In this document: piece after piece, positions 1-64,000 of the stretch
How positions within the stretch are numbered: position 1 is the first letter of the stretch
How the letters are laid out: every line of letters begins with the position of its first letter
NCBI RefSeq assembly: GCF_007558725.1
Contig: NZ_VLPL01000012.1
Coordinates: 1-64,000, forward strand
Direction of reading: 5' to 3'
Source: Fluviicola chungangensis
GTDB taxonomy: Bacteria > Bacteroidota > Bacteroidia > Flavobacteriales_D > Crocinitomicaceae
Length of the DNA: 64,000 bases
Translations under genes and position numbers: made by a program
Notes under the pieces: generated by a model
The model's database searches: none
Told to the model about the DNA's origin: nothing
What the model saw: only the letters and a program-made list of their open reading frames with translations

Positions 1-70
1 TTTTTAACCTACTCTTTTTACCCCTTTTCAATTCCTCCGTTTCCGTAGCGCCTAGCGTTCTAAGCGGTGG

Positions 71-100
71 CAAAGGTACTCACTTATTCCACTTTAACAA
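71..100 (-). promoter_or_regulatory. Bacteroidota-type promoter directed out of the left edge
   Basis: On the minus strand a perfect TAnnTTTG -7 element (TACCTTTG, 71-78) lies 19 bases downstream of a TTG -33 element (98-100). This matches the Bacteroidota primary sigma consensus. Transcription would run leftward into bases 1-70, where I see no start codon in a good context, so the transcript has a leader longer than 60 bases or is a structural RNA lying beyond the edge. Bases 101-184 show nothing else. Confidence 0.6.
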
Positions 101-184
101 GCCTTTTTGAAGATTATTTTGTGAAAAAGTTTCTCCAAAACTGCTAACTCATTGAATCAACAGTTTTTAAAGTTTGAATTATTT

Positions 185-1174
185 TCAAAAATTTCCTTTA
201 GTCAATAAGGATTTCAATAATTCAATACCGGAATCGTCTGTAGAAACGTTTCCCGTGGTTCCTTCTAAAATATTCCGACAGACCAAATCTCTCCCGATTT
301 GACCGATCATCAGTGACTTTTTTCCTTCAATTAATAGGTCCACAGCCTTCACTCCCATTCTTGTCGCGAGAATCCGATCAAATGCAGATGGACTTCCACC
401 CCGTTGAATATGACCTAAAACGGAATATCTTAACTCATACCCTTCCAAATAAGGTTTTACTTTTTCCATAATTTCTTTCGCTCCTCCCTCTTCATCACCT
501 TCAGCTACTATGATAATAGAACTTCTGATTCCTTTATTCTGATTTTTTATTTCTTTCGCAAGCAATTGAATCTCGGTTAAAGTTTCCGGAATCAATACCG
601 ATTCTGCCCCACTCGCTATTGCACTATTCAATGCGATGTAACCGGAAGCTCTTCCCATTACTTCGACAAAAAACACCCGGTGATGACTGGAAGCCGTATC
701 TCGTATTTTATCAACAGCCTCAACTACTGTATTCAAACAGGTATCATAACCGATTGTGAAGTCTGTGCCGTGAATATCATTATCTATTGTTCCGGGCAAC
801 CCAATAATGGGAATATCAAATTCTTTGGTTAAAGCCATTCCTCCCGCATAAGTTCCATCTCCTCCTATCAGAATCAACGCTTCTATTTCGTGCTTTTTCA
901 AATTGGCAACTGCCTGCTCCCTACCTTCAAGTGTTCTAAAGGCTTCACTCCTGGCAGTTCCAAGAATAGTCCCCCCCAAATGAATAATGTTATTGACATC
1001 CATATAAGTCAACTGCCGGATTCTTCCTTCAATCATTCCCTTATATCCGTCTTCGATTCCGAATACATTTATTCCCTTTCCTATTCCGGCTTTCACCACC
1101 GCGCGAATACACGCATTCATCCCCGGTGAATCTCCTCCGGAAGTCAAAACCCCAATTCTTTTCAGCTTACTCAT
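185..1174 (-). CDS. pfkA: ATP-dependent 6-phosphofructokinase
   Basis: Phosphorylates fructose 6-phosphate to fructose 1,6-bisphosphate, the committed step of cytosolic glycolysis. The 329 residues match the usual bacterial PfkA length. Visible motifs are the N-terminal GGDSPGMN loop (13-20), the nucleotide-binding GGDGT (104-108), the catalytic TIDND segment (129-133, with Asp131 as the likely base), and EVMGR (171-175), which contacts the sugar phosphate. The ATG at 1174 gives the standard N-terminus. It stands alone on the minus strand, divergent from the ECF sigma factor gene; the 85-base gap between them must carry both promoters, but no perfect -7 element is seen. Identification is very secure; the ATP rather than PPi donor is inferred from overall similarity. 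Confidence 0.95.
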   Translation of the reverse strand: MSKLKRIGVLTSGGDSPGMNACIRAVVKAGIGKGINVFGIEDGYKGMIEGRIRQLTYMDVNNIIHLGGTILGTARSEAFRTLEGREQAVANLKKHEIEALILIGGDGTYAGGMALTKEFDIPIIGLPGTIDNDIHGTDFTIGYDTCLNTVVEAVDKIRDTASSHHRVFFVEVMGRASGYIALNSAIASGAESVLIPETLTEIQLLAKEIKNQNKGIRSSIIIVAEGDEEGGAKEIMEKVKPYLEGYELRYSVLGHIQRGGSPSAFDRILATRMGVKAVDLLIEGKKSLMIGQIGRDLVCRNILEGTTGNVSTDDSGIELLKSLLTKGNF

Positions 1175-1259
1175 AACACGTGTAAATTTAAGTGCTTACT
1201 TTTATATATAGTATAACTATTTTATGGAATTATTTCATTTCATGCATCTCTTTGTCATT

Positions 1260-1829
1260 ATGTTGTTTCAACGCGGACATAAGCGATATAGCAATTTGTC
1301 GGATCTTGATCTGATACAACTCTATAAACAGGAAGAAAACTTGTTTACCATACCTTTATTATATGAGCGTTACGGACATTTGGTACTTGGAACCTGCATC
1401 AAATACCTCAAACGCTATGAAGATGCCGAGGACACAACCATGAAAATTTTCGGAGAACTGAACCAAAAAATTGAGAAACATACCATACAACATTTCAAAT
1501 CTTGGCTTTACCAGGTAACGAAAAATGAATGCCTGATTTACTTGCGCAAGCAAAAAACACATCAAACTCCCATTCACGAGAATTTACTGCAGGCAGAAAA
1601 TCACGAAACGGAAGAACTAAACGAACGGGAATTGAAATTAACAAAACTGGAACAAGCTATTCAACATTTAAAAAATGAACAACGGATCTGCATCGAGTTA
1701 TTCTATTTAAAGGATAAGAGTTATCAGGAAATTAGCAACGAATTGAATATTCCTTTAAATACAGTCAAGAGTTCAATTCAAAATGGAAAAAGAAATTTAA
1801 AAATCTGGATGGAAAGTCATGAAGAATAA
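1260..1829 (+). CDS. ECF-type RNA polymerase sigma factor
   Basis: Sigma-70 family protein of the extracytoplasmic-function class, which directs RNA polymerase to a small regulon. Region 2 is visible near residues 15-80 (LYERYGHLVLG, then YEDAEDTTMKIF), and region 4 near 130-185 ends in a helix-turn-helix (SYQEISNELNIPLNTVKSS). I chose the ATG at 1260 (189 residues) because it gives the short N-terminus usual in the family; an in-frame ATG at 1224 would add 12 hydrophobic residues. The gene overlaps the next one by 11 bases, which implies translational coupling to a membrane protein that probably controls it. The inducing signal cannot be read from sequence. Confidence 0.85.
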   Translation: MLFQRGHKRYSNLSDLDLIQLYKQEENLFTIPLLYERYGHLVLGTCIKYLKRYEDAEDTTMKIFGELNQKIEKHTIQHFKSWLYQVTKNECLIYLRKQKTHQTPIHENLLQAENHETEELNERELKLTKLEQAIQHLKNEQRICIELFYLKDKSYQEISNELNIPLNTVKSSIQNGKRNLKIWMESHEE

Positions 1830-2865
1830 AGATCATATATCCCGAAATGCATTTGAGAAACTCATTCACACTTTCTCTCAGGAAGACACCAATGAGCAAT
1901 TAAGTGATTTCGATCGTGATGCATTGGAAGGATGGCAGCAATCCAATGTGCCGTTTTCAAAAATGAAGCAGCTGGATCAAAAAATGAACTTCCCGAAAGT
2001 CAATTTCACTCCTTATATATTAAGCCTTTCTGTTGTTGCAATTTTAGCGCTTACATTTTTCTTCTTGTCAAGAACTGCAGAATCTTCGCAAACGAGAGAA
2101 CCCGTATTGGTTAAATTTGAGAATACAGATATCAATATCCCGGAAGAAATTGACACCTTGGAAGTTATTCCCCAAAAAGACCAAATCACGGTCAGTGAAA
2201 TCAAAACTTCCCAAAATGAAATCAAGAATCTTCCGGCAGATGAAAAAAAGGAAGAGCTGACGAATATTCCATTTCCTGAACTGGTACTGGAACCTCTTCC
2301 ACCGGTGATCGAACAAAAACCAGTAACTGTTTCAAAGCAAAAGGTGGCAAAAGAGATATATCTCCAGGACTTGAAAGCGATCGATTATTCACAATATCGA
2401 ATTAAACCAACAGTACAGATAGAACAGATTATTCTGACAGGAATACCTGCCGACCGGGAAAACGAAGACGATCTGGTTTCAGAAGAACCTCAAGTAAAGC
2501 TGGTCAATATTCCATACATGGACTACCTGGAAAAATCGTTAAGCTATACAAACCGCGGGAAGTGGAAACTGGCTCTTTCCCGATTCAACGAAATCATCAA
2601 AAATTATCCGGATGACGTGAATGCGCGTTTCTATGCCGGTTGGTGTTATTACAATTTAGGGCAATACAATGAGGCATGTATTAACTTTTCAGCATGTCTT
2701 CAATTGGAATTTTCCAATTTCAATGATGAAGCAGAATGGTATTTGGCAGAAAGCCGACTCGCGAATGGTGATAAAAATAGCGCCAGGGAGTTATTTGTCA
2801 AAATCCGGAACCAAAAAGGATTCTACTCCAAACAAGCTGAAAAAGTATTGAAAACCTGGAAATAA
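1819..2865 (+). CDS. Single-span membrane protein with periplasmic TPR, probable sigma-factor partner
   Basis: The 348-residue protein has a cytoplasmic N-terminus of about 62 residues, one membrane span (about 64-84), an acidic proline-containing linker, and a C-terminal tetratricopeptide region (about 235-345) with segments such as NRGKWKLALSRFNEI and NARFYAGWCYYNLGQYNEA. The start overlaps the ECF sigma gene by 11 bases. Gene order and topology suit an anti-sigma factor or a sensor that holds the sigma factor, but no recognisable anti-sigma zinc motif is present, so that role is inferred. A bidirectional terminator follows at 2895-2916. Confidence 0.75.
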   Translation: MKNKDHISRNAFEKLIHTFSQEDTNEQLSDFDRDALEGWQQSNVPFSKMKQLDQKMNFPKVNFTPYILSLSVVAILALTFFFLSRTAESSQTREPVLVKFENTDINIPEEIDTLEVIPQKDQITVSEIKTSQNEIKNLPADEKKEELTNIPFPELVLEPLPPVIEQKPVTVSKQKVAKEIYLQDLKAIDYSQYRIKPTVQIEQIILTGIPADRENEDDLVSEEPQVKLVNIPYMDYLEKSLSYTNRGKWKLALSRFNEIIKNYPDDVNARFYAGWCYYNLGQYNEACINFSACLQLEFSNFNDEAEWYLAESRLANGDKNSARELFVKIRNQKGFYSKQAEKVLKTWK

Positions 2866-2894
2866 TGGAAATACAGAATTAATTCCATAAAAAA

Positions 2895-2916
2895 AGTCGG
2901 GGAATTTACCCCGACT
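2895..2916 (-). terminator. Rho-independent terminator between convergent genes
   Basis: An 8-bp perfect stem, AGTCGGGG (2895-2902) with CCCCGACT (2909-2916), encloses a 6-base loop. Read on the minus strand it is followed by a run of seven T residues, so it mainly ends the 3-hydroxyacyl-CoA dehydrogenase transcript; it may also act on the plus strand. Confidence 0.85.
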
Positions 2917-2922
2917 CTATCT

Positions 2923-4065
2923 CTATTTCGCCAATCTCTTCAATAACGGATTTGGTCTGTACCTGTCTTCTCCGTATTCCAGGAACAAGTCTTCCAATCT
3001 TCCCAAAACGGTTTTCAAACCTATTTCTTCTGACCAGGCCAACAATCCTTTTGGATAATTCACTCCTTTTGTCATGGCAGTATCAATATCTTCCCGGCTG
3101 GCAACATTTAAAAACAAAGCATCGTACGCTTCGTTGATCAGCATCGCCAAAATACGATCTACGATCTGTTGCCCCAACCTTTCGTCTTTTTTAGGAGCCG
3201 GTAATTCAACTCCTTCGGAATAATCGTAATAGCCTCTTCCGGTCTTACGTCCAAGGAATCCGGCTTCCATATGTCTTTTTTGAGTAAACGACGGCTTGAA
3301 ACGCGGATCAAAGTAAAATGCGGCAAATACCGTTTCAGTAACCGTATAATTGATATCGTTTCCAATGTAATCCATTAGTGTAAATGGTCCCATTCGGAAT
3401 CCGGCCAATTCTGTCATCGCCCAATCAATGGTTGCAAAATCGGCAATTCCTTCTTCATAGATACGAAGTGCTTCTCCGTAAAACGGCCGTGCAACACGGT
3501 TTACGATAAATCCCGGAGTATCTTTACACACTACGGTCAGTTTTCCCCAGGAATCAACCATCGATTTGGCGGTCGCCAAAGTTTCATCACTTGTCTGAAC
3601 AGCCGGAATAATTTCAACCAAAGGCATCAATGGTGCAGGATTAAAAAAATGAATCCCAATGACACGTGAGGGAAACTTCAATACAGATCCGATTGATGCG
3701 ATAGATAAGGAAGAGGTATTCGAAGCAATAATACACTCGCCCCCAACAATTTCTTCAATTTCTTTGAAAACAGCGTGCTTTACTTCAATCTTTTCCACGA
3801 TGGCTTCAATGACCAATCCACTGCCCCGAAAGTCAGATAATTGGCTAGAAAAATTCATCCTGTCCAACAAACCGCTTTTTCCGTTTTCGTCCAAAGTTCC
3901 TTTTTCGATCATGCGATCCAATACTTTGATCAAAGACAACTTCGCCTTATCCAATTGAATCGGGTTCACATCCACCAACACCACTTCATGCCCGGATTGA
4001 GCTGCTACCTGGGCAATCCCTGCCCCCATTGTTCCGGCACCTAATACACCTATTTTACTTTTCAT
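2923..4065 (-). CDS. 3-hydroxyacyl-CoA dehydrogenase (PaaH / 3-hydroxybutyryl-CoA dehydrogenase type)
   Basis: Oxidises an (S)-3-hydroxyacyl-CoA to the 3-oxoacyl-CoA with NAD+. The N-terminal Rossmann fold opens with GAGTMGAG (9-16), and the family signature NRVARPFYGEALRI lies mid-protein. At 380 residues it carries a second, partial C-terminal helical domain (from about 290), a two-domain form like PaaH rather than the short 280-residue Hbd. It lies 83 bases downstream of a PaaG-like isomerase on the same strand, consistent with a shared aromatic or fatty acyl-CoA route. None of the paaABCDE ring-epoxidase genes are in the window, so assignment to phenylacetate degradation is not proven. 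Confidence 0.88.
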   Translation of the reverse strand: MKSKIGVLGAGTMGAGIAQVAAQSGHEVVLVDVNPIQLDKAKLSLIKVLDRMIEKGTLDENGKSGLLDRMNFSSQLSDFRGSGLVIEAIVEKIEVKHAVFKEIEEIVGGECIIASNTSSLSIASIGSVLKFPSRVIGIHFFNPAPLMPLVEIIPAVQTSDETLATAKSMVDSWGKLTVVCKDTPGFIVNRVARPFYGEALRIYEEGIADFATIDWAMTELAGFRMGPFTLMDYIGNDINYTVTETVFAAFYFDPRFKPSFTQKRHMEAGFLGRKTGRGYYDYSEGVELPAPKKDERLGQQIVDRILAMLINEAYDALFLNVASREDIDTAMTKGVNYPKGLLAWSEEIGLKTVLGRLEDLFLEYGEDRYRPNPLLKRLAK

Positions 4066-4081
4066 TAATTATGAATGAGAG

Positions 4082-4142
4082 AATTATCAATTATCAAAGG
4101 GAAGTCCCCTCTTACTCAATCGATAATTCATAATTGATAATT
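4082..4142. repeat. AT-rich intergenic inverted repeat
   Basis: Perfect 13-bp arms, AATTATCAATTAT (4082-4094) and ATAATTGATAATT (4130-4142), enclose about 35 bases. Around them are further ATTAT/ATAAT words (ATTATGAAT, GATAATTCATAATTGATAATT). It sits between two co-directional genes. The composition is like low-complexity dispersed intergenic elements found in Bacteroidota; whether other copies exist cannot be seen here. Confidence 0.6.
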
Positions 4143-4148
4143 TTTCTC

Positions 4149-4922
4149 CTACTTCCCTTTAAAAACCGGGCTTCTCTTTTCCATGAACGCCTTCACACCT
4201 TCCTCAAAATCTTCCGATTTTCCGGCCAGCGTTTGTAACTGCTCTTCCACAGCCAATTGTTCCGTCAGGTTATTGGTAAAACTGGCATTCATTGCCCGTT
4301 TCGTTAAACCTAAACCATATGTCGGCATAGAAGCCAGATTTTCAGCCAGTTTTGTTAATTCTTCTTCGAAAGATTCATCCGAAACCGCTTTATAGATCAT
4401 GTTCATTGAAACAGCATCATTTGCTGATATTTTTTCACCGGTCATCATTAAAGCCATTGCTTTTTGCATCCCAATCAAACGGGGAAGGAAAAATGTTCCG
4501 CCCGAATCCGGGATTAAACCAATTTTTGAAAATGCCTGGATAAAGGAAGCCGAATTTTTTGCAATTGTTAAATCGCAAGCCAATGCAATATTTGCACCGG
4601 CCCCGGCCGCAACTCCATTCACTCCTGCAATAATCGGTTTTTCAATCTTCCTGATTCGCTCAATGATCGGATTGTAATGGTCTTTCACAATTGACTGCAT
4701 TTCAGGCCCATTGGGATCGGTTGCTTCTGCCAGGTCTTGTCCTGCACAAAATGCTTTTCCTTCCCCCTTGATCACAATTGCACGAACAGACTCGTCTTTC
4801 TCACAATTATCCAGGGCGTTTTGCAAAGCCATCGCCATTTCCTTATTAAAACTATTGAAAACCTGCGGTCTGTTCAGTGTTAATGTACAAACCCCATTTT
4901 TGAATTCTTGAATCAGTGTCAT
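4149..4922 (-). CDS. Enoyl-CoA hydratase/isomerase, PaaG-like
   Basis: Crotonase-fold enzyme of 257 residues. The oxyanion-hole segments are FCAGQDL (58-64) and GVAAGAGANIAL (103-114). The segment SFIQAFSKIGLIPDSGGTFF (126-145) resembles PaaG, 2-(1,2-epoxy-1,2-dihydrophenyl)acetyl-CoA isomerase, more than a plain fatty-acid crotonase: Asp139 sits where crotonases use their second catalytic Glu. It is followed by the PaaH-like dehydrogenase. A perfect -7 element (TATCTTTG, minus strand, 4936-4943) lies just upstream of the ATG. It could instead be a general delta3,delta2-enoyl-CoA isomerase. Confidence 0.85.
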   Translation of the reverse strand: MTLIQEFKNGVCTLTLNRPQVFNSFNKEMAMALQNALDNCEKDESVRAIVIKGEGKAFCAGQDLAEATDPNGPEMQSIVKDHYNPIIERIRKIEKPIIAGVNGVAAGAGANIALACDLTIAKNSASFIQAFSKIGLIPDSGGTFFLPRLIGMQKAMALMMTGEKISANDAVSMNMIYKAVSDESFEEELTKLAENLASMPTYGLGLTKRAMNASFTNNLTEQLAVEEQLQTLAGKSEDFEEGVKAFMEKRSPVFKGK

Positions 4923-4935
4923 GCTTGTTTTTCAA

Positions 4936-4943
4936 CAAAGATA
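4936..4943 (-). promoter_or_regulatory. -7 promoter element for the PaaG-like gene
   Basis: TATCTTTG on the minus strand matches TAnnTTTG exactly and lies 13 bases upstream of the start codon. No good TTG -33 element is found at the usual 19-base spacing. A small hairpin, CCTTTT-ccc-AAAAGG (4951-4965), lies immediately upstream. Confidence 0.5.
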
Positions 4944-5095
4944 AAAAAAGCCTTTTCCCAAAAGGGAGGAATTCAGAGAATTCTTATTGATCGGCCAAAT
5001 GTTAAAAGTCCAATTCAAAGTGTTAAAATTCAACTAACTGATTTAAAATAGTTTAACTTGCCGAAAACCATTATTTATTATTATTTATTCAGGTC

Positions 5096-6193
5096 ATGTT
5101 GAAATCCACATTTCTCTCGTTCACATGCTACCTATTAATTGGTTCACAATCACTTTTTGCACAATGCACAGGTGTGGGATCCGATTTAGTAGCACCCTAT
5201 GCAAACGACAACTCCAATGAAGGAGTTATGTTTGACATCTCTGCCACAAACACAGTTACCATTTACTGTTTTGATGCGAATCTGCCAGCCTCCTCTACTG
5301 AAGACTATGAAGTATACTATAAGGTCGGAAGTTATGTCGGATCTGAAAATACAGCAGGTAATTGGATTCTGATAGGAACTGCGAGTGCTGTTTCAAGCAA
5401 CGGAACAGATATTCCTACATCTTTACCCATTCCTGTTAATCTGGTTATTCCTTCCGGAGAAATCATTGCTTTTTACATTACAGCATCAGCTCCGATTGTC
5501 ACAAACGGGGTCTTAACCACAAGTAATGCAGGTTACTCAACCATTGCATCTAATGCAGACATGGCAATTATGGGAGGAATTTCAATTACCTATCCCTTCA
5601 ATACCGTAACTGCTAACAGAAGTCTCAATGGAACGGTCCATTTTACACAAGGAGACGCCTTACCGGTTGAATTCACGGATTTCTCTGTTGTCAAAGTTAA
5701 CGAGTATACACTTTTGGAATGGCAAACGGAATCCGAAAAAAACAGTGATTATTTTGAAGTCGAACGCTCATCCAACGGAACGGATTGGAACAGGCTCATG
5801 ACTGTAAAAGCAGCGGGTGAAAGTAACACGCCGAAAGTATACCAGGAAATCGACAGCGATCCACTTGAGGGGATCAGTTATTACAGATTGAACCAGTACG
5901 ACCTGGATGGTGCCGGGACCCATTTAAAAACAGTTTCATTTAACAATAAAATCTCGATCGGTGCCAATGAAATTCGTGTTTTTCCGAACCCTTTAACAGA
6001 GCGAATTCGGGTATTTGGAGATAAAATGGAACTGCAGGATTTGAAAATTTTCAATTCGATCGGTCAGGACATTTCCGGCGATTTAACAATCATGCACCAC
6101 AACGGTTATTCGGAAGTTTATTTCAGTGACCAGGAAGAAGGGATCTTTGTTCTGAAGTCTAAAACAAATTCACAGATCCTGATCAAGAAATAG
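5096..6193 (+). CDS. Secreted protein with T9SS C-terminal sorting domain
   Basis: A signal peptide (1-22, ending LFA|QC) directs Sec export. Residues 25-180 are a beta-rich domain I do not recognise. Residues about 193-285 form the fibronectin-III-like module frequent in Bacteroidota surface proteins (PVEFTDFS, LLEWQTESEKNSDYFEVERS). The tail from about 290 is a type-A T9SS sorting signal (VFPNPLTERIRV, then EEGIFVLKSKT, ending in KK). It is therefore predicted to be secreted or anchored on the cell surface. It stands alone; its 3' end overlaps the 3' end of the convergent WYL gene by 11 bases, leaving no room for a terminator. Confidence 0.82.
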   Translation: MLKSTFLSFTCYLLIGSQSLFAQCTGVGSDLVAPYANDNSNEGVMFDISATNTVTIYCFDANLPASSTEDYEVYYKVGSYVGSENTAGNWILIGTASAVSSNGTDIPTSLPIPVNLVIPSGEIIAFYITASAPIVTNGVLTTSNAGYSTIASNADMAIMGGISITYPFNTVTANRSLNGTVHFTQGDALPVEFTDFSVVKVNEYTLLEWQTESEKNSDYFEVERSSNGTDWNRLMTVKAAGESNTPKVYQEIDSDPLEGISYYRLNQYDLDGAGTHLKTVSFNNKISIGANEIRVFPNPLTERIRVFGDKMELQDLKIFNSIGQDISGDLTIMHHNGYSEVYFSDQEEGIFVLKSKTNSQILIKK

Positions 6194-7202
6194 ATCGATA
6201 GTTCTCTACCATTGCTTTAATACGGTCAACAATGTGGTTACGCAATAATTCAGGCTCCATTACAATAATTTCACCTCCGTAACTGAGAATACTCCGGATC
6301 AATTCTTCCGAGATGTAGACTTTCATTTCGAAGGTGGTTTTGTTCTTTCCTTCTTTGACAATTTTCTGGGATGCATGAAAAGGTTGCGACTCAATGTATT
6401 TTGCTGCAACATTGTCTGCTTTGAATACAACCGTTTCCGGTTTTCCGTTACTGGCGGTAATTCCGATAGCGTGCTCAAAAAACTGGTCCGGATTGAAAGA
6501 AATCGGCGAGCGGAATACTTCTTCCGATTCCTGGAGGTCATAGATCCGATCAAGACCGTAGGTTATAATACCTTCCTTGATCAAATCATAGCAAAGTAAA
6601 TACCACCGATTCCGGTATTCTTTCAATAACAGGGGAAGTACTTTACGCGCTTTTCGTTTCTGCGTTTGAAAACTCTCATAATCAAAGTAGATTACTTTTC
6701 CGTCCTTGATTGCATTTAAGATCGGATTCAGAAATTCACTTCCACGGGAAGAGACCGGTGTCTCAAATTCTACGAACCGGTCGATAGATTTGTCGTTAAT
6801 ATCATTTGAAATGTTTACCCGGTCCACAATTTTGTCGATCGCAAATCCGAATTGCTTAAACATCCCGACATCTTTAAATTGACTTAACGTATTTGCAGCA
6901 AAGCGTATGGCTTCGATATCCGATTCATTTAACGGGATTTCATCCAGCGAAAACTCCGGATCACTGTAATAATAGCCATTGTACCTTTTGGAATATTTAA
7001 TCGGAGCATCGTGTTCCATTTTCATGGCAAACATGTCTTTTTCGATCGTCGAATCGCAAATATTTGCCCCGTCAACACTGCCGAACAACGCTTCTTCACA
7101 CGCCTCACGCAACATTGCTTTTGTCGGATAAGGCTTATAATTATTTCTCAGTGCGCGATCAATAATCCGAAATCTCAACAAGGCATTCTTAATATGAGGC
7201 AT
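6183..7202 (-). CDS. WYL-domain transcriptional regulator
   Basis: The 339-residue protein has an N-terminal winged helix-turn-helix (about 5-75) followed by a WYL ligand-sensing domain. The name-giving Trp-Tyr-Leu falls at 200-202 (RNRWYLLCYD), and a C-terminal WCX-like extension runs from about 245 to 335. Such proteins often regulate DNA damage, phage defence or metabolic genes by binding nucleic-acid fragments or nucleotides. No defence genes adjoin it here. It lies downstream of the histidine kinase on the same strand with a 34-base gap, so the two may be co-transcribed. The target is unknown. Confidence 0.85.
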   Translation of the reverse strand: MPHIKNALLRFRIIDRALRNNYKPYPTKAMLREACEEALFGSVDGANICDSTIEKDMFAMKMEHDAPIKYSKRYNGYYYSDPEFSLDEIPLNESDIEAIRFAANTLSQFKDVGMFKQFGFAIDKIVDRVNISNDINDKSIDRFVEFETPVSSRGSEFLNPILNAIKDGKVIYFDYESFQTQKRKARKVLPLLLKEYRNRWYLLCYDLIKEGIITYGLDRIYDLQESEEVFRSPISFNPDQFFEHAIGITASNGKPETVVFKADNVAAKYIESQPFHASQKIVKEGKNKTTFEMKVYISEELIRSILSYGGEIIVMEPELLRNHIVDRIKAMVENYRSIS

Positions 7203-7236
7203 AACAAAACTTTCAATCTAAGGTATCAAAAAAAAC

Positions 7237-9063
7237 TCAATTGAATTTAGAATGGCGTTCATCAATTCCAAATTGAATAAACAAACCGAACCCTTTTTCT
7301 CCATTTGTATAGGAGTAGCTGGCATCCAGTTGCTGTATAAAAGCACTGATAATCTCCACTCCCGTGGAAGACTGTTCCAAAAATTCGATTTCTCCGTTAT
7401 ACCCGACTCCATCATCTTTTACCAGAAGTTCGTAATTCAGGCTTTTTTCAGGATTGTTCTTCAACTCAATCTCAATCACCCCTTCCGTTCGATCGGAAAA
7501 TGCATGCTTGTATGAGTTGGATAGCAACTCGCACATGATCAAACCGACAGGGACCGCATAATCAATTGCCAAATTGATCTTCTCCACATTTACTTTTACT
7601 TCAATGTGCTTGTTGTAACTGGAAAACGATTCTCCCATCTGGGAAATCAATTTATTTAAATAATTCCCCATTTCCACATATGCAGAATCATTATTTAAAT
7701 GAAGCTGGTTATGAATCAGGGCAATGGCCCGGATCCGTTCTTTACCTTCTTCTAAAATGCGGAGTGCTTCCGGATCGCGTACATTCCGTGATTGAAGGTT
7801 TAAAATACTTGAAACGACCTGTAAATTGTTTTTTACCCGGTGATGGATCTCTTTCAAAAGGCTTTCCTTCATCGCCAGTGAATTCGAGATTTCTTTGTTC
7901 TTGTCGTCAATTTCCTCTTTTTGTAATTGAAGCACCCTGTTTGAATCACTTTTTTGACGAATAAACAAATACGAGATACTGATAATGACCACGATACTCA
8001 TCAGGATCAGAATAAGGATCAGACGAAGCTGCTGGTTTTTACTGCGTTCCTCTTCCAATAAGTACTGGTTCGATTCTGTTTGAAAGTCCTTTTCCAATTC
8101 AAATACCAGGTTCTCACTTCGAAGGTTTTCCAGCAAATCGTCGACCTCGTTTCGTTTAATTGAAAAATAATAGGAGGAATCCTGTTTTTTTTTCAATTCG
8201 TAATAGTGCTCCAGGCATCCGTAAACCTGGAATAAATCCCGCAGTTCCGTCGCTTTTTCATTTTTTAGAATCGTATCGAAATAAGGTTTTGCAAGATCCA
8301 ATTGATCCGTATACAGGTAAATCTCACCCAAACTGGCATTGGCATATTGTTCTGCATACTTCCAGTGATTGAATTGAGCCAGTTTTTTAGCAAATCGAAA
8401 CTCCTGGAGTGCTTTTCCGATGTAGTTACTGAAAAAATAAACCTGTCCGGCCGAATTTGCAACCTGGAAACGATACGCGGCACTCATTTTCCCGGCTAAT
8501 TTTTTCGCTTCCTCAATATGCATGAATGCTTTTCCAAACTCTCCTTTCTCGTTATAACAATTACAAAGTACCAGGTGGCATTGAAGTAAAAGGTATGTGT
8601 CAGATTTAGAAGATTCGTTCAGTATTTCGGATGCTTTTTTTACCAGGATATCATAATCGTGTCCCAAACTTTCATAAACAGCACTGTATAGATCCAGGTA
8701 TAATTTATCCTGCTTTTTGACTTTAAAAAAAAACTGGAATCGTTTTGCTTTATTAATTTCAAACTTAACACGTGCATAATCTCCGTAAGAACTGAAGAAC
8801 TTGATCTTTTTGATCGTCAGTCGATAGTTAATCTCAGCATTGTGAAAGTCTTTGTATTTGTGATCGAGGTAACGAAGTGATTCATTTGCCTTGGAGATGT
8901 CAACGATCATTTCCTCTTGCAATTTCTGAATTTCCCGGTTAAATTTTTTGTGATCATAATCCTTTTGCTGGGAAAATCCCAAACAGGAACAATGAATTAA
9001 CAGAAAGGCTAAAATCCGGTGTTTTTGCTTAATTAAGAGTAGTCTTTCTGAAAATCGAACCAT
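7237..9063 (-). CDS. TPR-containing sensor histidine kinase (HisKA_2 type)
   Basis: I start at the ATG at 9063 (608 residues), which gives a clean signal peptide ending GFSQ; the longer frame begins with TTG at 9117. Residues about 40-335 are helical TPR-like repeats in the periplasm, followed by a strong membrane span (about 345-367, LRLILILILMSIVVII), a short coiled coil, and the phospho-acceptor segment KEIHHRVKNN (His near 405), typical of the HisKA_2 class. The HATPase domain follows with an N box (CELLSNSYKHAF) and a G1 box (KDDGVGYNG). No response regulator is adjacent. Kinases of this type often pair with LytTR-type regulators encoded elsewhere. Confidence 0.87.
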   Translation of the reverse strand: MVRFSERLLLIKQKHRILAFLLIHCSCLGFSQQKDYDHKKFNREIQKLQEEMIVDISKANESLRYLDHKYKDFHNAEINYRLTIKKIKFFSSYGDYARVKFEINKAKRFQFFFKVKKQDKLYLDLYSAVYESLGHDYDILVKKASEILNESSKSDTYLLLQCHLVLCNCYNEKGEFGKAFMHIEEAKKLAGKMSAAYRFQVANSAGQVYFFSNYIGKALQEFRFAKKLAQFNHWKYAEQYANASLGEIYLYTDQLDLAKPYFDTILKNEKATELRDLFQVYGCLEHYYELKKKQDSSYYFSIKRNEVDDLLENLRSENLVFELEKDFQTESNQYLLEEERSKNQQLRLILILILMSIVVIISISYLFIRQKSDSNRVLQLQKEEIDDKNKEISNSLAMKESLLKEIHHRVKNNLQVVSSILNLQSRNVRDPEALRILEEGKERIRAIALIHNQLHLNNDSAYVEMGNYLNKLISQMGESFSSYNKHIEVKVNVEKINLAIDYAVPVGLIMCELLSNSYKHAFSDRTEGVIEIELKNNPEKSLNYELLVKDDGVGYNGEIEFLEQSSTGVEIISAFIQQLDASYSYTNGEKGFGLFIQFGIDERHSKFN

Positions 9064-9196
9064 AAATATTGTGAATAGCAGCTTTCCAGACCAATGTAAG
9101 GAATAATTTTTCACCAAGTAAAATTTCTGCTAAATCTTTTAAGCTTCCCACCTAAAAAAGTCGTTAATTCACAAACAATCAAAAAACTTTAAATTA

Positions 9197-10630
9197 TCAA
9201 ACGTTTACTGTATCCTTTTTTTTGTCGTAACCAAAAAGTTCATAGTATTTAATCGCTTTCACCACATTTTCCGGAACATCCTGCTCCCAACTGATAATTC
9301 CCGCACGAATTTTTGAAAGCACGTCATCTGAAAGGATTTTCAGCGCTTGCGGGTCAAAATTAGAGATCCCCTCCAATTTGTTATTGTCTTTTAAGAACTG
9401 AACCAGTCCGCGCAAATGGTTCGGAATTGTCAACTCATCCAAGGTATACAATTCACCGGTATCCACATTGAGTGCGGGATACACATACATTTTCACATTG
9501 TGACCGAACCCGATCCCAAAAGCTTCCAGTAAACCACCAGGCAAATTATCGTAATAACGCTCGTCAAAGATTGTATGCAGGTTATAAATTCCGGCTATTA
9601 CTCCCATTTTCTGACCACGGGCAATGGTCGCCAGGTAATCCAGCATTTTGTAATGCTTCAAATAATTGGAAATCATCACAGTATAACCTAAGGATTCCAA
9701 TAACTCCGCACGATCAATAAAGTCTTTATCCGAAATTTTTCCGTCCGCAGTCAAATCTTTCAGTGTTAATTCGAAGATCACAGATAAATTATCCTCCCGC
9801 ACACCATCTTCTTTCAGGAACTGTTCCGTTCCATGGGCAATCATATCCAAATGCACTTTCGTTACCGGTCTGAACCGGCCGCGCATTAACAAAATATTCT
9901 TTTTATACAAAGCTGCTGCCGGCTGAAGCACGGTTCCGCACAAGTCGAACATCGTGGCATCGGTCATTCCTCTTTTAACAAGGTTCAATGCAATAATCCG
10001 GTTGTCAACCAACCCTAAATCCGGTCCGGAAACACGCAACATATCCACTTCGACGCGGTCTCTTGGAATCCGATGTACCAGGTTTGTCAGGAATTCTTCC
10101 AAATCGTCCGTAGAAAAGTAAGCGGCATGAATCAGGTTTACCCCCAAAATACCCAGTGCTTCCTGCTGTGCCTTATGAGAATTATCGTGCATTTTAACGT
10201 GCAGGATAATGTCGTTGAATTCACCTCCCTGTTTTAATTGAAAACGCAGTCCGATCCAACCCTGTCCCTGATTTGTCTTGTGATAATTTAAAGATTCAAC
10301 GGTATTACAAAATGCAAAAAAACGAGCTACTTCCTGTTTTTTGGGAAGACGTTCACACAAGGTATCGTATTCCGTCTGAAGCATGGTTATCAAGCGCTCT
10401 TCACAAACATACCTGGAAGCTGCGCCATACATTGCATCCGACACCTTCATATCATATGCCGACTGTGTATACGCAATGGTTCCGGAACTACCTCCAGCTT
10501 TAAAAAAGTTGGCTGCTACTTCCTGTCCCGCTCCAATTTCAGCGAAACAACCATAAATATCGCTTGTTAGATTAATTTTCAAGGCTTTCTCCTCGGTTGT
10601 TAATCTTCTTTCGTCTACCATTTCTTCCAT
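9197..10630 (-). CDS. Conserved cytosolic protein of unknown function (often mislabelled in databases)
   Basis: The 477 residues show no signal peptide, no membrane span and no beta-barrel pattern. The N-terminal third has AEIGAGQEVAANFFKAGG and YGAASRYVCEERL; the middle has RVSGPDLGLVDNRIIALNLV and LLMRGRFRPVTKVHLDMI. From memory, close relatives in Bacteroidota are labelled TonB-dependent receptor or nicotinate-nucleotide adenylyltransferase; the sequence supports neither, since it lacks a TonB box, a plug, and the nucleotidyltransferase HxGH motif. The high conservation suggests an intracellular enzyme or scaffold. A perfect -7 element (10641-10648) precedes it, so it is probably monocistronic. 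Confidence 0.8.
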   Translation of the reverse strand: MEEMVDERRLTTEEKALKINLTSDIYGCFAEIGAGQEVAANFFKAGGSSGTIAYTQSAYDMKVSDAMYGAASRYVCEERLITMLQTEYDTLCERLPKKQEVARFFAFCNTVESLNYHKTNQGQGWIGLRFQLKQGGEFNDIILHVKMHDNSHKAQQEALGILGVNLIHAAYFSTDDLEEFLTNLVHRIPRDRVEVDMLRVSGPDLGLVDNRIIALNLVKRGMTDATMFDLCGTVLQPAAALYKKNILLMRGRFRPVTKVHLDMIAHGTEQFLKEDGVREDNLSVIFELTLKDLTADGKISDKDFIDRAELLESLGYTVMISNYLKHYKMLDYLATIARGQKMGVIAGIYNLHTIFDERYYDNLPGGLLEAFGIGFGHNVKMYVYPALNVDTGELYTLDELTIPNHLRGLVQFLKDNNKLEGISNFDPQALKILSDDVLSKIRAGIISWEQDVPENVVKAIKYYELFGYDKKKDTVNV

Positions 10631-10640
10631 ATCACTTGTA

Positions 10641-10648
10641 CAAAGGTA
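10641..10648 (-). promoter_or_regulatory. -7 promoter element for the 477-residue unknown protein
   Basis: TACCTTTG on the minus strand is an exact TAnnTTTG match, 10 bases before the start codon at 10630. The implied 5' leader is very short. No TTG is seen at the expected -33 spacing. Confidence 0.5.
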
Positions 10649-10669
10649 CTAACAATTAGACTTACTTCC

Positions 10670-11749
10670 TTAAGGGTTTAACGGTTTAAAGTCCGGATTA
10701 GTTACAAAATTATAATCTGTTAACGTTAATAAAAAGGCTTTCAACTGATTGCGCTGTTCAGAGTTCAATTGGACCCCGCCAACACTTGCAAACTCGATCA
10801 GCGGGTCAATAGTTGCCGAGTGCTGAATTCCAGTGGAATAATGTTCAATAACATCATCCAGAGTTGCAAATCTTCCATCGTGCATATAAGGTGCAGAAAG
10901 CGCAATGTTTCTGAGTGTCGGGACCTTGAATTTTCCATTGTCATTTGGGTTCTGCGTAATTACACCTCTTCCCAAATCCGAAAAGACAGCATCCAATCCG
11001 TTGTTTGAAAATTTCTGGACCTGCATCAAGGTTCCGTTATGGCAATGGAAACAATCTGCTCCGTTCAAACTTTTAAACAAATCAAAACCTGCCCATTCTT
11101 CAGATGTAACGGAATTTTTAATCGCCAGCTCAGAAGAAGTCAGCGGAATATTGTTTGCAAACTTATACATCACATCGTATTTCGATTCCCCGGAAATCAT
11201 CGTCCGCAAAAACTGAGCGAGTGCCTTCGCTACATGACTTGAATCAAATTCCACCACCCCAAAAGCTTTGAAAAATTGGTTCCGGTATACTCCATCGGTT
11301 TTTAAACGCGAAATCGCATCCTTCCATTGCAAGTGCATTTCAACCGGATTCGGGACCGGTTCCAAAATTTGTTCTTCCAGTGTATGCGCTCTTCCATCCC
11401 AAAAGAAACTGGTTTGCCATCCCAAATTAACCAACGCCATTGCATTTCTTGTACCTAAAGTTCCATTGACTCCCTGTGAGAATTGGTTCCCATCTGAAAA
11501 AGAGGCATCCGGTGCATGACAGGATCCGCAGGAAATGGTTTGATTCAATGACAATCGCTTTTCATAAAAAAGCATTCTTCCCAGTAAAACACCTTCTTCG
11601 GTCATCGGGTTATCTGCAGGAATGTTCATTTGAGGAAAATGGCTCGGGATTTTCAAGGTATACGGAGTTGGGTCGTAGCCGACCTTTTCCTTTGTGCACG
11701 CCAAAAAGAAAACCAATAAAAGCAATATCACAGCAAAGAACCGATTCAT
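10670..11749 (-). CDS. Di-haem cytochrome c peroxidase / MauG family lipoprotein, MbnH-like
   Basis: Two c-type haem sites are visible, CGSCH (74-78) and CFHCH (233-237), the layout of bacterial di-haem peroxidases and MauG. A lipobox (FFLAC, Cys18) predicts a lipoprotein facing the periplasm. The start overlaps the stop of the upstream MbnP-like gene by 4 bases (ATGA), so the two are translationally coupled. In methanotrophs the equivalent enzyme, MbnH, oxidises a tryptophan of MbnP to kynurenine to make a copper site; the same role here is an inference from family and gene pairing. The alternative is a plain H2O2-reducing peroxidase. Length (359) is within the family range. Confidence 0.87.
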   Translation of the reverse strand: MNRFFAVILLLLVFFLACTKEKVGYDPTPYTLKIPSHFPQMNIPADNPMTEEGVLLGRMLFYEKRLSLNQTISCGSCHAPDASFSDGNQFSQGVNGTLGTRNAMALVNLGWQTSFFWDGRAHTLEEQILEPVPNPVEMHLQWKDAISRLKTDGVYRNQFFKAFGVVEFDSSHVAKALAQFLRTMISGESKYDVMYKFANNIPLTSSELAIKNSVTSEEWAGFDLFKSLNGADCFHCHNGTLMQVQKFSNNGLDAVFSDLGRGVITQNPNDNGKFKVPTLRNIALSAPYMHDGRFATLDDVIEHYSTGIQHSATIDPLIEFASVGGVQLNSEQRNQLKAFLLTLTDYNFVTNPDFKPLNP

Positions 11750-12498
11750 AGTGCGTTGATGGATGCAGCGAAATTTTGCCGCGCTTTTTCAGTTAAAACA
11801 CTTTGAGAAGCCATGCTGTGTGTGGTAAATTCTGTTTTTACATCCATTTCGTTCCCGGAGTTTTCGAAGAAATTCTTCATATCAATCTTTAGCCAGGCTT
11901 CATTCAGGGTTGAATTTACCGCCAACCATGTGAGATTGGTAATAGTTTTAGTTGTGTAAAATGGATCCGTTCCGACATGGTACACCAGGTTGTGATCACA
12001 ATTCGTGATTCCATCCACAATCGTATCCACTTTTGCTTCCACTTTAAAAAAGATGTATCCCGGATTCCAATCCCAGTGCATATCATTGGCAATGGCAATG
12101 TTCAAAGGATTATTCGAAGGAAAAAGACTTGGATCGTTGTGATTGACTGAACTGGGAACACCGATCCCAAATTGAATGGATGAAGGATTGGAAACAACCT
12201 GGTTTGCCTGGAAGATCAAAGTGCCCGTTTCCCTGAAATCGAATAATGCGGCATCTTTCAGAACATTTCCATTTGATTCGATTCCCGTGAAATAAGCTTT
12301 CAACTCAATAAACTCAATTTTATATCCATTACTCATCGTGTAAACAGAGTCCAAAACCAAATTTTCACTTCCAAACAGGGGTTTCATGGATAACTTGCTT
12401 TGCTGAACCGGAGGCGTATCAACAGCATCATCCTTCTTTTTTTTACAGGAGAACAAGACAATACAAATGAGCAACGCAAGAATCGGAAAATATTTCAC
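11746..12498 (-). CDS. MbnP-like copper-binding lipoprotein
   Basis: A 250-residue lipoprotein (lipobox LFSC, Cys18) of the MbnP family. The segment NDMHWDWNPGYIFFKVE (138-154) holds the conserved His141-Trp142-x-Trp144 cluster; in characterised MbnP a tryptophan is converted to kynurenine and contributes to Cu(I) binding. Further candidate ligands are His120 (SVNHND) and the later CDHNLVYHVG. It initiates at GTG (12498), with no better upstream ATG. A perfect -7 element (12513-12520) lies 14 bases upstream. It is first in a two-gene operon with the di-haem enzyme. Copper binding and modification are inferred from family knowledge. Confidence 0.82.
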   Translation of the reverse strand: MKYFPILALLICIVLFSCKKKKDDAVDTPPVQQSKLSMKPLFGSENLVLDSVYTMSNGYKIEFIELKAYFTGIESNGNVLKDAALFDFRETGTLIFQANQVVSNPSSIQFGIGVPSSVNHNDPSLFPSNNPLNIAIANDMHWDWNPGYIFFKVEAKVDTIVDGITNCDHNLVYHVGTDPFYTTKTITNLTWLAVNSTLNEAWLKIDMKNFFENSGNEMDVKTEFTTHSMASQSVLTEKARQNFAASINAL

Positions 12499-12512
12499 TT
12501 CAGTTGTTTTCT

Positions 12513-12520
12513 CAAATTTA
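12513..12520 (-). promoter_or_regulatory. -7 promoter element for the MbnP/MbnH operon
   Basis: TAAATTTG on the minus strand matches TAnnTTTG and lies 14 bases upstream of the GTG start. There is no clear TTG at -33, and no obvious metal-regulator palindrome is seen beside it. Confidence 0.42.
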
Positions 12521-12603
12521 AAGGATTGAGCAGAGAAATCCTAAAAAATCAGAAAGTGTCCAGAGGATTTTCGGTAATTTCGGGAGATTATTGATTGATC
12601 GGT

Positions 12604-15600
12604 ATGAATTCGGATGTAAGCAAGCCTTTTTTGATCGTAAACGCTTCTGCCGGAAGTGGTAAAACGTATAATTTGGTGCGCAATTATCTCCGTTTATTAC
12701 TTTCTGAAAACGATGACCGGGCCGAGATCAGCCAGATTATGGCCATGACCTTTACCAACAAGGCGAGTATCGAAATGAAATCGCGGATCATGAGTGATCT
12801 GAATAAGCTTGCCAATGGAAAAGATGATACACACGCTTACCTGGAAGAAATTGCCGGTTTTGTAGGAACTACTTCCGCATCAATCCGCAAAAGAGCACGT
12901 ATCGTACTTCGGAAAATCCTGCACCAATACGAGGATTTCAATGTCATGACCATTGATAAATTCAACCTCAAATTGATCCGTTCATTTGCACGGGACCTGG
13001 ATTTACCTGAAAGTTTCGAAATTTCACTGGATGATACGTTGATCCTGGAGAAGGCAATCGATGAGCTTTTGAGCAATATCGACGCGAAGAACCAAACGAA
13101 ATTGTATCAACTCGCTTTAAACTTTGCAAAATCCAACCTGGAAGAAGAAAATGATTGGAACCTGAAAAAAATTCTTTTATCCAGGGCTAAAGTTTTAACC
13201 AACGAAGGATATTTCCAGATTATCAAAACATTATCCAAAACGGACTTTAACAACGAACAACTGAACCTTTGGAAATTGCAGTTCAAGGCCGAAAAAGAAG
13301 AATTAGTGATCCGTTTGAACGCTTTGAATCGTCTGTTATTGGAAGCCGGGGCGGATGCAAATGCATTTGCAGGAAAAAGTGTTACGTTTAATGCCATTAC
13401 ATTCAACCTGAAACTAAGTCCGGAACCGATTTTATTTCTGAAAGAGAGCAAACGGACAGATGCCAATCTGAAAAACATTCTAAAAACAATTGAAGAAGGG
13501 AAGGAAACACAATTTTCATCAGCTTACCTGAAATTTCTGGAGTTCATTACAGAAAAAGGGCCTGCATGGATCGAGCTTGATTTTAAAATTCAACAATTTC
13601 ATTTGCTATCTATTCTAAAAGAGCTGGCATTGAGCATGGATGACATCCGTAACAAGGAATCCATTATCCGCGTGAGTGAGTTCAACAAACTGGTTGCGGA
13701 ACTGGTCCAAAATGAAGACGCCCCATTTATCTATGAACGTTTGGGATCACGCTTCAATCATTTTTTCCTGGATGAATTCCAGGATACTTCACGCTTACAA
13801 TGGCTCAACATTGTTCCATTAATCCACAACTCTTTAGGAGGAAACTACTTCAATTTTATAGTCGGGGACCCCAAGCAATCCATTTACCGGTTCAAAAACG
13901 GAGTCGCTGAACAATTCATTGCTTTACCCGAAATTTACAATCCGGAAGAAGAGCCTTCCATCAAATTGCGTTCTCAGTTTTTTCAAAAAATGGGAACCGT
14001 TGAAGGATTGGAAGACAATTGGCGATCGGCAGAAGAAATTGTACACTTCAATAACCGCTTCTTCGAAGAGCTCATGCAATTCATGCCTGAGAGCGGACAG
14101 GAATTCTACAAACACCTGAAGCAACATCCGAAAGGAAAAAAAGGCGGGTATGTTGAACTGATACTGAATCCGCAAAAGGATTTGGACACGACTAAGTTTA
14201 CGAATAGCCAATTACTCAAATGGGTTCAACAGTGTATAGCAGATGGCTACAAACCGCATGAAATTTGTGTCTTGGGCAGAAAAAAACGCGATTGCAACCA
14301 ATATGCAAACTTTCTGAAATCCAGGGGATACCAAATCGTCTCTTCCGATTCCTTGTTGGTAAACAGTGATCAGTTCGTTCAATTAACGATCTGTTATTGC
14401 AAATGGAAGGTCAACCGGTTTGATTTTCAGCGCGCCATGCAGTTTGCCTACTTCTACTTTGAGATATTGGAAAAGAAAGATGCCTTTGAAACCTATGGGG
14501 CTTGTTTCCGGATCGATTCCGATTCCAAAGTTTATTTTTCAGAACAGCTTTTCTTTGAAAACAGCAGGTTGGATGCAGACTTTTTAGATGCCAGTTTTCA
14601 AAACATCTATTCGCTGCTGGTAGATTTCTTCATGCTCGTTGGATTGGATTCCATTGAAAACACATACTTGCAGCAACTATTGGATCTGGCTTATCAATTT
14701 GATATGTCAAATGGGCCCGATCTAATGGAATTCATCAACTACTATGAAAAGAACCGGAGCAAATTCAGTGTGCAGCTTTCCGAAAATGAACAGGCTATTC
14801 AAATTATGACCGCGCACAAATCAAAAGGACTGGAATTTCCAGTGGTGATTATTCCATCGTTCAATTTTTTCAATGAGGGAAACAACAACGATTCTTACCT
14901 GATGGAAATCAATGACCACATCATCGAAACAAAAATGAGCAAATTCGAAACAGCTATTCCCGCCATTCAAGTGGAGGCTGAAAAAGAAGATGCCGCTCAA
15001 AAAATGGATGCCATTAACTTATTATATGTTGCATTTACCCGGCCTCAGGATCGCTTATACGGTATTAATTTGAAAGGGACCCGAAACAGTTTTTACGACA
15101 AATTCAATACGGTTCTGACCCATCTCTTTCCGGATGCTTCCGAAGAAGGAATCCTTCACCTAAAATTCGGTAAAGCTCCTGAAATCAAACACCATTCGAG
15201 AAAAAACACCACCAATTACCATCCGCAATCGATCCGCAACTTTTTGTGGTTCCCGGAAATCAGTATCCAGTCTACCAGGGAACAGGAAGAAGACCGCTTA
15301 ACAGCGGAACAGCGAATTGGGAAACAGTTCCATTTTATCATGGAAAAATCACATTCCGAAGAAACCGCATTCGCTGCGTTGAAAGTAGGGCTTCTAAAAG
15401 GAGAAATTGAACAGGATTTTGAAGCACTTTTAGTCGAACTGCTTAAAGAAGCCTTTGCAAACACCCTACTTGTTTCATTGTTTGAAGGTGGAAAGCATTT
15501 GAATGAGCGCACCCTGATCTTTGATTCCAAAACCCGGTTAAGACCTGACAAGCTGATTGTTTCGGACCGGCAAACGGTTGTTATTGATTTTAAAACCGGT

Positions 15601-15747
15601 GAAAAAAGTGCAAAACACGAAAAGCAGGTTCAGGGATATATGACCGTATTGGGCCAAATCGGGATGGCAAATATCAAAGGATATTTGTATTATAGCGGCG
15701 GATTGGGATTGGTGGAGGTAAAACCAATGAATTTACTTGATTTATAA
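12604..15747 (+). CDS. UvrD/AddA-like helicase with C-terminal nuclease domain
   Basis: A 1047-residue superfamily 1A helicase. Walker A is NASAGSGKT (13-21), an early MTFTNKAS motif Ia follows, Walker B is LDEFQDTS, and later motifs include GDPKQSIYRFKNG and MTAHKSKGLEFPVV. The C-terminus has the PD-(D/E)xK nuclease signature split as RPDKLIV and VIDFKTGEKS, like AddA/RecB. Such enzymes process DNA double-strand ends for recombination. I start at the ATG at 12604; the frame also opens with a TTG at 12595. The AddB partner, normally adjacent, is not in the window, and the gene stands alone. An AddA-like role is inferred. Confidence 0.87.
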   Translation: MNSDVSKPFLIVNASAGSGKTYNLVRNYLRLLLSENDDRAEISQIMAMTFTNKASIEMKSRIMSDLNKLANGKDDTHAYLEEIAGFVGTTSASIRKRARIVLRKILHQYEDFNVMTIDKFNLKLIRSFARDLDLPESFEISLDDTLILEKAIDELLSNIDAKNQTKLYQLALNFAKSNLEEENDWNLKKILLSRAKVLTNEGYFQIIKTLSKTDFNNEQLNLWKLQFKAEKEELVIRLNALNRLLLEAGADANAFAGKSVTFNAITFNLKLSPEPILFLKESKRTDANLKNILKTIEEGKETQFSSAYLKFLEFITEKGPAWIELDFKIQQFHLLSILKELALSMDDIRNKESIIRVSEFNKLVAELVQNEDAPFIYERLGSRFNHFFLDEFQDTSRLQWLNIVPLIHNSLGGNYFNFIVGDPKQSIYRFKNGVAEQFIALPEIYNPEEEPSIKLRSQFFQKMGTVEGLEDNWRSAEEIVHFNNRFFEELMQFMPESGQEFYKHLKQHPKGKKGGYVELILNPQKDLDTTKFTNSQLLKWVQQCIADGYKPHEICVLGRKKRDCNQYANFLKSRGYQIVSSDSLLVNSDQFVQLTICYCKWKVNRFDFQRAMQFAYFYFEILEKKDAFETYGACFRIDSDSKVYFSEQLFFENSRLDADFLDASFQNIYSLLVDFFMLVGLDSIENTYLQQLLDLAYQFDMSNGPDLMEFINYYEKNRSKFSVQLSENEQAIQIMTAHKSKGLEFPVVIIPSFNFFNEGNNNDSYLMEINDHIIETKMSKFETAIPAIQVEAEKEDAAQKMDAINLLYVAFTRPQDRLYGINLKGTRNSFYDKFNTVLTHLFPDASEEGILHLKFGKAPEIKHHSRKNTTNYHPQSIRNFLWFPEISIQSTREQEEDRLTAEQRIGKQFHFIMEKSHSEETAFAALKVGLLKGEIEQDFEALLVELLKEAFANTLLVSLFEGGKHLNERTLIFDSKTRLRPDKLIVSDRQTVVIDFKTGEKSAKHEKQVQGYMTVLGQIGMANIKGYLYYSGGLGLVEVKPMNLLDL

Positions 15748-15776
15748 GCTCTCTGCAGCAAATTTGAAATATTACG

Positions 15777-15794
15777 AACAGCCTGTCTGCTGTT
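15777..15794. terminator. Weak hairpin between convergent genes
   Basis: AACAGC (15777-15782) pairs with GCTGTT (15789-15794) around a 6-base loop, followed by TTATAG. There is no long T run, so it is a weak candidate terminator for the helicase gene and the opposing lipoprotein. Confidence 0.35.
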
Positions 15795-15841
15795 TATAGA
15801 CGTTTCCACCTCTTAAAACAACCCGATTTCTTCCTGAATAA

Positions 15842-16204
15842 CTACTGCTGCTTATCCAAAAATACCACGCCTTCCGCTACCCGAAAAACGAGTGAATTAT
15901 TATCGATATCCTCAACAAGCCAATCGATTTCAGTTTCCGAACCTTCCGTTACCTTAATCACATTCTTTTTGGTAATCCGGTACACTCCCTGAATGGTATC
16001 CTGACCATAAATAACAAAAGGGAAACCGGCATCATTGTCCTTGTCTCCCCCTGTAAATTCATAAACTTCCGAATGATATACGTACTCACCGTTGTTTTTC
16101 AACATTTTGGAATAGTTCCATCTTCCCTCCAACCGATTAATCATTCGCTGTTTTGCGCAGGAGAAAAGGACGAAAAGTGAAGTGATGAATAAAACGGTAC
16201 GCAT
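15842..16204 (-). CDS. Small lipoprotein, lipocalin-like, downstream of frr
   Basis: The 120-residue protein has a lipoprotein signal (LFSC, Cys16) and a short beta-rich body that begins RLEGRWNYSKML, the N-terminal pattern of small lipocalin-like proteins in Bacteroidota. Its ATG abuts the frr stop codon with no gap, so it is probably translated from the same message. Function is unknown. Three other small lipoproteins with the same general plan occur in this window (21742, 63264 and the partial gene at the right end). Confidence 0.7.
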   Translation of the reverse strand: MRTVLFITSLFVLFSCAKQRMINRLEGRWNYSKMLKNNGEYVYHSEVYEFTGGDKDNDAGFPFVIYGQDTIQGVYRITKKNVIKVTEGSETEIDWLVEDIDNNSLVFRVAEGVVFLDKQQ

Positions 16205-16768
16205 TTAGATTGTCATTATATCTTTTTCCTTCAGATCAACCAAATCATCCACTTTCTTAATGAAAACATTGGTGATATTCTGAATTTCAGTTTCTGCATC
16301 TTTGCTCATGTCTTCCGAAAGTCCATCCGCTTTCAGGCTTTTAACCATGTCCAAGGCATCTTTACGGTTATTTCGGATTCCTACTTTTGCATGTTCGCCA
16401 TCAGCCTTTGCTTTCTTTACCAAATCGCGACGGCGCTCTTCTGTTAAAAGCGGAATTTGAATGATTAGTTGTTCCCCGTTATTTTGAGGATTCAATCCAA
16501 GATTCGCATTCATAATTCCTTTGGCGATCTCGTTCAGCATGGATTTTTCAAATGCCTGAACAGTCAGCGTGCGCGCATCCATGGAATTTACGTTCCCCAC
16601 TTGTTGGAGCGGTGTCGGAGAACCATAATAATCCACCATGACTCCCGAAAGCATAGATGGTGTAGCTTTTCCAGCTCTGACTTTTGTTAATTCGTGTTCT
16701 AAATGATCTAATGATTTTGCATTCGATGACTTCAAATCATCGTAAATTAGTTCTAACTCTTCAGTCAT
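16205..16768 (-). CDS. frr: Ribosome recycling factor
   Basis: Splits post-termination 70S ribosomes with EF-G. At 187 residues it has normal length and the diagnostic stretch HELTKVRAGKATPSML near the N-terminus, then VTPLQQVGN-like (PTPLQQVGNV) and the RRDLVKKAK helix of domain I. It follows pyrH with a 26-base gap, the usual pyrH-frr order, and is followed without a gap by a small lipoprotein gene. Essential housekeeping gene; identification is secure. Confidence 0.97.
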   Translation of the reverse strand: MTEELELIYDDLKSSNAKSLDHLEHELTKVRAGKATPSMLSGVMVDYYGSPTPLQQVGNVNSMDARTLTVQAFEKSMLNEIAKGIMNANLGLNPQNNGEQLIIQIPLLTEERRRDLVKKAKADGEHAKVGIRNNRKDALDMVKSLKADGLSEDMSKDAETEIQNITNVFIKKVDDLVDLKEKDIMTI

Positions 16769-16794
16769 AATTTATCTCAATTAAATCTATCCTA

Positions 16795-17502
16795 TTAATT
16801 TTTTACAATGGTTCCCACTTGTTCACCTTCCATCAATCGTCTCAGATTTCCGGGAGTGTCCATATCGAAAACGATGATGGGCAAATCGTTCTCCATGCAC
16901 AAGGTGAAAGCCGTCATATCCATTACTTTCAATCCCCTGCTGTAAGCATCCTCGAATGTAATCACATCAAACTTCGTTGCCGTCGGATCTTTTTCAGGAT
17001 CTGCCGTATAAATTCCGTCCACGCGTGTTCCCTTCAAAATAACATCCGCATTGATCTCGATTGCTCGTAAAGATGCAGCCGAATCAGTTGTAAAATATGG
17101 ATTTCCTGTTCCAGCACCGAAGATGACCACCCGGCCTTTCTCCAAATGTCTGACAGCCCTTCTTCTTACATATGGTTCAGAGATTTCCTTCATTTCAATA
17201 GCAGATTGAAGACGAGTTTGAAGACCTGCCGATTCCAATGCAGCCTGAAGAGCCATCGAATTGATCATGGTTGCCAACATTCCCATATAATCGCCATGCG
17301 TTCGGTCCATTCCACCTTCTTCCGCCTGAACTCCTCTGAAAATGTTTCCTCCACCGATCACAATCGCAACTTCTACACCCATATCATGAATTTCTTTGAT
17401 TTGCTTTGCATAAACGCTAAGCCGTTGGTTATCAATTCCAAATTGTTTGTCTCCCATAAGAGATTCACCACTTAGTTTGAGCAGAATGCGACGGTATTTC
17501 AT
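16795..17502 (-). CDS. pyrH: UMP kinase
   Basis: Phosphorylates UMP to UDP in pyrimidine nucleotide synthesis. The 235 residues match the hexameric bacterial enzyme of the amino-acid kinase fold: KLSGESLMG (9-17), the glycine-rich IGGGNIFRG, and the C-terminal [13 protein letters not shown]. Normally it follows rpsB-tsf directly, but here a divergent DUF2007 gene lies between, and pyrH has its own perfect -7 element at 17523-17530. It is transcribed with frr. Confidence 0.97.
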
Positions 17503-17522
17503 AATTATCGAAAGAAGTTGCG

Positions 17523-17530
17523 CAAATATA
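17523..17530 (-). promoter_or_regulatory. -7 promoter element for pyrH-frr
   Basis: TATATTTG on the minus strand matches TAnnTTTG exactly, 20 bases upstream of the pyrH ATG. It fits the need for a separate promoter where the usual rpsB-tsf-pyrH-frr order is interrupted. Confidence 0.55.
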
Positions 17531-17611
17531 GTGGGAATCTTTGAAGTTCGGAAAGGGAAATAGGAATTCCAGGTGAATAATTCGCTAATTTAGAAGATAA
17601 AACCAATTCGA

Positions 17612-18034
17612 ATGGGACTTCTCACTTTCAAAACATTTGACAATTCGATTGATGCTCACATTCTGAAAATCAAATTGGAAAGCGAAGGAATTACGTGCTT
17701 CCTTTTTGACGAGAACATCGTATCGGTAAATCCTCTGTATTCTCAATTGGTCGGCGGAATTAAACTGAAGATCAATGAAGAAGATCTGGCACATGCCAGG
17801 AATATTGTACTGGAGCTGGAACAAACTCCTTATACCACAGATGATGAACAGGTGATTTCCTGTCCGAAATGTGCGTCCGCCAACATTGAATCCGGTCACA
17901 AATCTATGAAGAGTGTTGGGGCCATCCTTTCTGCCATCGCCTCTTTTCTACTATTTATTTTCCCCATTTACCGGAAAGATGTTTACAAATGCCTGGATTG
18001 CGGGAATGAATTCGATTTTAGAAAAAAACAGTAG
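17612..18034 (+). CDS. DUF2007-family protein with membrane-spanning zinc ribbon
   Basis: The N-terminal 75 residues match the DUF2007 putative signal-transducing domain (FKTFDNSIDAHILKIKLESE, then VGGIKLKINEEDLAHARNIV). The C-terminal part has CPKC (about 94-97) and CLDC (about 129-132), enough for one zinc ribbon, separated by a hydrophobic segment (about 108-122) that could span the membrane. It lies on the strand opposite the translation block, divergent from pyrH and convergent with tsf, and its stop codon is embedded in a strong terminator. The 140-residue length and the split ribbon are normal for the Bacteroidota version. Function unknown. Confidence 0.8.
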   Translation: MGLLTFKTFDNSIDAHILKIKLESEGITCFLFDENIVSVNPLYSQLVGGIKLKINEEDLAHARNIVLELEQTPYTTDDEQVISCPKCASANIESGHKSMKSVGAILSAIASFLLFIFPIYRKDVYKCLDCGNEFDFRKKQ

Positions 18035-18060
18035 GCACGCAATTAATCACGTGCCTACTG
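18029..18060 (+). terminator. Rho-independent terminator overlapping the DUF2007 stop codon
   Basis: An 11-bp perfect stem, CAGTAGGCACG (18029-18039) with CGTGCCTACTG (18050-18060), is followed by TTTTT on the plus strand. The TAG stop (18032-18034) lies inside the left arm. Confidence 0.9.
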
Positions 18061-18072
18061 TTTTTACCAACA

Positions 18073-18102
18073 AAAAATCCTGCCCACACGGACAGGATTT
18101 TT
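18073..18102 (-). terminator. Terminator for the rplM-rpsI-rpsB-tsf block
   Basis: A 10-bp stem, AAAAATCCTG (18073-18082) with CAGGATTTTT (18093-18102), lies 23 bases past the tsf stop on the minus strand. The self-complementary A/T ends supply the T run, so it works in both directions. Confidence 0.85.
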
Positions 18103-18125
18103 ATATTTTCAATTTCCGATGAGGA

Positions 18126-18956
18126 TTAGCTCAAAGAGAAACGTTTGAATTCAGTAACAGTCAAACCGTTTTCAGTAGAATCAAGGAATTGCTCTACAGT
18201 TACTTTGTTATCACGGATAAATTCCTGGCTCAACAAAGTGTTTTCTTTGAAGAATTTAGTCAAACGACCCTGAGCGATTTTCTCAGCCATTTCAGCCGGT
18301 TTTCCTTCTTGGATCGCCAACTCTTTACCAACTTCGATCTCACGCTCGATAGTACGTGCATCCACTCCGTCCTTGTTCAAAGCAATCGGGTTCATTGCAG
18401 CAACCTGCATCGCAACCTGGCGACCAGCTTCCGCAACAGTTTCACCGTTTTTGTTCAACGCAACCAAAGTAGCCAATTGATTTCCCGGGTGGTTGTAAGC
18501 AACAACCGTGTCACCTTTAACAACAGCATATCCGGACAAATCCAATTTCTCTCCGATAACACCAACCTGCTCAGTAATTTTCTCCTCAACAGTTAATTTA
18601 TCGTCGTACTTCAACGCTTTCAATTCTTCGGAAGTCGCCGGCAAGTTTTTCATTGCGATATCAACCAAAGATTGTACGAAGTTGCGGTAAGTATCATTTT
18701 TCGCAACGAAATCTGTTTCACAGTTCAACGTTAACAATACACCTACCTTGTTATCTGCACTTGTTTGAGCGAAAACCAAACCTTCAGAAGCTTCGTTCTC
18801 CCCTCTTTTCGCAGCAACTTTTTGACCTTTTTTACGCAAGATATCTACAGCAGCTTCGAAATCGCCGTTTGCTTCTACCAATGCATTCTTACAGTCCATC
18901 ATACCAGCACCTGTTTGCTGGCGTAATTTGTTTACATCTGACGCAGTAATTGCCAT
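18126..18956 (-). CDS. tsf: Elongation factor Ts
   Basis: Nucleotide exchange factor for EF-Tu. The 276 residues include the N-terminal UBA-like domain with the EF-Tu contact RQQTGAGMMDCKNALVEANG (12-31) and the core motif TLNCETDFVAKND. It follows rpsB with a 67-base gap, in the conserved rpsB-tsf order. A -7-like element in that gap (18983-18990) suggests an internal promoter in addition to read-through. Two terminators close the block downstream. Confidence 0.97.
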   Translation of the reverse strand: MAITASDVNKLRQQTGAGMMDCKNALVEANGDFEAAVDILRKKGQKVAAKRGENEASEGLVFAQTSADNKVGVLLTLNCETDFVAKNDTYRNFVQSLVDIAMKNLPATSEELKALKYDDKLTVEEKITEQVGVIGEKLDLSGYAVVKGDTVVAYNHPGNQLATLVALNKNGETVAEAGRQVAMQVAAMNPIALNKDGVDARTIEREIEVGKELAIQEGKPAEMAEKIAQGRLTKFFKENTLLSQEFIRDNKVTVEQFLDSTENGLTVTEFKRFSLS

Positions 18957-18982
18957 GATTATGAATTCTTTAAATGTTTGTA

Positions 18983-18990
18983 CAAAGGTA
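18983..18990 (-). promoter_or_regulatory. -7 promoter element between rpsB and tsf
   Basis: TACCTTTG on the minus strand matches TAnnTTTG, 27 bases upstream of tsf. An imperfect hairpin (GCCCCGAC with GCCAGGGC, 18993-19014) lies just upstream. There is no TTG at -33, so promoter activity is uncertain. Confidence 0.42.
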
Positions 18991-19023
18991 TGCCCCGACT
19001 GTTATGCCAGGGCTACTTTGCTA

Positions 19024-19791
19024 TTATTCTTTTGTCTCTTCTACTTTAGCAGCTGCCTCTTCTGATGATGCAGGAGCTTCGTCTTTATCCTTCGTTGCAG
19101 TTGCTTTACGATCATCCAAACCTTCTTTGATTGAAGCGCAGATTGCATCCAGGATAATTGCAATTGATTTGGTAGCATCATCATTCGCAGGGATAGGGAA
19201 ATCTACCAAACGAGGGTCAGAATTCGTATCTACCATTGCAAATGTAGGGATACCCAAACGTTTTGCTTCAGCCAATGCGATATGCTCTTTCAAGATATCA
19301 ACGATAAAAATCGCTGCAGGTTGACGAGTCATGTCAGCAATTGAACCGAATGTTTTTTCCAGTTTGTCACGTTGACGGGTTTTGAATAAACGCTCACGCT
19401 TGTTCAATGTTTCCCAAGTACCATCCGTTTTCATTTTGTCGATAGACACCATTTTACGGATTGACTTACGTGTTGTTTGGAAATTTGTTAACATACCACC
19501 AGACCAACGCTCAGTTACGAATGGCATGTTGATCGCAGAAATACGATCTGTGATAATTTCTTTTGCTTGTTTTTTAGTAGCTACGAAAAGTACTTTTTTA
19601 CCCGACTTAGCAATTTGTTTCATTGCCGCACAAGCCTGATCAAGATGTGCAATTGTCTTATTAAGGTCAATAATGTGGATACCTTTTTTCTCGTCAAAGA
19701 TATACGGCGCCATTGCCGGGTTCCATTTTCTTTTTAAGTGTCCGAAGTGAACACCCGCTTCTAATAAACTATCAAAATTTACTTTAGACAT
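19024..19791 (-). CDS. rpsB: Small ribosomal subunit protein uS2
   Basis: The 255 residues match S2: LLEAGVHFGHLKRKWNPAM (10-28), the ATKKQA loop and MPFVTERWSGGMLTNF, with an acidic Ala/Glu-rich tail as in other Bacteroidota. It lies 135 bases downstream of rpsI on the same strand; that leader carries a stable hairpin (19836-19869) that may serve autoregulation. Read-through from rplM-rpsI is likely. Confidence 0.97.
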   Translation of the reverse strand: MSKVNFDSLLEAGVHFGHLKRKWNPAMAPYIFDEKKGIHIIDLNKTIAHLDQACAAMKQIAKSGKKVLFVATKKQAKEIITDRISAINMPFVTERWSGGMLTNFQTTRKSIRKMVSIDKMKTDGTWETLNKRERLFKTRQRDKLEKTFGSIADMTRQPAAIFIVDILKEHIALAEAKRLGIPTFAMVDTNSDPRLVDFPIPANDDATKSIAIILDAICASIKEGLDDRKATATKDKDEAPASSEEAAAKVEETKE

Positions 19792-19835
19792 ACTGTTTTT
19801 TTTTAATTGTTTACGTTCCTTAGTAATCAGCTAAA

Positions 19836-19869
19836 CAAAGGGTCCAGGCTTAGCCTAGAGGATACTTTG
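19836..19869 (-). promoter_or_regulatory. Candidate rpsB leader hairpin
   Basis: In the 135-base rpsI-rpsB gap the transcript forms TCTAGGC-TAA-GCCTGGA, seven pairs including one G-U (DNA 19843-19859), extended by an outer CAAAG/CTTTG stem (19836-19840 with 19865-19869) across an internal loop. There is no T run after it, so it is not a simple terminator. It begins about 45 bases upstream of the rpsB ATG. S2 is known to autoregulate through its leader in gamma-proteobacteria; the same role here is inferred. Confidence 0.45.
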
Positions 19870-19926
19870 TGCTTGGATACTAAACAACCCTCTTCCGTCA
19901 GTTGACGAAAGAAAATAAAATTCAAA

Positions 19927-20313
19927 TTAACGTTTAGAGAACTGGAATTTCTTACGTGCCTTCGGCTGTCCCGGTTTCTTACGCTCAACCATTCTTGGAT
20001 CACGTGTCATTAAACCTTCTGCTTTCAACAATGTTTTAAAATCTCCTGATACCTCTACCAATGCACGTGAAATTCCCAAACGGATAGCCTCCGCTTGCCC
20101 GTTGATTCCTCCTCCTGCTACATTTACTTTGATGTCGTATTGACCCAATGTATCAGTCAAGTTGAACGGCTGCTCAACTTTCCCTTGTAAAATAGCTACC
20201 GGAAAGAACTCTTTGTAATCACGTTTATTAATTGTCATCTTGCCCGTACCTTTCATCAAGTACACACGAGCAACTGAAGTTTTTCTTCTTCCTAATGCGT
20301 TTACTACTTCCAT
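19927..20313 (-). CDS. rpsI: Small ribosomal subunit protein uS9
   Basis: The 128 residues match S9: [12 protein letters not shown] near the N-terminus, [19 protein letters not shown] in the centre, and the basic C-terminal tail [18 protein letters not shown] that reaches the decoding centre. It follows rplM after 5 bases in the universal rplM-rpsI pair. Secure. Confidence 0.98.
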
Positions 20314-20318
20314 ATCCG

Positions 20319-20777
20319 TTATTTATTAGCTTTTAATAAGTTAATAGCCTCAGGTTTTTGAGCCTCTTGCTTGTGATCTGCTCCAGCGTAAACCTTTACA
20401 TTTCTAAACAATTGACGACCCAAAGTATTCTTTGGCAACATCCCTTTAATCGCTTTTTCGATTACACGTTCAGGGCTGCGTTTCAATAATTCCTGCGCAG
20501 TCAATGAACGTTGTCCTCCTGGATATCCAGTGTATCGAACGTACTCTTTGTTCTCCAATTTTGTACCAGAGAACGACACTTTTGCTGCATTGATAACAAT
20601 TACGTTATCTCCACAGTCAGCGTGCGGTGTAAAGTTTGGCTTGTGTTTTCCACGTACTAACTTCGCTACCTCACTTGCCAAACGACCAACCGTGTGGCCT
20701 TCAGCATCTACCAACAACCACTTCTTATCAGCGGTTTCCTTGTTAGCAGAAACAGTTTTGTAACTTAAAGTATTCAC
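20319..20777 (-). CDS. rplM: Large ribosomal subunit protein uL13
   Basis: The 152 residues match L13, with [20 protein letters not shown] near the N-terminus, [20 protein letters not shown], and the later [16 protein letters not shown]. It is the first gene of the leftward translation block. A strong promoter (20830-20860) and a 5'-terminal hairpin precede it. Confidence 0.98.
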
Positions 20778-20805
20778 TACCTTCTATTTTTAAATAAGAC
20801 AATAT

Positions 20806-20860
20806 CCCCAAAATCCACTTTGAGGGGTGCAAAGATAGAAACTCTATTTTTTATTAACAA
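20806..20860 (-). promoter_or_regulatory. rplM promoter and 5' leader hairpin
   Basis: The minus strand has a perfect -7 element (TATCTTTG, 20830-20837) and a TTG -33 element (20858-20860) 20 bases away. Immediately downstream the transcript would fold CCC-t-CAAAG with TTTTGGGG (20806-20827, loop TGGA), very near the expected transcription start. The remaining bases 20861-21091, upstream of the next plus-strand gene, hold no gene that I can see. Confidence 0.6.
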
Positions 20861-21091
20861 GGGAATTGTAAATAAATCTGAAGTAAATGCGTTTTAAAAC
20901 CGTTCAAACCAACATTTCACACCCGATTGATCTTTTGAAGATGTGTACACAAAATTACACGAATGAGAACACACTTCCACACACCTGAAATCAAATCTTT
21001 GAAAAAAATTGCCGGACATGCAACCTTTCGTTTTTGGGTGTTGTATTAGCAACAGATTGCAATCGATTAAACCGAACTTAAAAAGTAAAAA

Positions 21092-21730
21092 ATGAAAAAC
21101 AATTCCTTTATACGATTCCTCATTGCAGGTCTGTTGATAATGTCAAGCCAGGTATATGCGCAATTGCCCGCAATCGACAGTTTGAAGCTCATCCCGGCCA
21201 ATCCGAATGCAAACGACGCTTTAACGGTTATTTGCTACACCACTTTTCCTTACGGAGGATGCAGCATCAATACCATTCATTCGGAACAACAGGGAAATGA
21301 CATTCTGCTAATGCTTGATTACAATGTCGGAATGGCCGCATATATTTGTCACAGTGTGGATACCATTTCGATACCAAATCCGGGAGCCGGTGACTTTCAG
21401 CTCATCACAACAATTACGCAACAAGAGGATATTCTTCTGGATCAAGATACGTTAGCATTCCACATTGATCCCTACCTGGGGCTTCCTGATTACACTTCAA
21501 ACAATTTCCAGGTGTATCCGAACCCCGTTGAAAACGAATTGAAGTTCACAACAAACTTTGCGGTTGAAAAACTGGAAATCTATTCCACTTCCGGGCAACG
21601 AATTCAAATATTCGAACCACTTTCTGATAACTCCCATATCGATGTATCCAACCTTGAAAAAGGGATCTATCTCGTAACCGTAAGTAGTCGCAATCAAAAC
21701 CAATTGACTCAGCGAATCATCAAACTTTAA
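21092..21730 (+). CDS. Secreted protein with T9SS sorting domain
   Basis: The 212-residue protein has a signal peptide (1-23, ending VYAQ). Residues 25-130 form a beta-rich domain with four Cys (CYTTFPYGGCS and a later ICHS), perhaps two disulfides. The C-terminal 75 residues are a type-A T9SS tail (FQVYPNPVENELKF, LEKGIYLVTV, ending KL). Predicted surface or secreted protein of unknown function. An 11-base gap separates it from a lipoprotein gene on the same strand, so the two may be co-expressed. Confidence 0.8.
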   Translation: MKNNSFIRFLIAGLLIMSSQVYAQLPAIDSLKLIPANPNANDALTVICYTTFPYGGCSINTIHSEQQGNDILLMLDYNVGMAAYICHSVDTISIPNPGAGDFQLITTITQQEDILLDQDTLAFHIDPYLGLPDYTSNNFQVYPNPVENELKFTTNFAVEKLEIYSTSGQRIQIFEPLSDNSHIDVSNLEKGIYLVTVSSRNQNQLTQRIIKL

Positions 21731-21741
21731 TCTGAAAAAGA

Positions 21742-22179
21742 ATGAAAACAATCGGTTACTGCACCCTCATTCTATTTTTGAGTCTTAACTCATTGACTGC
21801 GTGCAAAAAAGAAATCAATCACACAACTAAAAGTGATACAACCAAAAATACCATTGATGGGAAATGGTCTCTCATGCGAATATACGGGGGAATTTCCGGG
21901 GCGAATGAAGTACATGCTATCAACGAGATAACTTGGACTTTCAACACACAAACTGCCACTTTAACCGTAAACAATAACACTGGTAATTCCACTTATTATT
22001 ACTTACCTTCGGGAACATATCCATTTCAACAAGTAGCTGGTTCAACCGAAAACTACCTGGTAATTGACGCAAACGAACTGGGACAAATGACGTTCTCCGG
22101 AAATCAGTTACTCATTGATGAAAACAAAAAGTCGACCGGTGAAGGTGCCTGCGGGTTTTATTTAACACTTCAACGCTAG
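21742..22179 (+). CDS. Small lipoprotein, lipocalin-like
   Basis: The 145 residues start with a lipoprotein signal (LTAC, Cys21) and a short charged linker, then TIDGKWSLMRIYGG and beta strands with ITWTFNTQTATLTVNN and GQMTFSGNQLLID, the pattern of small lipocalin-like Bacteroidota proteins. It follows the T9SS cargo gene by 11 bases and precedes the ECF sigma gene by 30 bases, so these genes may form one transcription unit. No function can be assigned. Confidence 0.7.
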   Translation: MKTIGYCTLILFLSLNSLTACKKEINHTTKSDTTKNTIDGKWSLMRIYGGISGANEVHAINEITWTFNTQTATLTVNNNTGNSTYYYLPSGTYPFQQVAGSTENYLVIDANELGQMTFSGNQLLIDENKKSTGEGACGFYLTLQR

Positions 22180-22209
22180 AAATCACCGAAAAATTCTGTA
22201 AAATATAGA

Positions 22210-22746
22210 ATGGAAGAATACATAGAAGAATTTATCAAGGGCAATAAAAAAGCTTTTGACCGGGTGTATGAAAAATATGCCCCTTCTATGTTTGGTATCT
22301 GCATGCGTTATTCAAATTGCAGGGATGATGCCCAGGAAATCCTCCAGGAAACATTCATTAAAGTGTATGAAAACAGCGGAAAAGCAAATCCGGAATTACC
22401 ACTCGGTCCTTGGATCAAGACCATTACCATTCGCACGGCCATTAACATATTGAAACGTCAGCGAAAGCTGATACTTAAAGACGACGAAAGCTTTTTTGAA
22501 GCCCCGGCAGAAACGGATACTGAAAAAAAATCAGAGGGAAAACAGCTGGAGTTACTCAAATTACTGAACAACATGCCAGCCGGTTACCGTACGATCTTCA
22601 ATTTGTTTGTTTTGGACAACCTGACGCACAAAGAAATCGCAGAATACCTGGATATTTCGGAAGGAACTTCCAAGTCGCAATTAACAAGAGCCCGGGATTG
22701 GATTAAACACAACCTGGAAAAAAAAAGAACTGATGAAAGAGCATAA
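22210..22746 (+). CDS. ECF-type RNA polymerase sigma factor
   Basis: The 178 residues contain sigma region 2 (about 10-80; FDRVYEKYAPSMFGICMRY, then DDAQEILQETFIKVYE) and region 4 (about 118-168; GYRTIFNLFVLDNLTHKEIA and LDISEGTSKSQLTRARDWI). This is the common Bacteroidota ECF type. It overlaps the next membrane-protein gene by 14 bases, repeating the layout at 1260-2865. The partner probably controls its activity; the inducer is unknown. Confidence 0.9.
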   Translation: MEEYIEEFIKGNKKAFDRVYEKYAPSMFGICMRYSNCRDDAQEILQETFIKVYENSGKANPELPLGPWIKTITIRTAINILKRQRKLILKDDESFFEAPAETDTEKKSEGKQLELLKLLNNMPAGYRTIFNLFVLDNLTHKEIAEYLDISEGTSKSQLTRARDWIKHNLEKKRTDERA

Positions 22747-24007
22747 CGAAATAGATTGGTTGTTTCAATCTGCATTCGATGGTTTGGAATTAACTCCTGA
22801 TCCATCTGTGAAGAAAAACATTGATCAGGCCATTGCTTCCAAAAAGAAGCGCAGAAGGTTCTTGTTCATTTTCTTCCCCGTCCTTTTCGGTTTAAGCGGA
22901 TTGGCGGCAACATTATTCGGCTATCCTTTCTCTGAAAAAACCGCATCAAACAAAACGTTAACCGTGCGAAAAACATTCGCGGGAAATAAACGATCAACAA
23001 CGGTTCTTTCTGGCAAAAAAACTTCTGCCGAAAAAACTCCGCCATCTCTTTTATCTCATGCCTCATCCACTCTTCCCTCAAAAAACACTTCAAACTTTGT
23101 TCTAACCAATAATTCTGTTTCAACAGATGGAAAATTACCTCTGGAAAAACCAGGTCATGTATCAGAACAAACAGGAAGCAAGATTACAGCGAAACAGCAT
23201 ATGCCAACGGATTCTACCGAAAAAAACACAGACACGCTGAAACTTGCAGAAAATGCCAAAGACAGTATGTCGATTCCTGCAATAAACTTAACCTCCCTAT
23301 TCCCGGATTCTGTTATTAAATTGCTGTCTGCAAATCAAAGTGTCGGAAGCAATAACAATTCCCGCAAATGGTCCTTAACCGTAATAACCTATTGGGAAGG
23401 CGAGAAAAAGAGAGCTATTCCTTCCGACAACGGGCCTTTTATAGCCAACCAGAAAGAAAACGCACGTATTCATTCTTCGACCTGCTACGGAAAAATAGAA
23501 ATGAATCGCCTATTAACCAGCCATCTGGAAATACTCACAGGGCTCGGTTTTCGTTCTTCCAAAATCATTCAATACGGTTACCTGGAAAAAATAGAAATGC
23601 CAGTAAACGGTCTTACTTCAGGGGTTCCGCAACCGATTGTATTTCCTGACACCGTTCAATGGACGGAAACACAATCATTCCGGGTAAATTCCATTGTCCT
23701 GCCAATCGGTTTGGTCTACTCTTTTCCAATTGGAAATAAAATCCAATTACGCCTTTCCGGCGGCGGTGAATTTGCTTATGGGCAGTTTGCAAACAGGCAA
23801 TTAAATCCAGTCTTAAGTGCTCCGAAAGTGAATCCGTTCGGCTTTTCTGTTTGGATACGCCCGGAGCTTCAGTATTCCTTCGGAAGAGCGCAATTAGTTG
23901 GCTTTGGAACGTTTAATCAATCCATTTCCCAACAACTGAGATGGGATTTTGAACCACGCCGGAACCCCGCTTTCGGCATCGGTATGGGACTGCGTTTTTC
24001 TCTCTAA
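22733..24007 (+). CDS. Membrane protein with cytoplasmic tail and beta-barrel-like C-terminus, probable sigma partner
   Basis: The 424-residue protein has a 40-residue acidic N-terminal segment (DWLFQSAFDGLELTPDPSV) ending in a Lys/Arg cluster (KKKRRR), a single membrane span (about 43-63), a long Ser/Thr/Lys-rich linker (about 65-215), and a C-terminal domain of alternating strands (about 215-424) like small outer-membrane barrels, ending RLRFSL-like (GLRFSL). It overlaps the ECF sigma gene by 14 bases. The N-terminus could bind the sigma factor as an anti-sigma segment. Its stop directly abuts the dinB stop on the other strand, with no gap. Confidence 0.72.
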   Translation: MKEHNEIDWLFQSAFDGLELTPDPSVKKNIDQAIASKKKRRRFLFIFFPVLFGLSGLAATLFGYPFSEKTASNKTLTVRKTFAGNKRSTTVLSGKKTSAEKTPPSLLSHASSTLPSKNTSNFVLTNNSVSTDGKLPLEKPGHVSEQTGSKITAKQHMPTDSTEKNTDTLKLAENAKDSMSIPAINLTSLFPDSVIKLLSANQSVGSNNNSRKWSLTVITYWEGEKKRAIPSDNGPFIANQKENARIHSSTCYGKIEMNRLLTSHLEILTGLGFRSSKIIQYGYLEKIEMPVNGLTSGVPQPIVFPDTVQWTETQSFRVNSIVLPIGLVYSFPIGNKIQLRLSGGGEFAYGQFANRQLNPVLSAPKVNPFGFSVWIRPELQYSFGRAQLVGFGTFNQSISQQLRWDFEPRRNPAFGIGMGLRFSL

Positions 24008-25093
24008 CTAAAACTGTAGAGTTAACTGCTTGTTTTGATCCGGATCATTGTCTTCTGTGTTGAGTTTTGAAAGAGAGATCCCGAGCAGTCGAACGGGTTT
24101 TTCTACCTCCAAATGATCCAACAGTCCTTCAACAAGCGGAAAAAAATCGGCCTTACTCCACATATAATCCGGAATCGTTTTCGCACGTGTTTGTGTTGTA
24201 AAATCCGAATATTTCACTTTGATGGAGACACATTTTCCGGCTATTGAACGTTTTTCCATTCTCCGCTCAAGGTCAAGGGCAATTTCTTCCAGTTTCTCCA
24301 ATATCTGGCGTTTGGAATAGATATCGGAGAAATAAGTGTGTTCCACTGCAAACGACTTCCGGATCCGATCCGGCTTAACCTGGCTTCGGTGAATTCCGCG
24401 AACAATGTTGTAAAAATGCGTTCCCTGCTTTCCAAAATGCTGAACGAGAAAAGTCATGCTCTTTTTTTTCAGGTCTTTTCCGGATCTCACTCCCAACTCC
24501 TTCATCTTGGCCGCCGTCACCTTTCCGATCCCAAAAAACCGTTCAATCGGCAATTTCTCCAAAAAAGATTCTACTTCCGGTGGTGAAACCGTTAATTGTC
24601 CGTTGGGTTTATTGACATCCGAAGCAATTTTGGCCGTGAACTTGTTAATTGAAATTCCCGCACTGGCGGTCAGGCCGATTTCCTTCAAAATGCGCTCACG
24701 GATTTCTTTCGCCAATAAAGTTGCAGACGGAATGCCTTTCTTATTGGTCGTTACATCCAGGAATGCTTCGTCCAGGGAAAGCGGTTCCACCAAATCCGTA
24801 TACTCATAAAAGATTGCTTTGATTTGTGCAGAGATTTCCTGGTATCGGTCAAAACGGGGACGAACAAAAATCAGTTCCGGGCACAAACGAGCCGCTGTCG
24901 AACTCGGCATTGCAGATTTTACACCAAATTTACGTGCTTCATAACTTGCAGCGGCTACGACACCCCGCAATTTGCTTCCGCCTACAGCAATGGGTTTCCC
25001 TTTCAGTTCCGGATGATCCATTTGTTCCACAGAAGCATAAAATGCATCCATATCGATGTGAATGATTTTTCGTTCTTCCGGCTGATTTTCCAT
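24008..25093 (-). CDS. dinB: DNA polymerase IV (Y-family)
   Basis: Translesion polymerase of 361 residues. Motif I HIDMDAFYASVEQ and motif III SLDEAFLDVT supply the catalytic acidic residues; the helix-hairpin-helix GIGKVTAAKMKELGV and the little-finger domain follow. The C-terminus lacks a clear beta-clamp box, apart from QLTLQF at the very end, which fits the QLxLF clamp-binding pattern. I start at 25093 because an AAGGAG sequence lies 9 bases upstream of it; an ATG at 25102 sits directly on that sequence. No SOS box can be judged. Convergent and flush with the preceding gene. Confidence 0.94.
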   Translation of the reverse strand: MENQPEERKIIHIDMDAFYASVEQMDHPELKGKPIAVGGSKLRGVVAAASYEARKFGVKSAMPSSTAARLCPELIFVRPRFDRYQEISAQIKAIFYEYTDLVEPLSLDEAFLDVTTNKKGIPSATLLAKEIRERILKEIGLTASAGISINKFTAKIASDVNKPNGQLTVSPPEVESFLEKLPIERFFGIGKVTAAKMKELGVRSGKDLKKKSMTFLVQHFGKQGTHFYNIVRGIHRSQVKPDRIRKSFAVEHTYFSDIYSKRQILEKLEEIALDLERRMEKRSIAGKCVSIKVKYSDFTTQTRAKTIPDYMWSKADFFPLVEGLLDHLEVEKPVRLLGISLSKLNTEDNDPDQNKQLTLQF

Positions 25094-25154
25094 GATTTCC
25101 ATCTCCTTACAAGATTACAAAGTTACGCATCATTCAGCGCAAGAAAAATAATCC

Positions 25155-25162
25155 TACATTTG
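25155..25162 (+). promoter_or_regulatory. -7 promoter element for the DUF2891 gene
   Basis: TACATTTG matches TAnnTTTG and lies 16 bases upstream of the ATG at 25179. A TTC at the -33 position (19-base spacer) matches two of three bases of TTG. Confidence 0.55.
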
Positions 25163-25178
25163 AAAAAATTCGCAAACC

Positions 25179-26222
25179 ATGAAATACCTGATATTTGTCT
25201 TTCTTTTCATTTCGGAACTTAATTTCGCACAAGAAATTTCAAAAGCAGAGGCAAAAAGGTTACTGAGTTTGCCGCTGAAATGTGTTCTGAAAGAATACCC
25301 GAACAAATTGGGACAGGTTTTAAATGAAAAAAGCGACTTAAAATCCCCGGCCGAGCTTCACCCTGCTTTCTATGGCTGCTTTGATTGGCATTCATCTGTT
25401 CACGGTCACTGGCTCATGGTGAAATTGCTGAACAAATACCCGGAATTGATTACCGATTCCGTCGTAATGGTACTTCGCACGAACTTGAGCAAAGCCAACA
25501 TCGAAAAAGAAATTGAATCCTTTGCAGTAAAAAACAACGGCTCTTTCGAACGAACATATGGCTGGAACTGGTTATTAAAACTTCAGCTCGAACTTGAAAG
25601 CTGGGATCATCCTGTGGGAAGGGAATTGAGTTCAAATCTGGCTCCATTAGCTGAATTATTTTGTAAAAAATACATTGAGTTTCTCCCCAAACTGAATTAT
25701 GCAATCCGCTCAGGAGATCATATCAACACTGCTTTCGGGTTAACTTTTGCTTACGATTATGCCATTACTCATTCGAATGACAGTTTAAAAACCACTATTG
25801 AGAAACGCGCCCGTGATTTCTATTTCAATGACAAAGCTTATCCCTTGCACCTGGAACCAAGCGGTTATGACTTTCTCTCCGGCGGATTCGAGGAAATTGA
25901 CATTATGCGGCGGATTCTAAGCAAAGAGGCATTTAAGAAGTGGCTGAAGCAATTCGCTCCGCAACTGTTCAGTAAAAAGTTTACATTGGAACCCGGAAAG
26001 GTTTCCGATCGTTCGGATGGTCATTTGGTACACTTAGACGGATTGAACTTCAGCAGAGCCTGGTGTTTGTACGGAATCGCCAAAACACTGCCTGAATTGA
26101 AACATTTAAACCGGGTTGCCGATCAGCACGTTCAGACTTCCTTACCGAATATCGTAGATGGAGATTACATGGGTGAGCATTGGCTGGCAAGTTTTGCATT
26201 GTTAGCCCTACTAAGTAAATAG
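25179..26222 (+). CDS. DUF2891-family secreted protein
   Basis: The 347 residues begin with a signal peptide (1-18, ending NFAQ). The body is alpha-helical and matches the DUF2891 pattern: HPAFYGCFDWHSSVHGHW, TYGWNWLLKLQLEL (as RTYGWNWLLKLQLELESW), GDHINTAFGL and DFLSGGFEEIDIMRR. The clustered His, Trp and Asp residues suggest an alpha/alpha-toroid hydrolase or lyase active site, but no activity is established. It is monocistronic, with a short leader from the -7 element at 25155-25162. Confidence 0.82.
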   Translation: MKYLIFVFLFISELNFAQEISKAEAKRLLSLPLKCVLKEYPNKLGQVLNEKSDLKSPAELHPAFYGCFDWHSSVHGHWLMVKLLNKYPELITDSVVMVLRTNLSKANIEKEIESFAVKNNGSFERTYGWNWLLKLQLELESWDHPVGRELSSNLAPLAELFCKKYIEFLPKLNYAIRSGDHINTAFGLTFAYDYAITHSNDSLKTTIEKRARDFYFNDKAYPLHLEPSGYDFLSGGFEEIDIMRRILSKEAFKKWLKQFAPQLFSKKFTLEPGKVSDRSDGHLVHLDGLNFSRAWCLYGIAKTLPELKHLNRVADQHVQTSLPNIVDGDYMGEHWLASFALLALLSK

Positions 26223-26230
26223 GTTCTTTC

Positions 26231-26321
26231 TCCCGCTAATAGCGCAGATTCCGCGGATTCTTTTTGACTCTTTAAAGAATTATACTTGATATAATCTGCG
26301 CCTTCAGCGAAATCTGCGGGA
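26231..26321. repeat. Nested intergenic inverted repeat of the GCGCAGATT type
   Basis: Outer arms TCCCGC (26231-26236) and GCGGGA (26316-26321) enclose inner arms GCGCAGATT (26242-26250) and AATCTGCGC (26293-26301). A further CTGCGG-like unit repeats inside (CCGCGGATT, AATCTGCGGG). Words such as AATCTGCG recur between genes in many Bacteroidota genomes, from memory, so this may be one member of a dispersed family. It lies between convergent genes, before a separate terminator. Confidence 0.55.
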
Positions 26322-26328
26322 AACTAAA

Positions 26329-26357
26329 AAAGGCCATCCAACCAGTGAATGACCTTT
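26329..26357 (-). terminator. Rho-independent terminator for the enoyl-CoA hydratase gene
   Basis: On the minus strand AAAGGTCAT pairs with ATGGCCTTT (26349-26357 with 26329-26337; nine pairs including one G-U), followed by six T residues. Confidence 0.8.
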
Positions 26358-26377
26358 CAATTATTTTCTTGAAAAAT

Positions 26378-27151
26378 TTACTTTTTCTTAAACGAATTGA
26401 TCGCATTGACCGTGAAATCCGAAAGAACCAATGTTCCGCTGATTCCGGCACGATCCGACAACAACTGATCCCAATCTTCCGTTCCTTTCCAGAAGATTTT
26501 TTTCAATTCTGCCATTGCTTCCGGGCTTGATTTTGCCAAAACAGTTGCCAGACGTGTAATCTCTTCGTCCATTTCATCCTCCGTGTCAAACACATCTGCA
26601 TACAAACCATTTAGCATCGCCCATTCAGCGGTTCTCCATTCGGTTGCATTGATTGACAGCTGAGACATGGCTGAAAGTCCCATTTTCCGTTCTACTGCCG
26701 GACCAACCACAAACGGCCCGATCCCAACAGCCAACTCAGAAAGCTTCACTTCTGCGAAACGCGTTGCATAACAATAATCAACAGCCGAAGCAATTCCTAC
26801 TCCTCCACCAACTGCTTTCCCTTGCACACGGCCGATAATTAATTTCGGACATTTTCTGCATGCATTGATTACCTGCGCGAATCCGGAAAAGAATACTTTT
26901 CCTGTTTCCAAATCCCGGATGGCGATCAACTCGTCAAAACTAGCTCCGGCACAAAATGCTTTGTCTCCGGTAGATCTGAGAACAATTACTTTTACCGCCG
27001 GATCATTTCCCGCATCGGTAATTGTTTCGGCTAGTTTTCGAAGAATTTTCCCTGGTAATGAATTACTTAATGGATGTCCGAATTCGATAGTAGCAATACC
27101 GAATTCATCTACACGTATGTCTACGTGACCTTGATTGACAGCTTCTGACAT
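26378..27151 (-). CDS. Enoyl-CoA hydratase/isomerase family protein
   Basis: A crotonase-fold protein of 257 residues with the oxyanion-hole segments AFCAGASFDEL and GKAVGGGVGIASAVD. The first catalytic Glu is probably in VKLSELAVGIGPF, but the second position, usually PGxGG(T) with Glu or Asp, reads GPFVVGPAVERK, so it is not a textbook hydratase. It lies 12 bases downstream of the RRM gene on the same strand. It may act in the same acyl-CoA degradation as the genes at 2.9-4.9 kb. Substrate unknown. Confidence 0.85.
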   Translation of the reverse strand: MSEAVNQGHVDIRVDEFGIATIEFGHPLSNSLPGKILRKLAETITDAGNDPAVKVIVLRSTGDKAFCAGASFDELIAIRDLETGKVFFSGFAQVINACRKCPKLIIGRVQGKAVGGGVGIASAVDYCYATRFAEVKLSELAVGIGPFVVGPAVERKMGLSAMSQLSINATEWRTAEWAMLNGLYADVFDTEDEMDEEITRLATVLAKSSPEAMAELKKIFWKGTEDWDQLLSDRAGISGTLVLSDFTVNAINSFKKK

Positions 27152-27163
27152 GGATTAATTTAA

Positions 27164-27679
27164 CTAGTTATCAAATTTTCTGCGTGGACGCATGGTACGT
27201 TCACCCGAACCTGATCCCGAACTTGAACCTGAATTGGAGTCTCCTCCTTCCCTCTTGTTGAAGCTTGAGTTACGGTCGTTGGGGTTGCGGTCATTTGATC
27301 TGTAAGATCCGCCACCACCACCATGACCTCCTTGGCGTGGTCCGTTGTTGTTGAACTTCTTTTGTCCTCCGAAACCTCCCTGCTTGTTACCGAACGATGG
27401 TTTTTTAGGTTTATCCTCCGGTTTCGGACGATTTGCTTTCGGGGAAGCAATTTTTACATCCAATTTACGGCCGTTTACCTCGAAACCATTTAACGCCTGA
27501 ATCGCATTAATTGCTTCTTCTGCGCTTTCCATTTCGACATAACCAAAGCCTTTGGATTGTTTTGTCTTAGCATCAAACACTACGTGTGCCAAGTGAACCG
27601 CACCAAACGCTGAAAACGTTGCTTGCAAATCCTCCGATGTAATCTCCCAGTCGAGATTTGCGATAAAAATATTTGTCAT
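27164..27679 (-). CDS. RNA-binding protein with one RRM and Gly/Ser/Arg-rich tail
   Basis: Residues 1-80 form an RNA recognition motif: RNP2 IFIANL (4-9) and RNP1 KGFGYVEM (43-50), with aromatic residues in position to stack on RNA. The tail (about 85-171) is Lys/Pro- then Gly-, Ser- and Asn-rich (GGFGGQKKFNNNGPRQGGHG), with a disordered look like eukaryotic and cyanobacterial RRM proteins and several Bacteroidota Rbp proteins. It probably binds AU-rich mRNA in the cytosol. It precedes an enoyl-CoA hydratase gene by 12 bases. A short perfect palindrome (GGACTTCAGTCC) lies about 20 bases upstream. Confidence 0.9.
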   Translation of the reverse strand: MTNIFIANLDWEITSEDLQATFSAFGAVHLAHVVFDAKTKQSKGFGYVEMESAEEAINAIQALNGFEVNGRKLDVKIASPKANRPKPEDKPKKPSFGNKQGGFGGQKKFNNNGPRQGGHGGGGGSYRSNDRNPNDRNSSFNKREGGDSNSGSSSGSGSGERTMRPRRKFDN

Positions 27680-27755
27680 TTACCTAACTTTAAAATTGGA
27701 CTTCAGTCCGACTAATTTACCTAAAACGTTTCAACGTTTATTCCTTTTTAACAGT

Positions 27756-27788
27756 TAGCTCCGGAACTAAAAAATAATTCCGGAGCTA
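27756..27788 (-). terminator. Stem-loop terminator after the coiled-coil protein gene
   Basis: An 11-bp perfect stem, TAGCTCCGGAA (27756-27766) with TTCCGGAGCTA (27778-27788), around an 11-base loop. The T tract past it on the minus strand is weak (AACTGTTAAAAAGG), so it may serve partly for mRNA 3'-end protection. Confidence 0.65.
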
Positions 27789-27805
27789 TCATTTCTTTAT
27801 TCTAT

Positions 27806-28780
27806 TTACTTTAAGGTAAAGCTATCGGAACCGATAACCTGACCGTCACAGTAGATTTTAACTTTGTAATTTCCTTTCACCGGCTCTTCGCCATTGAAAT
27901 CATAGAAGATCGTTACATCAACCGCTTTGTTGTTATATTGAATATCTCTTTTAGCAGAATAAACAAAATTCCCGCCATCAATGCTGCTTGCCGTACCTCC
28001 TGACCGACCTTGTAATGTTTTACCATCCGGATCAATAATCTGAAGATAAACCGTACGATCACCCGCAGTTGCAATGTTATTCTCTCCAATGGTAAACGTT
28101 GATTTCGCCTGAACACAATTTCGGGCTTTTGTTGTCGGTTCGGTCGTATCATTCAATTTCATTCGCAAACCGGTCGATGAGAAACCATACGCTGCCAATT
28201 TAGAACCTTTTCGAACCTGTTCGGCGCTTTGTTCAGCCTGACCTTTATACGTGTCACGTTCTGTCTGTGTTTCCGCCAATTGCGAAGAAGTTTCATCCAA
28301 TTCAGAAGTTAACTTCAGGTTCATCGTATTCAATTGGTCGATCTGTTTCACATAACTGATCATAATCTGGCGCAATGTTTCATTTTCACGCTTCAATTTG
28401 GCAATCAGTGATGCAGTTACACGTCCATTCTTTTTTGCTGTTTCCAACTCAGTCATCAATCCCTGGATCTTGTCCTTCTGAGCGTTCAAGCTATCAGATT
28501 TAGATGCATCCTTTTTCATTAATGCATCATATGTATCCATCATATTAGTGAAATCCGACATCAAGTCGTTGGTGGTTTCACTCCCTAAGAACGGAGCCAT
28601 CATTTTGTTCATTTCTTCGATGTCCGCTTGCAGTTCTTCATTTTTCTTCGTTGCTTCTTTCAAAGCACCGTTTTTTGAACTCCATAAATAAGTCATCGTT
28701 CCTAATAACACGACCAACAAAACAATAATCGCTGTTAGTGCCGGTGTCATGTTTTTCTTTGAGCCTGATTCTTCTGACAT
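27806..28780 (-). CDS. Single-span coiled-coil membrane protein of unknown function
   Basis: The 324-residue protein has one N-terminal membrane span (about 13-33, no cleavage site), a long heptad-rich coiled coil (about 37-200, with ELQADIEEMNKMM and SLIAKLKRENETLRQIM), and a beta-rich C-terminal domain (about 205-324) including GSKLAAYGFSSTGLRMKL and DRTVYLQIIDPDGKTLQG. The C-terminal domain would be periplasmic. The plan resembles envelope spacer or adaptor proteins conserved in Bacteroidota. A perfect -7 element (28798-28805) lies 17 bases upstream and a stem-loop follows, so it is monocistronic. Confidence 0.72.
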   Translation of the reverse strand: MSEESGSKKNMTPALTAIIVLLVVLLGTMTYLWSSKNGALKEATKKNEELQADIEEMNKMMAPFLGSETTNDLMSDFTNMMDTYDALMKKDASKSDSLNAQKDKIQGLMTELETAKKNGRVTASLIAKLKRENETLRQIMISYVKQIDQLNTMNLKLTSELDETSSQLAETQTERDTYKGQAEQSAEQVRKGSKLAAYGFSSTGLRMKLNDTTEPTTKARNCVQAKSTFTIGENNIATAGDRTVYLQIIDPDGKTLQGRSGGTASSIDGGNFVYSAKRDIQYNNKAVDVTIFYDFNGEEPVKGNYKVKIYCDGQVIGSDSFTLK

Positions 28781-28797
28781 AATCTAAAATTTAAATA

Positions 28798-28805
28798 CAA
28801 ATATA
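28798..28805 (-). promoter_or_regulatory. -7 promoter element for the coiled-coil protein gene
   Basis: TATATTTG on the minus strand, an exact TAnnTTTG match, lies 17 bases upstream of the ATG. No TTG at the -33 spacing. Confidence 0.48.
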
Positions 28806-28878
28806 ACAATAGAACTAATGAACGATAGGGAATTCATCAGGACAAATAAAGTGTTTTTAATTCGACTCACCAATACGT

Positions 28879-30435
28879 TTATTCGTATTTTCCGTTAAGA
28901 AAATGTAAAAAAGTTTCGTTTTGATTGAATTCCATCCTTTTAGCACTAAAATCTTCTGAAAAGTTTTGAAAAGCAACAGGTCGCTGGAACCGTTTGATTG
29001 CATCCCAACCTACGGAAGTAAAGTATGAATTCAGGCTGCTGGGGAAAGGTCCGCCGTGCTGTTGGGCAAAGCTGACTTCTACTCCGGTTGGTACTCCGTT
29101 CAAAATAATTCGTCCGGATTTAGCAGTTAAATATGGCAGATATCCGGTGATTTCCGATTCCTCTTCCGAATACAGGCTGGTCGTAAGCTGCCCCTGCAAC
29201 AGTTCCAGACATTGTTGTATCTCTGTTTCTCCCGCACATTTAATAAGAGTGAGGTATGAACCGAAAATTTCTTCTTGTATCCGGGGGTTCGCAAGAAACT
29301 GTGCAGCGGTTACTTCTGCTAAAGTAGGCTGGATAAAGTTTCCTTCGTACTTTCCCGCATAAACAACATCTACCAACGCAGCATGCTGTTTTACCCGTTC
29401 GAAATAGCGCTTTGAAATTCCGGGATGCAGCATACATTGGAGTTCGCTCTCAGAAAAAGATCGGGCGACCTCTTGCCTGAATGCATCGAAATTCGCAGAT
29501 GTTTCTACAAACACTAAACCCGGAGATGTGCAAAACTGTCCGGCATTTAATAAAACCGACGCACTGATTTGTTTCGCAATGGCCGAAGCACGCTTTTCCA
29601 AGGCACTTTTAGTCAGTACAATCGGATTGGAACTTCCCATTTCAGCATACAATGAAATCGGTTCTTCCCGTTCATTGATCAATTTCTGCAAAGCCATTCC
29701 CCCACCGATGCTCCCGGTAAATCCAACCGCTTTTACGCGCGAGTCTTGAACCAATTGCTGGCCAACCGTAAAATCTTCCGCCAACAAATGACACAGGATT
29801 CCATCCGGCATACCGTGTTCTTTTGCGACGTCTAAAATCAGTTGAGCTGAAACGGAACTGGTGTGCGGATGCATGGCATGCGCTTTTACAATAACCGAAC
29901 AACCGGCTGCAAGTGCGGAAGCCACATCGCCACCCAAAGTAGAATAAGCAAAGGGAAAATTACTGGCTCCGAAAACCACCACCGGTCCAACCGGAATATT
30001 GAGCTTGGTCAATGACGGTTTGGGATTCGGTTCTCTATCGGGATCTGCCGTATCCAGTTTTATTTCCAAGGCGTATCCGGTCTCAACCGCTTTCGCATAA
30101 TACTCAAACTGGAAACAGGAACGTGCAAACTCTACTTCCGCCCGGTCTTTAGGCAAACCGCTTTCTGCGCAAAACCAATGAATCAGCATTTCCTTATTCG
30201 CTTTTAATTTTTTTGGAATTGCCTGTAGGAACTGAACACGTTTTTCTATCGGAATTAAACGATATGCTTCAAATGCCCCTTGCGATTTGGTAAGTGCCTC
30301 ATCTACTTCTTCGGAGGAAGCCTGGTGGAAAGGTGTTTCAAATGGCTGGTTGTTTTTGGGGTCTACACCAAAAAAAACATGGTTACCAAGCCCACTTTCC
30401 TGATAACCAATGTGATTTTTACCTAAGGAATTCAT
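28879..30435 (-). CDS. NADP-dependent aldehyde dehydrogenase (2-oxoglutarate semialdehyde dehydrogenase type)
   Basis: The 518-residue ALDH has the substrate-stabilising VFGASNFPFAYST, the catalytic Glu in YAEMGSSNP, and the nucleophile in NAGQFCTSPG (Cys near 302). The NFPFA and EMGSSNP sequences are those of the ALDH class that includes alpha-ketoglutaric semialdehyde dehydrogenase, rather than betaine or acetaldehyde dehydrogenases. It begins 3 bases after purS on the same strand, forming the end of a pssA-purS-ALDH operon with no obvious metabolic link. Substrate is inferred. Confidence 0.87.
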   Translation of the reverse strand: MNSLGKNHIGYQESGLGNHVFFGVDPKNNQPFETPFHQASSEEVDEALTKSQGAFEAYRLIPIEKRVQFLQAIPKKLKANKEMLIHWFCAESGLPKDRAEVEFARSCFQFEYYAKAVETGYALEIKLDTADPDREPNPKPSLTKLNIPVGPVVVFGASNFPFAYSTLGGDVASALAAGCSVIVKAHAMHPHTSSVSAQLILDVAKEHGMPDGILCHLLAEDFTVGQQLVQDSRVKAVGFTGSIGGGMALQKLINEREEPISLYAEMGSSNPIVLTKSALEKRASAIAKQISASVLLNAGQFCTSPGLVFVETSANFDAFRQEVARSFSESELQCMLHPGISKRYFERVKQHAALVDVVYAGKYEGNFIQPTLAEVTAAQFLANPRIQEEIFGSYLTLIKCAGETEIQQCLELLQGQLTTSLYSEEESEITGYLPYLTAKSGRIILNGVPTGVEVSFAQQHGGPFPSSLNSYFTSVGWDAIKRFQRPVAFQNFSEDFSAKRMEFNQNETFLHFLNGKYE

Positions 30436-30438
30436 GGC

Positions 30439-30690
30439 TTACGCCTCCTCTACTGTATACGAGTAACTTTCCATGATTTGGTTTGAAAGTAATTTCTTAC
30501 AAGCCAACTCCACTTTCTCTGTTGCTGCATCTTTGGAAGGTGCATCTACAAAAAGACGTACGTGTCTTCCAACGCGTACACCCGTAATTTCAGGCAAACC
30601 GATTGTCGGCATACTGTTAGTAACTGCTTTTCCTTGAGGGTCTAACAATGCCTCTAATGGCATCACATCGATTTCAGCTTTGAATTTCAT
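30439..30690 (-). CDS. purS: Phosphoribosylformylglycinamidine synthase subunit PurS
   Basis: Small subunit (83 residues) that bridges PurL and PurQ in the fourth step of purine synthesis. The start at 30690 gives the standard N-terminus KFKAEIDVMPL, followed by LLDPQGKAVTNSM and VRVGRHVRLFVDA, which are typical of PurS. Longer in-frame readings extend into the pssA gene and are not used. It overlaps the pssA stop by 4 bases (ATGA), so it is translationally coupled. purL and purQ are not in the window. Confidence 0.93.
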   Translation of the reverse strand: MKFKAEIDVMPLEALLDPQGKAVTNSMPTIGLPEITGVRVGRHVRLFVDAPSKDAATEKVELACKKLLSNQIMESYSYTVEEA

Positions 30691-31487
30691 GCGTTCGATT
30701 TTTTTCGAAGAATGTGTTGAATAAATGATAATAACAGGTACAAAAGTACAATAATTGGAATGGACCAAATCAATAAAGTTGAAATAAGTATTCCACAACT
30801 TATTAAGAACACATAGCGCGTCCCGTTCCCTTTCCATTTGAAGTGCTTGAATTTCAAGGCGAACAGGGGTAATTCAGAAACCAAGAGCACCGACATGATC
30901 ACAATAACCGGGATCAAAACGATTGGTTGGATCAACCATAGAATCAGATCGTGTTCCCAGCCGGTTGTTCCGCCGTATTGAGACAACAACAAAGGAAAAG
31001 CCATAAAAAAGATCGTATTTGCCGGAGTGGGCAAACCGATGAATGATTCCGACTGACGGGTATCAATGTTGAATTTTGCCAGGCGGAAGAGTGAGAAGAA
31101 TGGGATGATTAAAGCCAGGAAAGGAAGTTTATTATCCCATTGCAAATTAAACAAATCATAGAGCTCCACATTCATAGCCATATTCAACAGTGCTGTTGAC
31201 TGGAACAAATCAATGCCTTTATGCTGAATCACCATTAAAGCAAACATGATAATCCCCGGTGCCAACCCAAAAGAAATCATATCCGCCAACGAATCCAATT
31301 GTTTTCCCAATTCACCTTGTTGTTTTAGGATACGCGCCAAAAAACCATCGAAAAAGTCGAGCACAGCAGCAAGAAAAATAAAATACGGCGCAATATCGAT
31401 TCTTCCGGCGAATGCCAGAATGATTGCGAAGACTCCGCAAAGCATGTTGCTGGCAGTGATCAGATTCGGTATATTGAACATTTTCAT
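30687..31487 (-). CDS. pssA: CDP-diacylglycerol-serine O-phosphatidyltransferase
   Basis: Integral membrane enzyme that makes phosphatidylserine, precursor of phosphatidylethanolamine. The CDP-alcohol phosphotransferase motif DGxxAR(8)GxxxD(3)D is seen as DGFLARILKQQGELGKQLDS, with LAD following (about residues 48-70). About seven hydrophobic spans fill the 266 residues. It is the first gene of the operon with purS and the aldehyde dehydrogenase. No perfect -7 element was found in the 119 bases upstream, which also face the PorV-like gene. Confidence 0.93.
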   Translation of the reverse strand: MKMFNIPNLITASNMLCGVFAIILAFAGRIDIAPYFIFLAAVLDFFDGFLARILKQQGELGKQLDSLADMISFGLAPGIIMFALMVIQHKGIDLFQSTALLNMAMNVELYDLFNLQWDNKLPFLALIIPFFSLFRLAKFNIDTRQSESFIGLPTPANTIFFMAFPLLLSQYGGTTGWEHDLILWLIQPIVLIPVIVIMSVLLVSELPLFALKFKHFKWKGNGTRYVFLISCGILISTLLIWSIPIIVLLYLLLSFIQHILRKKSNA

Positions 31488-31624
31488 GGGGTGAATGAAT
31501 ATTTTGTTAGTTTAAATCCTTCAAAAAGCTGTAAATTTACATTTCGATTTTATGAATAAACCATCGGGATACACAATTTTTTATAAAAGATGCAGTTAAA
31601 GCATTCGTGAGGAACTTGTATACT

Positions 31625-32728
31625 ATGAAATTTTACCTAATTGTTTGCATTACTGCTTGCTCTTTTTTGTCATTCGGACAAGGTTCGGTTGCGCCCAAAT
31701 ATTCCAATGAATTCTTAGCGATCGGTATCGGGGCGGATGCTCTTGGACTTTCCAATGCGGTTGTAGCTCAAACCAGTGGTGTAAACAGCGGTTACTGGAA
31801 CCCGGCAGGTTTGGTTCGAACCAATAAATGGCTGGATATCGGGTTAATGCACTCGGAATATTTTGCCGGAATTGCCAAGTACGATTATTTGGGCCTGGCA
31901 CACCAGATCGATGAAAAAAGTGCGGTTGGCCTGTCTGTGATCCGTTTTGCCGTGGATGACATCCCGAATACCACACAGCTTATTGATAACGAAGGTCGCA
32001 TCGATTACGACAAGATCACCACCTTTACTGCTGCAGATTATGCATTTTTATTTTCATACGCCCGCAAAACAAAGGTTCCCGGATTGTCACTAGGCGGAAA
32101 CTTTAAAGTGATTTACCGTAAAGTCGGGGATTTCGCCAAATCCTGGGGATTCGGTTTGGATGCCGGAGCAACGTATGAGAAAAACGAACGCCTGAAGTTT
32201 GGAGCGGTGCTTCGCGATGTTACTTCTACCTTCAACGCTTGGATCTTTACGCTGGACGATCAAACAAAGGAAGTTTTTACCCTGACAGGAAACGAAATTC
32301 CGCGAAACGGACTGGAATTGACACTTCCGCGGTTGATCTTGGGAACGTACTACAAGCAACCGCTTGGGAAAAAAGGAATTTATGTTTCCGGGGAATTGGA
32401 CCTGGATATGACAACTGACGGTAAACGAAATACCATCCTGAAAACGAACGTCGTCAGCTTTGATCCGCATATCGGTATCGCCTTTGGATTTAAAGAATTG
32501 GTTACGCTTCGCGGCGGAATTTCCAATATGCAGTATATCAAGAACTTTGACGACTCCAAGAAATTAACCATTCAACCAAACATTGGCATCGGATTACATA
32601 TTAAAGCCGTATATTTAGACTATGCATTTACGGATATTGGCGATGCTTCGACTGCATTATACTCGCATGTTATTTCATTACGCCTTGCATTGAACAAACC
32701 TAAAAATGCTATGAAAACAGATGAATAA
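31625..32728 (+). CDS. PorV/PorQ-family outer-membrane beta-barrel protein (T9SS)
   Basis: I start at the ATG at 31625 (367 residues), which gives a clean signal peptide ending SFGQ; an upstream in-frame GTG (31607) would place six extra residues before it. The mature protein opens AIGIGADALGLSNAVVA and NSGYWNPAGLV, the conserved N-terminus of PorV/PorQ proteins in the FadL-like barrel group, and ends in alternating strands. It is followed after 9 bases by a PorU2-like protease, so this is probably the shuttle or attachment partner in T9SS substrate release. The general PorV proper is probably elsewhere. Confidence 0.85.
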   Translation: MKFYLIVCITACSFLSFGQGSVAPKYSNEFLAIGIGADALGLSNAVVAQTSGVNSGYWNPAGLVRTNKWLDIGLMHSEYFAGIAKYDYLGLAHQIDEKSAVGLSVIRFAVDDIPNTTQLIDNEGRIDYDKITTFTAADYAFLFSYARKTKVPGLSLGGNFKVIYRKVGDFAKSWGFGLDAGATYEKNERLKFGAVLRDVTSTFNAWIFTLDDQTKEVFTLTGNEIPRNGLELTLPRLILGTYYKQPLGKKGIYVSGELDLDMTTDGKRNTILKTNVVSFDPHIGIAFGFKELVTLRGGISNMQYIKNFDDSKKLTIQPNIGIGLHIKAVYLDYAFTDIGDASTALYSHVISLRLALNKPKNAMKTDE

Positions 32729-32737
32729 GAAGAGCCT

Positions 32738-35700
32738 ATGAAAAAACTCTGCTTAATACTACTTACACTTTTACCTGTCATTTTTGCGTGGAGTCAACCC
32801 TATGGGAATGAATGGATCGATTATTCCCAAAAATTTTACGGTTTTAAAATCGTACAAACCGGCCTCTATAAAATTGATTACACGACATTGAGTAATAACG
32901 GGGTGCCTGTTTCAGGAATATCTCCTTCCAGTTTTCAAATTTTCGGAAAAGACAAAGAAATCCCCCTTTACATGGTCGACAATGGAGACAATTCATTTGA
33001 TCCGGGAGATTATTTTTTATTCTATGCCTACAAAAATGACGGCTGGCTGGATTCCCTCATGTATCCGAACCCTTCCCAGATGGCCAATCCGGGATACAGT
33101 TTGATCAACGACACAATTACCTACTTTTTTTCCTGGAAGAATTCAGGTTCCGGATTGCGATTTGCTTTGCAGCCAGACCAAAATTACTCCAATTACACTC
33201 CAAGCAATTTCGTCCGGTCCGAATTCAGGAGTCAATACAACAATGCGTATTGTGAAGGGCTGGTTCTTGATGAAGCTTCTGGCTCTATTTATTCGCGCGG
33301 GGAAGGATACGGTTTACCTGAAATTGCGGCCCAAACGTCTAATGTTTTGTCAGATATCCCGATCCCAACTCCCAATGTTTATACGGGTCCGGGAGGAATA
33401 TCCGTTAAGCTGGAATGCCGGGTCTCCTCTAATTCGGAAGGTTTAGGAAGTACGCATCCGTTTCAACATAATCATCATACCAAATTATCATTCGGAACTG
33501 CCAATTTACCGATCATTGACACCACCTACAGTTCGTATTCGCAGGTAAAAAAAGTGATGACTTTCCAGGCAGGTGATCTGACGAACGGCAATACGAATGT
33601 GCACCACGAAATTATTGCTGATTTGAATGTAACCGTTGACAGGCAAATCTTTACCTATGCGATGCTTTCTTATCCGATGCTGCCAGTTAGTAATCACCAA
33701 TTATCTCAGCGGTTCTTTGTTCAGAACGGAGCCGTGAAAAGCAGGGTCGATCTGACCAGTTTTATCGGATCAGCACCTTTAGTACTTAGTTTCGGGTCTG
33801 TTCCAAGGTATGAAGTATGTACCGTAAATGCAGGAGTGGTTCAATTCATCATTCCGAACAATACCTGGAGCAATGAAACAGAAGTGTTGGTGGTCGACAT
33901 AAACGGCGCACTTCCTGTCGGTCCTTTAACACCTGTAAATGGAACGGGGACTTTTACAGACTTCAGTTCTATGAATACGGATTCAGCATTGATCTTTGTT
34001 TATCATCCTTCGCTTGCGAGCAGCAAGGATTCCTATGCCGCATATCGATCTTCTATGAGCGGCGGAGGCCACAATGTCCTTTCTGCAAATATTGAAGAAT
34101 TATACCTGCAATTCTCCAGCGGGATCATTAAACACCCGCTTGCCATTCGTCGATTCGTCGATTTTATCAACGACAACAGCATCCAAAAACCGGAAGGTCT
34201 TTTGTTGATCGGAAAAGGGTTAACGATCGGTGAAACGCGCTACTCTCCTGCAGCTTTTGCAAATTGTCTGATTCCTCCAATGGGATATCCGGCAAGTGAT
34301 ATTGCTTTAACTTCCTGCCTGATCAGCAACAATGCCTGGGAACCTCTCGTTCCTACGGGAAGACTTTCCATGACTTCCAATACAGAAGTGGGAAATTACC
34401 TTTCTAAGATTGAACAGTACGAAGACGCACAAAACAATCCGGGAATTAACTTTGCTGAAACGAAAAACTGGCAGAAACAATTGCTTCACTTTGTAGGAGG
34501 GTCCAGCGCACAGCAGCAAACTATTTTTCAAGGATACATGAACGATATGAAACATATCGTGGAGGACACCCTATTTGCGGGAAATGTGACCAATTATTTT
34601 AAAACCTCCAGCAATCCGCTCGATCCGAATGTAGTGACAACGGTCACTCAAAAAATAGAGGATGGGGTTTCCATCATGAACTTCTTTGGTCATGCCGCTG
34701 CTTCCAATAATGGGTTTGAAATCAACATTGACGAACCGAGTAACTGGAATAATTTTGGAAAATATCCGATCGTGATCGGGAACTCCTGTTATAATGGGAA
34801 CATTTTCAAATCCGGGAATTCCACTTCTGAAAACTTCGTCAATATTCCGAACGAAGGGGCCATTGCATTCCTCTCAACAATTTCAGTTGGTTATGACTCA
34901 CCGCTTGCCATTTATTCTACCGAATTATACCGGCAGTTTTCCTATAAGAATTATGGAAAGACCTTTGGTTCTCAAATAAAAAGTACCATCCGGCACATGT
35001 ATGATCAAGCCATAACCTTGACCAGCGGAGCTTTGTTTTATGAAACAGCCTGTACGCAAATGACCCTTCATGGAGATCCGATGCTTAAAGTCAATTACAG
35101 CACAGATCCTGAAATTGATATCCGGGCTTCGGATTTGAGCCTGAGCCCGAATAACGTGAATTTATCTGTTGACAGTGTCGAGCTGACATTCACTATTCGC
35201 AACCTCGGTAAGTCGATCAAAACGCCTGTTTACGTGGAGATCCGGAGAAACTTTCCAGGCAGCCCGGTTGATTCGATGAAAGTTATTTTTCTGCCCCGCC
35301 TGAATTACGATACGATTGTCAAACGAAAATTTCCTTTGCAACCTGAATTCAGTGCAGGTGTAAACACATTTACGGTTTCAGTGGATATTCCAAACGTGTA
35401 CGACGAACAATTCGAGGAAATCTCCAATAACACGGCAAGTGCCAACTTTTTCCTCAATATCGACGGAATGTTGCCGATCTGGCCATATAATTACGCTGTA
35501 ATCCCTTACGATACCATTACCGTAAAAGCATCTACCATCAACCCGATAGCCGGTATGAGAACTTATCGTTTCGAACTGGATACTACAGATACGTACGATA
35601 GTCCGCAACTCAGACGTTTTTCGGTTACAGGACTTGGTGGTGTAAAAAGTGTCAGACCGGACCAATGGTTATCCGCATTCGGTTCACCTTTCCCGCTGAC

Positions 35701-37921
35701 ATGTACGGACAGTACCGTTTATTTTTGGAGAGTTGCAGTTGACAGCACCACTCCGAATTGGGCTGAATATTCCTTTCAGTATATTCCGGGAAAACGCGGC
35801 TGGGGGCAAGATCACTTTTTCCAGTTTAAGAATAATTCCTTTTCCGGTCTAATTTATGATCGCACAAATAGAAAAAGAGACTTTATCCCAAGCGAATTGC
35901 ATACTGTTACAATCGATGTGTTCGATTTCCATTCTGTCTACAACGCCTGGTCTCTTGACAATGATCTAGTAGAATACGCAACATGCGGCGTTACACCATA
36001 TATATATGTTGGAGTCTTGGATCCGATAATCCTAGAGCCATGGAAAACACATTGTCCGGGATGTGGTGGTGGAAATCCAGCTACCAGCAATGATGACCCC
36101 TCAATGAATTTCGGCAATCTCAATAACAATGGAGGGTGCAGACCTCGTTTTGAAAAATGGTTTATGTTCGACCAAACAGATGCTTCATCTATGGCCAATT
36201 TCCAAAACATGATCGAAAATGGGATTCCGGACAGCAACTATGTTGTTATTTACACTCCGGCACAAACATATTATAGCTCTTGGGACGTAGTTGCACCTTC
36301 TGTATATACTCTTTTTCAAAACCTTGGATTTCCACAAATTAACAATACCAACCAGGAAAAACCGTTCGCAGTCTTTTTTAAAAAAGGAACAACTTCTTTC
36401 AATCAAGTAAAAATATGGCCCCAGGATATAGTTGTGATGACCGGAACCTCTGAAGACGGTCCCAGATTACAACTTAATGCGCATGTCTATAAACCTGATT
36501 ATGCGGGTGTCGAAAAAACTCCTCAAATTGGTCCTGCCCTTCAATGGGAAACACTATACTGGAGAAGGGATTCATTGGAGTCCCCATCAACAGACAGTGT
36601 TCGCATCTTTATAGAGAAATACGACGTATTGAATCAATTGGTAGGAACTCTTGACACGATGTTCACACCGATAGATTCCATCATCAACCTGAATGGACTG
36701 GTTAATGCAACAACCTATCCCAAAATCCGAATCGGGATTTACAATTCAGATAAACCGAATCTAACACCGGCACAAATTGACCGCATTCATGTGCTTTATC
36801 AACCTGTTCCAGAAGCAGCCATCGACGGATCATCCGGATACTTCGCATCTGTGGGCGGTGATACTTTATATGAGGGACAAGGTTATAGTTTTGCAGTAGA
36901 TGTCGTGAACGTCAGCGAATTTGATATGGACTCTCTGTTAATTGATTACTGGCTGGAAGATCAACAGCATGTCAAACACGTGATCCCTTATCCAAGACAG
37001 GATTCTTTGCGTATTCACCAGGTGCTGAGGGATACGATCCACTTTAATTCGATCGGACAACCAGGATACAACATCCTTTGGATGGAAATCAATCCGTATG
37101 TAAACGGTTCACTGGTTCAAACCGATCAGTTGGAACAATACCATTATAATAACATCCTGCAACTTCCCATTTTTGTAGTGGAAGATAATAAGAACCCGAT
37201 CCTGGATGTCACGTTTAACGGGCAGCATATTTTAAATGGTGATATCATTGATCCGACCAGTGAAATCCTGATTACCTTAAAAGATGACAATCCTTTTTTG
37301 GTGATGGACAATGTCAACGACACCACCCTTTTCGGAATTTACCTGACCGGACCTGACGGAGTTCAGAAACGCATTCCTTTTGTTGATGCCAATGGAAATA
37401 CTGTCATGCAATGGTATCCTGCAAACGGGCAGAACATGAAATTCAAGATCGTTTACCCAAAGGAATTTTTACAGGACGGAATGTATCAGCTCTTCGTACA
37501 GGGAACAGACCGCTCGGGGAATATTTCAGGGGACTATGAATACAAAGTTAGCTTTGAAGTCATCCGCGAATCATCGATTACGCAAATGATGAATTACCCG
37601 AACCCATTCTCTACCAGCACCCGGTTCGTATTTACCCTAACGGGAACCGAAGTACCGGATGATATTATTATTCGCATTATGACTGTTTCAGGACGCGTAA
37701 TCCGGGAAATTACGGAAGATGAACTGGGGTTGATCCGCATCGGAAGAAACATTTCGGAATATGCATGGGATGGGAAGGATGAATTCGGAGATCAGTTGGC
37801 AAACGGTGTTTACCTGTACCAGGTAATGGCAAAGATCAATGGGGAAGACATCAAACAACGCGAATCGGGTGCTGATCAATACTTCAAAAAGAACTTTGGG
37901 AAAATGTATTTGATGCGATAA
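32738..37921 (+). CDS. PorU2-like C25-family protease/sortase of the type IX secretion system
   Basis: The 1727-residue secreted protein has a signal peptide (1-19, ending AWSQ). The N-terminal domain (FYGFKIVQTGLYKIDY) resembles PorU. The C25 peptidase core has the likely catalytic His652 (FFGHAAASNNG) and Cys684 (IGNSCYNGN). Long Ig-like regions follow, including an unusual CPGCGGG segment near 1105, and the protein ends in a FlgD-like/T9SS-type domain (MNYPNPFSTSTRFVF, DGKDEFGDQLANGVYLYQV). PorU removes T9SS tails and links cargo to A-LPS; this longer paralogue is called PorU2 in databases and its role is unproven. It is coupled to the PorV-like gene 9 bases upstream. A strong terminator follows. 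Confidence 0.83.
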   Translation: MKKLCLILLTLLPVIFAWSQPYGNEWIDYSQKFYGFKIVQTGLYKIDYTTLSNNGVPVSGISPSSFQIFGKDKEIPLYMVDNGDNSFDPGDYFLFYAYKNDGWLDSLMYPNPSQMANPGYSLINDTITYFFSWKNSGSGLRFALQPDQNYSNYTPSNFVRSEFRSQYNNAYCEGLVLDEASGSIYSRGEGYGLPEIAAQTSNVLSDIPIPTPNVYTGPGGISVKLECRVSSNSEGLGSTHPFQHNHHTKLSFGTANLPIIDTTYSSYSQVKKVMTFQAGDLTNGNTNVHHEIIADLNVTVDRQIFTYAMLSYPMLPVSNHQLSQRFFVQNGAVKSRVDLTSFIGSAPLVLSFGSVPRYEVCTVNAGVVQFIIPNNTWSNETEVLVVDINGALPVGPLTPVNGTGTFTDFSSMNTDSALIFVYHPSLASSKDSYAAYRSSMSGGGHNVLSANIEELYLQFSSGIIKHPLAIRRFVDFINDNSIQKPEGLLLIGKGLTIGETRYSPAAFANCLIPPMGYPASDIALTSCLISNNAWEPLVPTGRLSMTSNTEVGNYLSKIEQYEDAQNNPGINFAETKNWQKQLLHFVGGSSAQQQTIFQGYMNDMKHIVEDTLFAGNVTNYFKTSSNPLDPNVVTTVTQKIEDGVSIMNFFGHAAASNNGFEINIDEPSNWNNFGKYPIVIGNSCYNGNIFKSGNSTSENFVNIPNEGAIAFLSTISVGYDSPLAIYSTELYRQFSYKNYGKTFGSQIKSTIRHMYDQAITLTSGALFYETACTQMTLHGDPMLKVNYSTDPEIDIRASDLSLSPNNVNLSVDSVELTFTIRNLGKSIKTPVYVEIRRNFPGSPVDSMKVIFLPRLNYDTIVKRKFPLQPEFSAGVNTFTVSVDIPNVYDEQFEEISNNTASANFFLNIDGMLPIWPYNYAVIPYDTITVKASTINPIAGMRTYRFELDTTDTYDSPQLRRFSVTGLGGVKSVRPDQWLSAFGSPFPLTCTDSTVYFWRVAVDSTTPNWAEYSFQYIPGKRGWGQDHFFQFKNNSFSGLIYDRTNRKRDFIPSELHTVTIDVFDFHSVYNAWSLDNDLVEYATCGVTPYIYVGVLDPIILEPWKTHCPGCGGGNPATSNDDPSMNFGNLNNNGGCRPRFEKWFMFDQTDASSMANFQNMIENGIPDSNYVVIYTPAQTYYSSWDVVAPSVYTLFQNLGFPQINNTNQEKPFAVFFKKGTTSFNQVKIWPQDIVVMTGTSEDGPRLQLNAHVYKPDYAGVEKTPQIGPALQWETLYWRRDSLESPSTDSVRIFIEKYDVLNQLVGTLDTMFTPIDSIINLNGLVNATTYPKIRIGIYNSDKPNLTPAQIDRIHVLYQPVPEAAIDGSSGYFASVGGDTLYEGQGYSFAVDVVNVSEFDMDSLLIDYWLEDQQHVKHVIPYPRQDSLRIHQVLRDTIHFNSIGQPGYNILWMEINPYVNGSLVQTDQLEQYHYNNILQLPIFVVEDNKNPILDVTFNGQHILNGDIIDPTSEILITLKDDNPFLVMDNVNDTTLFGIYLTGPDGVQKRIPFVDANGNTVMQWYPANGQNMKFKIVYPKEFLQDGMYQLFVQGTDRSGNISGDYEYKVSFEVIRESSITQMMNYPNPFSTSTRFVFTLTGTEVPDDIIIRIMTVSGRVIREITEDELGLIRIGRNISEYAWDGKDEFGDQLANGVYLYQVMAKINGEDIKQRESGADQYFKKNFGKMYLMR

Positions 37922-37954
37922 AGAAAGACCGCTTCTTTCAAAGCGGTCTTTCTT
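37921..37954. terminator. Bidirectional rho-independent terminator
   Basis: A 14-bp perfect stem, AAGAAAGACCGCTT (37921-37934) with AAGCGGTCTTTCTT (37941-37954), around a 6-base loop, ends the PorU2-like gene and the opposing secreted-protein gene. Confidence 0.88.
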
Positions 37955-37976
37955 TCCATGATCCTATTTTATTCAA

Positions 37977-39572
37977 TTATTCCTCAAACTCCACTTTGAA
38001 CATCATATCGCTTTTTTTCTTGATATAAAGTTCTATCGCAAATGAATTATCCGATAACGCAGTTACGCGGTTCAAAGCATACTGGTAGACTGCAATTCCA
38101 TCGATTTTTCTTGAGTCGAAAAGCGGCAGGTATTTTCTTTCTCCCGTTTTATTATCCACCCTGTGCGCAGTCACATAATCACCTCTTATTTCTCTATTCA
38201 CTTCTCCATCTTCCGTCATTGTTGCATTTCTCAGCGGATCACGAAAGAGAACATAGGTAAATTTCTCCGAGACAAGCAATCTGAAAGATTCCGTTACGGA
38301 CCGTTTAGGAAATTTCTCCATCCATCCCAATTCCCCATCTCCATTGATCTTAACAAGGATTACATCATCGAAATGATAGGTGTATGTTGTCCGACCGGTT
38401 TTTGGATCTGTTGTACTGGTAACATAATAGATCTCACCTCCAAGGACCACTCCTCCATCTTCCAATACCTGGATGTTGCGCATTTCCAGGTTGGTCATTG
38501 CCAAGCGGCCATTCTCATCTGCTTTCTCCATCCGCCCCTTCTGCTTCTCGGAAATTCTTTTATACTTTTTGATGAAGTCGAGTGAAAACTCATAAAATCT
38601 GGGAGCTCTCAGGTTCCCTTTGCTATCAAGTATGGAAACGAACGTTCCATCCATTCCATATGATTTCGGTTTGCGATAGTAACCCGCACAAATAATGTTT
38701 CCATCCTTATTTTCTTTCATGAAAACATCGTCTATGATGTATTCACCCAAGTTAAACTCCACTTCATTTAAGCTTCCTTCGGGATTTGCAATAAGAATTG
38801 CCAGACTTTGGTTGTCTGCGGATTCTCTGTTCTTACGGGTAACTTCTTCCTTGTATTTTCTGATCAAAAAGTAACCATTCCCATTGGAATCCAAGGTGAA
38901 ATCCAGGTTATCCATCAAACTCTCTGTATAAGGCATTTGATACTCATTTCCCCAAACCTTATTCATTTCAGAGTCAAAAGCATACATCCCGATAACATCA
39001 TTGTTATTGGAATCATCTTTTACTTTCGGTTTCTTTCTATAGCTAACAACCATCTTTGATCTGTCGCTCGAAAAGTCAAAAGAAAAGCGGGGAAAGGTTT
39101 GCTTGCTTAGAACAATTGCACCAAAAGGAACCTGGTTTTCAGGCTCTGTCATTGTCAGCAATTCTTTTTCATCATTCTCAAACATCAAAGTTGACGTATT
39201 TATTTCTTTCGAATAAAGGGTCACTTCTTGTGTTCCGGTCAATTTAGAGAACATGAAATAAAACGAGTCTCCCATTTTAAACGTACCTTCAATAGCCGTT
39301 CCTTTTTCGATCTTTAAAAGAGATTCTCCTTTTAATGTTTCGTTCAGATTTTCTCCGCTGAATTTTTGGACGATTAATCCTCCTTTTCGATTTAACTTAA
39401 TTGCAAGGACTTCCCCATTTCCCAAAGGATAATATTCCTTCAAATAGGCATCTACAACCGGGTAAGGTTCACTTCTTACAATTTTCACCTCTGACGGAAC
39501 TGGTATTTCATCCTGGGCAAATAAAGAAAGGTTTCCTAAGAAAAATAGGAGTGTTAAATTGATTATTTTCAT
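37977..39572 (-). CDS. Secreted protein of unknown function, possible beta-propeller
   Basis: The start at 39572 (531 residues) gives a signal peptide ending LFAQ; longer in-frame readings run back into the upstream gene. The body alternates beta strands with motifs such as GQVNYFLIRKYKEE-like (GNGYFLIRKYKEEV), NIICAGYYRKPKSYGMDG, VVLGGEIYYVTS and VKINGDGELGWMEKFPK, spaced like blades of a propeller, so a substrate- or protein-binding periplasmic role is possible. No sorting tail is present. I do not recognise a named family. A perfect -7 element precedes it and a shared terminator follows. Confidence 0.75.
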   Translation of the reverse strand: MKIINLTLLFFLGNLSLFAQDEIPVPSEVKIVRSEPYPVVDAYLKEYYPLGNGEVLAIKLNRKGGLIVQKFSGENLNETLKGESLLKIEKGTAIEGTFKMGDSFYFMFSKLTGTQEVTLYSKEINTSTLMFENDEKELLTMTEPENQVPFGAIVLSKQTFPRFSFDFSSDRSKMVVSYRKKPKVKDDSNNNDVIGMYAFDSEMNKVWGNEYQMPYTESLMDNLDFTLDSNGNGYFLIRKYKEEVTRKNRESADNQSLAILIANPEGSLNEVEFNLGEYIIDDVFMKENKDGNIICAGYYRKPKSYGMDGTFVSILDSKGNLRAPRFYEFSLDFIKKYKRISEKQKGRMEKADENGRLAMTNLEMRNIQVLEDGGVVLGGEIYYVTSTTDPKTGRTTYTYHFDDVILVKINGDGELGWMEKFPKRSVTESFRLLVSEKFTYVLFRDPLRNATMTEDGEVNREIRGDYVTAHRVDNKTGERKYLPLFDSRKIDGIAVYQYALNRVTALSDNSFAIELYIKKKSDMMFKVEFEE

Positions 39573-39587
39573 AGTTACTTTTTTGTG

Positions 39588-39595
39588 CAAAGGTA
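39588..39595 (-). promoter_or_regulatory. -7 promoter element for the propeller-like protein gene
   Basis: TACCTTTG on the minus strand matches TAnnTTTG and lies 15 bases upstream of the ATG at 39572. It supports that start over longer frames. No TTG at -33. Confidence 0.5.
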
Positions 39596-39603
39596 GTAAA
39601 GAC

Positions 39604-40851
39604 TCAGAAAAATCTACAGGAAAATATCGCTGTATCATCAACCAGTTTCCGGTTTCCACGCCATTCGTCCAGCTTGGAAAAAACGATGTTATTCATGTCC
39701 TCCATGCTTAGACGGTAAAAATTATGATAGATCTTTATCAAACGGTCCAATTCGAAATGACAATTTTTCTCGTCTTCCAACTCCACAACTCCATCCGTGT
39801 AAAGAATGAGTGTCGTATTGGGTTTCAGCACCTCCTTCCCCACCTGGATAAAGGGCATTTCGTCAAACATTCCCAAACCTACGCATCCGATATCAAGCAA
39901 TTTCTTTTCTTTACCATTGGTGATGATCGGCTGGTTATGACCGGCATTCACGTAATCCAATTCCCTTGTTTCTGCATTATAAACGGCTATGAAAAAAGTG
40001 ATGAATTTCTCCCCTTTCGCACTGGTCATTACTTTCTTATTGAGCTCTTCAATGAGGAACTCTAAAGAAAACGGACGGATTTGATGAACCGTCGAGTAAA
40101 ACGTTCGGATAGTTGCTTGAAAATTAGCCATTAACATGGCTGCACTGATTCCTTTTCCGCTTACATCCGCGATGCAGATCACGTATTGATTATCTCCCAA
40201 AGGGATAAAATCGTAGTAATCTCCGCCCACTTCATGTCGTGGAATATACTTTGCGGAAATATCCATTTGCTTATTCGAAGGCAAATCGGACGGAAAGAGC
40301 AGTTTTTGCATTTCAGACGCAACTTCCAATTCCTTTTTCAGGCGTTCCCGCTTCAACTCTTCCCGCGCCATGCGTTTGTTTTCGATGGCCATTACAACCA
40401 TGTTCGTAAGCGTTTGCACAAAGCGCATATCTGCCAGGGTTTCCGATTTCTTTATTCCCGATCCTTCAATTCCGGCAATCAGTAAATAAGCTAACGGTTT
40501 ATCCTTATGAAATACGGGAACGATAATATCAAATTCGTCGATGATGGCAGAATAACTGGACTCGATTACAGTAATTTCGCGAAAACGGTATAATTCTTTT
40601 TCTACGGAAATATCCTTGAGCTTACTTTTCAGACCAACCTTTAAAAGAGGGCTCCAGTGATTCTCTTTGTTAAACAGCAAAAAGTGATCGAATCCCAATT
40701 GCTCCCGCATGACAAATTCAAACATGCGAACGATTTGTTCAATGCTTTGATTGGTAGCGATGGCACGGGTTAATTCCAGGAGTGAATTCAACCGGAATTC
40801 CCCTAATTCAACCTGTGATTCCAAATTCGCTATGCGGGTCTCTATTTTCAT
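39604..40851 (-). CDS. GAF-domain SpoIIE/RsbU-type serine phosphatase
   Basis: The 415 residues comprise a short helical N-terminus, a GAF-like sensory domain (about 30-165), a coiled linker (RMAREELKRERLKKELEVA), and a PP2C-like SpoIIE phosphatase domain (about 195-410). Metal and catalytic motifs are GGDYYDF, ADVSGKGISAAMLM, VNAGHNQP and LYTDGVVE. Such enzymes dephosphorylate STAS anti-anti-sigma proteins. A STAS gene is at 58998 in this window, but no RsbW-type kinase. The start overlaps the lpxD-like stop by 4 bases, coupling it to an envelope gene. Confidence 0.9.
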   Translation of the reverse strand: MKIETRIANLESQVELGEFRLNSLLELTRAIATNQSIEQIVRMFEFVMREQLGFDHFLLFNKENHWSPLLKVGLKSKLKDISVEKELYRFREITVIESSYSAIIDEFDIIVPVFHKDKPLAYLLIAGIEGSGIKKSETLADMRFVQTLTNMVVMAIENKRMAREELKRERLKKELEVASEMQKLLFPSDLPSNKQMDISAKYIPRHEVGGDYYDFIPLGDNQYVICIADVSGKGISAAMLMANFQATIRTFYSTVHQIRPFSLEFLIEELNKKVMTSAKGEKFITFFIAVYNAETRELDYVNAGHNQPIITNGKEKKLLDIGCVGLGMFDEMPFIQVGKEVLKPNTTLILYTDGVVELEDEKNCHFELDRLIKIYHNFYRLSMEDMNNIVFSKLDEWRGNRKLVDDTAIFSCRFF

Positions 40852-41774
40852 TTTTTACTACTCGATTCCGAAAGGTTTTTCAGAACAATCAGTTCACGCA
40901 TTTTCAGTTTGGCTTCGTCGCAGGGACTTCCAAAATATACTTTCCCTGGTTCCAGGTCCTTACCTATACCTGATTGAGCCAATACCACCACATTGTCCCC
41001 AATTGTTATTCCCGAAGCACAACCAACTTGTCCCCACAGTGTGACATTATCACCGATTATACAGCACCCCGCAATTCCTACCTGGGAGGCGAAAAGGCAA
41101 TTCTTTCCAATGATTGTATCGTGACCAACCTGGACCAGGTTATCAATTTTGGTTCCTTCACCGATTCTGGTAATGGCGCTCACTCCGGCATCAATTGTCG
41201 ATCCGGCTCCGATCTCTACATTTTTCTCGATGTAAACAAATCCGCAACTATGCATGCGATCATATCCACCCGGTTTCTTTTTATAGTAAAAAGCATAATG
41301 CCCAATCACCGCATTGGGACCAATAATGACATTCTCTTCGATCACAGTTCCGTCTCCGATATACGCTCCAGGATGGATCGTCACATTTTCGCCGATAATT
41401 ACGTCATGACCTATAAAACAATTAGGCGAAAGATGTGCGGAGTCCGCTATCCGGCAATTTTCCCCGGTCATCGACATTTGTGGTCTATATGGAGAAAATT
41501 TTTTAGTCAGCTTATTGTAATCATCGAATGGTACAGGAGAAATAATCAACGCCTTTCCTTCCGGTATCGGGACTTCGCGATCAATCAAAATAAAGGAGGC
41601 AGCTGAATTCAGGGCTTTATCGTAATATTTGGGATGATCTACAAAAACCAAATCACCTGGTTCAACCCGATGAATTTCATTGATCCCGGTAACAATCAAG
41701 GTATCATCACCAATGACTGCTCTACCCAAAAACTGCGCAATCGCGCCCACTGTATGTATGCTTCCGATTTTCAT
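40848..41774 (-). CDS. LpxD-like UDP-3-O-acylglucosamine N-acyltransferase
   Basis: A left-handed beta-helix acyltransferase of 308 residues. The N-terminal uridine-binding domain includes EIHRVEPGDLVFVDHPKYYD. The hexapeptide repeats (about 105-285) include NCFIGHDVIIGENVTIHPGA, and the VQVGHDTIIG segment carries the likely catalytic His, matching LpxD. LpxD adds the N-linked acyl chain in lipid A synthesis. Bacteroidota often carry a second LpxD homologue, and this copy is not beside lpxC or lpxA, so it may be that paralogue. It overlaps the phosphatase gene by 4 bases (ATGA). Confidence 0.83.
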   Translation of the reverse strand: MKIGSIHTVGAIAQFLGRAVIGDDTLIVTGINEIHRVEPGDLVFVDHPKYYDKALNSAASFILIDREVPIPEGKALIISPVPFDDYNKLTKKFSPYRPQMSMTGENCRIADSAHLSPNCFIGHDVIIGENVTIHPGAYIGDGTVIEENVIIGPNAVIGHYAFYYKKKPGGYDRMHSCGFVYIEKNVEIGAGSTIDAGVSAITRIGEGTKIDNLVQVGHDTIIGKNCLFASQVGIAGCCIIGDNVTLWGQVGCASGITIGDNVVVLAQSGIGKDLEPGKVYFGSPCDEAKLKMRELIVLKNLSESSSKK

Positions 41775-42017
41775 AGACTTTCTCCATATAAAAGTAAGAC
41801 CTAATGGAATCGGTTTCTCTCCGGATTCAATTACTTATAAAAGCAAAAATGTTCACAAATTATGAATACACAGACATGCACAATAACATCCGGATAAGGA
41901 TCTAAGCAACAGCAAGCAAAGTCCAGATCGGGATCATCACCCCCCCATCCAACAGACCTGTTTTCGTTGTAATCGCTCGGGTATCACCAGAACTCCAGCG
42001 GATGATTGGCTCAGGAT

Positions 42018-44108
42018 TTAATACGTTAATAGTTTCTCAAGGGCTGTTTGTACTTTATCCGCATTCGGCAATAATTCAGCCTCTAATGTCGAATTCAATG
42101 GAATGGCGGGAGTATCGATTGCACCTACCAGGCCAATCGGCGCATCCAGTGACTGAAAGCAGTCTCTCTGAATTCGTCCTGCCAAACCAAGTGTAAAGGA
42201 TGCTTCAACGGATTCTTCGGTAACCAGCAATACCTTTCCATGTTTTTCAACAGAAGCTGCAATCGCCTCCATATCCAATGGATTAATCGAGCGTAAATCC
42301 AGGATTTCAACCTTCCCTTCAAAGTGTTTTGAAGCCTCCAGGGCCCAGTAAACTCCCCGGCCATAAGTAACCACGACACAAGATTCCCCGTCTTTGATTG
42401 CAGAATCGGTTGCTTCCTTTACGATCCGTGCCTTACCGATCGGGATGATGTAATCTTCATCCGGCTCGATAGACATTGCTCCTTCCGTTCCTGGGATTTT
42501 TGACCAGTACAATCCTTTATGTTCCAGGATCACCACTGGATTCGGGTCATAATATGCCGCCTTCAGTAAGCCTTTTAAATCCGCACCTGTAGAAGGATAC
42601 ACGACTTTTATACCACGAATATTTGCCAGAACAGATTCCACACTGGAAGAATGGTAAGGACCTCCTGACCCGTAGGCTCCGATCGGAACACGGATCACAC
42701 AGCTCACCGGCCATTTTCCGTTCGACAGGTAGTTGGATCGTGAAACTTCTGTAAATAACTGATTCAATCCCGGCCAAATATAATCCGCGAATTGAACTTC
42801 AACAAAAGGTTTCAAGCCAACAGCAGACATTCCAACAGTAGAGCCAATGATAAAGGCTTCCTGGATTGGAGTATTAAAAACACGGTCGTCCCCAAATGTT
42901 TGGGCAAGCGTTGCCGCTTCTCTGAAAACACCCCCCAGTCTTCCGCCAACATCCTGACCATAAAGCAATGCCTCCGGATGCTCGGACATGATCTCACGAA
43001 CAGCAAATAACGCACTGTCAACCATGACCGTTTTTTTCTTTCCAGCGGGTTCGCGTTCCCCTTTTTCTTCCGTAACAGGTGTCGGTGCGAAAATAAAATC
43101 CGTCACACTTGCCGGAGCCGGGTCTTCTGCATTCAAAGCCCGTTCGTAATCTTCATCTACTAACTTACGGGTATCCGCTTCAATATTGATGATATCTGCT
43201 TCTCCTTCCAGTTCACGGATAATTTCTTTCAATTTCGGATAAGGATCACGAGTTGCCGCTTCTTCCAAATCATCCCGATACCATTCTTTCCGAACACCAG
43301 ATGTATGATGTCCCAAAAGCGGAACCTTTGCATGAATAATAAAGGGTCTTCGCTCTTTTCTAACAATCTCGAAAACTTCCTGAACAGTCTGGAATGACAG
43401 GTCAAAGTCACTCCCATCGATTGTTCTTACTTCAATCCCTTTGAATCCCTGTGCATAATAGCTGATATCCTGTGCTCTCGTTTCAGCAGCATTTGCTGAA
43501 ATATCCCATCCATTATCCTGGACCAGGTAAACAATTGGAAACTGCTTTAAGGCCGCCATTTGAAAAGCCTCGGAAACTTCTCCCTCAGTACAGGAGGCAT
43601 CTCCCAAAGAACAAACCACGATCGGATTTTCACCGTTGAAATCCTCCGCTAGCCCTGTTTTCTCTTTGTACTGAATTCCCATTGCAATTCCGGTTGTAGG
43701 AATTGCCTGCATCCCTGTAGCAGAGGACTGGTGTGGAATTTTTGGCATATCATCCCGCTTCAATGAAGGATGAGAATAATAGGTTCTCCCTCCTGAAAAC
43801 GGGTCATCTTTTTTGGCAAATACCTGTAGCATCAATTCATACGGAGTCATCCCTATTCCCAAAAGAATACTGTCATCTCGGTAGTAGGGAGAAACCCAAT
43901 CCTGTGGCTTTAACTGCAAACCTACAGCTAATTGGATAGCCTCATGTCCTCTGGAAGTAGCATGAACATATTTCGCAGTGATTTCCTTATTCGCTTCATA
44001 TTTCTCAGCTAATGTTTTTGCAGTAGCCATTAAACGAAAGGCTTTCAACAAAACATCCTTACTAGTCTTAATAGTAGATTTCATGGTCTTCGAAAGAGTA
44101 TCTGCCAT
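42018..44108 (-). CDS. Fused alpha/beta E1 component of a 2-oxoacid dehydrogenase
   Basis: The 696-residue protein joins both E1 subunits. The alpha half (about 1-340) carries the thiamine diphosphate/Mg motif GDASCTEGEVSEAFQ and QDNGWDIS and the phosphorylation-loop-like HHTSGVRKEWYRDD. The beta half (about 362-696) opens with DSALFAVREIMSEHPEALLY and includes GSGGPYHSSSVESV. This fused form is common in Bacteroidota and decarboxylates branched-chain 2-oxo acids or pyruvate; the substrate is not decided. E2 and E3 genes are elsewhere. A perfect -7 element (44128-44135) lies upstream. The 243 bases past its stop, up to the lpxD-like gene, hold no supported gene. Confidence 0.9.
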   Translation of the reverse strand: MADTLSKTMKSTIKTSKDVLLKAFRLMATAKTLAEKYEANKEITAKYVHATSRGHEAIQLAVGLQLKPQDWVSPYYRDDSILLGIGMTPYELMLQVFAKKDDPFSGGRTYYSHPSLKRDDMPKIPHQSSATGMQAIPTTGIAMGIQYKEKTGLAEDFNGENPIVVCSLGDASCTEGEVSEAFQMAALKQFPIVYLVQDNGWDISANAAETRAQDISYYAQGFKGIEVRTIDGSDFDLSFQTVQEVFEIVRKERRPFIIHAKVPLLGHHTSGVRKEWYRDDLEEAATRDPYPKLKEIIRELEGEADIINIEADTRKLVDEDYERALNAEDPAPASVTDFIFAPTPVTEEKGEREPAGKKKTVMVDSALFAVREIMSEHPEALLYGQDVGGRLGGVFREAATLAQTFGDDRVFNTPIQEAFIIGSTVGMSAVGLKPFVEVQFADYIWPGLNQLFTEVSRSNYLSNGKWPVSCVIRVPIGAYGSGGPYHSSSVESVLANIRGIKVVYPSTGADLKGLLKAAYYDPNPVVILEHKGLYWSKIPGTEGAMSIEPDEDYIIPIGKARIVKEATDSAIKDGESCVVVTYGRGVYWALEASKHFEGKVEILDLRSINPLDMEAIAASVEKHGKVLLVTEESVEASFTLGLAGRIQRDCFQSLDAPIGLVGAIDTPAIPLNSTLEAELLPNADKVQTALEKLLTY

Positions 44109-44127
44109 TTTGGGGATTTTTTTGTAA

Positions 44128-44135
44128 CAAAGATA
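44128..44135 (-). promoter_or_regulatory. -7 promoter element for the fused E1 gene
   Basis: TATCTTTG on the minus strand is an exact TAnnTTTG match 19 bases upstream of the ATG at 44108. No TTG at the -33 spacing. Confidence 0.5.
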
Positions 44136-44203
44136 AGATTCAAAAAGGAAATGAACTGAATAACAAACAGAATAATCGGCACATTTCCTGACAAAAACAA
44201 ATC

Positions 44204-45250
44204 TTATTTTAAAATTGAAAGATATCTTTCAAGGCTTTGCCTCTCAATTTCAGCAATAAAACGGATAAAAGAATCCTTGTTTCCGGAAGTTTGAACTTCG
44301 TCAAGAGCCTCATAATAATTGTAACGAGAAGTATTATCACCTTTGATATTTGCAATCACAAAACCATTTTGCAAAAGGATCATATTCATAATTAAGCGCG
44401 CGGTTCTGCCATTCCCATCAATAAATGGATGAATGGTAACCAACCGTTCATGCATTTCGGCCGCCAATACTACGGGATGCAAATTTGATCTGTTGCGTTC
44501 ATACCAAATAAAGTAATCCTCCATTTGTTTTTCTACGAGATACGGTGGCGGAGGCATGTGGTTGCTTCCTTGAATCATCACCTGAATCCTTCGATATCTC
44601 CCTGCTTCATCCTGATTAATTCCACGAAGAATCAAATTATGGACTCCCAACAGTTCCCTGCCCGTAATAATCGTATTCCTGGAAATCAGGTCTTTAACAT
44701 AATGAATTGCCTCTCCATGGTTTATTGCTTCCAAATGTTCCTGCATACTTTTCCCCGAAACAGTTAGCCCTTTATTAATTACCAGATCCGTTTCGCGAAG
44801 TGTCAAGGTATTTCCTTCTATGCGATTACTTTCAAAGGTATATTCTACCTCAAGTGCTTCAGTAATCCGATGATTCTCAAACGCCCTGATCTGATCCAGT
44901 TCATTTTTTAGATTGTCAATATCGTTCAATGTTTTCTCAATGGATAAATCAGCGAATTTGCGCTCGGGATAATAACTCGCCAGCTCTTCCTGAACCATCG
45001 TTAAAACTTCACCTGCAAAAGAGTATTGTTTTACATCTTCCAGAACTTTTTGTGTCAGCCACTCTTTCATTAACTCATCCGAATCAATAGAAAGAATATT
45101 GGAAAGTTGTATCAATTGGGTCTTAGTTGGAAGCCGCTTTCCGTTCTCGAATTTACTAACGAGGGATTGATCAACACCAAGAAGACTTGCGAGCTCTCTC
45201 GAGCGCATGCCTTTTGCTTTTCTGGCATTTTTTATGAACTTCCAAATCAT
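44204..45250 (-). CDS. HTH-Fic protein: XRE-type DNA-binding domain fused to a Fic AMPylation domain
   Basis: The 348 residues start with an XRE helix-turn-helix (about 3-60: SRELASLLGVDQSLVSKFEN). A helical segment follows, then the inhibitory motif SNRIEG (141-146, S/TxxxE-G/N), and the Fic core with HPFIDGNGRTAR (274-285), complete for catalysis (His274, Asn280, Arg285). A motif N-terminal to the Fic core marks a class II enzyme, held off by its own Glu145. Fic proteins transfer AMP from ATP to hydroxyl side chains. A perfect palindrome (45264-45280) upstream is a likely operator, suggesting autoregulation. No separate antitoxin gene is adjacent. Target unknown. Confidence 0.9.
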   Translation of the reverse strand: MIWKFIKNARKAKGMRSRELASLLGVDQSLVSKFENGKRLPTKTQLIQLSNILSIDSDELMKEWLTQKVLEDVKQYSFAGEVLTMVQEELASYYPERKFADLSIEKTLNDIDNLKNELDQIRAFENHRITEALEVEYTFESNRIEGNTLTLRETDLVINKGLTVSGKSMQEHLEAINHGEAIHYVKDLISRNTIITGRELLGVHNLILRGINQDEAGRYRRIQVMIQGSNHMPPPPYLVEKQMEDYFIWYERNRSNLHPVVLAAEMHERLVTIHPFIDGNGRTARLIMNMILLQNGFVIANIKGDNTSRYNYYEALDEVQTSGNKDSFIRFIAEIERQSLERYLSILK

Positions 45251-45263
45251 GATTTTAAATTAC

Positions 45264-45280
45264 ATGACTAATTTAGTCAT
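45264..45280. promoter_or_regulatory. Perfect palindrome upstream of the HTH-Fic gene, candidate operator
   Basis: ATGACTAA-T-TTAGTCAT is an 8+1+8 perfect palindrome, with its nearest edge 14 bases before the HTH-Fic ATG. Flanking AAATT and AATTT extend the symmetry. Position over the promoter region and the gene's own XRE domain suggest it is bound by HTH-Fic itself. Confidence 0.6.
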
Positions 45281-45300
45281 AATTTTAAGTTGTTCCAAAA

Positions 45301-45324
45301 AAAAGGAGATTTTACTCTCCTTTT
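45301..45324 (-). terminator. Rho-independent terminator of the DUF2461-peptidase operon
   Basis: A 9-bp stem, AAAAGGAGA (45301-45309) with TCTCCTTTT (45316-45324), is followed on the minus strand by more than four extra T residues. It lies directly after the peptidase stop codon at 45326. Confidence 0.88.
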
Positions 45325-45325
45325 C

Positions 45326-47458
45326 TTACTTATTGTGTTCAATAATGTATTCAAGTACTTTTTGCATCAAATGAACTCTGTCTTTTCCAAGTACATTGTG
45401 TTTGTGCATCGGGTAATGAAAAAAGTCAACCTGAATTCCCAAGTCAATGAATTTCTTAATAAGGGCATCGTTGTGTTGCGGAACAACAACATCGTCCACA
45501 GTTCCGTGAATCAACAACAAATCTCCTTTTAACTTACTTGCATGGGAAAACAAAGACGCCTCTTCGTATCCTTTTGCATTTTCTTCTGGACGGTCCATAT
45601 AACGTTCTCCATACATTACTTCGTAATACTTCCAATCTGTAACCGGACCACCGGCAACACCTACTTTAAAGGTCTCTGCCTGCTTTAGCATCAGGGATGT
45701 GGTCATAAATCCGCCAAAGGACCAACCGTGAACCGCAAATCGGGACGTATCCACATACGCTAGCGATCTCAAATAATCAATTCCTTTCATTTGGTCTTTG
45801 ATCTCTACAACCCCCAACTGCCTGTGAATCTGGCTTTCAAATGCGAAACCACGCTCACCTGAACCGCGGTTATCCAGTGTAAATACCAGGTAGCCTTGTT
45901 CCGCCATCCAATACATCCATAAATTTGCTCCGTCCAGCCAGGAGTTTGTGATCAGTTGTGCATGCGGTCCTCCGTAAACATATACCATTACAGGATATTT
46001 TTTATTGGGATCGAAATTGCTCGGTTTGATCAGTCGTGTATAGAGAACCGAACCATCTTCCGCTTTTATCTGACCGATATCAGCCGTTCCGATTTGAACT
46101 TCTGCTAATTTATTCTTGGAAACAGCCAATGTTTTTGTAATCTTCCCGGTAATCGTTTTCAACTCCACTTTTCCTGGGACCGAATGGGAAGAGTATTGGT
46201 CAATAATGTACGTACCAGATTCGTTGATTGCAATTCCGTGGGTTCCCTCTTCCAATGTTAAGCACCGTTGTTTCCCATTCAGATCAACCGCATAAAACAA
46301 AGTGTTCAGAGGACTTGTTCCTGTTGCAGCAAATACAATTTCCTTTCCTTTATTGATTGATTGCAGAATTTCCTTTACAACAAATTTATTTGCGGTCAAT
46401 TGTTTGATCAACGCTCCGTCCAATGTATAGTAATACAAATTGTTAAACCCATTTTTCTCAGAAATCCACACAAAATTATTGGAATTTGCCATCGGGAAGA
46501 ATGCCGGATGTTCCGGTTCTACCCATTTTTCATTCTGCTCTTCTAACACGGTTTTAACAAAGGCTCCGGTTTTTGCATCGTACTGGTTCAACCACATATG
46601 GTTTTGCTCGCGGTTTACTTCAGCAATTAACACAAATTTTTCATCCGGCGTCCAGCTCAGGTTTGTCAGGTAACTGTCCGCAGCCCCTTTTGGTGAAATA
46701 AATACTGATTTACCTGCAGAAACGGAATAGATTCCTACTTTCGGTTTTTCAGAACCCTGACCCGCCATCGGGTATTTGATATTCATCAATTCGGCAGGAA
46801 CTTTTGTAATATCCACCAACGGATATTCCTTTACGTTTGTTTCGTCTTTTTGGTAGAACGCCAGGTAAGAACCTTTTCCGGACCAAAAAATACCATCCGT
46901 AATTCCAAACTCACTTCGCGCAAAAGTTTGCCCCGAAACGATATTTTTATCCGTGTTACTTGTTACAGCAATTTTTTCTCCTTTGGAATTGACAATCCAT
47001 AGATTATTCTCCAGTGTGTAAGCAACACTTCCTGTGGTCATTTCATATTCGGCACCGGCCCCTCCTTCGACCACAGAAACCAGCTTAGAACCTGTTTTTG
47101 ATTTCAGGTTCAATAAGTAGTAATTGTTCCCCTCATTCACGATTAACTCATCTGTACTTTTAAATGAAAATCCGAAAAAGTTATACAATTGGGACCCCAA
47201 TATCGTATTCACCTCCTGAATCGTGAAAAGCTGTTCAGGTTCGGTTCTTTTCACGGAAGCCTGGTACATGATCTGATAATTATTGCTTACATACACATAC
47301 GAATCCGTTCCGGGAATCCATGTAATTGCATTGCATTGTTCATCTCTGAATGCTCGATTTTGCTGCAGTACAGCATCTGAAAGGGATAACTGCTTCTTTT
47401 GAGCAAGAGCACCCAATCCAAGGATCACAAACAATGTTAGTCCAAAATACTTATTCAT
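45326..47458 (-). CDS. S9-family prolyl oligopeptidase, dipeptidyl peptidase IV type
   Basis: The 710-residue exported peptidase has a signal peptide (1-19, ending ALA|Q). Residues about 40-450 form an eight-bladed beta-propeller (DPPIV N-terminal domain: ITWIPGTDSYVYVSN, DGIFWSGKGSYLAFYQ). The C-terminal alpha/beta hydrolase has the nucleophile in GWSFGGF (Ser580), the Asp in HGTVDDVV, and the His in YPMHKHNV. It should cleave Xaa-Pro dipeptides in the periplasm. The DUF2461 gene lies 3 bases upstream on the same strand. Substrate preference is inferred from the family. Confidence 0.9.
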   Translation of the reverse strand: MNKYFGLTLFVILGLGALAQKKQLSLSDAVLQQNRAFRDEQCNAITWIPGTDSYVYVSNNYQIMYQASVKRTEPEQLFTIQEVNTILGSQLYNFFGFSFKSTDELIVNEGNNYYLLNLKSKTGSKLVSVVEGGAGAEYEMTTGSVAYTLENNLWIVNSKGEKIAVTSNTDKNIVSGQTFARSEFGITDGIFWSGKGSYLAFYQKDETNVKEYPLVDITKVPAELMNIKYPMAGQGSEKPKVGIYSVSAGKSVFISPKGAADSYLTNLSWTPDEKFVLIAEVNREQNHMWLNQYDAKTGAFVKTVLEEQNEKWVEPEHPAFFPMANSNNFVWISEKNGFNNLYYYTLDGALIKQLTANKFVVKEILQSINKGKEIVFAATGTSPLNTLFYAVDLNGKQRCLTLEEGTHGIAINESGTYIIDQYSSHSVPGKVELKTITGKITKTLAVSKNKLAEVQIGTADIGQIKAEDGSVLYTRLIKPSNFDPNKKYPVMVYVYGGPHAQLITNSWLDGANLWMYWMAEQGYLVFTLDNRGSGERGFAFESQIHRQLGVVEIKDQMKGIDYLRSLAYVDTSRFAVHGWSFGGFMTTSLMLKQAETFKVGVAGGPVTDWKYYEVMYGERYMDRPEENAKGYEEASLFSHASKLKGDLLLIHGTVDDVVVPQHNDALIKKFIDLGIQVDFFHYPMHKHNVLGKDRVHLMQKVLEYIIEHNK

Positions 47459-47461
47459 AAA

Positions 47462-48136
47462 TTAAGGTCTTTGAATGAATTTATTAAAAAACGTTTCAAG
47501 CGGTAAACCAACCTGAAAACAATGATCCAGCGTTTCCATCAAATGATCCTGCAGAATTAATTCCGCATCGAATTTTGTAAAGAAATACCACTGTTTATTT
47601 AAAATGTAAGGCTGTTTCTCTGCCTCTTCCTTAAATTCTTTAGGTGCAATTTTATTTCGTTCACCCCGAACTTCACCGAATACGTTCACAAATTCTTTAT
47701 CGGTTATCAACGCATTGAACTCCTCCGGGTTGTGCGCTATCCCTTCACGCACCAAAAACAAATCCTCTTTTTCGATCTCGTAAACACCGCCGTAAACACG
47801 CACTTCTTCCGGACCGAATTCAAAGTAAACACCATGAATACTTTTGGATTTCTTCCCATTGGGCGCAACCACAGCCGAACACATTAATTTATAAGGGGTT
47901 TTATCTTTCGAGAAACGGATATCCCTGTTGATTCGAAAAATACACTCGGACGCTTTCAGATCCTTAAAAGAAGGATGCGACTTCGCCAAATGGTCGATAA
48001 ATAACTGAACAAAATCTGCAAAAGGTTTTTTTACCGAATATTCGTAGCGCTTCCTGTTGAGATCAAACCAATCCTTATTGTTGTTTGCAGCCAATTCAAT
48101 AAAGAAATCGAGATAGTCTTTTGTAAAATATGCCAT
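47462..48136 (-). CDS. DUF2461-family protein
   Basis: The 224 residues match DUF2461 (TIGR02453): LAANNNKDWFDLNRKRYEYS (13-32), ECIFRINRDIRFSKDKTPYK and a central GVYFEFGPEEVRVYGGVYE. Conserved widely in bacteria; biochemical role unknown. It is first of a two-gene unit with the DPP IV-like peptidase. A perfect -7 element (48141-48148) ends only 4 bases before the ATG, so the message may be leaderless. Confidence 0.88.
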   Translation of the reverse strand: MAYFTKDYLDFFIELAANNNKDWFDLNRKRYEYSVKKPFADFVQLFIDHLAKSHPSFKDLKASECIFRINRDIRFSKDKTPYKLMCSAVVAPNGKKSKSIHGVYFEFGPEEVRVYGGVYEIEKEDLFLVREGIAHNPEEFNALITDKEFVNVFGEVRGERNKIAPKEFKEEAEKQPYILNKQWYFFTKFDAELILQDHLMETLDHCFQVGLPLETFFNKFIQRP

Positions 48137-48140
48137 GCGC

Positions 48141-48148
48141 CAAAGATA
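48141..48148 (-). promoter_or_regulatory. -7 promoter element almost at the DUF2461 start codon
   Basis: TATCTTTG on the minus strand matches TAnnTTTG. Only four bases separate it from the ATG at 48136, so transcription would begin at or just past the start codon region. Confidence 0.45.
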
Positions 48149-48191
48149 CTATTTATCTAATTCGCAAAGTTGTTGATTTTATCCTTATTCG

Positions 48192-48398
48192 TTAAGCGGA
48201 ACAATCCAGGTTCCACTAAAGTCAATCAAGCCGTATTGTTCCTGCTTTCTGACCATCAATAAGTCCCAATCCAAAAAATAAACCTCGTCATAAATTGGTA
48301 TTCAAATCATCCGGACCTGGATTATCGGTGGTCAATTTATCTATTCCGTTATTGCACGAAAACAACAAAACTGCCATTAGGATAGGTAAGAATCTCAT
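48192..48398 (-). pseudogene. Frame-broken WG-repeat lipoprotein
   Basis: On the minus strand an ATG at 48398 opens a lipoprotein signal (MRFLPILMAVLLFSCNNG, lipobox LFSC) that runs 36 codons to a TGA at 48288-48290. In another frame, starting about 48298, the sequence reads PIYDEVYFLDWDLL and QYGLIDFSGTWIVPL, one WG-repeat unit, to a TAA at 48192-48194. Joined by a one-base shift the two parts make about 72 residues. The intact WG-repeat gene at 54877 shows the family is present. This is a decayed or truncated copy, or a sequencing slip. The rest of the 48149-48542 gap holds nothing else. Confidence 0.65.
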
Positions 48399-48542
48399 AA
48401 GGATTGCTTTAGTTCCGGTAAATGTACAAATCAATTAAAACTCACACCCCTTTTTAACTTTTTTTCGATGTGATCTTGCAATATCCTTTTCGTTATGAAT
48501 TCCATATCTGTCATAAATAGTAACTTTACGAAAAAAAAACAC

Positions 48543-49019
48543 ATGGCACAAGTCTCCATAGGACACATTGAAGCAGCTATCGAAAAAGTAGATAGCCTGG
48601 ACGATAATGCATTGGATAGATTATCGGAAGCACAAACAACTGCACAACCTGTCCTTTTGGGATATATTATGTCAGCAGCGCAAGAGTACCAAAACGAAGG
48701 ACTGGAGAGCTTATTGATTTATTATTTCACCGTTGTACTGGAAGCTTATTCTCTGGCAGGATTACATCCGAAAACGGTAACAGACGAGCAAATCGATGCC
48801 TTTGAAGAACCGTATTTTCAATTGCTGGATGAATATTTTGAAAACGAAGACGAATCCATTTTGGAAGAATTTTCAGACCAGCCTGACCTGGTAAAATTCA
48901 TGGCAATGGAAATCGGAATGGAAGATGCTGAAGGGGTAACTTTGGATGACGAAACTGCCACGCAGCTATTCATTGTCATTTTGGCAATGATTTCATTACT
49001 TTCCAGATCATTGGATTAA
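48543..49019 (+). CDS. Small acidic helical protein of unknown function
   Basis: I use the ATG at 48543 (158 residues, MAQVSIGHIEAAIEKVDSLD); an in-frame ATG at 48495 would add 16 residues with no clear homologous character, and a near-consensus -7 element (TAACTTTA) lies between them. The protein is all-helical and acidic (EEPYFQLLDEYFENEDES), with a hydrophobic C-terminal segment (LFIVILAMISLLSRSLD). No family is recognised. It is followed after 7 bases by the PaaI-like thioesterase, suggesting co-transcription. Confidence 0.65.
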   Translation: MAQVSIGHIEAAIEKVDSLDDNALDRLSEAQTTAQPVLLGYIMSAAQEYQNEGLESLLIYYFTVVLEAYSLAGLHPKTVTDEQIDAFEEPYFQLLDEYFENEDESILEEFSDQPDLVKFMAMEIGMEDAEGVTLDDETATQLFIVILAMISLLSRSLD

Positions 49020-49026
49020 AACAGGA

Positions 49027-49434
49027 ATGAAAACACCCCAGGATATTGTCAATGAAATGATGAGCAAGGATGCCTTTTCTCACTGGTTAGGCATCCGAAT
49101 TCTTGAAATCGAACCCGGATATTGTAAATTATCCATGAAAGTTCGTCCGGAAATGGTGAACGGACATCAAACAGCACATGGAGGAATTTCCTATTCCATA
49201 TCAGATTCTGCATTAGCTTTTGCTTCAAACAGCCGCGGGCAAAAAGCGGTAAGTATCGAAACTTCTATCGCACACATAGCACCTGTTGCAGTAAACGATG
49301 AACTTCTTGTGATTTGTAAGGAAATCAACTGTGGAAAAACAATTGGACGCTATGAGTCAATTGTTTATAACCAAAATCAAAAAATTATTGCTAGATTTAA
49401 CGGAACTGTATTCCGTCATCCCGATCTCTGGTAA
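49027..49434 (+). CDS. PaaI-like hotdog-fold acyl-CoA thioesterase
   Basis: The 135 residues have the PaaI pattern NGHQTAHGG (45-53) followed by Asp60 in YSISDSALAFA, the catalytic Asn/His/Asp arrangement of this hotdog group, and the end NGTVFRHPDLW. In phenylacetate degradation PaaI hydrolyses stalled acyl-CoA intermediates to free CoA. It lies 71 bases before a MarR regulator and beta-oxidation genes, which suits CoA salvage during acyl-CoA breakdown. Exact substrate is inferred. Confidence 0.85.
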   Translation: MKTPQDIVNEMMSKDAFSHWLGIRILEIEPGYCKLSMKVRPEMVNGHQTAHGGISYSISDSALAFASNSRGQKAVSIETSIAHIAPVAVNDELLVICKEINCGKTIGRYESIVYNQNQKIIARFNGTVFRHPDLW

Positions 49435-49482
49435 TTTCTTAAAAAAAGTATTTTTTTACTATGCACACATAATATTATTTTG

Positions 49483-49490
49483 TATATTCG
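49483..49490 (+). promoter_or_regulatory. Probable -7 element for the MarR-beta-oxidation unit
   Basis: TATATTCG matches seven of eight positions of TAnnTTTG, 15 bases upstream of the MarR ATG, with ATG (two of three bases of TTG) at a 19-base spacing. The spacer is an AT-rich imperfect palindrome that could be bound by MarR. Confidence 0.4.
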
Positions 49491-49505
49491 TGACAAGTTC
49501 ACTTT

Positions 49506-49952
49506 ATGCAAAATAAGCCCCAATACCTCATCGACTTAGATGTTCGATTAACATGGCACAAAATGTCGCGCATGTATAACCAACGAGCAAACAGCTATGG
49601 AATTAGTATGTCTGTTGGTTTTATACTCCTTCACATTGATCGGGAAGGAACTCCCAGCACACAGTTAGGTCCCCGAATGGGAATGGAACCCACCAGTCTT
49701 TCAAGGACGTTGAAGACCATGGAAGAGAAAGGATTCATTCGCAGAGAGGAAGACAAACTGGATAAGCGGATCGTACGCATTTTCCTAACGGAAGAAGGGT
49801 TAAAAGCCCGTTATATTGCGCGCGATGTAGTCTTTGAATTCAATAATAAAGTGATTGAACGGATTCCTAAAGAGCATATCGATATTTTCGAATCTGTTGT
49901 CAATCAGATCCAGGAAATTTTGGACGAGGAAAATTCAGGTACATCGGAATAA
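49506..49952 (+). CDS. MarR-family transcriptional regulator
   Basis: A winged-helix dimer of 148 residues. The recognition region reads TQLGPRMGMEPTSLSRTLKT, followed by the wing EEKGFIRREEDKLDKR with its conserved Asp and Arg. It lies 71 bases upstream of the FadN-like gene on the same strand, so it most likely controls these beta-oxidation genes in response to acyl-CoA or fatty acids. The partly symmetric AT-rich sequence at 49465-49490 is a candidate site. Confidence 0.88.
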   Translation: MQNKPQYLIDLDVRLTWHKMSRMYNQRANSYGISMSVGFILLHIDREGTPSTQLGPRMGMEPTSLSRTLKTMEEKGFIRREEDKLDKRIVRIFLTEEGLKARYIARDVVFEFNNKVIERIPKEHIDIFESVVNQIQEILDEENSGTSE

Positions 49953-50023
49953 GAGAAAACGTATCTGCTGCTTTAAATGAATAATCTGCAAATCAGTTAA
50001 GCAAATTCAATAAAAAATCAATT

Positions 50024-52429
50024 ATGAATAGACACATTAAAAAAGTGGCAATTTTAGGATCCGGAGTAATGGGTTCCAGAATTGCTTGTCACTTTGCCAA
50101 TGTCGGATGTGAGGTATTGCTTCTGGACATTCTTCCAAAAGAGCCCAATGATACGGAAAAGTCAAAGGGTCTGACGCTTGAAAGCAAAGCGGTCAGGAAC
50201 CGCATTGTCAATGAAGCCCTGCAATTTGCGCTCACTTCAAATCCTTCTCCGATTTATCGCAAGTCTTTCGCATCCCGGATTCAAACGGGAAACTTTGAAG
50301 ACGACATGGCAAAAATTGCAGAAGTCGATTGGATCATCGAAGTGGTAATCGAACGGCTGGATATCAAACAGCAGGTGTTTGCAAATGTGGAGAAATTCCG
50401 TAAACCGGGAACCTTAATTTCTACAAATACTTCGGGAATCCCGATCCATTTGATGTTGGACGGAAGATCCGAGGATTTCAAAAAGCACTTTGCCGGTACA
50501 CACTTTTTCAATCCTCCAAGGTATCTGCCTTTACTGGAAATCATTCCAACGAAAGAAACGGCTCCGGAGATCATTGATTTCTATATGTCATTCGGGTCCA
50601 AAATTCTTGGAAAGAAAACCGTTTTATGTAAAGATACGCCGGCATTCATTGCGAACCGGGTCGGTGTTTACAGCATTATGGCTTTGTTCCACACCGTGGA
50701 GGAAATGGATCTTACGATCGAAGAAGTCGATAAATTAACAGGTCCTGTTTTGGGAAGACCCAAATCGGCAACATTCCGCACTTGTGACGTGGTTGGACTG
50801 GACACCCTGGTTCATGTGGCGAACGGACTAAAAGAAAACTGCCCGAATGACGAAGAAAATGCATTATTCGAGGTTCCTTCCTTTGTGCAGAAAATGGTTG
50901 ATAATAATTGGCTCGGAAGTAAGACCAAACAAGGTTTCTTCAAGAAAACCACTGATACCGATGGCAAAAAGGTTTACCTGGCTTTAAACCTGAAGACCAT
51001 GGAATATGAACCAAGTAAAAAAGTTTCTTTCCCTACTTTGGAACTGACCAAAGCCATTGACGATTTGGAACAACGCACCAAAATGTTGTTCATGGGAATG
51101 GATAAAGCCGGAGAATTTTACCGTAAGACGTTCGGCGGCTTGTTTGCATACGTTACCAATCGGATTCCGGAAATCTCCGATGACCTGTATAAAATTGATG
51201 ATGCGCTCAAAGCAGGATTCGGTTGGGAATTGGGTCCCTTTGAAACGTGGGACATCCTGGGCTTTAAACAAGGAAAAGAACTGGTTGAAAAAGCCGGAAA
51301 AAAATTACCTGCCTGGGTCGATGAAATGGAAGCATCCGGATTTACTGCTTTTTACAAAACGGAAAACGGAAAACGCCTGTATTACAATCAACAAAGCAAG
51401 TCCTACGAAATCATTCCGGGGACAGAAAATTTGGTCTCACTTCAGGCATTGCGAGCTTCCAATAAAGTTTGGGGAAATTCGGATACTACATTGGTAGATC
51501 TGGGAGACGGAATTCTCAACCTGGAATTCCATACTAAGATGAACACCATTGGCGGCGGCGTGATTGAGGGAATCAACAAATCCATCGAACTGGCTGAAAA
51601 AGAATACAAAGGCCTGGTCATTTCAAATACAGGTGCAAACTTTTCAGCCGGTGCGAACGTGGGAATGATCTTCATGATGGCAGCCGAACAGGATTATGAC
51701 GAATTGAATTTTGCTGTAAAAACCTTCCAGGATACCATGATGCGTGTCCGGTATTCCAATATCCCGGTAATCGTTGCTCCCCACAACATGGCCTTAGGAG
51801 GAGGCTGTGAACTTTCCATGCATTCGGACAAAGTAGTTGCACATGCAGAGCTTTACATGGGCTTGGTTGAATTCGGTGTCGGCCTGATTCCAGGAGGAGG
51901 TGGTTCCAAAGAATTTGCAAAACGTTTTTCGGAGGAATTAAAAGAGGGGGATATCAAAATCAACCGTTTGCGTGAACGCTTCCTTTCTATTGGTCAGGCA
52001 AAGGTTTCCACCTCTGCTTACGAAGCGTTTGATTTGGGTTACCTGCGTACCGGAACTGATGAGGTGGTCGTTTCCCGCGAATATCAATTGACAAGGGCCA
52101 AAGCTGCAGCCTTGGAATTGGCAAACAAAGGATACATTGCGCCAAAAAGAGAAAAGAACATCACCGTTCTCGGACAAGAAGGACTCGGGATTATTTATGT
52201 CGGGGCAAACTCTATGAAATCCGGACATTACATGTCTGAGCACGACCAGGTAATTTCAGAGAAACTGGGCTGGGTAATGTGTGGTGGCGACCTGAGTGAA
52301 AACACACTTGTTTCCGAACAATATTTACTGGACCTGGAACGAAAAGCATTCGTCGAATTGTGCCAGCAGCGCAAAACATTGGAACGATTGGAAAGCTTGG
52401 TGAAATCAGGAAAGATTTTGAGGAACTAA
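50024..52429 (+). CDS. 3-hydroxyacyl-CoA dehydrogenase / enoyl-CoA hydratase, FadN-like
   Basis: A bifunctional beta-oxidation enzyme of 801 residues. The dehydrogenase comes first: Rossmann motif GSGVMGSRIA (10-19), then GTHFFNPPRYLPLLEII and PAFIANRVGVYS. The crotonase domain is C-terminal (about 485-720) with GANFSAGANVGM and FGVGLIPGGGGSKEF. This order is the reverse of FadB and matches Bacillus FadN. It hydrates enoyl-CoA and oxidises the product. The thiolase gene follows after 95 bases, in which a G/C-rich hairpin element sits. Confidence 0.92.
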   Translation: MNRHIKKVAILGSGVMGSRIACHFANVGCEVLLLDILPKEPNDTEKSKGLTLESKAVRNRIVNEALQFALTSNPSPIYRKSFASRIQTGNFEDDMAKIAEVDWIIEVVIERLDIKQQVFANVEKFRKPGTLISTNTSGIPIHLMLDGRSEDFKKHFAGTHFFNPPRYLPLLEIIPTKETAPEIIDFYMSFGSKILGKKTVLCKDTPAFIANRVGVYSIMALFHTVEEMDLTIEEVDKLTGPVLGRPKSATFRTCDVVGLDTLVHVANGLKENCPNDEENALFEVPSFVQKMVDNNWLGSKTKQGFFKKTTDTDGKKVYLALNLKTMEYEPSKKVSFPTLELTKAIDDLEQRTKMLFMGMDKAGEFYRKTFGGLFAYVTNRIPEISDDLYKIDDALKAGFGWELGPFETWDILGFKQGKELVEKAGKKLPAWVDEMEASGFTAFYKTENGKRLYYNQQSKSYEIIPGTENLVSLQALRASNKVWGNSDTTLVDLGDGILNLEFHTKMNTIGGGVIEGINKSIELAEKEYKGLVISNTGANFSAGANVGMIFMMAAEQDYDELNFAVKTFQDTMMRVRYSNIPVIVAPHNMALGGGCELSMHSDKVVAHAELYMGLVEFGVGLIPGGGGSKEFAKRFSEELKEGDIKINRLRERFLSIGQAKVSTSAYEAFDLGYLRTGTDEVVVSREYQLTRAKAAALELANKGYIAPKREKNITVLGQEGLGIIYVGANSMKSGHYMSEHDQVISEKLGWVMCGGDLSENTLVSEQYLLDLERKAFVELCQQRKTLERLESLVKSGKILRN

Positions 52430-52435
52430 ACGCTT

Positions 52436-52497
52436 CCCTCCTTTGAAGGGGGACCAAAGGGGGAGGTCACCCTCCTTTATCCTCCCTCAAGGGAGGA
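52436..52497. repeat. CCTCC/GGAGG hairpin cluster between fadN-like and fadA-like genes
   Basis: CCTCCTT pairs with AAGGGGG (52437-52452), and CCTCCC with GGGAGG (52481-52486, 52491-52496). Between them CCAAAGGGGGAGG and CCTCCTTT can form alternative pairs. The same words, such as GAAGGGGGACC, recur as intergenic repeats in Bacteroidota genomes, from memory. In an operon it could cause partial termination or protect mRNA ends. Confidence 0.55.
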
Positions 52498-52524
52498 ATT
52501 AGATTAATCAAAAAAGAAAACAAC

Positions 52525-53706
52525 ATGTCAAACAAAGCATATATCGTAGCGGGATTCCGCTCAGCAGTTGGAAAAGCAGGAAAGGGAGGATTTCGGTTCT
52601 TCCGTCCCGATGATTTAGCAACCCGAGTAATTGAACATTTGGTTGCCAGCGTTCCACAAGTAGAAAAAACACGTATCGATGACGTCATTGTCGGAAATGC
52701 AACTCCGGAAGCGGAGCAAGGATTAAATGTCGGGCGCTTGATCTCTTTAATGGGATTGAAGACGGATAAAGTTCCCGGGATGACGGTCAATCGCTATTGT
52801 TCTTCGGGTTTGGAGACCATTGCACTCGCCCAGGCGAAAATTGAAGCCGGAATGGCAGATTGCATCATCGCCGGTGGAGTAGAATCTATGTCTGTAATGC
52901 CCATGGGCGGATGGAGAATTGTTCCGAATCCGAAAGTAGGAAAAGAAAACCCGACCTGGTATTGGGGAATGGGACTGACTGCCGAAGCCGTCGCAACACA
53001 ATTCAACGTAAGCCGGGAAGATCAGGATCTTTTCTCACTAAAATCACACGAAAAGGCCTTAAAAGCTATTGCAGAGGGAAAATTCAAGGAAGACATCGTC
53101 CCGATCGAAGTGGAGAATATCTTTTTGGATGAAAACGAAAAAAGACAGACTAAAAAGTTCCTTGTCGACACGGATGAGGGACCACGGGTTTCTACCATGG
53201 AGGGATTGGCAAAATTACGTCCCGTTTTTGATGCGATGGGAAGTGTAACAGCCGGTAACTCCTCTCAAACGTCCGACGGTGCAGCTTTCGTAATGGTGAT
53301 GTCGGAGAAAATGGTGAAAGAATTAAACATTGAACCGATTGCCCGTTTGGTCAGTTATGCCGTTGTAGGTGTGGAACCGAGAATCATGGGAATCGGGCCG
53401 GTAGATGCCATCCCGAAAGCATTGAAGCAGGCCGGTATGAATCTGAATGACATCCATCTCTTTGAATTAAACGAGGCATTCGCATCCCAGTCTTTGGCAG
53501 TAATCCGTGAGGTGGGACTGAACCCGGATATCGTGAACGTAAACGGCGGAGCAATCGCTTTAGGTCACCCGCTGGGATGTACCGGAGCAAAATTGACTGT
53601 TCAGATCATGAATGAATTGCGCAGAAGAAAGCAAAAATATGGCGTGGTAACAATGTGTGTCGGAACCGGACAAGGAGCTGCAGGAGTGATTGAGCTATTG
53701 AAATAA
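52525..53706 (+). CDS. Acetyl-CoA acyltransferase (thiolase), FadA type
   Basis: Cleaves 3-oxoacyl-CoA to acetyl-CoA and a shortened acyl-CoA. The 393 residues contain the nucleophile Cys92 in NRYCSSGLETIA, the GGVESMSVMPMG segment, the His in NGGAIALGHPLGCTGA and the second Cys in MCVGTGQGAAG. It forms the second half of the FadN-FadA pair. The acyl-CoA dehydrogenase that often follows in Bacteroidota is absent; instead a strong terminator closes the unit. Confidence 0.95.
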   Translation: MSNKAYIVAGFRSAVGKAGKGGFRFFRPDDLATRVIEHLVASVPQVEKTRIDDVIVGNATPEAEQGLNVGRLISLMGLKTDKVPGMTVNRYCSSGLETIALAQAKIEAGMADCIIAGGVESMSVMPMGGWRIVPNPKVGKENPTWYWGMGLTAEAVATQFNVSREDQDLFSLKSHEKALKAIAEGKFKEDIVPIEVENIFLDENEKRQTKKFLVDTDEGPRVSTMEGLAKLRPVFDAMGSVTAGNSSQTSDGAAFVMVMSEKMVKELNIEPIARLVSYAVVGVEPRIMGIGPVDAIPKALKQAGMNLNDIHLFELNEAFASQSLAVIREVGLNPDIVNVNGGAIALGHPLGCTGAKLTVQIMNELRRRKQKYGVVTMCVGTGQGAAGVIELLK

Positions 53707-53722
53707 GTTAACAAGTCATTAA

Positions 53723-53758
53723 AAAAACGCCATTTGTCCTTTGATGAATGGCGTTTTT
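53723..53758 (+). terminator. Rho-independent terminator after fadA-like gene
   Basis: A 12-bp stem, AAAAACGCCATT (53723-53734) with AATGGCGTTTTT (53747-53758), around a 12-base loop, ends in a T run. Confidence 0.9.
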
Positions 53759-53818
53759 CCTGTTATAATTTTTTAAAAACGCAAATGCAACTGGCTTTTT
53801 CTTAATTTCGAAAGAAAT

Positions 53819-54877
53819 ATGGACAATACGCCTCAGAAAATAGCGAAAGTACAAATGACCAGCCACGCGCTGATCATCGCTTCCATTCTGGTTATTATCC
53901 TGTATTTGGGACGAAGTCTGATCATCCCATTGATTTTCGGGATCATTTTATGGCTCCTGATGCGGAAGATCCGTTCGCTTTTTTACATCATCGGATTCGG
54001 TGACAGGTGGTTTCCCAAATGGTTAAAAACACTTCTGAGTTCAGCGATTCTTTTTTCATTGGTTTGGGTGATCGGCATGATCTTCGAACGCAACATCCAG
54101 GAACTCATCAAATATTCGGATATCTATGGGAAGAATTTTACCACGATTATCCGGGAATTCGACAGCTCTTCGGCTTATAAAATCGAAGATATTGCGAAAA
54201 GCTTCAATTCCAATGATCTGATCAATCAATACATGGCCTCGGTGATCGCTTCGCTTCAAACCATTATTTCGAACGTCATCATCGTCCTGATTTACATGTT
54301 GTTCATCATTATGGAGGAATCATCTTTCAAGCATAAAGTAAGAGCCCTATTCCCAAACCCGGCTGCATACGATGAACGCCTGCTGGTTATCAGACGCATT
54401 GAAAAAGCGATCACGAATTATTTGGGGATCAAATCACTCATTGCCCTGATCGCATCGACGATCTCCTATTCCATTTTTACGTTAACCGGGTTGAATGCTC
54501 CTTTCTTCTGGGCACTACTAGTTTTCATGTTCAGTTTTATTCCGTTTTTCGGAGTCCTGATCAGTTCATTCCTGCCCGCTTTGTTTGCCATCATTCAATT
54601 TGCCGGATACAGCGAATCGCTGATTATTCTATTCAGTGTGGGATCGATCCAGTTCATTGCCGGAAATATTATCGAACCGAAAATCATGGGAAACACCATG
54701 AACGTAAGTCCTCTTGTAGTCATCCTGTCTTTGGGATTTTGGGGATTCATCTGGGGATTGCCCGGAATGTTCCTGAGCGTTCCGATTACCGTGATCATGG
54801 TCATCGTTTTTTCGAAATTTCAATCGACGCGGGGAATCGCGATCATTCTTTCTGAACGAGGAGAAATTGAACATTAA
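53819..54877 (+). CDS. AI-2E/PerM-family membrane transporter
   Basis: A polytopic inner-membrane protein of 352 residues with the family layout: two or three N-terminal spans (ALIIASILVIILYLG, LIIPLIFGIILWLLM), a cytoplasmic/periplasmic helical insert (about 85-155), then spans ending with FSFIPFFGVLISSFLPALFA, GNIIEPKIMGNTM and GFWGFIWGLPGMFL. Family members act as AI-2 exporters, Na+/H+ antiporters or permeases of unknown substrate. Its stop overlaps the next ATG by one base (TAATG). Confidence 0.9.
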   Translation: MDNTPQKIAKVQMTSHALIIASILVIILYLGRSLIIPLIFGIILWLLMRKIRSLFYIIGFGDRWFPKWLKTLLSSAILFSLVWVIGMIFERNIQELIKYSDIYGKNFTTIIREFDSSSAYKIEDIAKSFNSNDLINQYMASVIASLQTIISNVIIVLIYMLFIIMEESSFKHKVRALFPNPAAYDERLLVIRRIEKAITNYLGIKSLIALIASTISYSIFTLTGLNAPFFWALLVFMFSFIPFFGVLISSFLPALFAIIQFAGYSESLIILFSVGSIQFIAGNIIEPKIMGNTMNVSPLVVILSLGFWGFIWGLPGMFLSVPITVIMVIVFSKFQSTRGIAIILSERGEIEH

Positions 54878-56073
54878 TGAAAACTGTTCTAATTACATAT
54901 TTTACATTGTTTTCTTTGTTTTCAGTTGCTCAATTCGAAAATGAGAATGAGCAAAAAACCGTATTCGGCGGAACGTATGTGATTGCAAAAAATGCTGCCG
55001 GACAAGTCGGGATCAAATCGAAAGACGGAAAAGAAGTCGTACCATTAGTTTACAACAAGATTATTGAAAACAGCCTTGGATTATTCGTGTTTAAAGTCAA
55101 CAAATCCAATGGTTACGAACGCTCCTATTCCCTGGGGTATTACAACAAACAGTTCAAGCAAATCCTTCCTTGTCAATACGGCAGCCTGTTTGCACTTGAG
55201 GGTGGATTGATCATCGCATCTCAGAATTCGGACAAGAAATTCGGATTAGTCGATACAATCGGCCGGATCATCATTCCTTTTGAATACGAAGAAATGTCAG
55301 CACCGAGTGAAGGATTATTTCTCACCAAGCTGGACGGAAAATTCGGATACATCAACAAGAAAAACAACATCGTTATTGATCACGAATTCACCTACGCCAG
55401 TCCATTTTCCCAAGGCCTGGCAGCAGCCAGTAAATCCAAATTAATCGGCTTCATCAACCGAAAGGGCGATTTTGTGATCAAAGAACGATTCACTTCCGCA
55501 GATGATTTCGCCTATGGTTATGCCCAGGTCTTTTTCTACAACCAAACCAGCGTGGTCAATTCGGACGGAGAAATTCTCTTTCCCTTCATTTTTAGAAGTA
55601 TTCACTCGGTAGGCAACGGTCAGTTCGTATTTGAAGCAAATGAAAACCTCCGGAATACACTGGAGACCACACTTCCGAAATTGCAAATTGCGCAAAGACT
55701 GGAAGAACTTTCACAATACGACTCATTAATCACAACCATGGACTCAGAGATTGATTCGGAAATCCTGGAAGAGAAGTTTATGGGAGTTATGAATGCGATC
55801 GGGCAATTGATCGGTGGAAACGAATTTAAACAAGTGATTCATCTTCATTCGGAAGGAACACAGCAATTGTATGCGGTCCAAAAGAAATCAGATGCAGAAA
55901 ACGAAAACAGCAACTACCATTTTGCCCTAATGGATGAAAACGGAAGAATCCTGACCGAATACCGCTTTTTTGACGTGAAACCGGATGAAAAAATAGTGAT
56001 TGAAGAAACTGAAAAAGGATTTGTGAGCTATCATGTTGATCCGACCGGGAATCTAACCAAGGTGGAAGAGTAA
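54877..56073 (+). CDS. WG-repeat protein, exported
   Basis: The 398 residues begin with a signal peptide (about 1-18, ending SVAQ). Residues about 35-245 contain WG-repeat units: QVGIKSKDGKEVVPLVYN, KFGLVDTIGRIIIPFEYE, KFGYINKKNNIVI, and IGFINRKGDFVIKERF. The C-terminal 150 residues are a non-repeat domain with helical and strand segments (ALMDENGRILTEYRFF at the end). WG repeats form small beta-propeller-like folds of unknown ligand. It is coupled by a 1-base overlap to the PerM-like gene. Confidence 0.85.
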   Translation: MKTVLITYFTLFSLFSVAQFENENEQKTVFGGTYVIAKNAAGQVGIKSKDGKEVVPLVYNKIIENSLGLFVFKVNKSNGYERSYSLGYYNKQFKQILPCQYGSLFALEGGLIIASQNSDKKFGLVDTIGRIIIPFEYEEMSAPSEGLFLTKLDGKFGYINKKNNIVIDHEFTYASPFSQGLAAASKSKLIGFINRKGDFVIKERFTSADDFAYGYAQVFFYNQTSVVNSDGEILFPFIFRSIHSVGNGQFVFEANENLRNTLETTLPKLQIAQRLEELSQYDSLITTMDSEIDSEILEEKFMGVMNAIGQLIGGNEFKQVIHLHSEGTQQLYAVQKKSDAENENSNYHFALMDENGRILTEYRFFDVKPDEKIVIEETEKGFVSYHVDPTGNLTKVEE

Positions 56074-56082
56074 ATCGCGCTA

Positions 56083-56119
56083 ATCTGCTGTTGCAGATCT
56101 TATCGAAAGCTCTGCTTTC
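56083..56119. terminator. Two small tandem hairpins between convergent genes
   Basis: ATCTGC/GCAGAT (56083-56088, 56093-56098) and GAAAGC/GCTTTC (56105-56110, 56114-56119) each have six perfect pairs. Neither has a strong T run on both sides; together they are the only termination candidates between the WG-repeat gene and the OstA-like gene. Confidence 0.4.
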
Positions 56120-56121
56120 TC

Positions 56122-57729
56122 TTATTTATTTCTTACACCGGGATCTTTCTTCTCTTCTACCATTTCTGAGGGAACTTTCCGCGGTTCCAGCAATTCTTGC
56201 CAGGTTTTCGGCCGAAGTAACGGGTTCCACTTAAATTCCTTCAGGAATTGTTCTTCAGGGTTGATCTTATCGATCGGATAAAATTTCCCGTCAGGTTGAT
56301 TGATGTAGGTGATTCCAACCACTTCCCCGCTATCCAGGTAAACCTTCAGATCGGTTGAATAAATGCGGTTTAATCCCATACGTTTCACCACAACAGCAGA
56401 ATCCGTCTTTTCTTCCTCTTCCGGGTAAAAAATGGTTTTCGCCTGACCGTTTACATCCGAACGTACCAACTCATTGTTCTTAAAATAGGACCAGATCTCT
56501 TTCCCGGACAATTGATTATAATACCTGCCGGAATCCAGTTCATTTGCAGCGAAAGCATGCGGATAAAGATGCGCTTTATCGATCAGTGTATCGTTTTTAA
56601 TAAACACCCGGATCGTGTCGCCGATCAATTCGGAATTGTAACTCCAGAAATGCGCATTTCCCCACAAATCCATGATACTATCCGTTTTTTTATAATCCAG
56701 TGAATCAGCTACACCCTGAATCTTGTTTTGAAAGATCCGCACATCCCTTCCTCCACGAATTCGCAGCGTTTTTTCCAGTGTATCGCGCAAGTGAACCAAG
56801 GTATCAGCCCGCAGGAAAAGCGTGTCTTTTGATTTCATGATCCGGATCAGAGGATAATCTGTTAAAACATCCGTTAGTGTCTTTCCGTCAGAAGTAAAAA
56901 AGCCCGCATTGAATTGTACTTTTTGAGCCGTATCCAGCATCTGGACATTTCCCCTTCCTTCGGCAAATTTTCTTTTCGGAGCATAATACAAACTGTCCCC
57001 GGTAATCACCCTCGGTATCTGTTCGATTTTCGCATGACTGGTGAGCAATCCTTCTTCCGTTTCTACATGATACCAGCCCTTGTCGCAATAAAATTTCGCG
57101 TCTTTGGTAGTACCAACTGTAGGGCCGTAAAAAAACACTTTATGGACCAGGTAATTGTAATGCAATGTATCCGTGGTCAGTTTCAGCTCATCGCTTTTGT
57201 AAACGACATTTCCTTTAAAAAAGGCTTCTTCCGTATTGGGGTAAAAATAACCATACACACTTGTGAGCACCTCATTGGTAGTAATGTTTTCAAGGCGTCC
57301 TTTATTTCGGTAAATGGCTTTTGAGCTTCTTGCGTCGTAATCCAGAGAATCAGTCGTCAGTTTGTACTCCCTGTCACGAATCCGTACATGTCCCCACAAT
57401 TTTGCCAGGCGTGTTTTTCCATTGTAATACATCGAATCGCAAAACAAATTCAGTGTATCGGCTTTGTTGATCTGTACCTTTCCGTAAGCCCACACTTCTC
57501 CCGTCCGTTCCTTGTAATGCGCCGAATCACAAAACATCACATTTCCCTGGTACTTAAAGTTCAGGAATCCGGTCAGACGCTGCTTTCCGGTTTTATCATC
57601 ATAGGAAAGTTTTTTTGCGCCGGGTAACAATTCCAGCCAGGATCCCTGCCCATATGAAAACTGCGCGCACACAAAAATTGCGCTTAAAGAAAGCGCAATT
57701 CGATAAAGGTATGTATTGAATAATTTCAA
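56122..57729 (-). CDS. OstA-like (LptA/LptD N-terminal domain) periplasmic protein
   Basis: The 535 residues have a signal peptide ending SYGQ (28) and a long stretch of short beta strands typical of the OstA/LptA jelly-roll (GNVMFCDSAHYKERTGEVWA, LFCDSMYYNGKTRLAKLWGH, LTTDSLDYDARSSKAIYRN). Such proteins bridge LPS across the periplasm in the Lpt pathway; Bacteroidota carry this longer version. It starts on the base after the purA stop, at the end of a four-gene operon (fur-STAS-purA-ostA). The LPS role is inferred from fold. Confidence 0.87.
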   Translation of the reverse strand: MKLFNTYLYRIALSLSAIFVCAQFSYGQGSWLELLPGAKKLSYDDKTGKQRLTGFLNFKYQGNVMFCDSAHYKERTGEVWAYGKVQINKADTLNLFCDSMYYNGKTRLAKLWGHVRIRDREYKLTTDSLDYDARSSKAIYRNKGRLENITTNEVLTSVYGYFYPNTEEAFFKGNVVYKSDELKLTTDTLHYNYLVHKVFFYGPTVGTTKDAKFYCDKGWYHVETEEGLLTSHAKIEQIPRVITGDSLYYAPKRKFAEGRGNVQMLDTAQKVQFNAGFFTSDGKTLTDVLTDYPLIRIMKSKDTLFLRADTLVHLRDTLEKTLRIRGGRDVRIFQNKIQGVADSLDYKKTDSIMDLWGNAHFWSYNSELIGDTIRVFIKNDTLIDKAHLYPHAFAANELDSGRYYNQLSGKEIWSYFKNNELVRSDVNGQAKTIFYPEEEEKTDSAVVVKRMGLNRIYSTDLKVYLDSGEVVGITYINQPDGKFYPIDKINPEEQFLKEFKWNPLLRPKTWQELLEPRKVPSEMVEEKKDPGVRNK

Positions 57730-59001
57730 TTATCTCGTTGCCAAAGTTTGTTTGCGGTCCGGTCCTACCGAAACGGTTTTTACGGGCACTTGCAAATGTT
57801 GTTCCAAATAGTTGACATAATTTTTCAATGCTTCCGGAGCATCCGCAAACGAAGACAATCCTGTCAGGTCCTTATTCCATCCCGGGATATCCTCGTAAAC
57901 AGGCTCAATCGTTACTCCGTCAATATCGTATGGCATGTAATCCTGCTCCACGCCGTCCACTTTGTATTTCGTACATGCACGGATCGTGTCAAAAGTATCG
58001 AGAACATCTGCTTTCATCATGGCCAATTCAGTCACTCCATTGATCATGATCGCGTATTTCATTGCCGGAAGATCGATCCATCCACAACGACGTGGTCTTC
58101 CCGTAGTGGAACCGAATTCTCTTCCTTCCTGGCGGATCTTTTCCCCCACTTCATCCTCCAATTCCGTTGGAAAAGGTCCTGAACCGACACGCGTACAATA
58201 CGCTTTGAAAATCCCGATCACATCCCCGATTTTCGACGGTGCGATTCCCAACCCGGTACAGGTCCCTGCCGTCACCGTATTCGAAGAAGTAACAAAAGGA
58301 TACGTTCCGAAGTCGATATCCAGCATAGTTCCCTGGGCTCCTTCCGCCAGGATCTTTTTGCCGGACTTCATGGCTTCGTTCAGGTATTGTTCGCTGTCCA
58401 CAGCTGTTAATCCTTTCAGGATCTCTACACCTTCCATCCACGGACCTTCCAACTCGGCCAGGTTGTATTCAAATCCTTCATAATGTTTCAGCATATTCAG
58501 GTGTTTTTCAACCAGGGCCGCATATTTCTCTTTGAAAGAAGGCAGGAAAATATCTCCCACACGCAACCCGTTTCTACCGGTTTTATCCATGTAAGTAGGC
58601 CCGATCCCTTTCAGGGTGCTTCCGATCTTATTTTTTCCTTTGGAAGCTTCAGAAGCCGCATCCAGTAACTTATGGGTCGGTAAGATCAAATGTGCTTTCC
58701 GGGAAACGATCAGGCGCTTCTTAATATCGATGTTGAACGGAGCCAGTTTTTCCAATTCTTTTTGGAATACAACCGGGTCGATCACCACTCCGTTCCCAAT
58801 TAAATTGATCACATTTTCATGAAAAATTCCGGAGGGAATGGTATGCAAGACATGTTTTACACCTTCGAACTCAAGTGTGTGACCGGCATTGGGCCCACCC
58901 TGAAAACGAGCAATAATATCGTATTGAGGAGTAAGAACATCTACAATTTTTCCTTTCCCCTCATCTCCCCATTGTAATCCTAAAAGAACATCTACTTTCA
59001 T
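57730..59001 (-). CDS. purA: Adenylosuccinate synthase
   Basis: Joins IMP and aspartate with GTP on the way to AMP. The 423 residues show the GTP-binding LQWGDEGKGK (9-18, catalytic Asp13), the catalytic His41 in GGPNAGHTLEF, GIGPTYMDKTGRNGLR, and STTGRPRRCGW. Secure identification. It overlaps the STAS gene upstream by 4 bases and abuts the OstA-like gene downstream with no gap. Confidence 0.97.
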   Translation of the reverse strand: MKVDVLLGLQWGDEGKGKIVDVLTPQYDIIARFQGGPNAGHTLEFEGVKHVLHTIPSGIFHENVINLIGNGVVIDPVVFQKELEKLAPFNIDIKKRLIVSRKAHLILPTHKLLDAASEASKGKNKIGSTLKGIGPTYMDKTGRNGLRVGDIFLPSFKEKYAALVEKHLNMLKHYEGFEYNLAELEGPWMEGVEILKGLTAVDSEQYLNEAMKSGKKILAEGAQGTMLDIDFGTYPFVTSSNTVTAGTCTGLGIAPSKIGDVIGIFKAYCTRVGSGPFPTELEDEVGEKIRQEGREFGSTTGRPRRCGWIDLPAMKYAIMINGVTELAMMKADVLDTFDTIRACTKYKVDGVEQDYMPYDIDGVTIEPVYEDIPGWNKDLTGLSSFADAPEALKNYVNYLEQHLQVPVKTVSVGPDRKQTLATR

Positions 59002-59351
59002 TTCTCTTTATTAAATTTTGCTTCAACTTCCTCTGTCGAATTGAAGCAGCTAAAAATTTCGTTTAATTTGGATATTTCGAACAACTTTTTGACCGTCGGC
59101 TGTAAATTCACCAATACACAATCCAATCCGGTCTTCCTTGCCCGGGTAAGGATCCGCACAAAGAAATTCAAACCGGTACTATTGCAATATTCCAATTTAG
59201 AACAATCGCACAAAACGGCTTTCAAATCTGCGGATACTGATTTTTCGATTTGATCAAGTGCATCTGACAAGCCTTCATCGGAAATAATTCTTCCTGAAAT
59301 TTTGACCAATACAAAATTCGATGACTTCGTTATTTCAAAACGGGTACTCAT
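58998..59351 (-). CDS. STAS-domain anti-anti-sigma factor-like protein
   Basis: A single STAS domain of 117 residues: LVKISGRIISDEGLSDALDQ, then KAVLCDCSKLEYCNSTGLNF, in which the Ser of CNSTG occupies the position phosphorylated in SpoIIAA/RsbV. It would be the substrate of an RsbU/SpoIIE phosphatase such as the one encoded at 39604-40851. It overlaps fur by one base and purA by four bases. No cognate kinase is near. Its target is unknown. Confidence 0.85.
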   Translation of the reverse strand: MSTRFEITKSSNFVLVKISGRIISDEGLSDALDQIEKSVSADLKAVLCDCSKLEYCNSTGLNFFVRILTRARKTGLDCVLVNLQPTVKKLFEISKLNEIFSCFNSTEEVEAKFNKEK

Positions 59352-59806
59352 TATTGATTTTGTTCATTCTCTTCGTTTCTGACTCCGTAGAAATAAAGTG
59401 AATGGTGTTGAATTTTAACCCCGAAGATTTCCTCGATTGTTGCTTTGATACTTTGTACTCTCGGGTCACAGAATTCAATGACTTCACCGGTATCGGTAAG
59501 GATCACATGATCGTGTTGTTTGGACCCGTGCGATTTTTCAAATTGTGCCAGGTTTTTACCGAACTGGTGCTTTCTAACTAAGTTACAAGCCAGTAACAAT
59601 TCAATTGTATTGTACAATGTTGCTCTGGAAACGCGGTAATTTTGGTTCTTCATTTTGATATACAGGGATTCGATATCAAAATGCCCCTGATAGTTATAAA
59701 TTTCAGCCAGGATAGCAAAGCGCTCGGGAGTTTTCCGGTGCCCGTTCTGCTCCAGGTATGCTGAAAAAATGTTCCTTACCGTTAACTGCAGATCTTGTTG
59801 TTGCAT
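59351..59806 (-). CDS. Fur-family transcriptional regulator
   Basis: I start at the ATG at 59806 (151 residues), because a perfect -7 element (59825-59832) overlaps the alternative TTG start. The winged-helix domain (about 10-85) contains [21 protein letters not shown] and [20 protein letters not shown]. The metal-sensing region has QHDHVIL and GEVIEFCDP, but the two CxxC pairs that hold structural zinc in many Fur proteins are missing; only one Cys remains there. The sensed metal or signal is unknown. First gene of the fur-STAS-purA-ostA operon. Confidence 0.9.
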
Positions 59807-59824
59807 CTGACAAAGTTGAAAAGG

Positions 59825-59832
59825 CAAAAGTA
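59825..59832 (-). promoter_or_regulatory. -7 promoter element for the fur-STAS-purA-ostA operon
   Basis: TACTTTTG on the minus strand matches TAnnTTTG, 18 bases upstream of the fur ATG at 59806. No TTG at -33. Confidence 0.5.
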
Positions 59833-60013
59833 GTCATTTTTTTCTTTTGAAGCACCATCATTCCGGCTCTTGACGAGAAGTTTTCAACGAATTATGAAGC
59901 TTTTTAACAGTATCGGGAAATCCGATGGAAACGGGCTGTTTTACCTTGTCTAAGAAATGTATGAAACTCTTAGAAACAAAGGGCTGTTCCCGCTATTGCG
60001 AATTCAGAACGAA

Positions 60014-62224
60014 TCAGTCCTCTTTCGTGTCGTAGCGCTCTACCCGCTTCACTCCCTCCACCTGCTCAAACTTGCGCATCAGCGTATCCAAATGCTCCGT
60101 ATCGTAAACCAATACATGGATCTTCCCTTCAAACAAGCCATCGTTTGCTTCAAATGAAATCGATTTCATGTTCACATTTAATTCTTTTGAAATGACTTCG
60201 GTGATCTTGTTCACAATCCCCACATCATCAATACCGATCAAGCGAATAGCCGCAACGCGTGCAACCAGGTCCTGGCTTCTCCAGCGCGCCTTGATACAGC
60301 GGTAAGCCATTTTGGATTGCAAATGCTCCGCATTCGGACAATTGTTCCGGTGAATTTTGATTCCTTCCGAAATGGTAATGAACCCGAATACGGGATCTCC
60401 CGGAATCGGATTGCAGCAACGGGCCATTTGGTATTGGATATTTTTGAAGTCCTCCCCGATAATGATCGTATCGTCCTTTTTATTGATTTTCGGATAAACG
60501 TCCAGTTCGTGTTTATCCTTATGCACCGCAGGTTTCTTTTCAAGTTGGATCAATCCGTTTACATTTTCCAACTCCCGCAATTTGGATAAATCCACTTTTC
60601 CTTTCGCAATGCGGATATAAAGATCGGTTGCAGAGGAAAACCCATAAAAACGCTCCAACACCGTAATGTTCTCGGATTTAAAACGAATGTGCAGCTGTTT
60701 GAACTTCCGTTCCAGGATTTCACGTCCGTCTGCAGCAATTTCTTTGCGCTCTTCGTTTAGTGCAGATTTGATTTTCTGGCGTGCTCTTGCCGTTCCCGCC
60801 AAACGCAGCCAGTCTTCAGATGGTTTTTGTTTCGACGAAGTGATGATTTCCAGCTGATCCCCGTTTTGCAATTGGTAACTCAACGGCACCAGGCGGTTAT
60901 TCACTTTTGCCCCAATGCATTTATTCCCGATGTCGCTGTGGATGTCATAGGCAAAATCCAGGATGGTAGCTCCTACGGGAAGCACCCGCAAATCCCCTTT
61001 GGGAGTAAATACATAAATTTCTTCGTGGAACAGGTTCATTTTGAACTCTTCTACGAAATCCATTGCATTCACATCCGGGTTTTCCAGCAAATCGCGGATT
61101 TCCGAAATCCAGCGATCAAATTTACTGTCGTCCTTTTGGTTTTCTTTATACCGGTAATGCGCCGCGAGTCCTTTTTCTGCAATTTCATCCATCCGCTTGG
61201 TACGGATCTGTACCTCCACCCATTTCCCTTGCGGAGACATCACCGTTGTATGCAAAGATTCGTAACCATTTGCCCGGGGAGTGGAAATCCAATCTCTCAA
61301 GCGGTCCGGACTCGGCTGGTAAAAATCGGTCACGATCGAATACACCCTCCAGCAATCCGCCTTTTCCATCTCGATCGGTGTATCCAAAATGATGCGGATC
61401 GCAAAGAGGTCGAATACTTCTTCAAAGGGCAGGTCCTTGCTTTGCATTTTCCGCCAGATGGAGGAAATGGACTTGGTGCGCGCCTTGATATCGAAATGAT
61501 ATCCTTCCTTATTCAGTGCTTCGCGAATCGGGTTTACAAACCGGCGAATGAAACGGTTCCGGACATCTTCGGTAGACTTCAGCTTGAGTTGAATATCCCG
61601 GTAAATTTCTGTTTCCGTATACTTCATAGCCAAGTCTTCCAATTCCGTTTTAATGGAATAAAGACCCAGGCGATGCGCCAATGGAGCGTACAAAAATTTG
61701 GTTTCCGATGCGATCTTGATCTGCTGTTCGGAACTCATACTCTCCAAGGTACGCATGTTGTGAAGCCGGTCTGCCAGTTTGATGAGCACCACACGCAGGT
61801 CGTCCGAGATCGTTAGGATCATTTTCCGGAAGTTTTCCGCCTGAACCGAAGTATTCTGATCAAATACGTCCGGGATCTTGGTTAGTCCGTCAATAATTCT
61901 TCTGGCTTTTTCACCGAACAGATCTTCAATATCCTGCAGGGTAATGTGTGTATCTTCAACGGTATCGTGCAACAATGCACAAGCAATGGATGTGGCTCCC
62001 AATCCCATTTCTTCGGCACAAATGCGCGCCACGGCAATGGGGTGATAGATATAAGGCTCGCCCGATTTCCGGCGCATATCTTTGTGCGCTTCCACGGCAA
62101 CATTAAAAGCTTTTCGAATGTAGGCTGTATCCTGGCGTGTTCTGTTCTTTGTTGCTCTTAAAAGTCCTTTAAAAGCACTTAGTATTTCTAATCGTTCTTT
62201 TTCTAAATCTATCTGGGCTTCCAT
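60014..62224 (-). CDS. RelA/SpoT-family (p)ppGpp synthetase/hydrolase
   Basis: The full-length 736-residue Rsh protein controls the stringent response. The hydrolase domain has HPIAVARICAEEMG and the HDTVEDT metal motif; the synthetase domain has SIWRKMQSKD, FAIRIILDT and NGYESLHTTV; then the TGS domain (VFTPKGDLRVLPVGATILDF), a zinc-finger segment (RCCNPIPGD), and a C-terminal ACT domain (about 660-730). Both catalytic domains look intact, so it is bifunctional. It is monocistronic with a perfect -7 element at 62254-62261. The 186 bases between it and fur hold nothing I recognise. Confidence 0.95.
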   Translation of the reverse strand: MEAQIDLEKERLEILSAFKGLLRATKNRTRQDTAYIRKAFNVAVEAHKDMRRKSGEPYIYHPIAVARICAEEMGLGATSIACALLHDTVEDTHITLQDIEDLFGEKARRIIDGLTKIPDVFDQNTSVQAENFRKMILTISDDLRVVLIKLADRLHNMRTLESMSSEQQIKIASETKFLYAPLAHRLGLYSIKTELEDLAMKYTETEIYRDIQLKLKSTEDVRNRFIRRFVNPIREALNKEGYHFDIKARTKSISSIWRKMQSKDLPFEEVFDLFAIRIILDTPIEMEKADCWRVYSIVTDFYQPSPDRLRDWISTPRANGYESLHTTVMSPQGKWVEVQIRTKRMDEIAEKGLAAHYRYKENQKDDSKFDRWISEIRDLLENPDVNAMDFVEEFKMNLFHEEIYVFTPKGDLRVLPVGATILDFAYDIHSDIGNKCIGAKVNNRLVPLSYQLQNGDQLEIITSSKQKPSEDWLRLAGTARARQKIKSALNEERKEIAADGREILERKFKQLHIRFKSENITVLERFYGFSSATDLYIRIAKGKVDLSKLRELENVNGLIQLEKKPAVHKDKHELDVYPKINKKDDTIIIGEDFKNIQYQMARCCNPIPGDPVFGFITISEGIKIHRNNCPNAEHLQSKMAYRCIKARWRSQDLVARVAAIRLIGIDDVGIVNKITEVISKELNVNMKSISFEANDGLFEGKIHVLVYDTEHLDTLMRKFEQVEGVKRVERYDTKED

Positions 62225-62253
62225 ATCCGTTGCGGAATCAATCTTTTAAGATA

Positions 62254-62261
62254 CAAAAATA
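62254..62261 (-). promoter_or_regulatory. -7 promoter element for the RelA/SpoT gene
   Basis: TATTTTTG on the minus strand matches TAnnTTTG, 29 bases upstream of the ATG at 62224. No TTG at -33. Confidence 0.42.
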
Positions 62262-62330
62262 GCCGAAAATAACCAGTCTTTTCATCTCCTTTTAGGAAGT
62301 GTTAACATTAGGAAGTTAATTGAAAATGAC

Positions 62331-62441
62331 GTCAGGATATTAGGACATCAGGATACCAGGACTTCGTTCACACGTTGCAATGTGAATTCCAGTCTTAACA
62401 TCTTAAAATCCTGATTCTGATAGCTATCGGAACTTAAAATC
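62331..62441. repeat. Intergenic repeat element with tandem 16-mers and a GATAGCTATC palindrome
   Basis: Two adjacent 16-base units, GTCAGGATATTAGGAC (62331-62346) and ATCAGGATACCAGGAC (62347-62362), are followed by a perfect 10-base palindrome GATAGCTATC (62419-62428) flanked by 9-base direct repeats CTTAAAATC (62402-62410 and 62433-62441). GATAGCTATCGG words are frequent between genes in Bacteroidota, from memory. No coding signal is seen. Confidence 0.5.
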
Positions 62442-62452
62442 AAAAAAAAAAA

Positions 62453-63184
62453 TCAATTAACTTCGTATTTCAGTCGAATCGTAATATTGGCCGTTTTCTT
62501 CTTGGAACTGGTATTGAAATTCCCACCCCAGGAAAATTGCTCGGAAGAATTTTCTCCCGTAATCTGGAACACGCCCATATCTGCTGTCTTCAGTTTCCCT
62601 AAGCTGCCACCGGCGTTCAAAGCAATCTTCTCAGCCCTGTTCTTCGCGTCTTTTGTTGCCGACTCAATCATTTTCACTTTCAATTGCGCCAGTTTGGTAT
62701 AATAATATTCCGGCGGAAAAGAATTCAGTTCCACTCCCGCATCGATCAATTCGGTCACTTCCCGGGAAATGTTCTCCACTCTATCCACATTTTTGGACTG
62801 TACCTTCAAATTTTGAGTCAATTGATAACCGTTGAAAACCGTATTGCGCAATTGTCCGTTCTGATCGTAATCATAGAAAAAATCCTTCTGGATATCTACC
62901 GCTTCAAAGATCAGCTCGTCCGATTCAATTCCTTTTGAAGACAAATATTTCCGGATTGCCTGCTGGTCCTTGTTCAGTTCACTGTATGCTGTTTTCAGAT
63001 CGTAGTCTTTTTTGGAAAAACTCCCTCTCCAGACAATCAGGTCGCTGGTAAAATTCTCTTCCCCTGAACCCGTCACGCTAATCGCATCAGCAGTTTTGGA
63101 TCGGTTCTTATAACCGTTTGCCAATAAAAATCCAGTGACAATAACCGCAAAAGCAATAATAATTGTATTCAAGTTTTGTTTCAT
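62453..63184 (-). CDS. SIMPL-domain (DUF541) protein
   Basis: The 243 residues have an N-terminal membrane anchor (about 8-26) and then a SIMPL domain, with ISVTGSGEENFTSDLIVW at its start and a middle FNGYQLTQNLKVQSKNVDRV and conserved KDAKNRAEKIALNAGGSLGKL near 200. SIMPL proteins are periplasmic, linked in other bacteria to oxidative stress or signalling. Single gene. It runs leftward 79 bases after the small lipoprotein gene, separated by a terminator. Confidence 0.88.
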   Translation of the reverse strand: MKQNLNTIIIAFAVIVTGFLLANGYKNRSKTADAISVTGSGEENFTSDLIVWRGSFSKKDYDLKTAYSELNKDQQAIRKYLSSKGIESDELIFEAVDIQKDFFYDYDQNGQLRNTVFNGYQLTQNLKVQSKNVDRVENISREVTELIDAGVELNSFPPEYYYTKLAQLKVKMIESATKDAKNRAEKIALNAGGSLGKLKTADMGVFQITGENSSEQFSWGGNFNTSSKKKTANITIRLKYEVN

Positions 63185-63218
63185 AACCGCTTGGTGTTGA
63201 TTTTAGCGAATATAAAAA

Positions 63219-63240
63219 AAGCCCGGTAAAAACCAGACTT
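63219..63240 (-). terminator. Rho-independent terminator after the 63264 lipoprotein gene
   Basis: On the minus strand AAGTCTGGT pairs with ACCGGGCTT (63232-63240 with 63219-63227; nine pairs including G-U), followed by a T run. Confidence 0.8.
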
Positions 63241-63263
63241 CCAGACTATAAAACTCAAGATTT

Positions 63264-63698
63264 CTATTTCGATTTTTCGAAGGTTAGTGTATACACTTCT
63301 TTTTCGTCACCGAATTCTGTACTGATTTCAGTATATTCGATCTTCAGGGTCTTTTTTGACTCCTCTAAAATCTCCCAGATCGTTGTGCTTCCATTCTCCG
63401 TTAATGATAATTGCTTATCTGTATTCGTCCATGTTCCCACAGAAACCGATGCATCACCGTCTGCATTGAATGTCCATGTATAACTTCCTCCTTTCTTAAA
63501 CTCAACAAATCCGGCATTTGTATAGTTTGTTGTGCCGTCTAAAACACCATTCTGATAATATTTATATTCATACAGCGTGTTGTTCCACTTTCCGCTTTTG
63601 GAATACAAGTGTTTTTCGATACTTTTTTCTTTGGAACAGCTGCTGAACCCAACTGCAAAAACAGACAATACAAGCAGTAATTTGGTTACGTTTTTCAT
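63264..63698 (-). CDS. Small lipoprotein, lipocalin-like
   Basis: The 144 residues have a lipoprotein signal (FSSC, Cys21), a short linker, and a beta-rich body (SGKWNNTLYEYKYYQNG, FVEFKKGGSYTWTFNADG, LSLTENGSTTIWEIL) that ends YTLTFEKSK. A perfect -7 element (63719-63726) and terminators on both sides make it monocistronic. A second lipoprotein-like reading frame, cut by the window end, lies just upstream and has a comparable C-terminus, so the two are probably tandem paralogues. Confidence 0.75.
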   Translation of the reverse strand: MKNVTKLLLVLSVFAVGFSSCSKEKSIEKHLYSKSGKWNNTLYEYKYYQNGVLDGTTNYTNAGFVEFKKGGSYTWTFNADGDASVSVGTWTNTDKQLSLTENGSTTIWEILEESKKTLKIEYTEISTEFGDEKEVYTLTFEKSK

Positions 63699-63718
63699 AA
63701 ATTGATTTTAATTTTTGC

Positions 63719-63726
63719 CAAATCTA
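63719..63726 (-). promoter_or_regulatory. -7 promoter element for the 63264 lipoprotein gene
   Basis: TAGATTTG on the minus strand matches TAnnTTTG, 20 bases upstream of the ATG at 63698. No TTG at -33. Confidence 0.5.
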
Positions 63727-63794
63727 CGATTAAAAAAATAATCTCAAAATGATTAGAACTAACCATCCGGTTTATTCCCATAAGAACGAAACAA

Positions 63795-63823
63795 AAAAGC
63801 CCGGCTGGTATTGCCGGGCTTTT
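63795..63823 (-). terminator. Rho-independent terminator after the right-edge partial gene
   Basis: An 11-bp perfect stem, AAAAGCCCGGC (63795-63805) with GCCGGGCTTTT (63813-63823), with extra T residues on the minus strand, ends the partial gene at 63851-64000. Confidence 0.9.
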
Positions 63824-63850
63824 CATTCAGTCTCATCTGATTTCTTTCAA

Positions 63851-64000
63851 TCAGCTCTTTCAAGATAATAGGTATATGTTTCTTTTTCTGCCGTGTCATT
63901 ATAATAATCCGTTTCTTCCAGGGTCATTTTCCCTTTTTTCGGTCCATCCGTAATTTTCATAACCGTTGTTCCACCATCTGCAATAATGGTAATCTCGTCC
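63851..64000 (-). CDS. Partial gene, 3' end of a probable small lipoprotein
   Basis: The last 49 codons of a minus-strand frame are open from the window edge to a TGA at 63851-63853. They read TIIADGGTTVMKITDGPKKG, then KMTLEETDYYNDTAEKETYT, ending YYLERAD. The strand pattern and the final Tyr-rich strand resemble the C-terminus of the neighbouring lipoprotein (TLKIEYTEI, then YTLTFEKSK), so a tandem paralogue is likely. The start and signal lie outside the window. Confidence 0.6.

Follow-up and report, generated by a model that had tools for sequence, protein, structure and literature searches.

The window analysed here, a stretch of 64,000 nucleotides from Fluviicola chungangensis, carries on its minus strand two lipoprotein genes that share four bases. 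The first gene, at 11746..12498, starts with GTG and encodes an MbnP-like lipoprotein of 250 aa, and the second, at 10670..11749, encodes an MbnH-like di-haem lipoprotein of 359 aa, both frames being read from the sequence. The stop codon of the former and the start codon of the latter lie within an ATGA at 11746..11749, so the 4-base overlap between two lipoprotein genes claimed in the original prediction is borne out to the base. Both N-termini are lipoprotein-like, reading LFSC18 in the MbnP-like protein and FLAC18 in the di-haem protein, and by eye the start codon at the place of the GTG is ATG in the related loci L070-L075. The first lipoprotein contains the predicted HWDW segment within M-H-W-D-W at residues 140-144, where Met140 is encoded at 12079..12081, Trp142 at 12073..12075 and Trp144 at 12067..12069, all on the minus strand. 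The second contains the two predicted CxxCH haem sites, CGSCH and CFHCH, at residues 74-78 (11516..11530, minus strand) and 233-237 (11039..11053, minus strand).

Against the Pfam family PF20243 (MbnP) the first protein scores 79.4 bits, over the cut-off of 27, while against the NCBIfam equivalog TIGR04052 it reaches 39.6 bits, below the cut-off of 140, as do all of the Bacteroidota MbnPs scanned (19/19, range 25.1-57.5 bits). A match to PF09491 (17.3 bits, below cut-off) was treated as chance. Searching the PDB with the single sequence returned chance matches only, and a profile was therefore needed; one built from 41 sequences recovered 7l6g, the MbnP of Methylosinus trichosporium, at an E value of 0.00097, with the M-x-W-x-W segment and a downstream His-Val-Gly in register. 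In this alignment Met140 falls on the Met of the 7l6g segment GMAWNW, Trp142 on the first Trp of WNW, and His174 (11977..11979, minus strand) on the His of VHVGS. The predicted structure (pLDDT 92.1) leads to the same entry, for among the 50 Foldseek matches listed of 428 only the six 7l6g chains have E <= 0.001, and 195 residues of the model align to 7l6g at 2.8 A with a Z score of 17.0, compared with 3.5 for the entry ranked second. The assignment to MbnP is thus upheld by Pfam, by the profile search of the PDB and by the predicted structure.

The partner scores 184.6 bits against Pfam PF03150 (CCP_MauG), over the cut-off of 25.6, and has both CxxCH sites. Its top match in NCBIfam is the MbnH family TIGR04039, at 256.3 bits and below the cut-off of 362.85, as are the Bacteroidota MbnH-like proteins scanned (5/5), and the MauG family TIGR03791 follows with 165.9 bits. 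Since both lipoproteins stay below their NCBIfam cut-offs, neither is filed as an equivalog: the first belongs to Pfam MbnP and not to TIGR04052, and the second is an MbnH-nearest subgroup of CCP_MauG and not TIGR04039. The nearest PDB entry of the di-haem protein, by sequence and by structure alike, is the MbnH 6e1c, and its predicted structure (pLDDT 85.7) gives Z scores of 32.0 against 6e1c, 26.4 against MacA and 24.4 against MauG. In the column of Tyr304 (10838..10840, minus strand), 6e1c and the window family have Tyr and the Shewanella CcP 3o5c has Met. Judging from this alignment, we propose Tyr304 as the axial ligand of a six-coordinate haem of the MauG/MbnH type, taking the place of the Met; a passage of PMC6405878 describes Tyr-His ligation for the haem of MauG and BthA.

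These results weigh directly on whether the locus might instead hold an ordinary peroxide-detoxifying di-haem cytochrome c peroxidase beside an unrelated lipoprotein. The fold is indeed common to peroxidases, as the MacA score illustrates, and so is PF03150. However, 6e1c is ahead by 5.6 Z units, a Tyr stands where the peroxidase has its axial Met, an unrelated lipoprotein is ruled out by the Pfam membership of the partner, and the coupling and co-variation with MbnP described below also argue against a lone peroxidase. The family of the partner, the axial Tyr and the best structure match lead us to reject this alternative, which we regard as highly improbable. The profile search against the MbnP and MbnH families, set beforehand as a check, favours both over CcpA and an unrelated lipoprotein, and the MbnH assignment stands on Pfam, on the PDB profile search and on a predicted structure nearest to 6e1c.

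The presumed site and the pairing were then followed through related genomes. Of 395 genomes sampled across the phylum, 97 contain PF20243, and of 100 sampled in the family, 84 contain matches to the window MbnP, including 9/9 of the genus; by MbnP identity the nearest named loci are those of a Flavobacteriales MAG (81%) and a Fluviicola MAG (79%). The motif was counted in the 60 best-scoring loci, 30 of them phylum-wide by the Pfam profile and 30 family-wide by the window protein (the window included), a choice that leans towards typical members. Met-x-Trp-x-Trp is kept in 59 of these 60, the exception being L036 with Leu for Met, and both Trp142 and Trp144 in all 60. His174 is present in all 59 sequences of an alignment that combined 58 of the loci with a second pair from the same genome, and by eye in L022 and L036, the two loci left out of that alignment, which brings it to all 60 loci. 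A frame with two CxxCH sites adjoins the MbnP match in 60/60 of these loci, and a di-haem frame does so in 18 of 20 further stretches chosen by hand, the two exceptions being L152, where there is no such frame, and L155, where it is found on the opposite strand at a distance of ~1 kb.

The family set comprised 81 loci (the window and 80 others). In 73 of them the first parsing returned the two genes next to each other on one strand, and 53 of these 73 pairs share 1 or 4 bases. L076, L104 and L107 are pairs too, missed by the parsing pattern, while in L070 an assembly gap falls inside MbnH and in L086, L136, L137 and L146 the contig ends inside the next same-strand frame. Leaving out L104, L070 and the four contig-end loci gave an alignment of 75 pairs, in which the constancy of M-x-W-x-W and CxxCH proves nothing, because both were used to find or parse the loci. 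Not selected for, and nonetheless kept in 75/75, are the lipid Cys of both proteins, Trp191 of MbnP, and Trp111, Trp117 and Tyr304 of MbnH; His120 and His227 of MbnP are each kept in 74/75. In the wider set Tyr304 is kept in 58 of 59, with Phe in one. The distance matrices of MbnP and MbnH have a correlation of 0.80, to which shared ancestry contributes, where shuffling gave at most 0.14. Because the Pfam scores are so far above their cut-offs (79.4 bits vs 27 and 184.6 vs 25.6) and the pairing recurs, we do not consider the pair a product of chance.

A few relatives depart from the motif, and M-x-W-x-W is not universal in PF20243. MbnP relatives that lie beside a di-haem gene and do not have the usual Met occur at L036:1372-2199 (Leu) and L169:6577-7227 (Asn), and at L160:7295-8826, also beside a di-haem gene, there is a W-V-P-W segment without Met together with a tandem MbnP copy without the motif. 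The L036, L169 and L160 variants are natural tests of the Met ligand. At L159:6030-8874, beside a divergent helicase-like gene, a single MbnP gene precedes a tandem of two MbnH-like genes, one of them with Phe for the Tyr in the axial place.

In the window the pair is flanked by a gene judged helicase-like by eye and by one for a 477-aa protein without a Pfam match. The same neighbours recur across the family: the upstream gene belongs to a divergent helicase-like cluster in 67 of 70 loci and the downstream gene to the cluster of the 477-aa protein in 68 of 73. A WYL-type gene comes next in 56 of 71 family loci, and in the window a histidine kinase sits between the 477-aa gene and the WYL-type gene. 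We recognised no copper gene beside the pair at this family-wide conserved locus. MbnB (TIGR04159) has no match anywhere in the genome of the window, which measures 4.27 Mb in 19 contigs, and the only matches there to the copper TonB receptor TIGR01778 are fragments scoring below the cut-off within a single 798-aa frame of a different contig. A methanobactin setting, which the original prediction had said to be absent, is accordingly rejected, and we know of no link between this bacterial family and methane oxidation or methanobactin. With its neighbours fixed and no MbnB in the genome, the pair therefore looks stand-alone, inherited in place and outside any copper island. The claim of a stand-alone pair holds for the locus in that no methanobactin context is found there; it has to be qualified for the genome, which harbours a second MbnP/MbnH pair.

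The single Cu(I) of M. trichosporium MbnP reportedly has a His, a Met, solvent and a kynurenine in its vicinity, and MbnH reportedly converts the first WxW tryptophan into this kynurenine; these results are attributed to Manesis and colleagues (PNAS 2021), whose paper is said to include a neighbourhood analysis as well. We propose copper for the window protein mainly because Met140, Trp142 and His174 fit this site. The original prediction had left the target open between Trp142 and Trp144; going by the M. trichosporium site, we take Trp142 to be the Trp that would be oxidised, and have narrowed the claim to this residue. The pathway that we envision begins with the export of both proteins as lipoproteins. 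Peroxide would then take the di-haem enzyme, by way of the His/Tyr-ligated haem, to a high-valent, MauG-like state, in which it would oxidise Trp142 of the partner MbnP to kynurenine. The remodelled MbnP could bind a single Cu(I) through Met140 and His174 and, placed at the outer membrane or perhaps the cell surface, might act as a copper collector or buffer.

It could also be argued that the chemistry between MbnH and MbnP is real and that the modified Trp site binds a different metal, senses redox state or forms a structural cross-link. Such a role would be in keeping with a conserved locus at which no copper gene was recognised, with the two NCBIfam equivalog cut-offs that were missed, with the two extra His residues (120 and 227) kept in nearly all of the clade, and with the replacement of the Met in L036 and L169. 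Yet the Met, the WxW and the His align with those of a solved copper protein, 7l6g, and are kept in 59-60/60 loci, and the sole strong fold match among the Foldseek matches listed is MbnP itself. We consider a role other than copper rather unlikely. The reading that we prefer, and regard as probable, is a translationally coupled, stand-alone MbnP/MbnH pair with a Cu(I) site built around an MbnH-made kynurenine; of this reading, the gene structure, the family, the fold, the coupling, the fixed locus and the conservation of the presumed ligands and the axial Tyr were observed, and the use of peroxide, the kynurenine, the copper, the surface location and the role of the pair are what we infer.

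The original prediction had placed the pair on the periplasmic face of the membrane. A lipobox is present in both proteins, and to that extent the claim stands; the periplasmic location itself has become doubtful, because MbnP bears an acidic tail that resembles an export signal. Two or more acidic residues occur within six positions after the lipid Cys in 56/75 of the family MbnPs and 10/75 of the MbnHs, and K-(D/E)2 occurs in the same interval in 19/75 and 0/75, respectively. For Capnocytophaga a passage of PMC5080379 gives K-(D/E)2 as the minimal surface-export signal, notes that its position matters and puts the optimum at C-X-K-(D/E)2-X. The window MbnP reads CKKKKDDAVD, so that K-D-D is present and begins two positions further from the Cys than in the optimum of C. 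canimorsus (PMC5080379). This tail hints at a display of MbnP on the cell surface, in which case MbnH would possibly act before MbnP is exported.

The second MbnP/MbnH pair of the genome lies on contig 15 (L007:10274-11958). After it come a gene for a type IX-tailed YHYH protein (L007 8980-10269) and a frame that by eye is similar (7509-8888). The whole operon spans L007:7509-13182 and comprises an ECF sigma factor, a 144-aa protein, MbnP, MbnH, the YHYH protein and the similar frame. Sigma factor, ~145-aa protein, MbnP, MbnH and type IX-tailed YHYH protein come in this order in L161 too, and in L157, which has one additional small frame. The arrangement looks like a regulated metal-response operon. 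The ~145-aa protein was left without a name, its likeness to metal resistance proteins reaching an E value of only about 0.1.

An MbnH-like gene without MbnP is found on contig 1 of the same genome (L008:5994-6965). At what by eye seems to be the same place in relatives, L154 and L158 have MbnP and MbnH and L152 has MbnP alone (L152:7473-8432). The comparison of L008 with L152, in two genomes of one genus, suggests reciprocal loss. Longer MbnP forms of 317-373 aa carry a C-terminal type IX sorting domain, which in 7 of the 8 scanned scored above the cut-off of TIGR04183 (L150:7208-8161, L151:6950-8071, L153:6661-7632, L154:7122-8093, L155:7368-8327, L156:7242-8261 and L158:6635-7609), the tail of the L152 MbnP scoring 19.5 against a cut-off of 23. 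An MbnH-type gene adjoins on the same strand in 6 of these 7, the exception being L155, and from their tails these MbnPs would probably be a secreted form.

Two further observations concern the surroundings of such genes. A protein that starts with ACD(V/I)CGC after its signal peptide adjoins MbnP/MbnH in three genomes, two of them of one genus (L162:7692-8588, L163:8878-9888 and L164:8960-9961), with no Pfam match in L162 and L164. A fourth CCP_MauG gene of the genome, on contig 12 (L009:6025-7925), is split into separate frames of 522 aa and 104 aa and is possibly frameshifted, its C-terminal part lying in the separate frame.

As a kind, the pair is not new, because stand-alone pairs already appear in the literature of 2013: a passage of PMC3621798 speaks of the MbnP/MbnH pair as conserved 'far beyond' the methanobactin producers. 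MbnPH-like genes in other copper operons are described in a passage of PMC9426467, and in view of these two descriptions a stand-alone pair of the sort that the original prediction proposed cannot count as new. As late as 2022, mbnPH was listed in a passage of PMC9601215 among genes of as-yet-unknown role. Among the literature matches listed, from a search that mostly covered papers outside subscription, we found no paper on a Bacteroidota MbnP, a type IX-tailed MbnP or the sigma-factor operon. What is added here is the second pair, the orphan MbnH, the type IX-tailed MbnP in relatives and the export-signal-like tail of MbnP. If the preferred reading is true, a copper site made by post-translational conversion of Trp to kynurenine would be a trait widely kept in one bacterial family; cultured Fluviicola strains exist. 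One could go further and envision that the Crocinitomicaceae have tiered kynurenine copper sites, namely a surface MbnP at the fixed locus, a pair with an ECF sigma factor and a type IX YHYH protein, and in relatives a type IX-exported MbnP, all made by MbnH and serving as extracellular, protein-based copper collectors without methanobactin, a speculation that we offer with the odds against it.

Among known systems, the MopE/SACCP and CorA/CorB proteins of methanotrophs are alike in having a kynurenine-assisted Cu(I) site and a co-transcribed di-haem protein (PMC3912023, in the passages at hand). The same source describes CorA and MopE as surface proteins, and the logic of di-haem partner, kynurenine, Cu(I) and surface is so close that the window protein could be thought a relative of these and not of MbnP. 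Their copper site, however, consists of two His and the kynurenine (PMC3912023), unlike the Met/His proposed here, only 7l6g was matched by fold at E <= 0.001 among the matches listed, and neither MopE nor CorA is found among the 50 Foldseek matches listed of 428, so that we give this descent next to no chance. The MauG of methylamine dehydrogenase resembles the window enzyme in being a di-haem protein that oxidises a Trp of a partner protein and, according to a passage of PMC6405878, in its Tyr-His haem. The window enzyme nevertheless scores lower to MauG than to MbnH both in bits and in Z, and the methylamine dehydrogenase family is absent among the four other window neighbours scanned. Closer is the MbnH of 6e1c, entered as a 'MauG-like protein associated with microbial copper homeostasis', which is the top match in sequence and fold and shares the Tyr in the axial place; the window protein differs from it in being a lipoprotein, in staying below the TIGR04039 cut-off and in having 38% identity over the structural alignment. 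The MbnP of M. trichosporium OB3b (7l6g) shares with the window protein its fold, the aligned M-x-W-x-W and HVG segments and a di-haem partner gene, and the differences lie in the lipoprotein nature of the window protein, an identity of 15-17%, a score below TIGR04052, a genome without MbnB, and the four-Cys motif mentioned in the PDB name of 7l6g, where the window MbnP past its lipid Cys18 has only Cys167.
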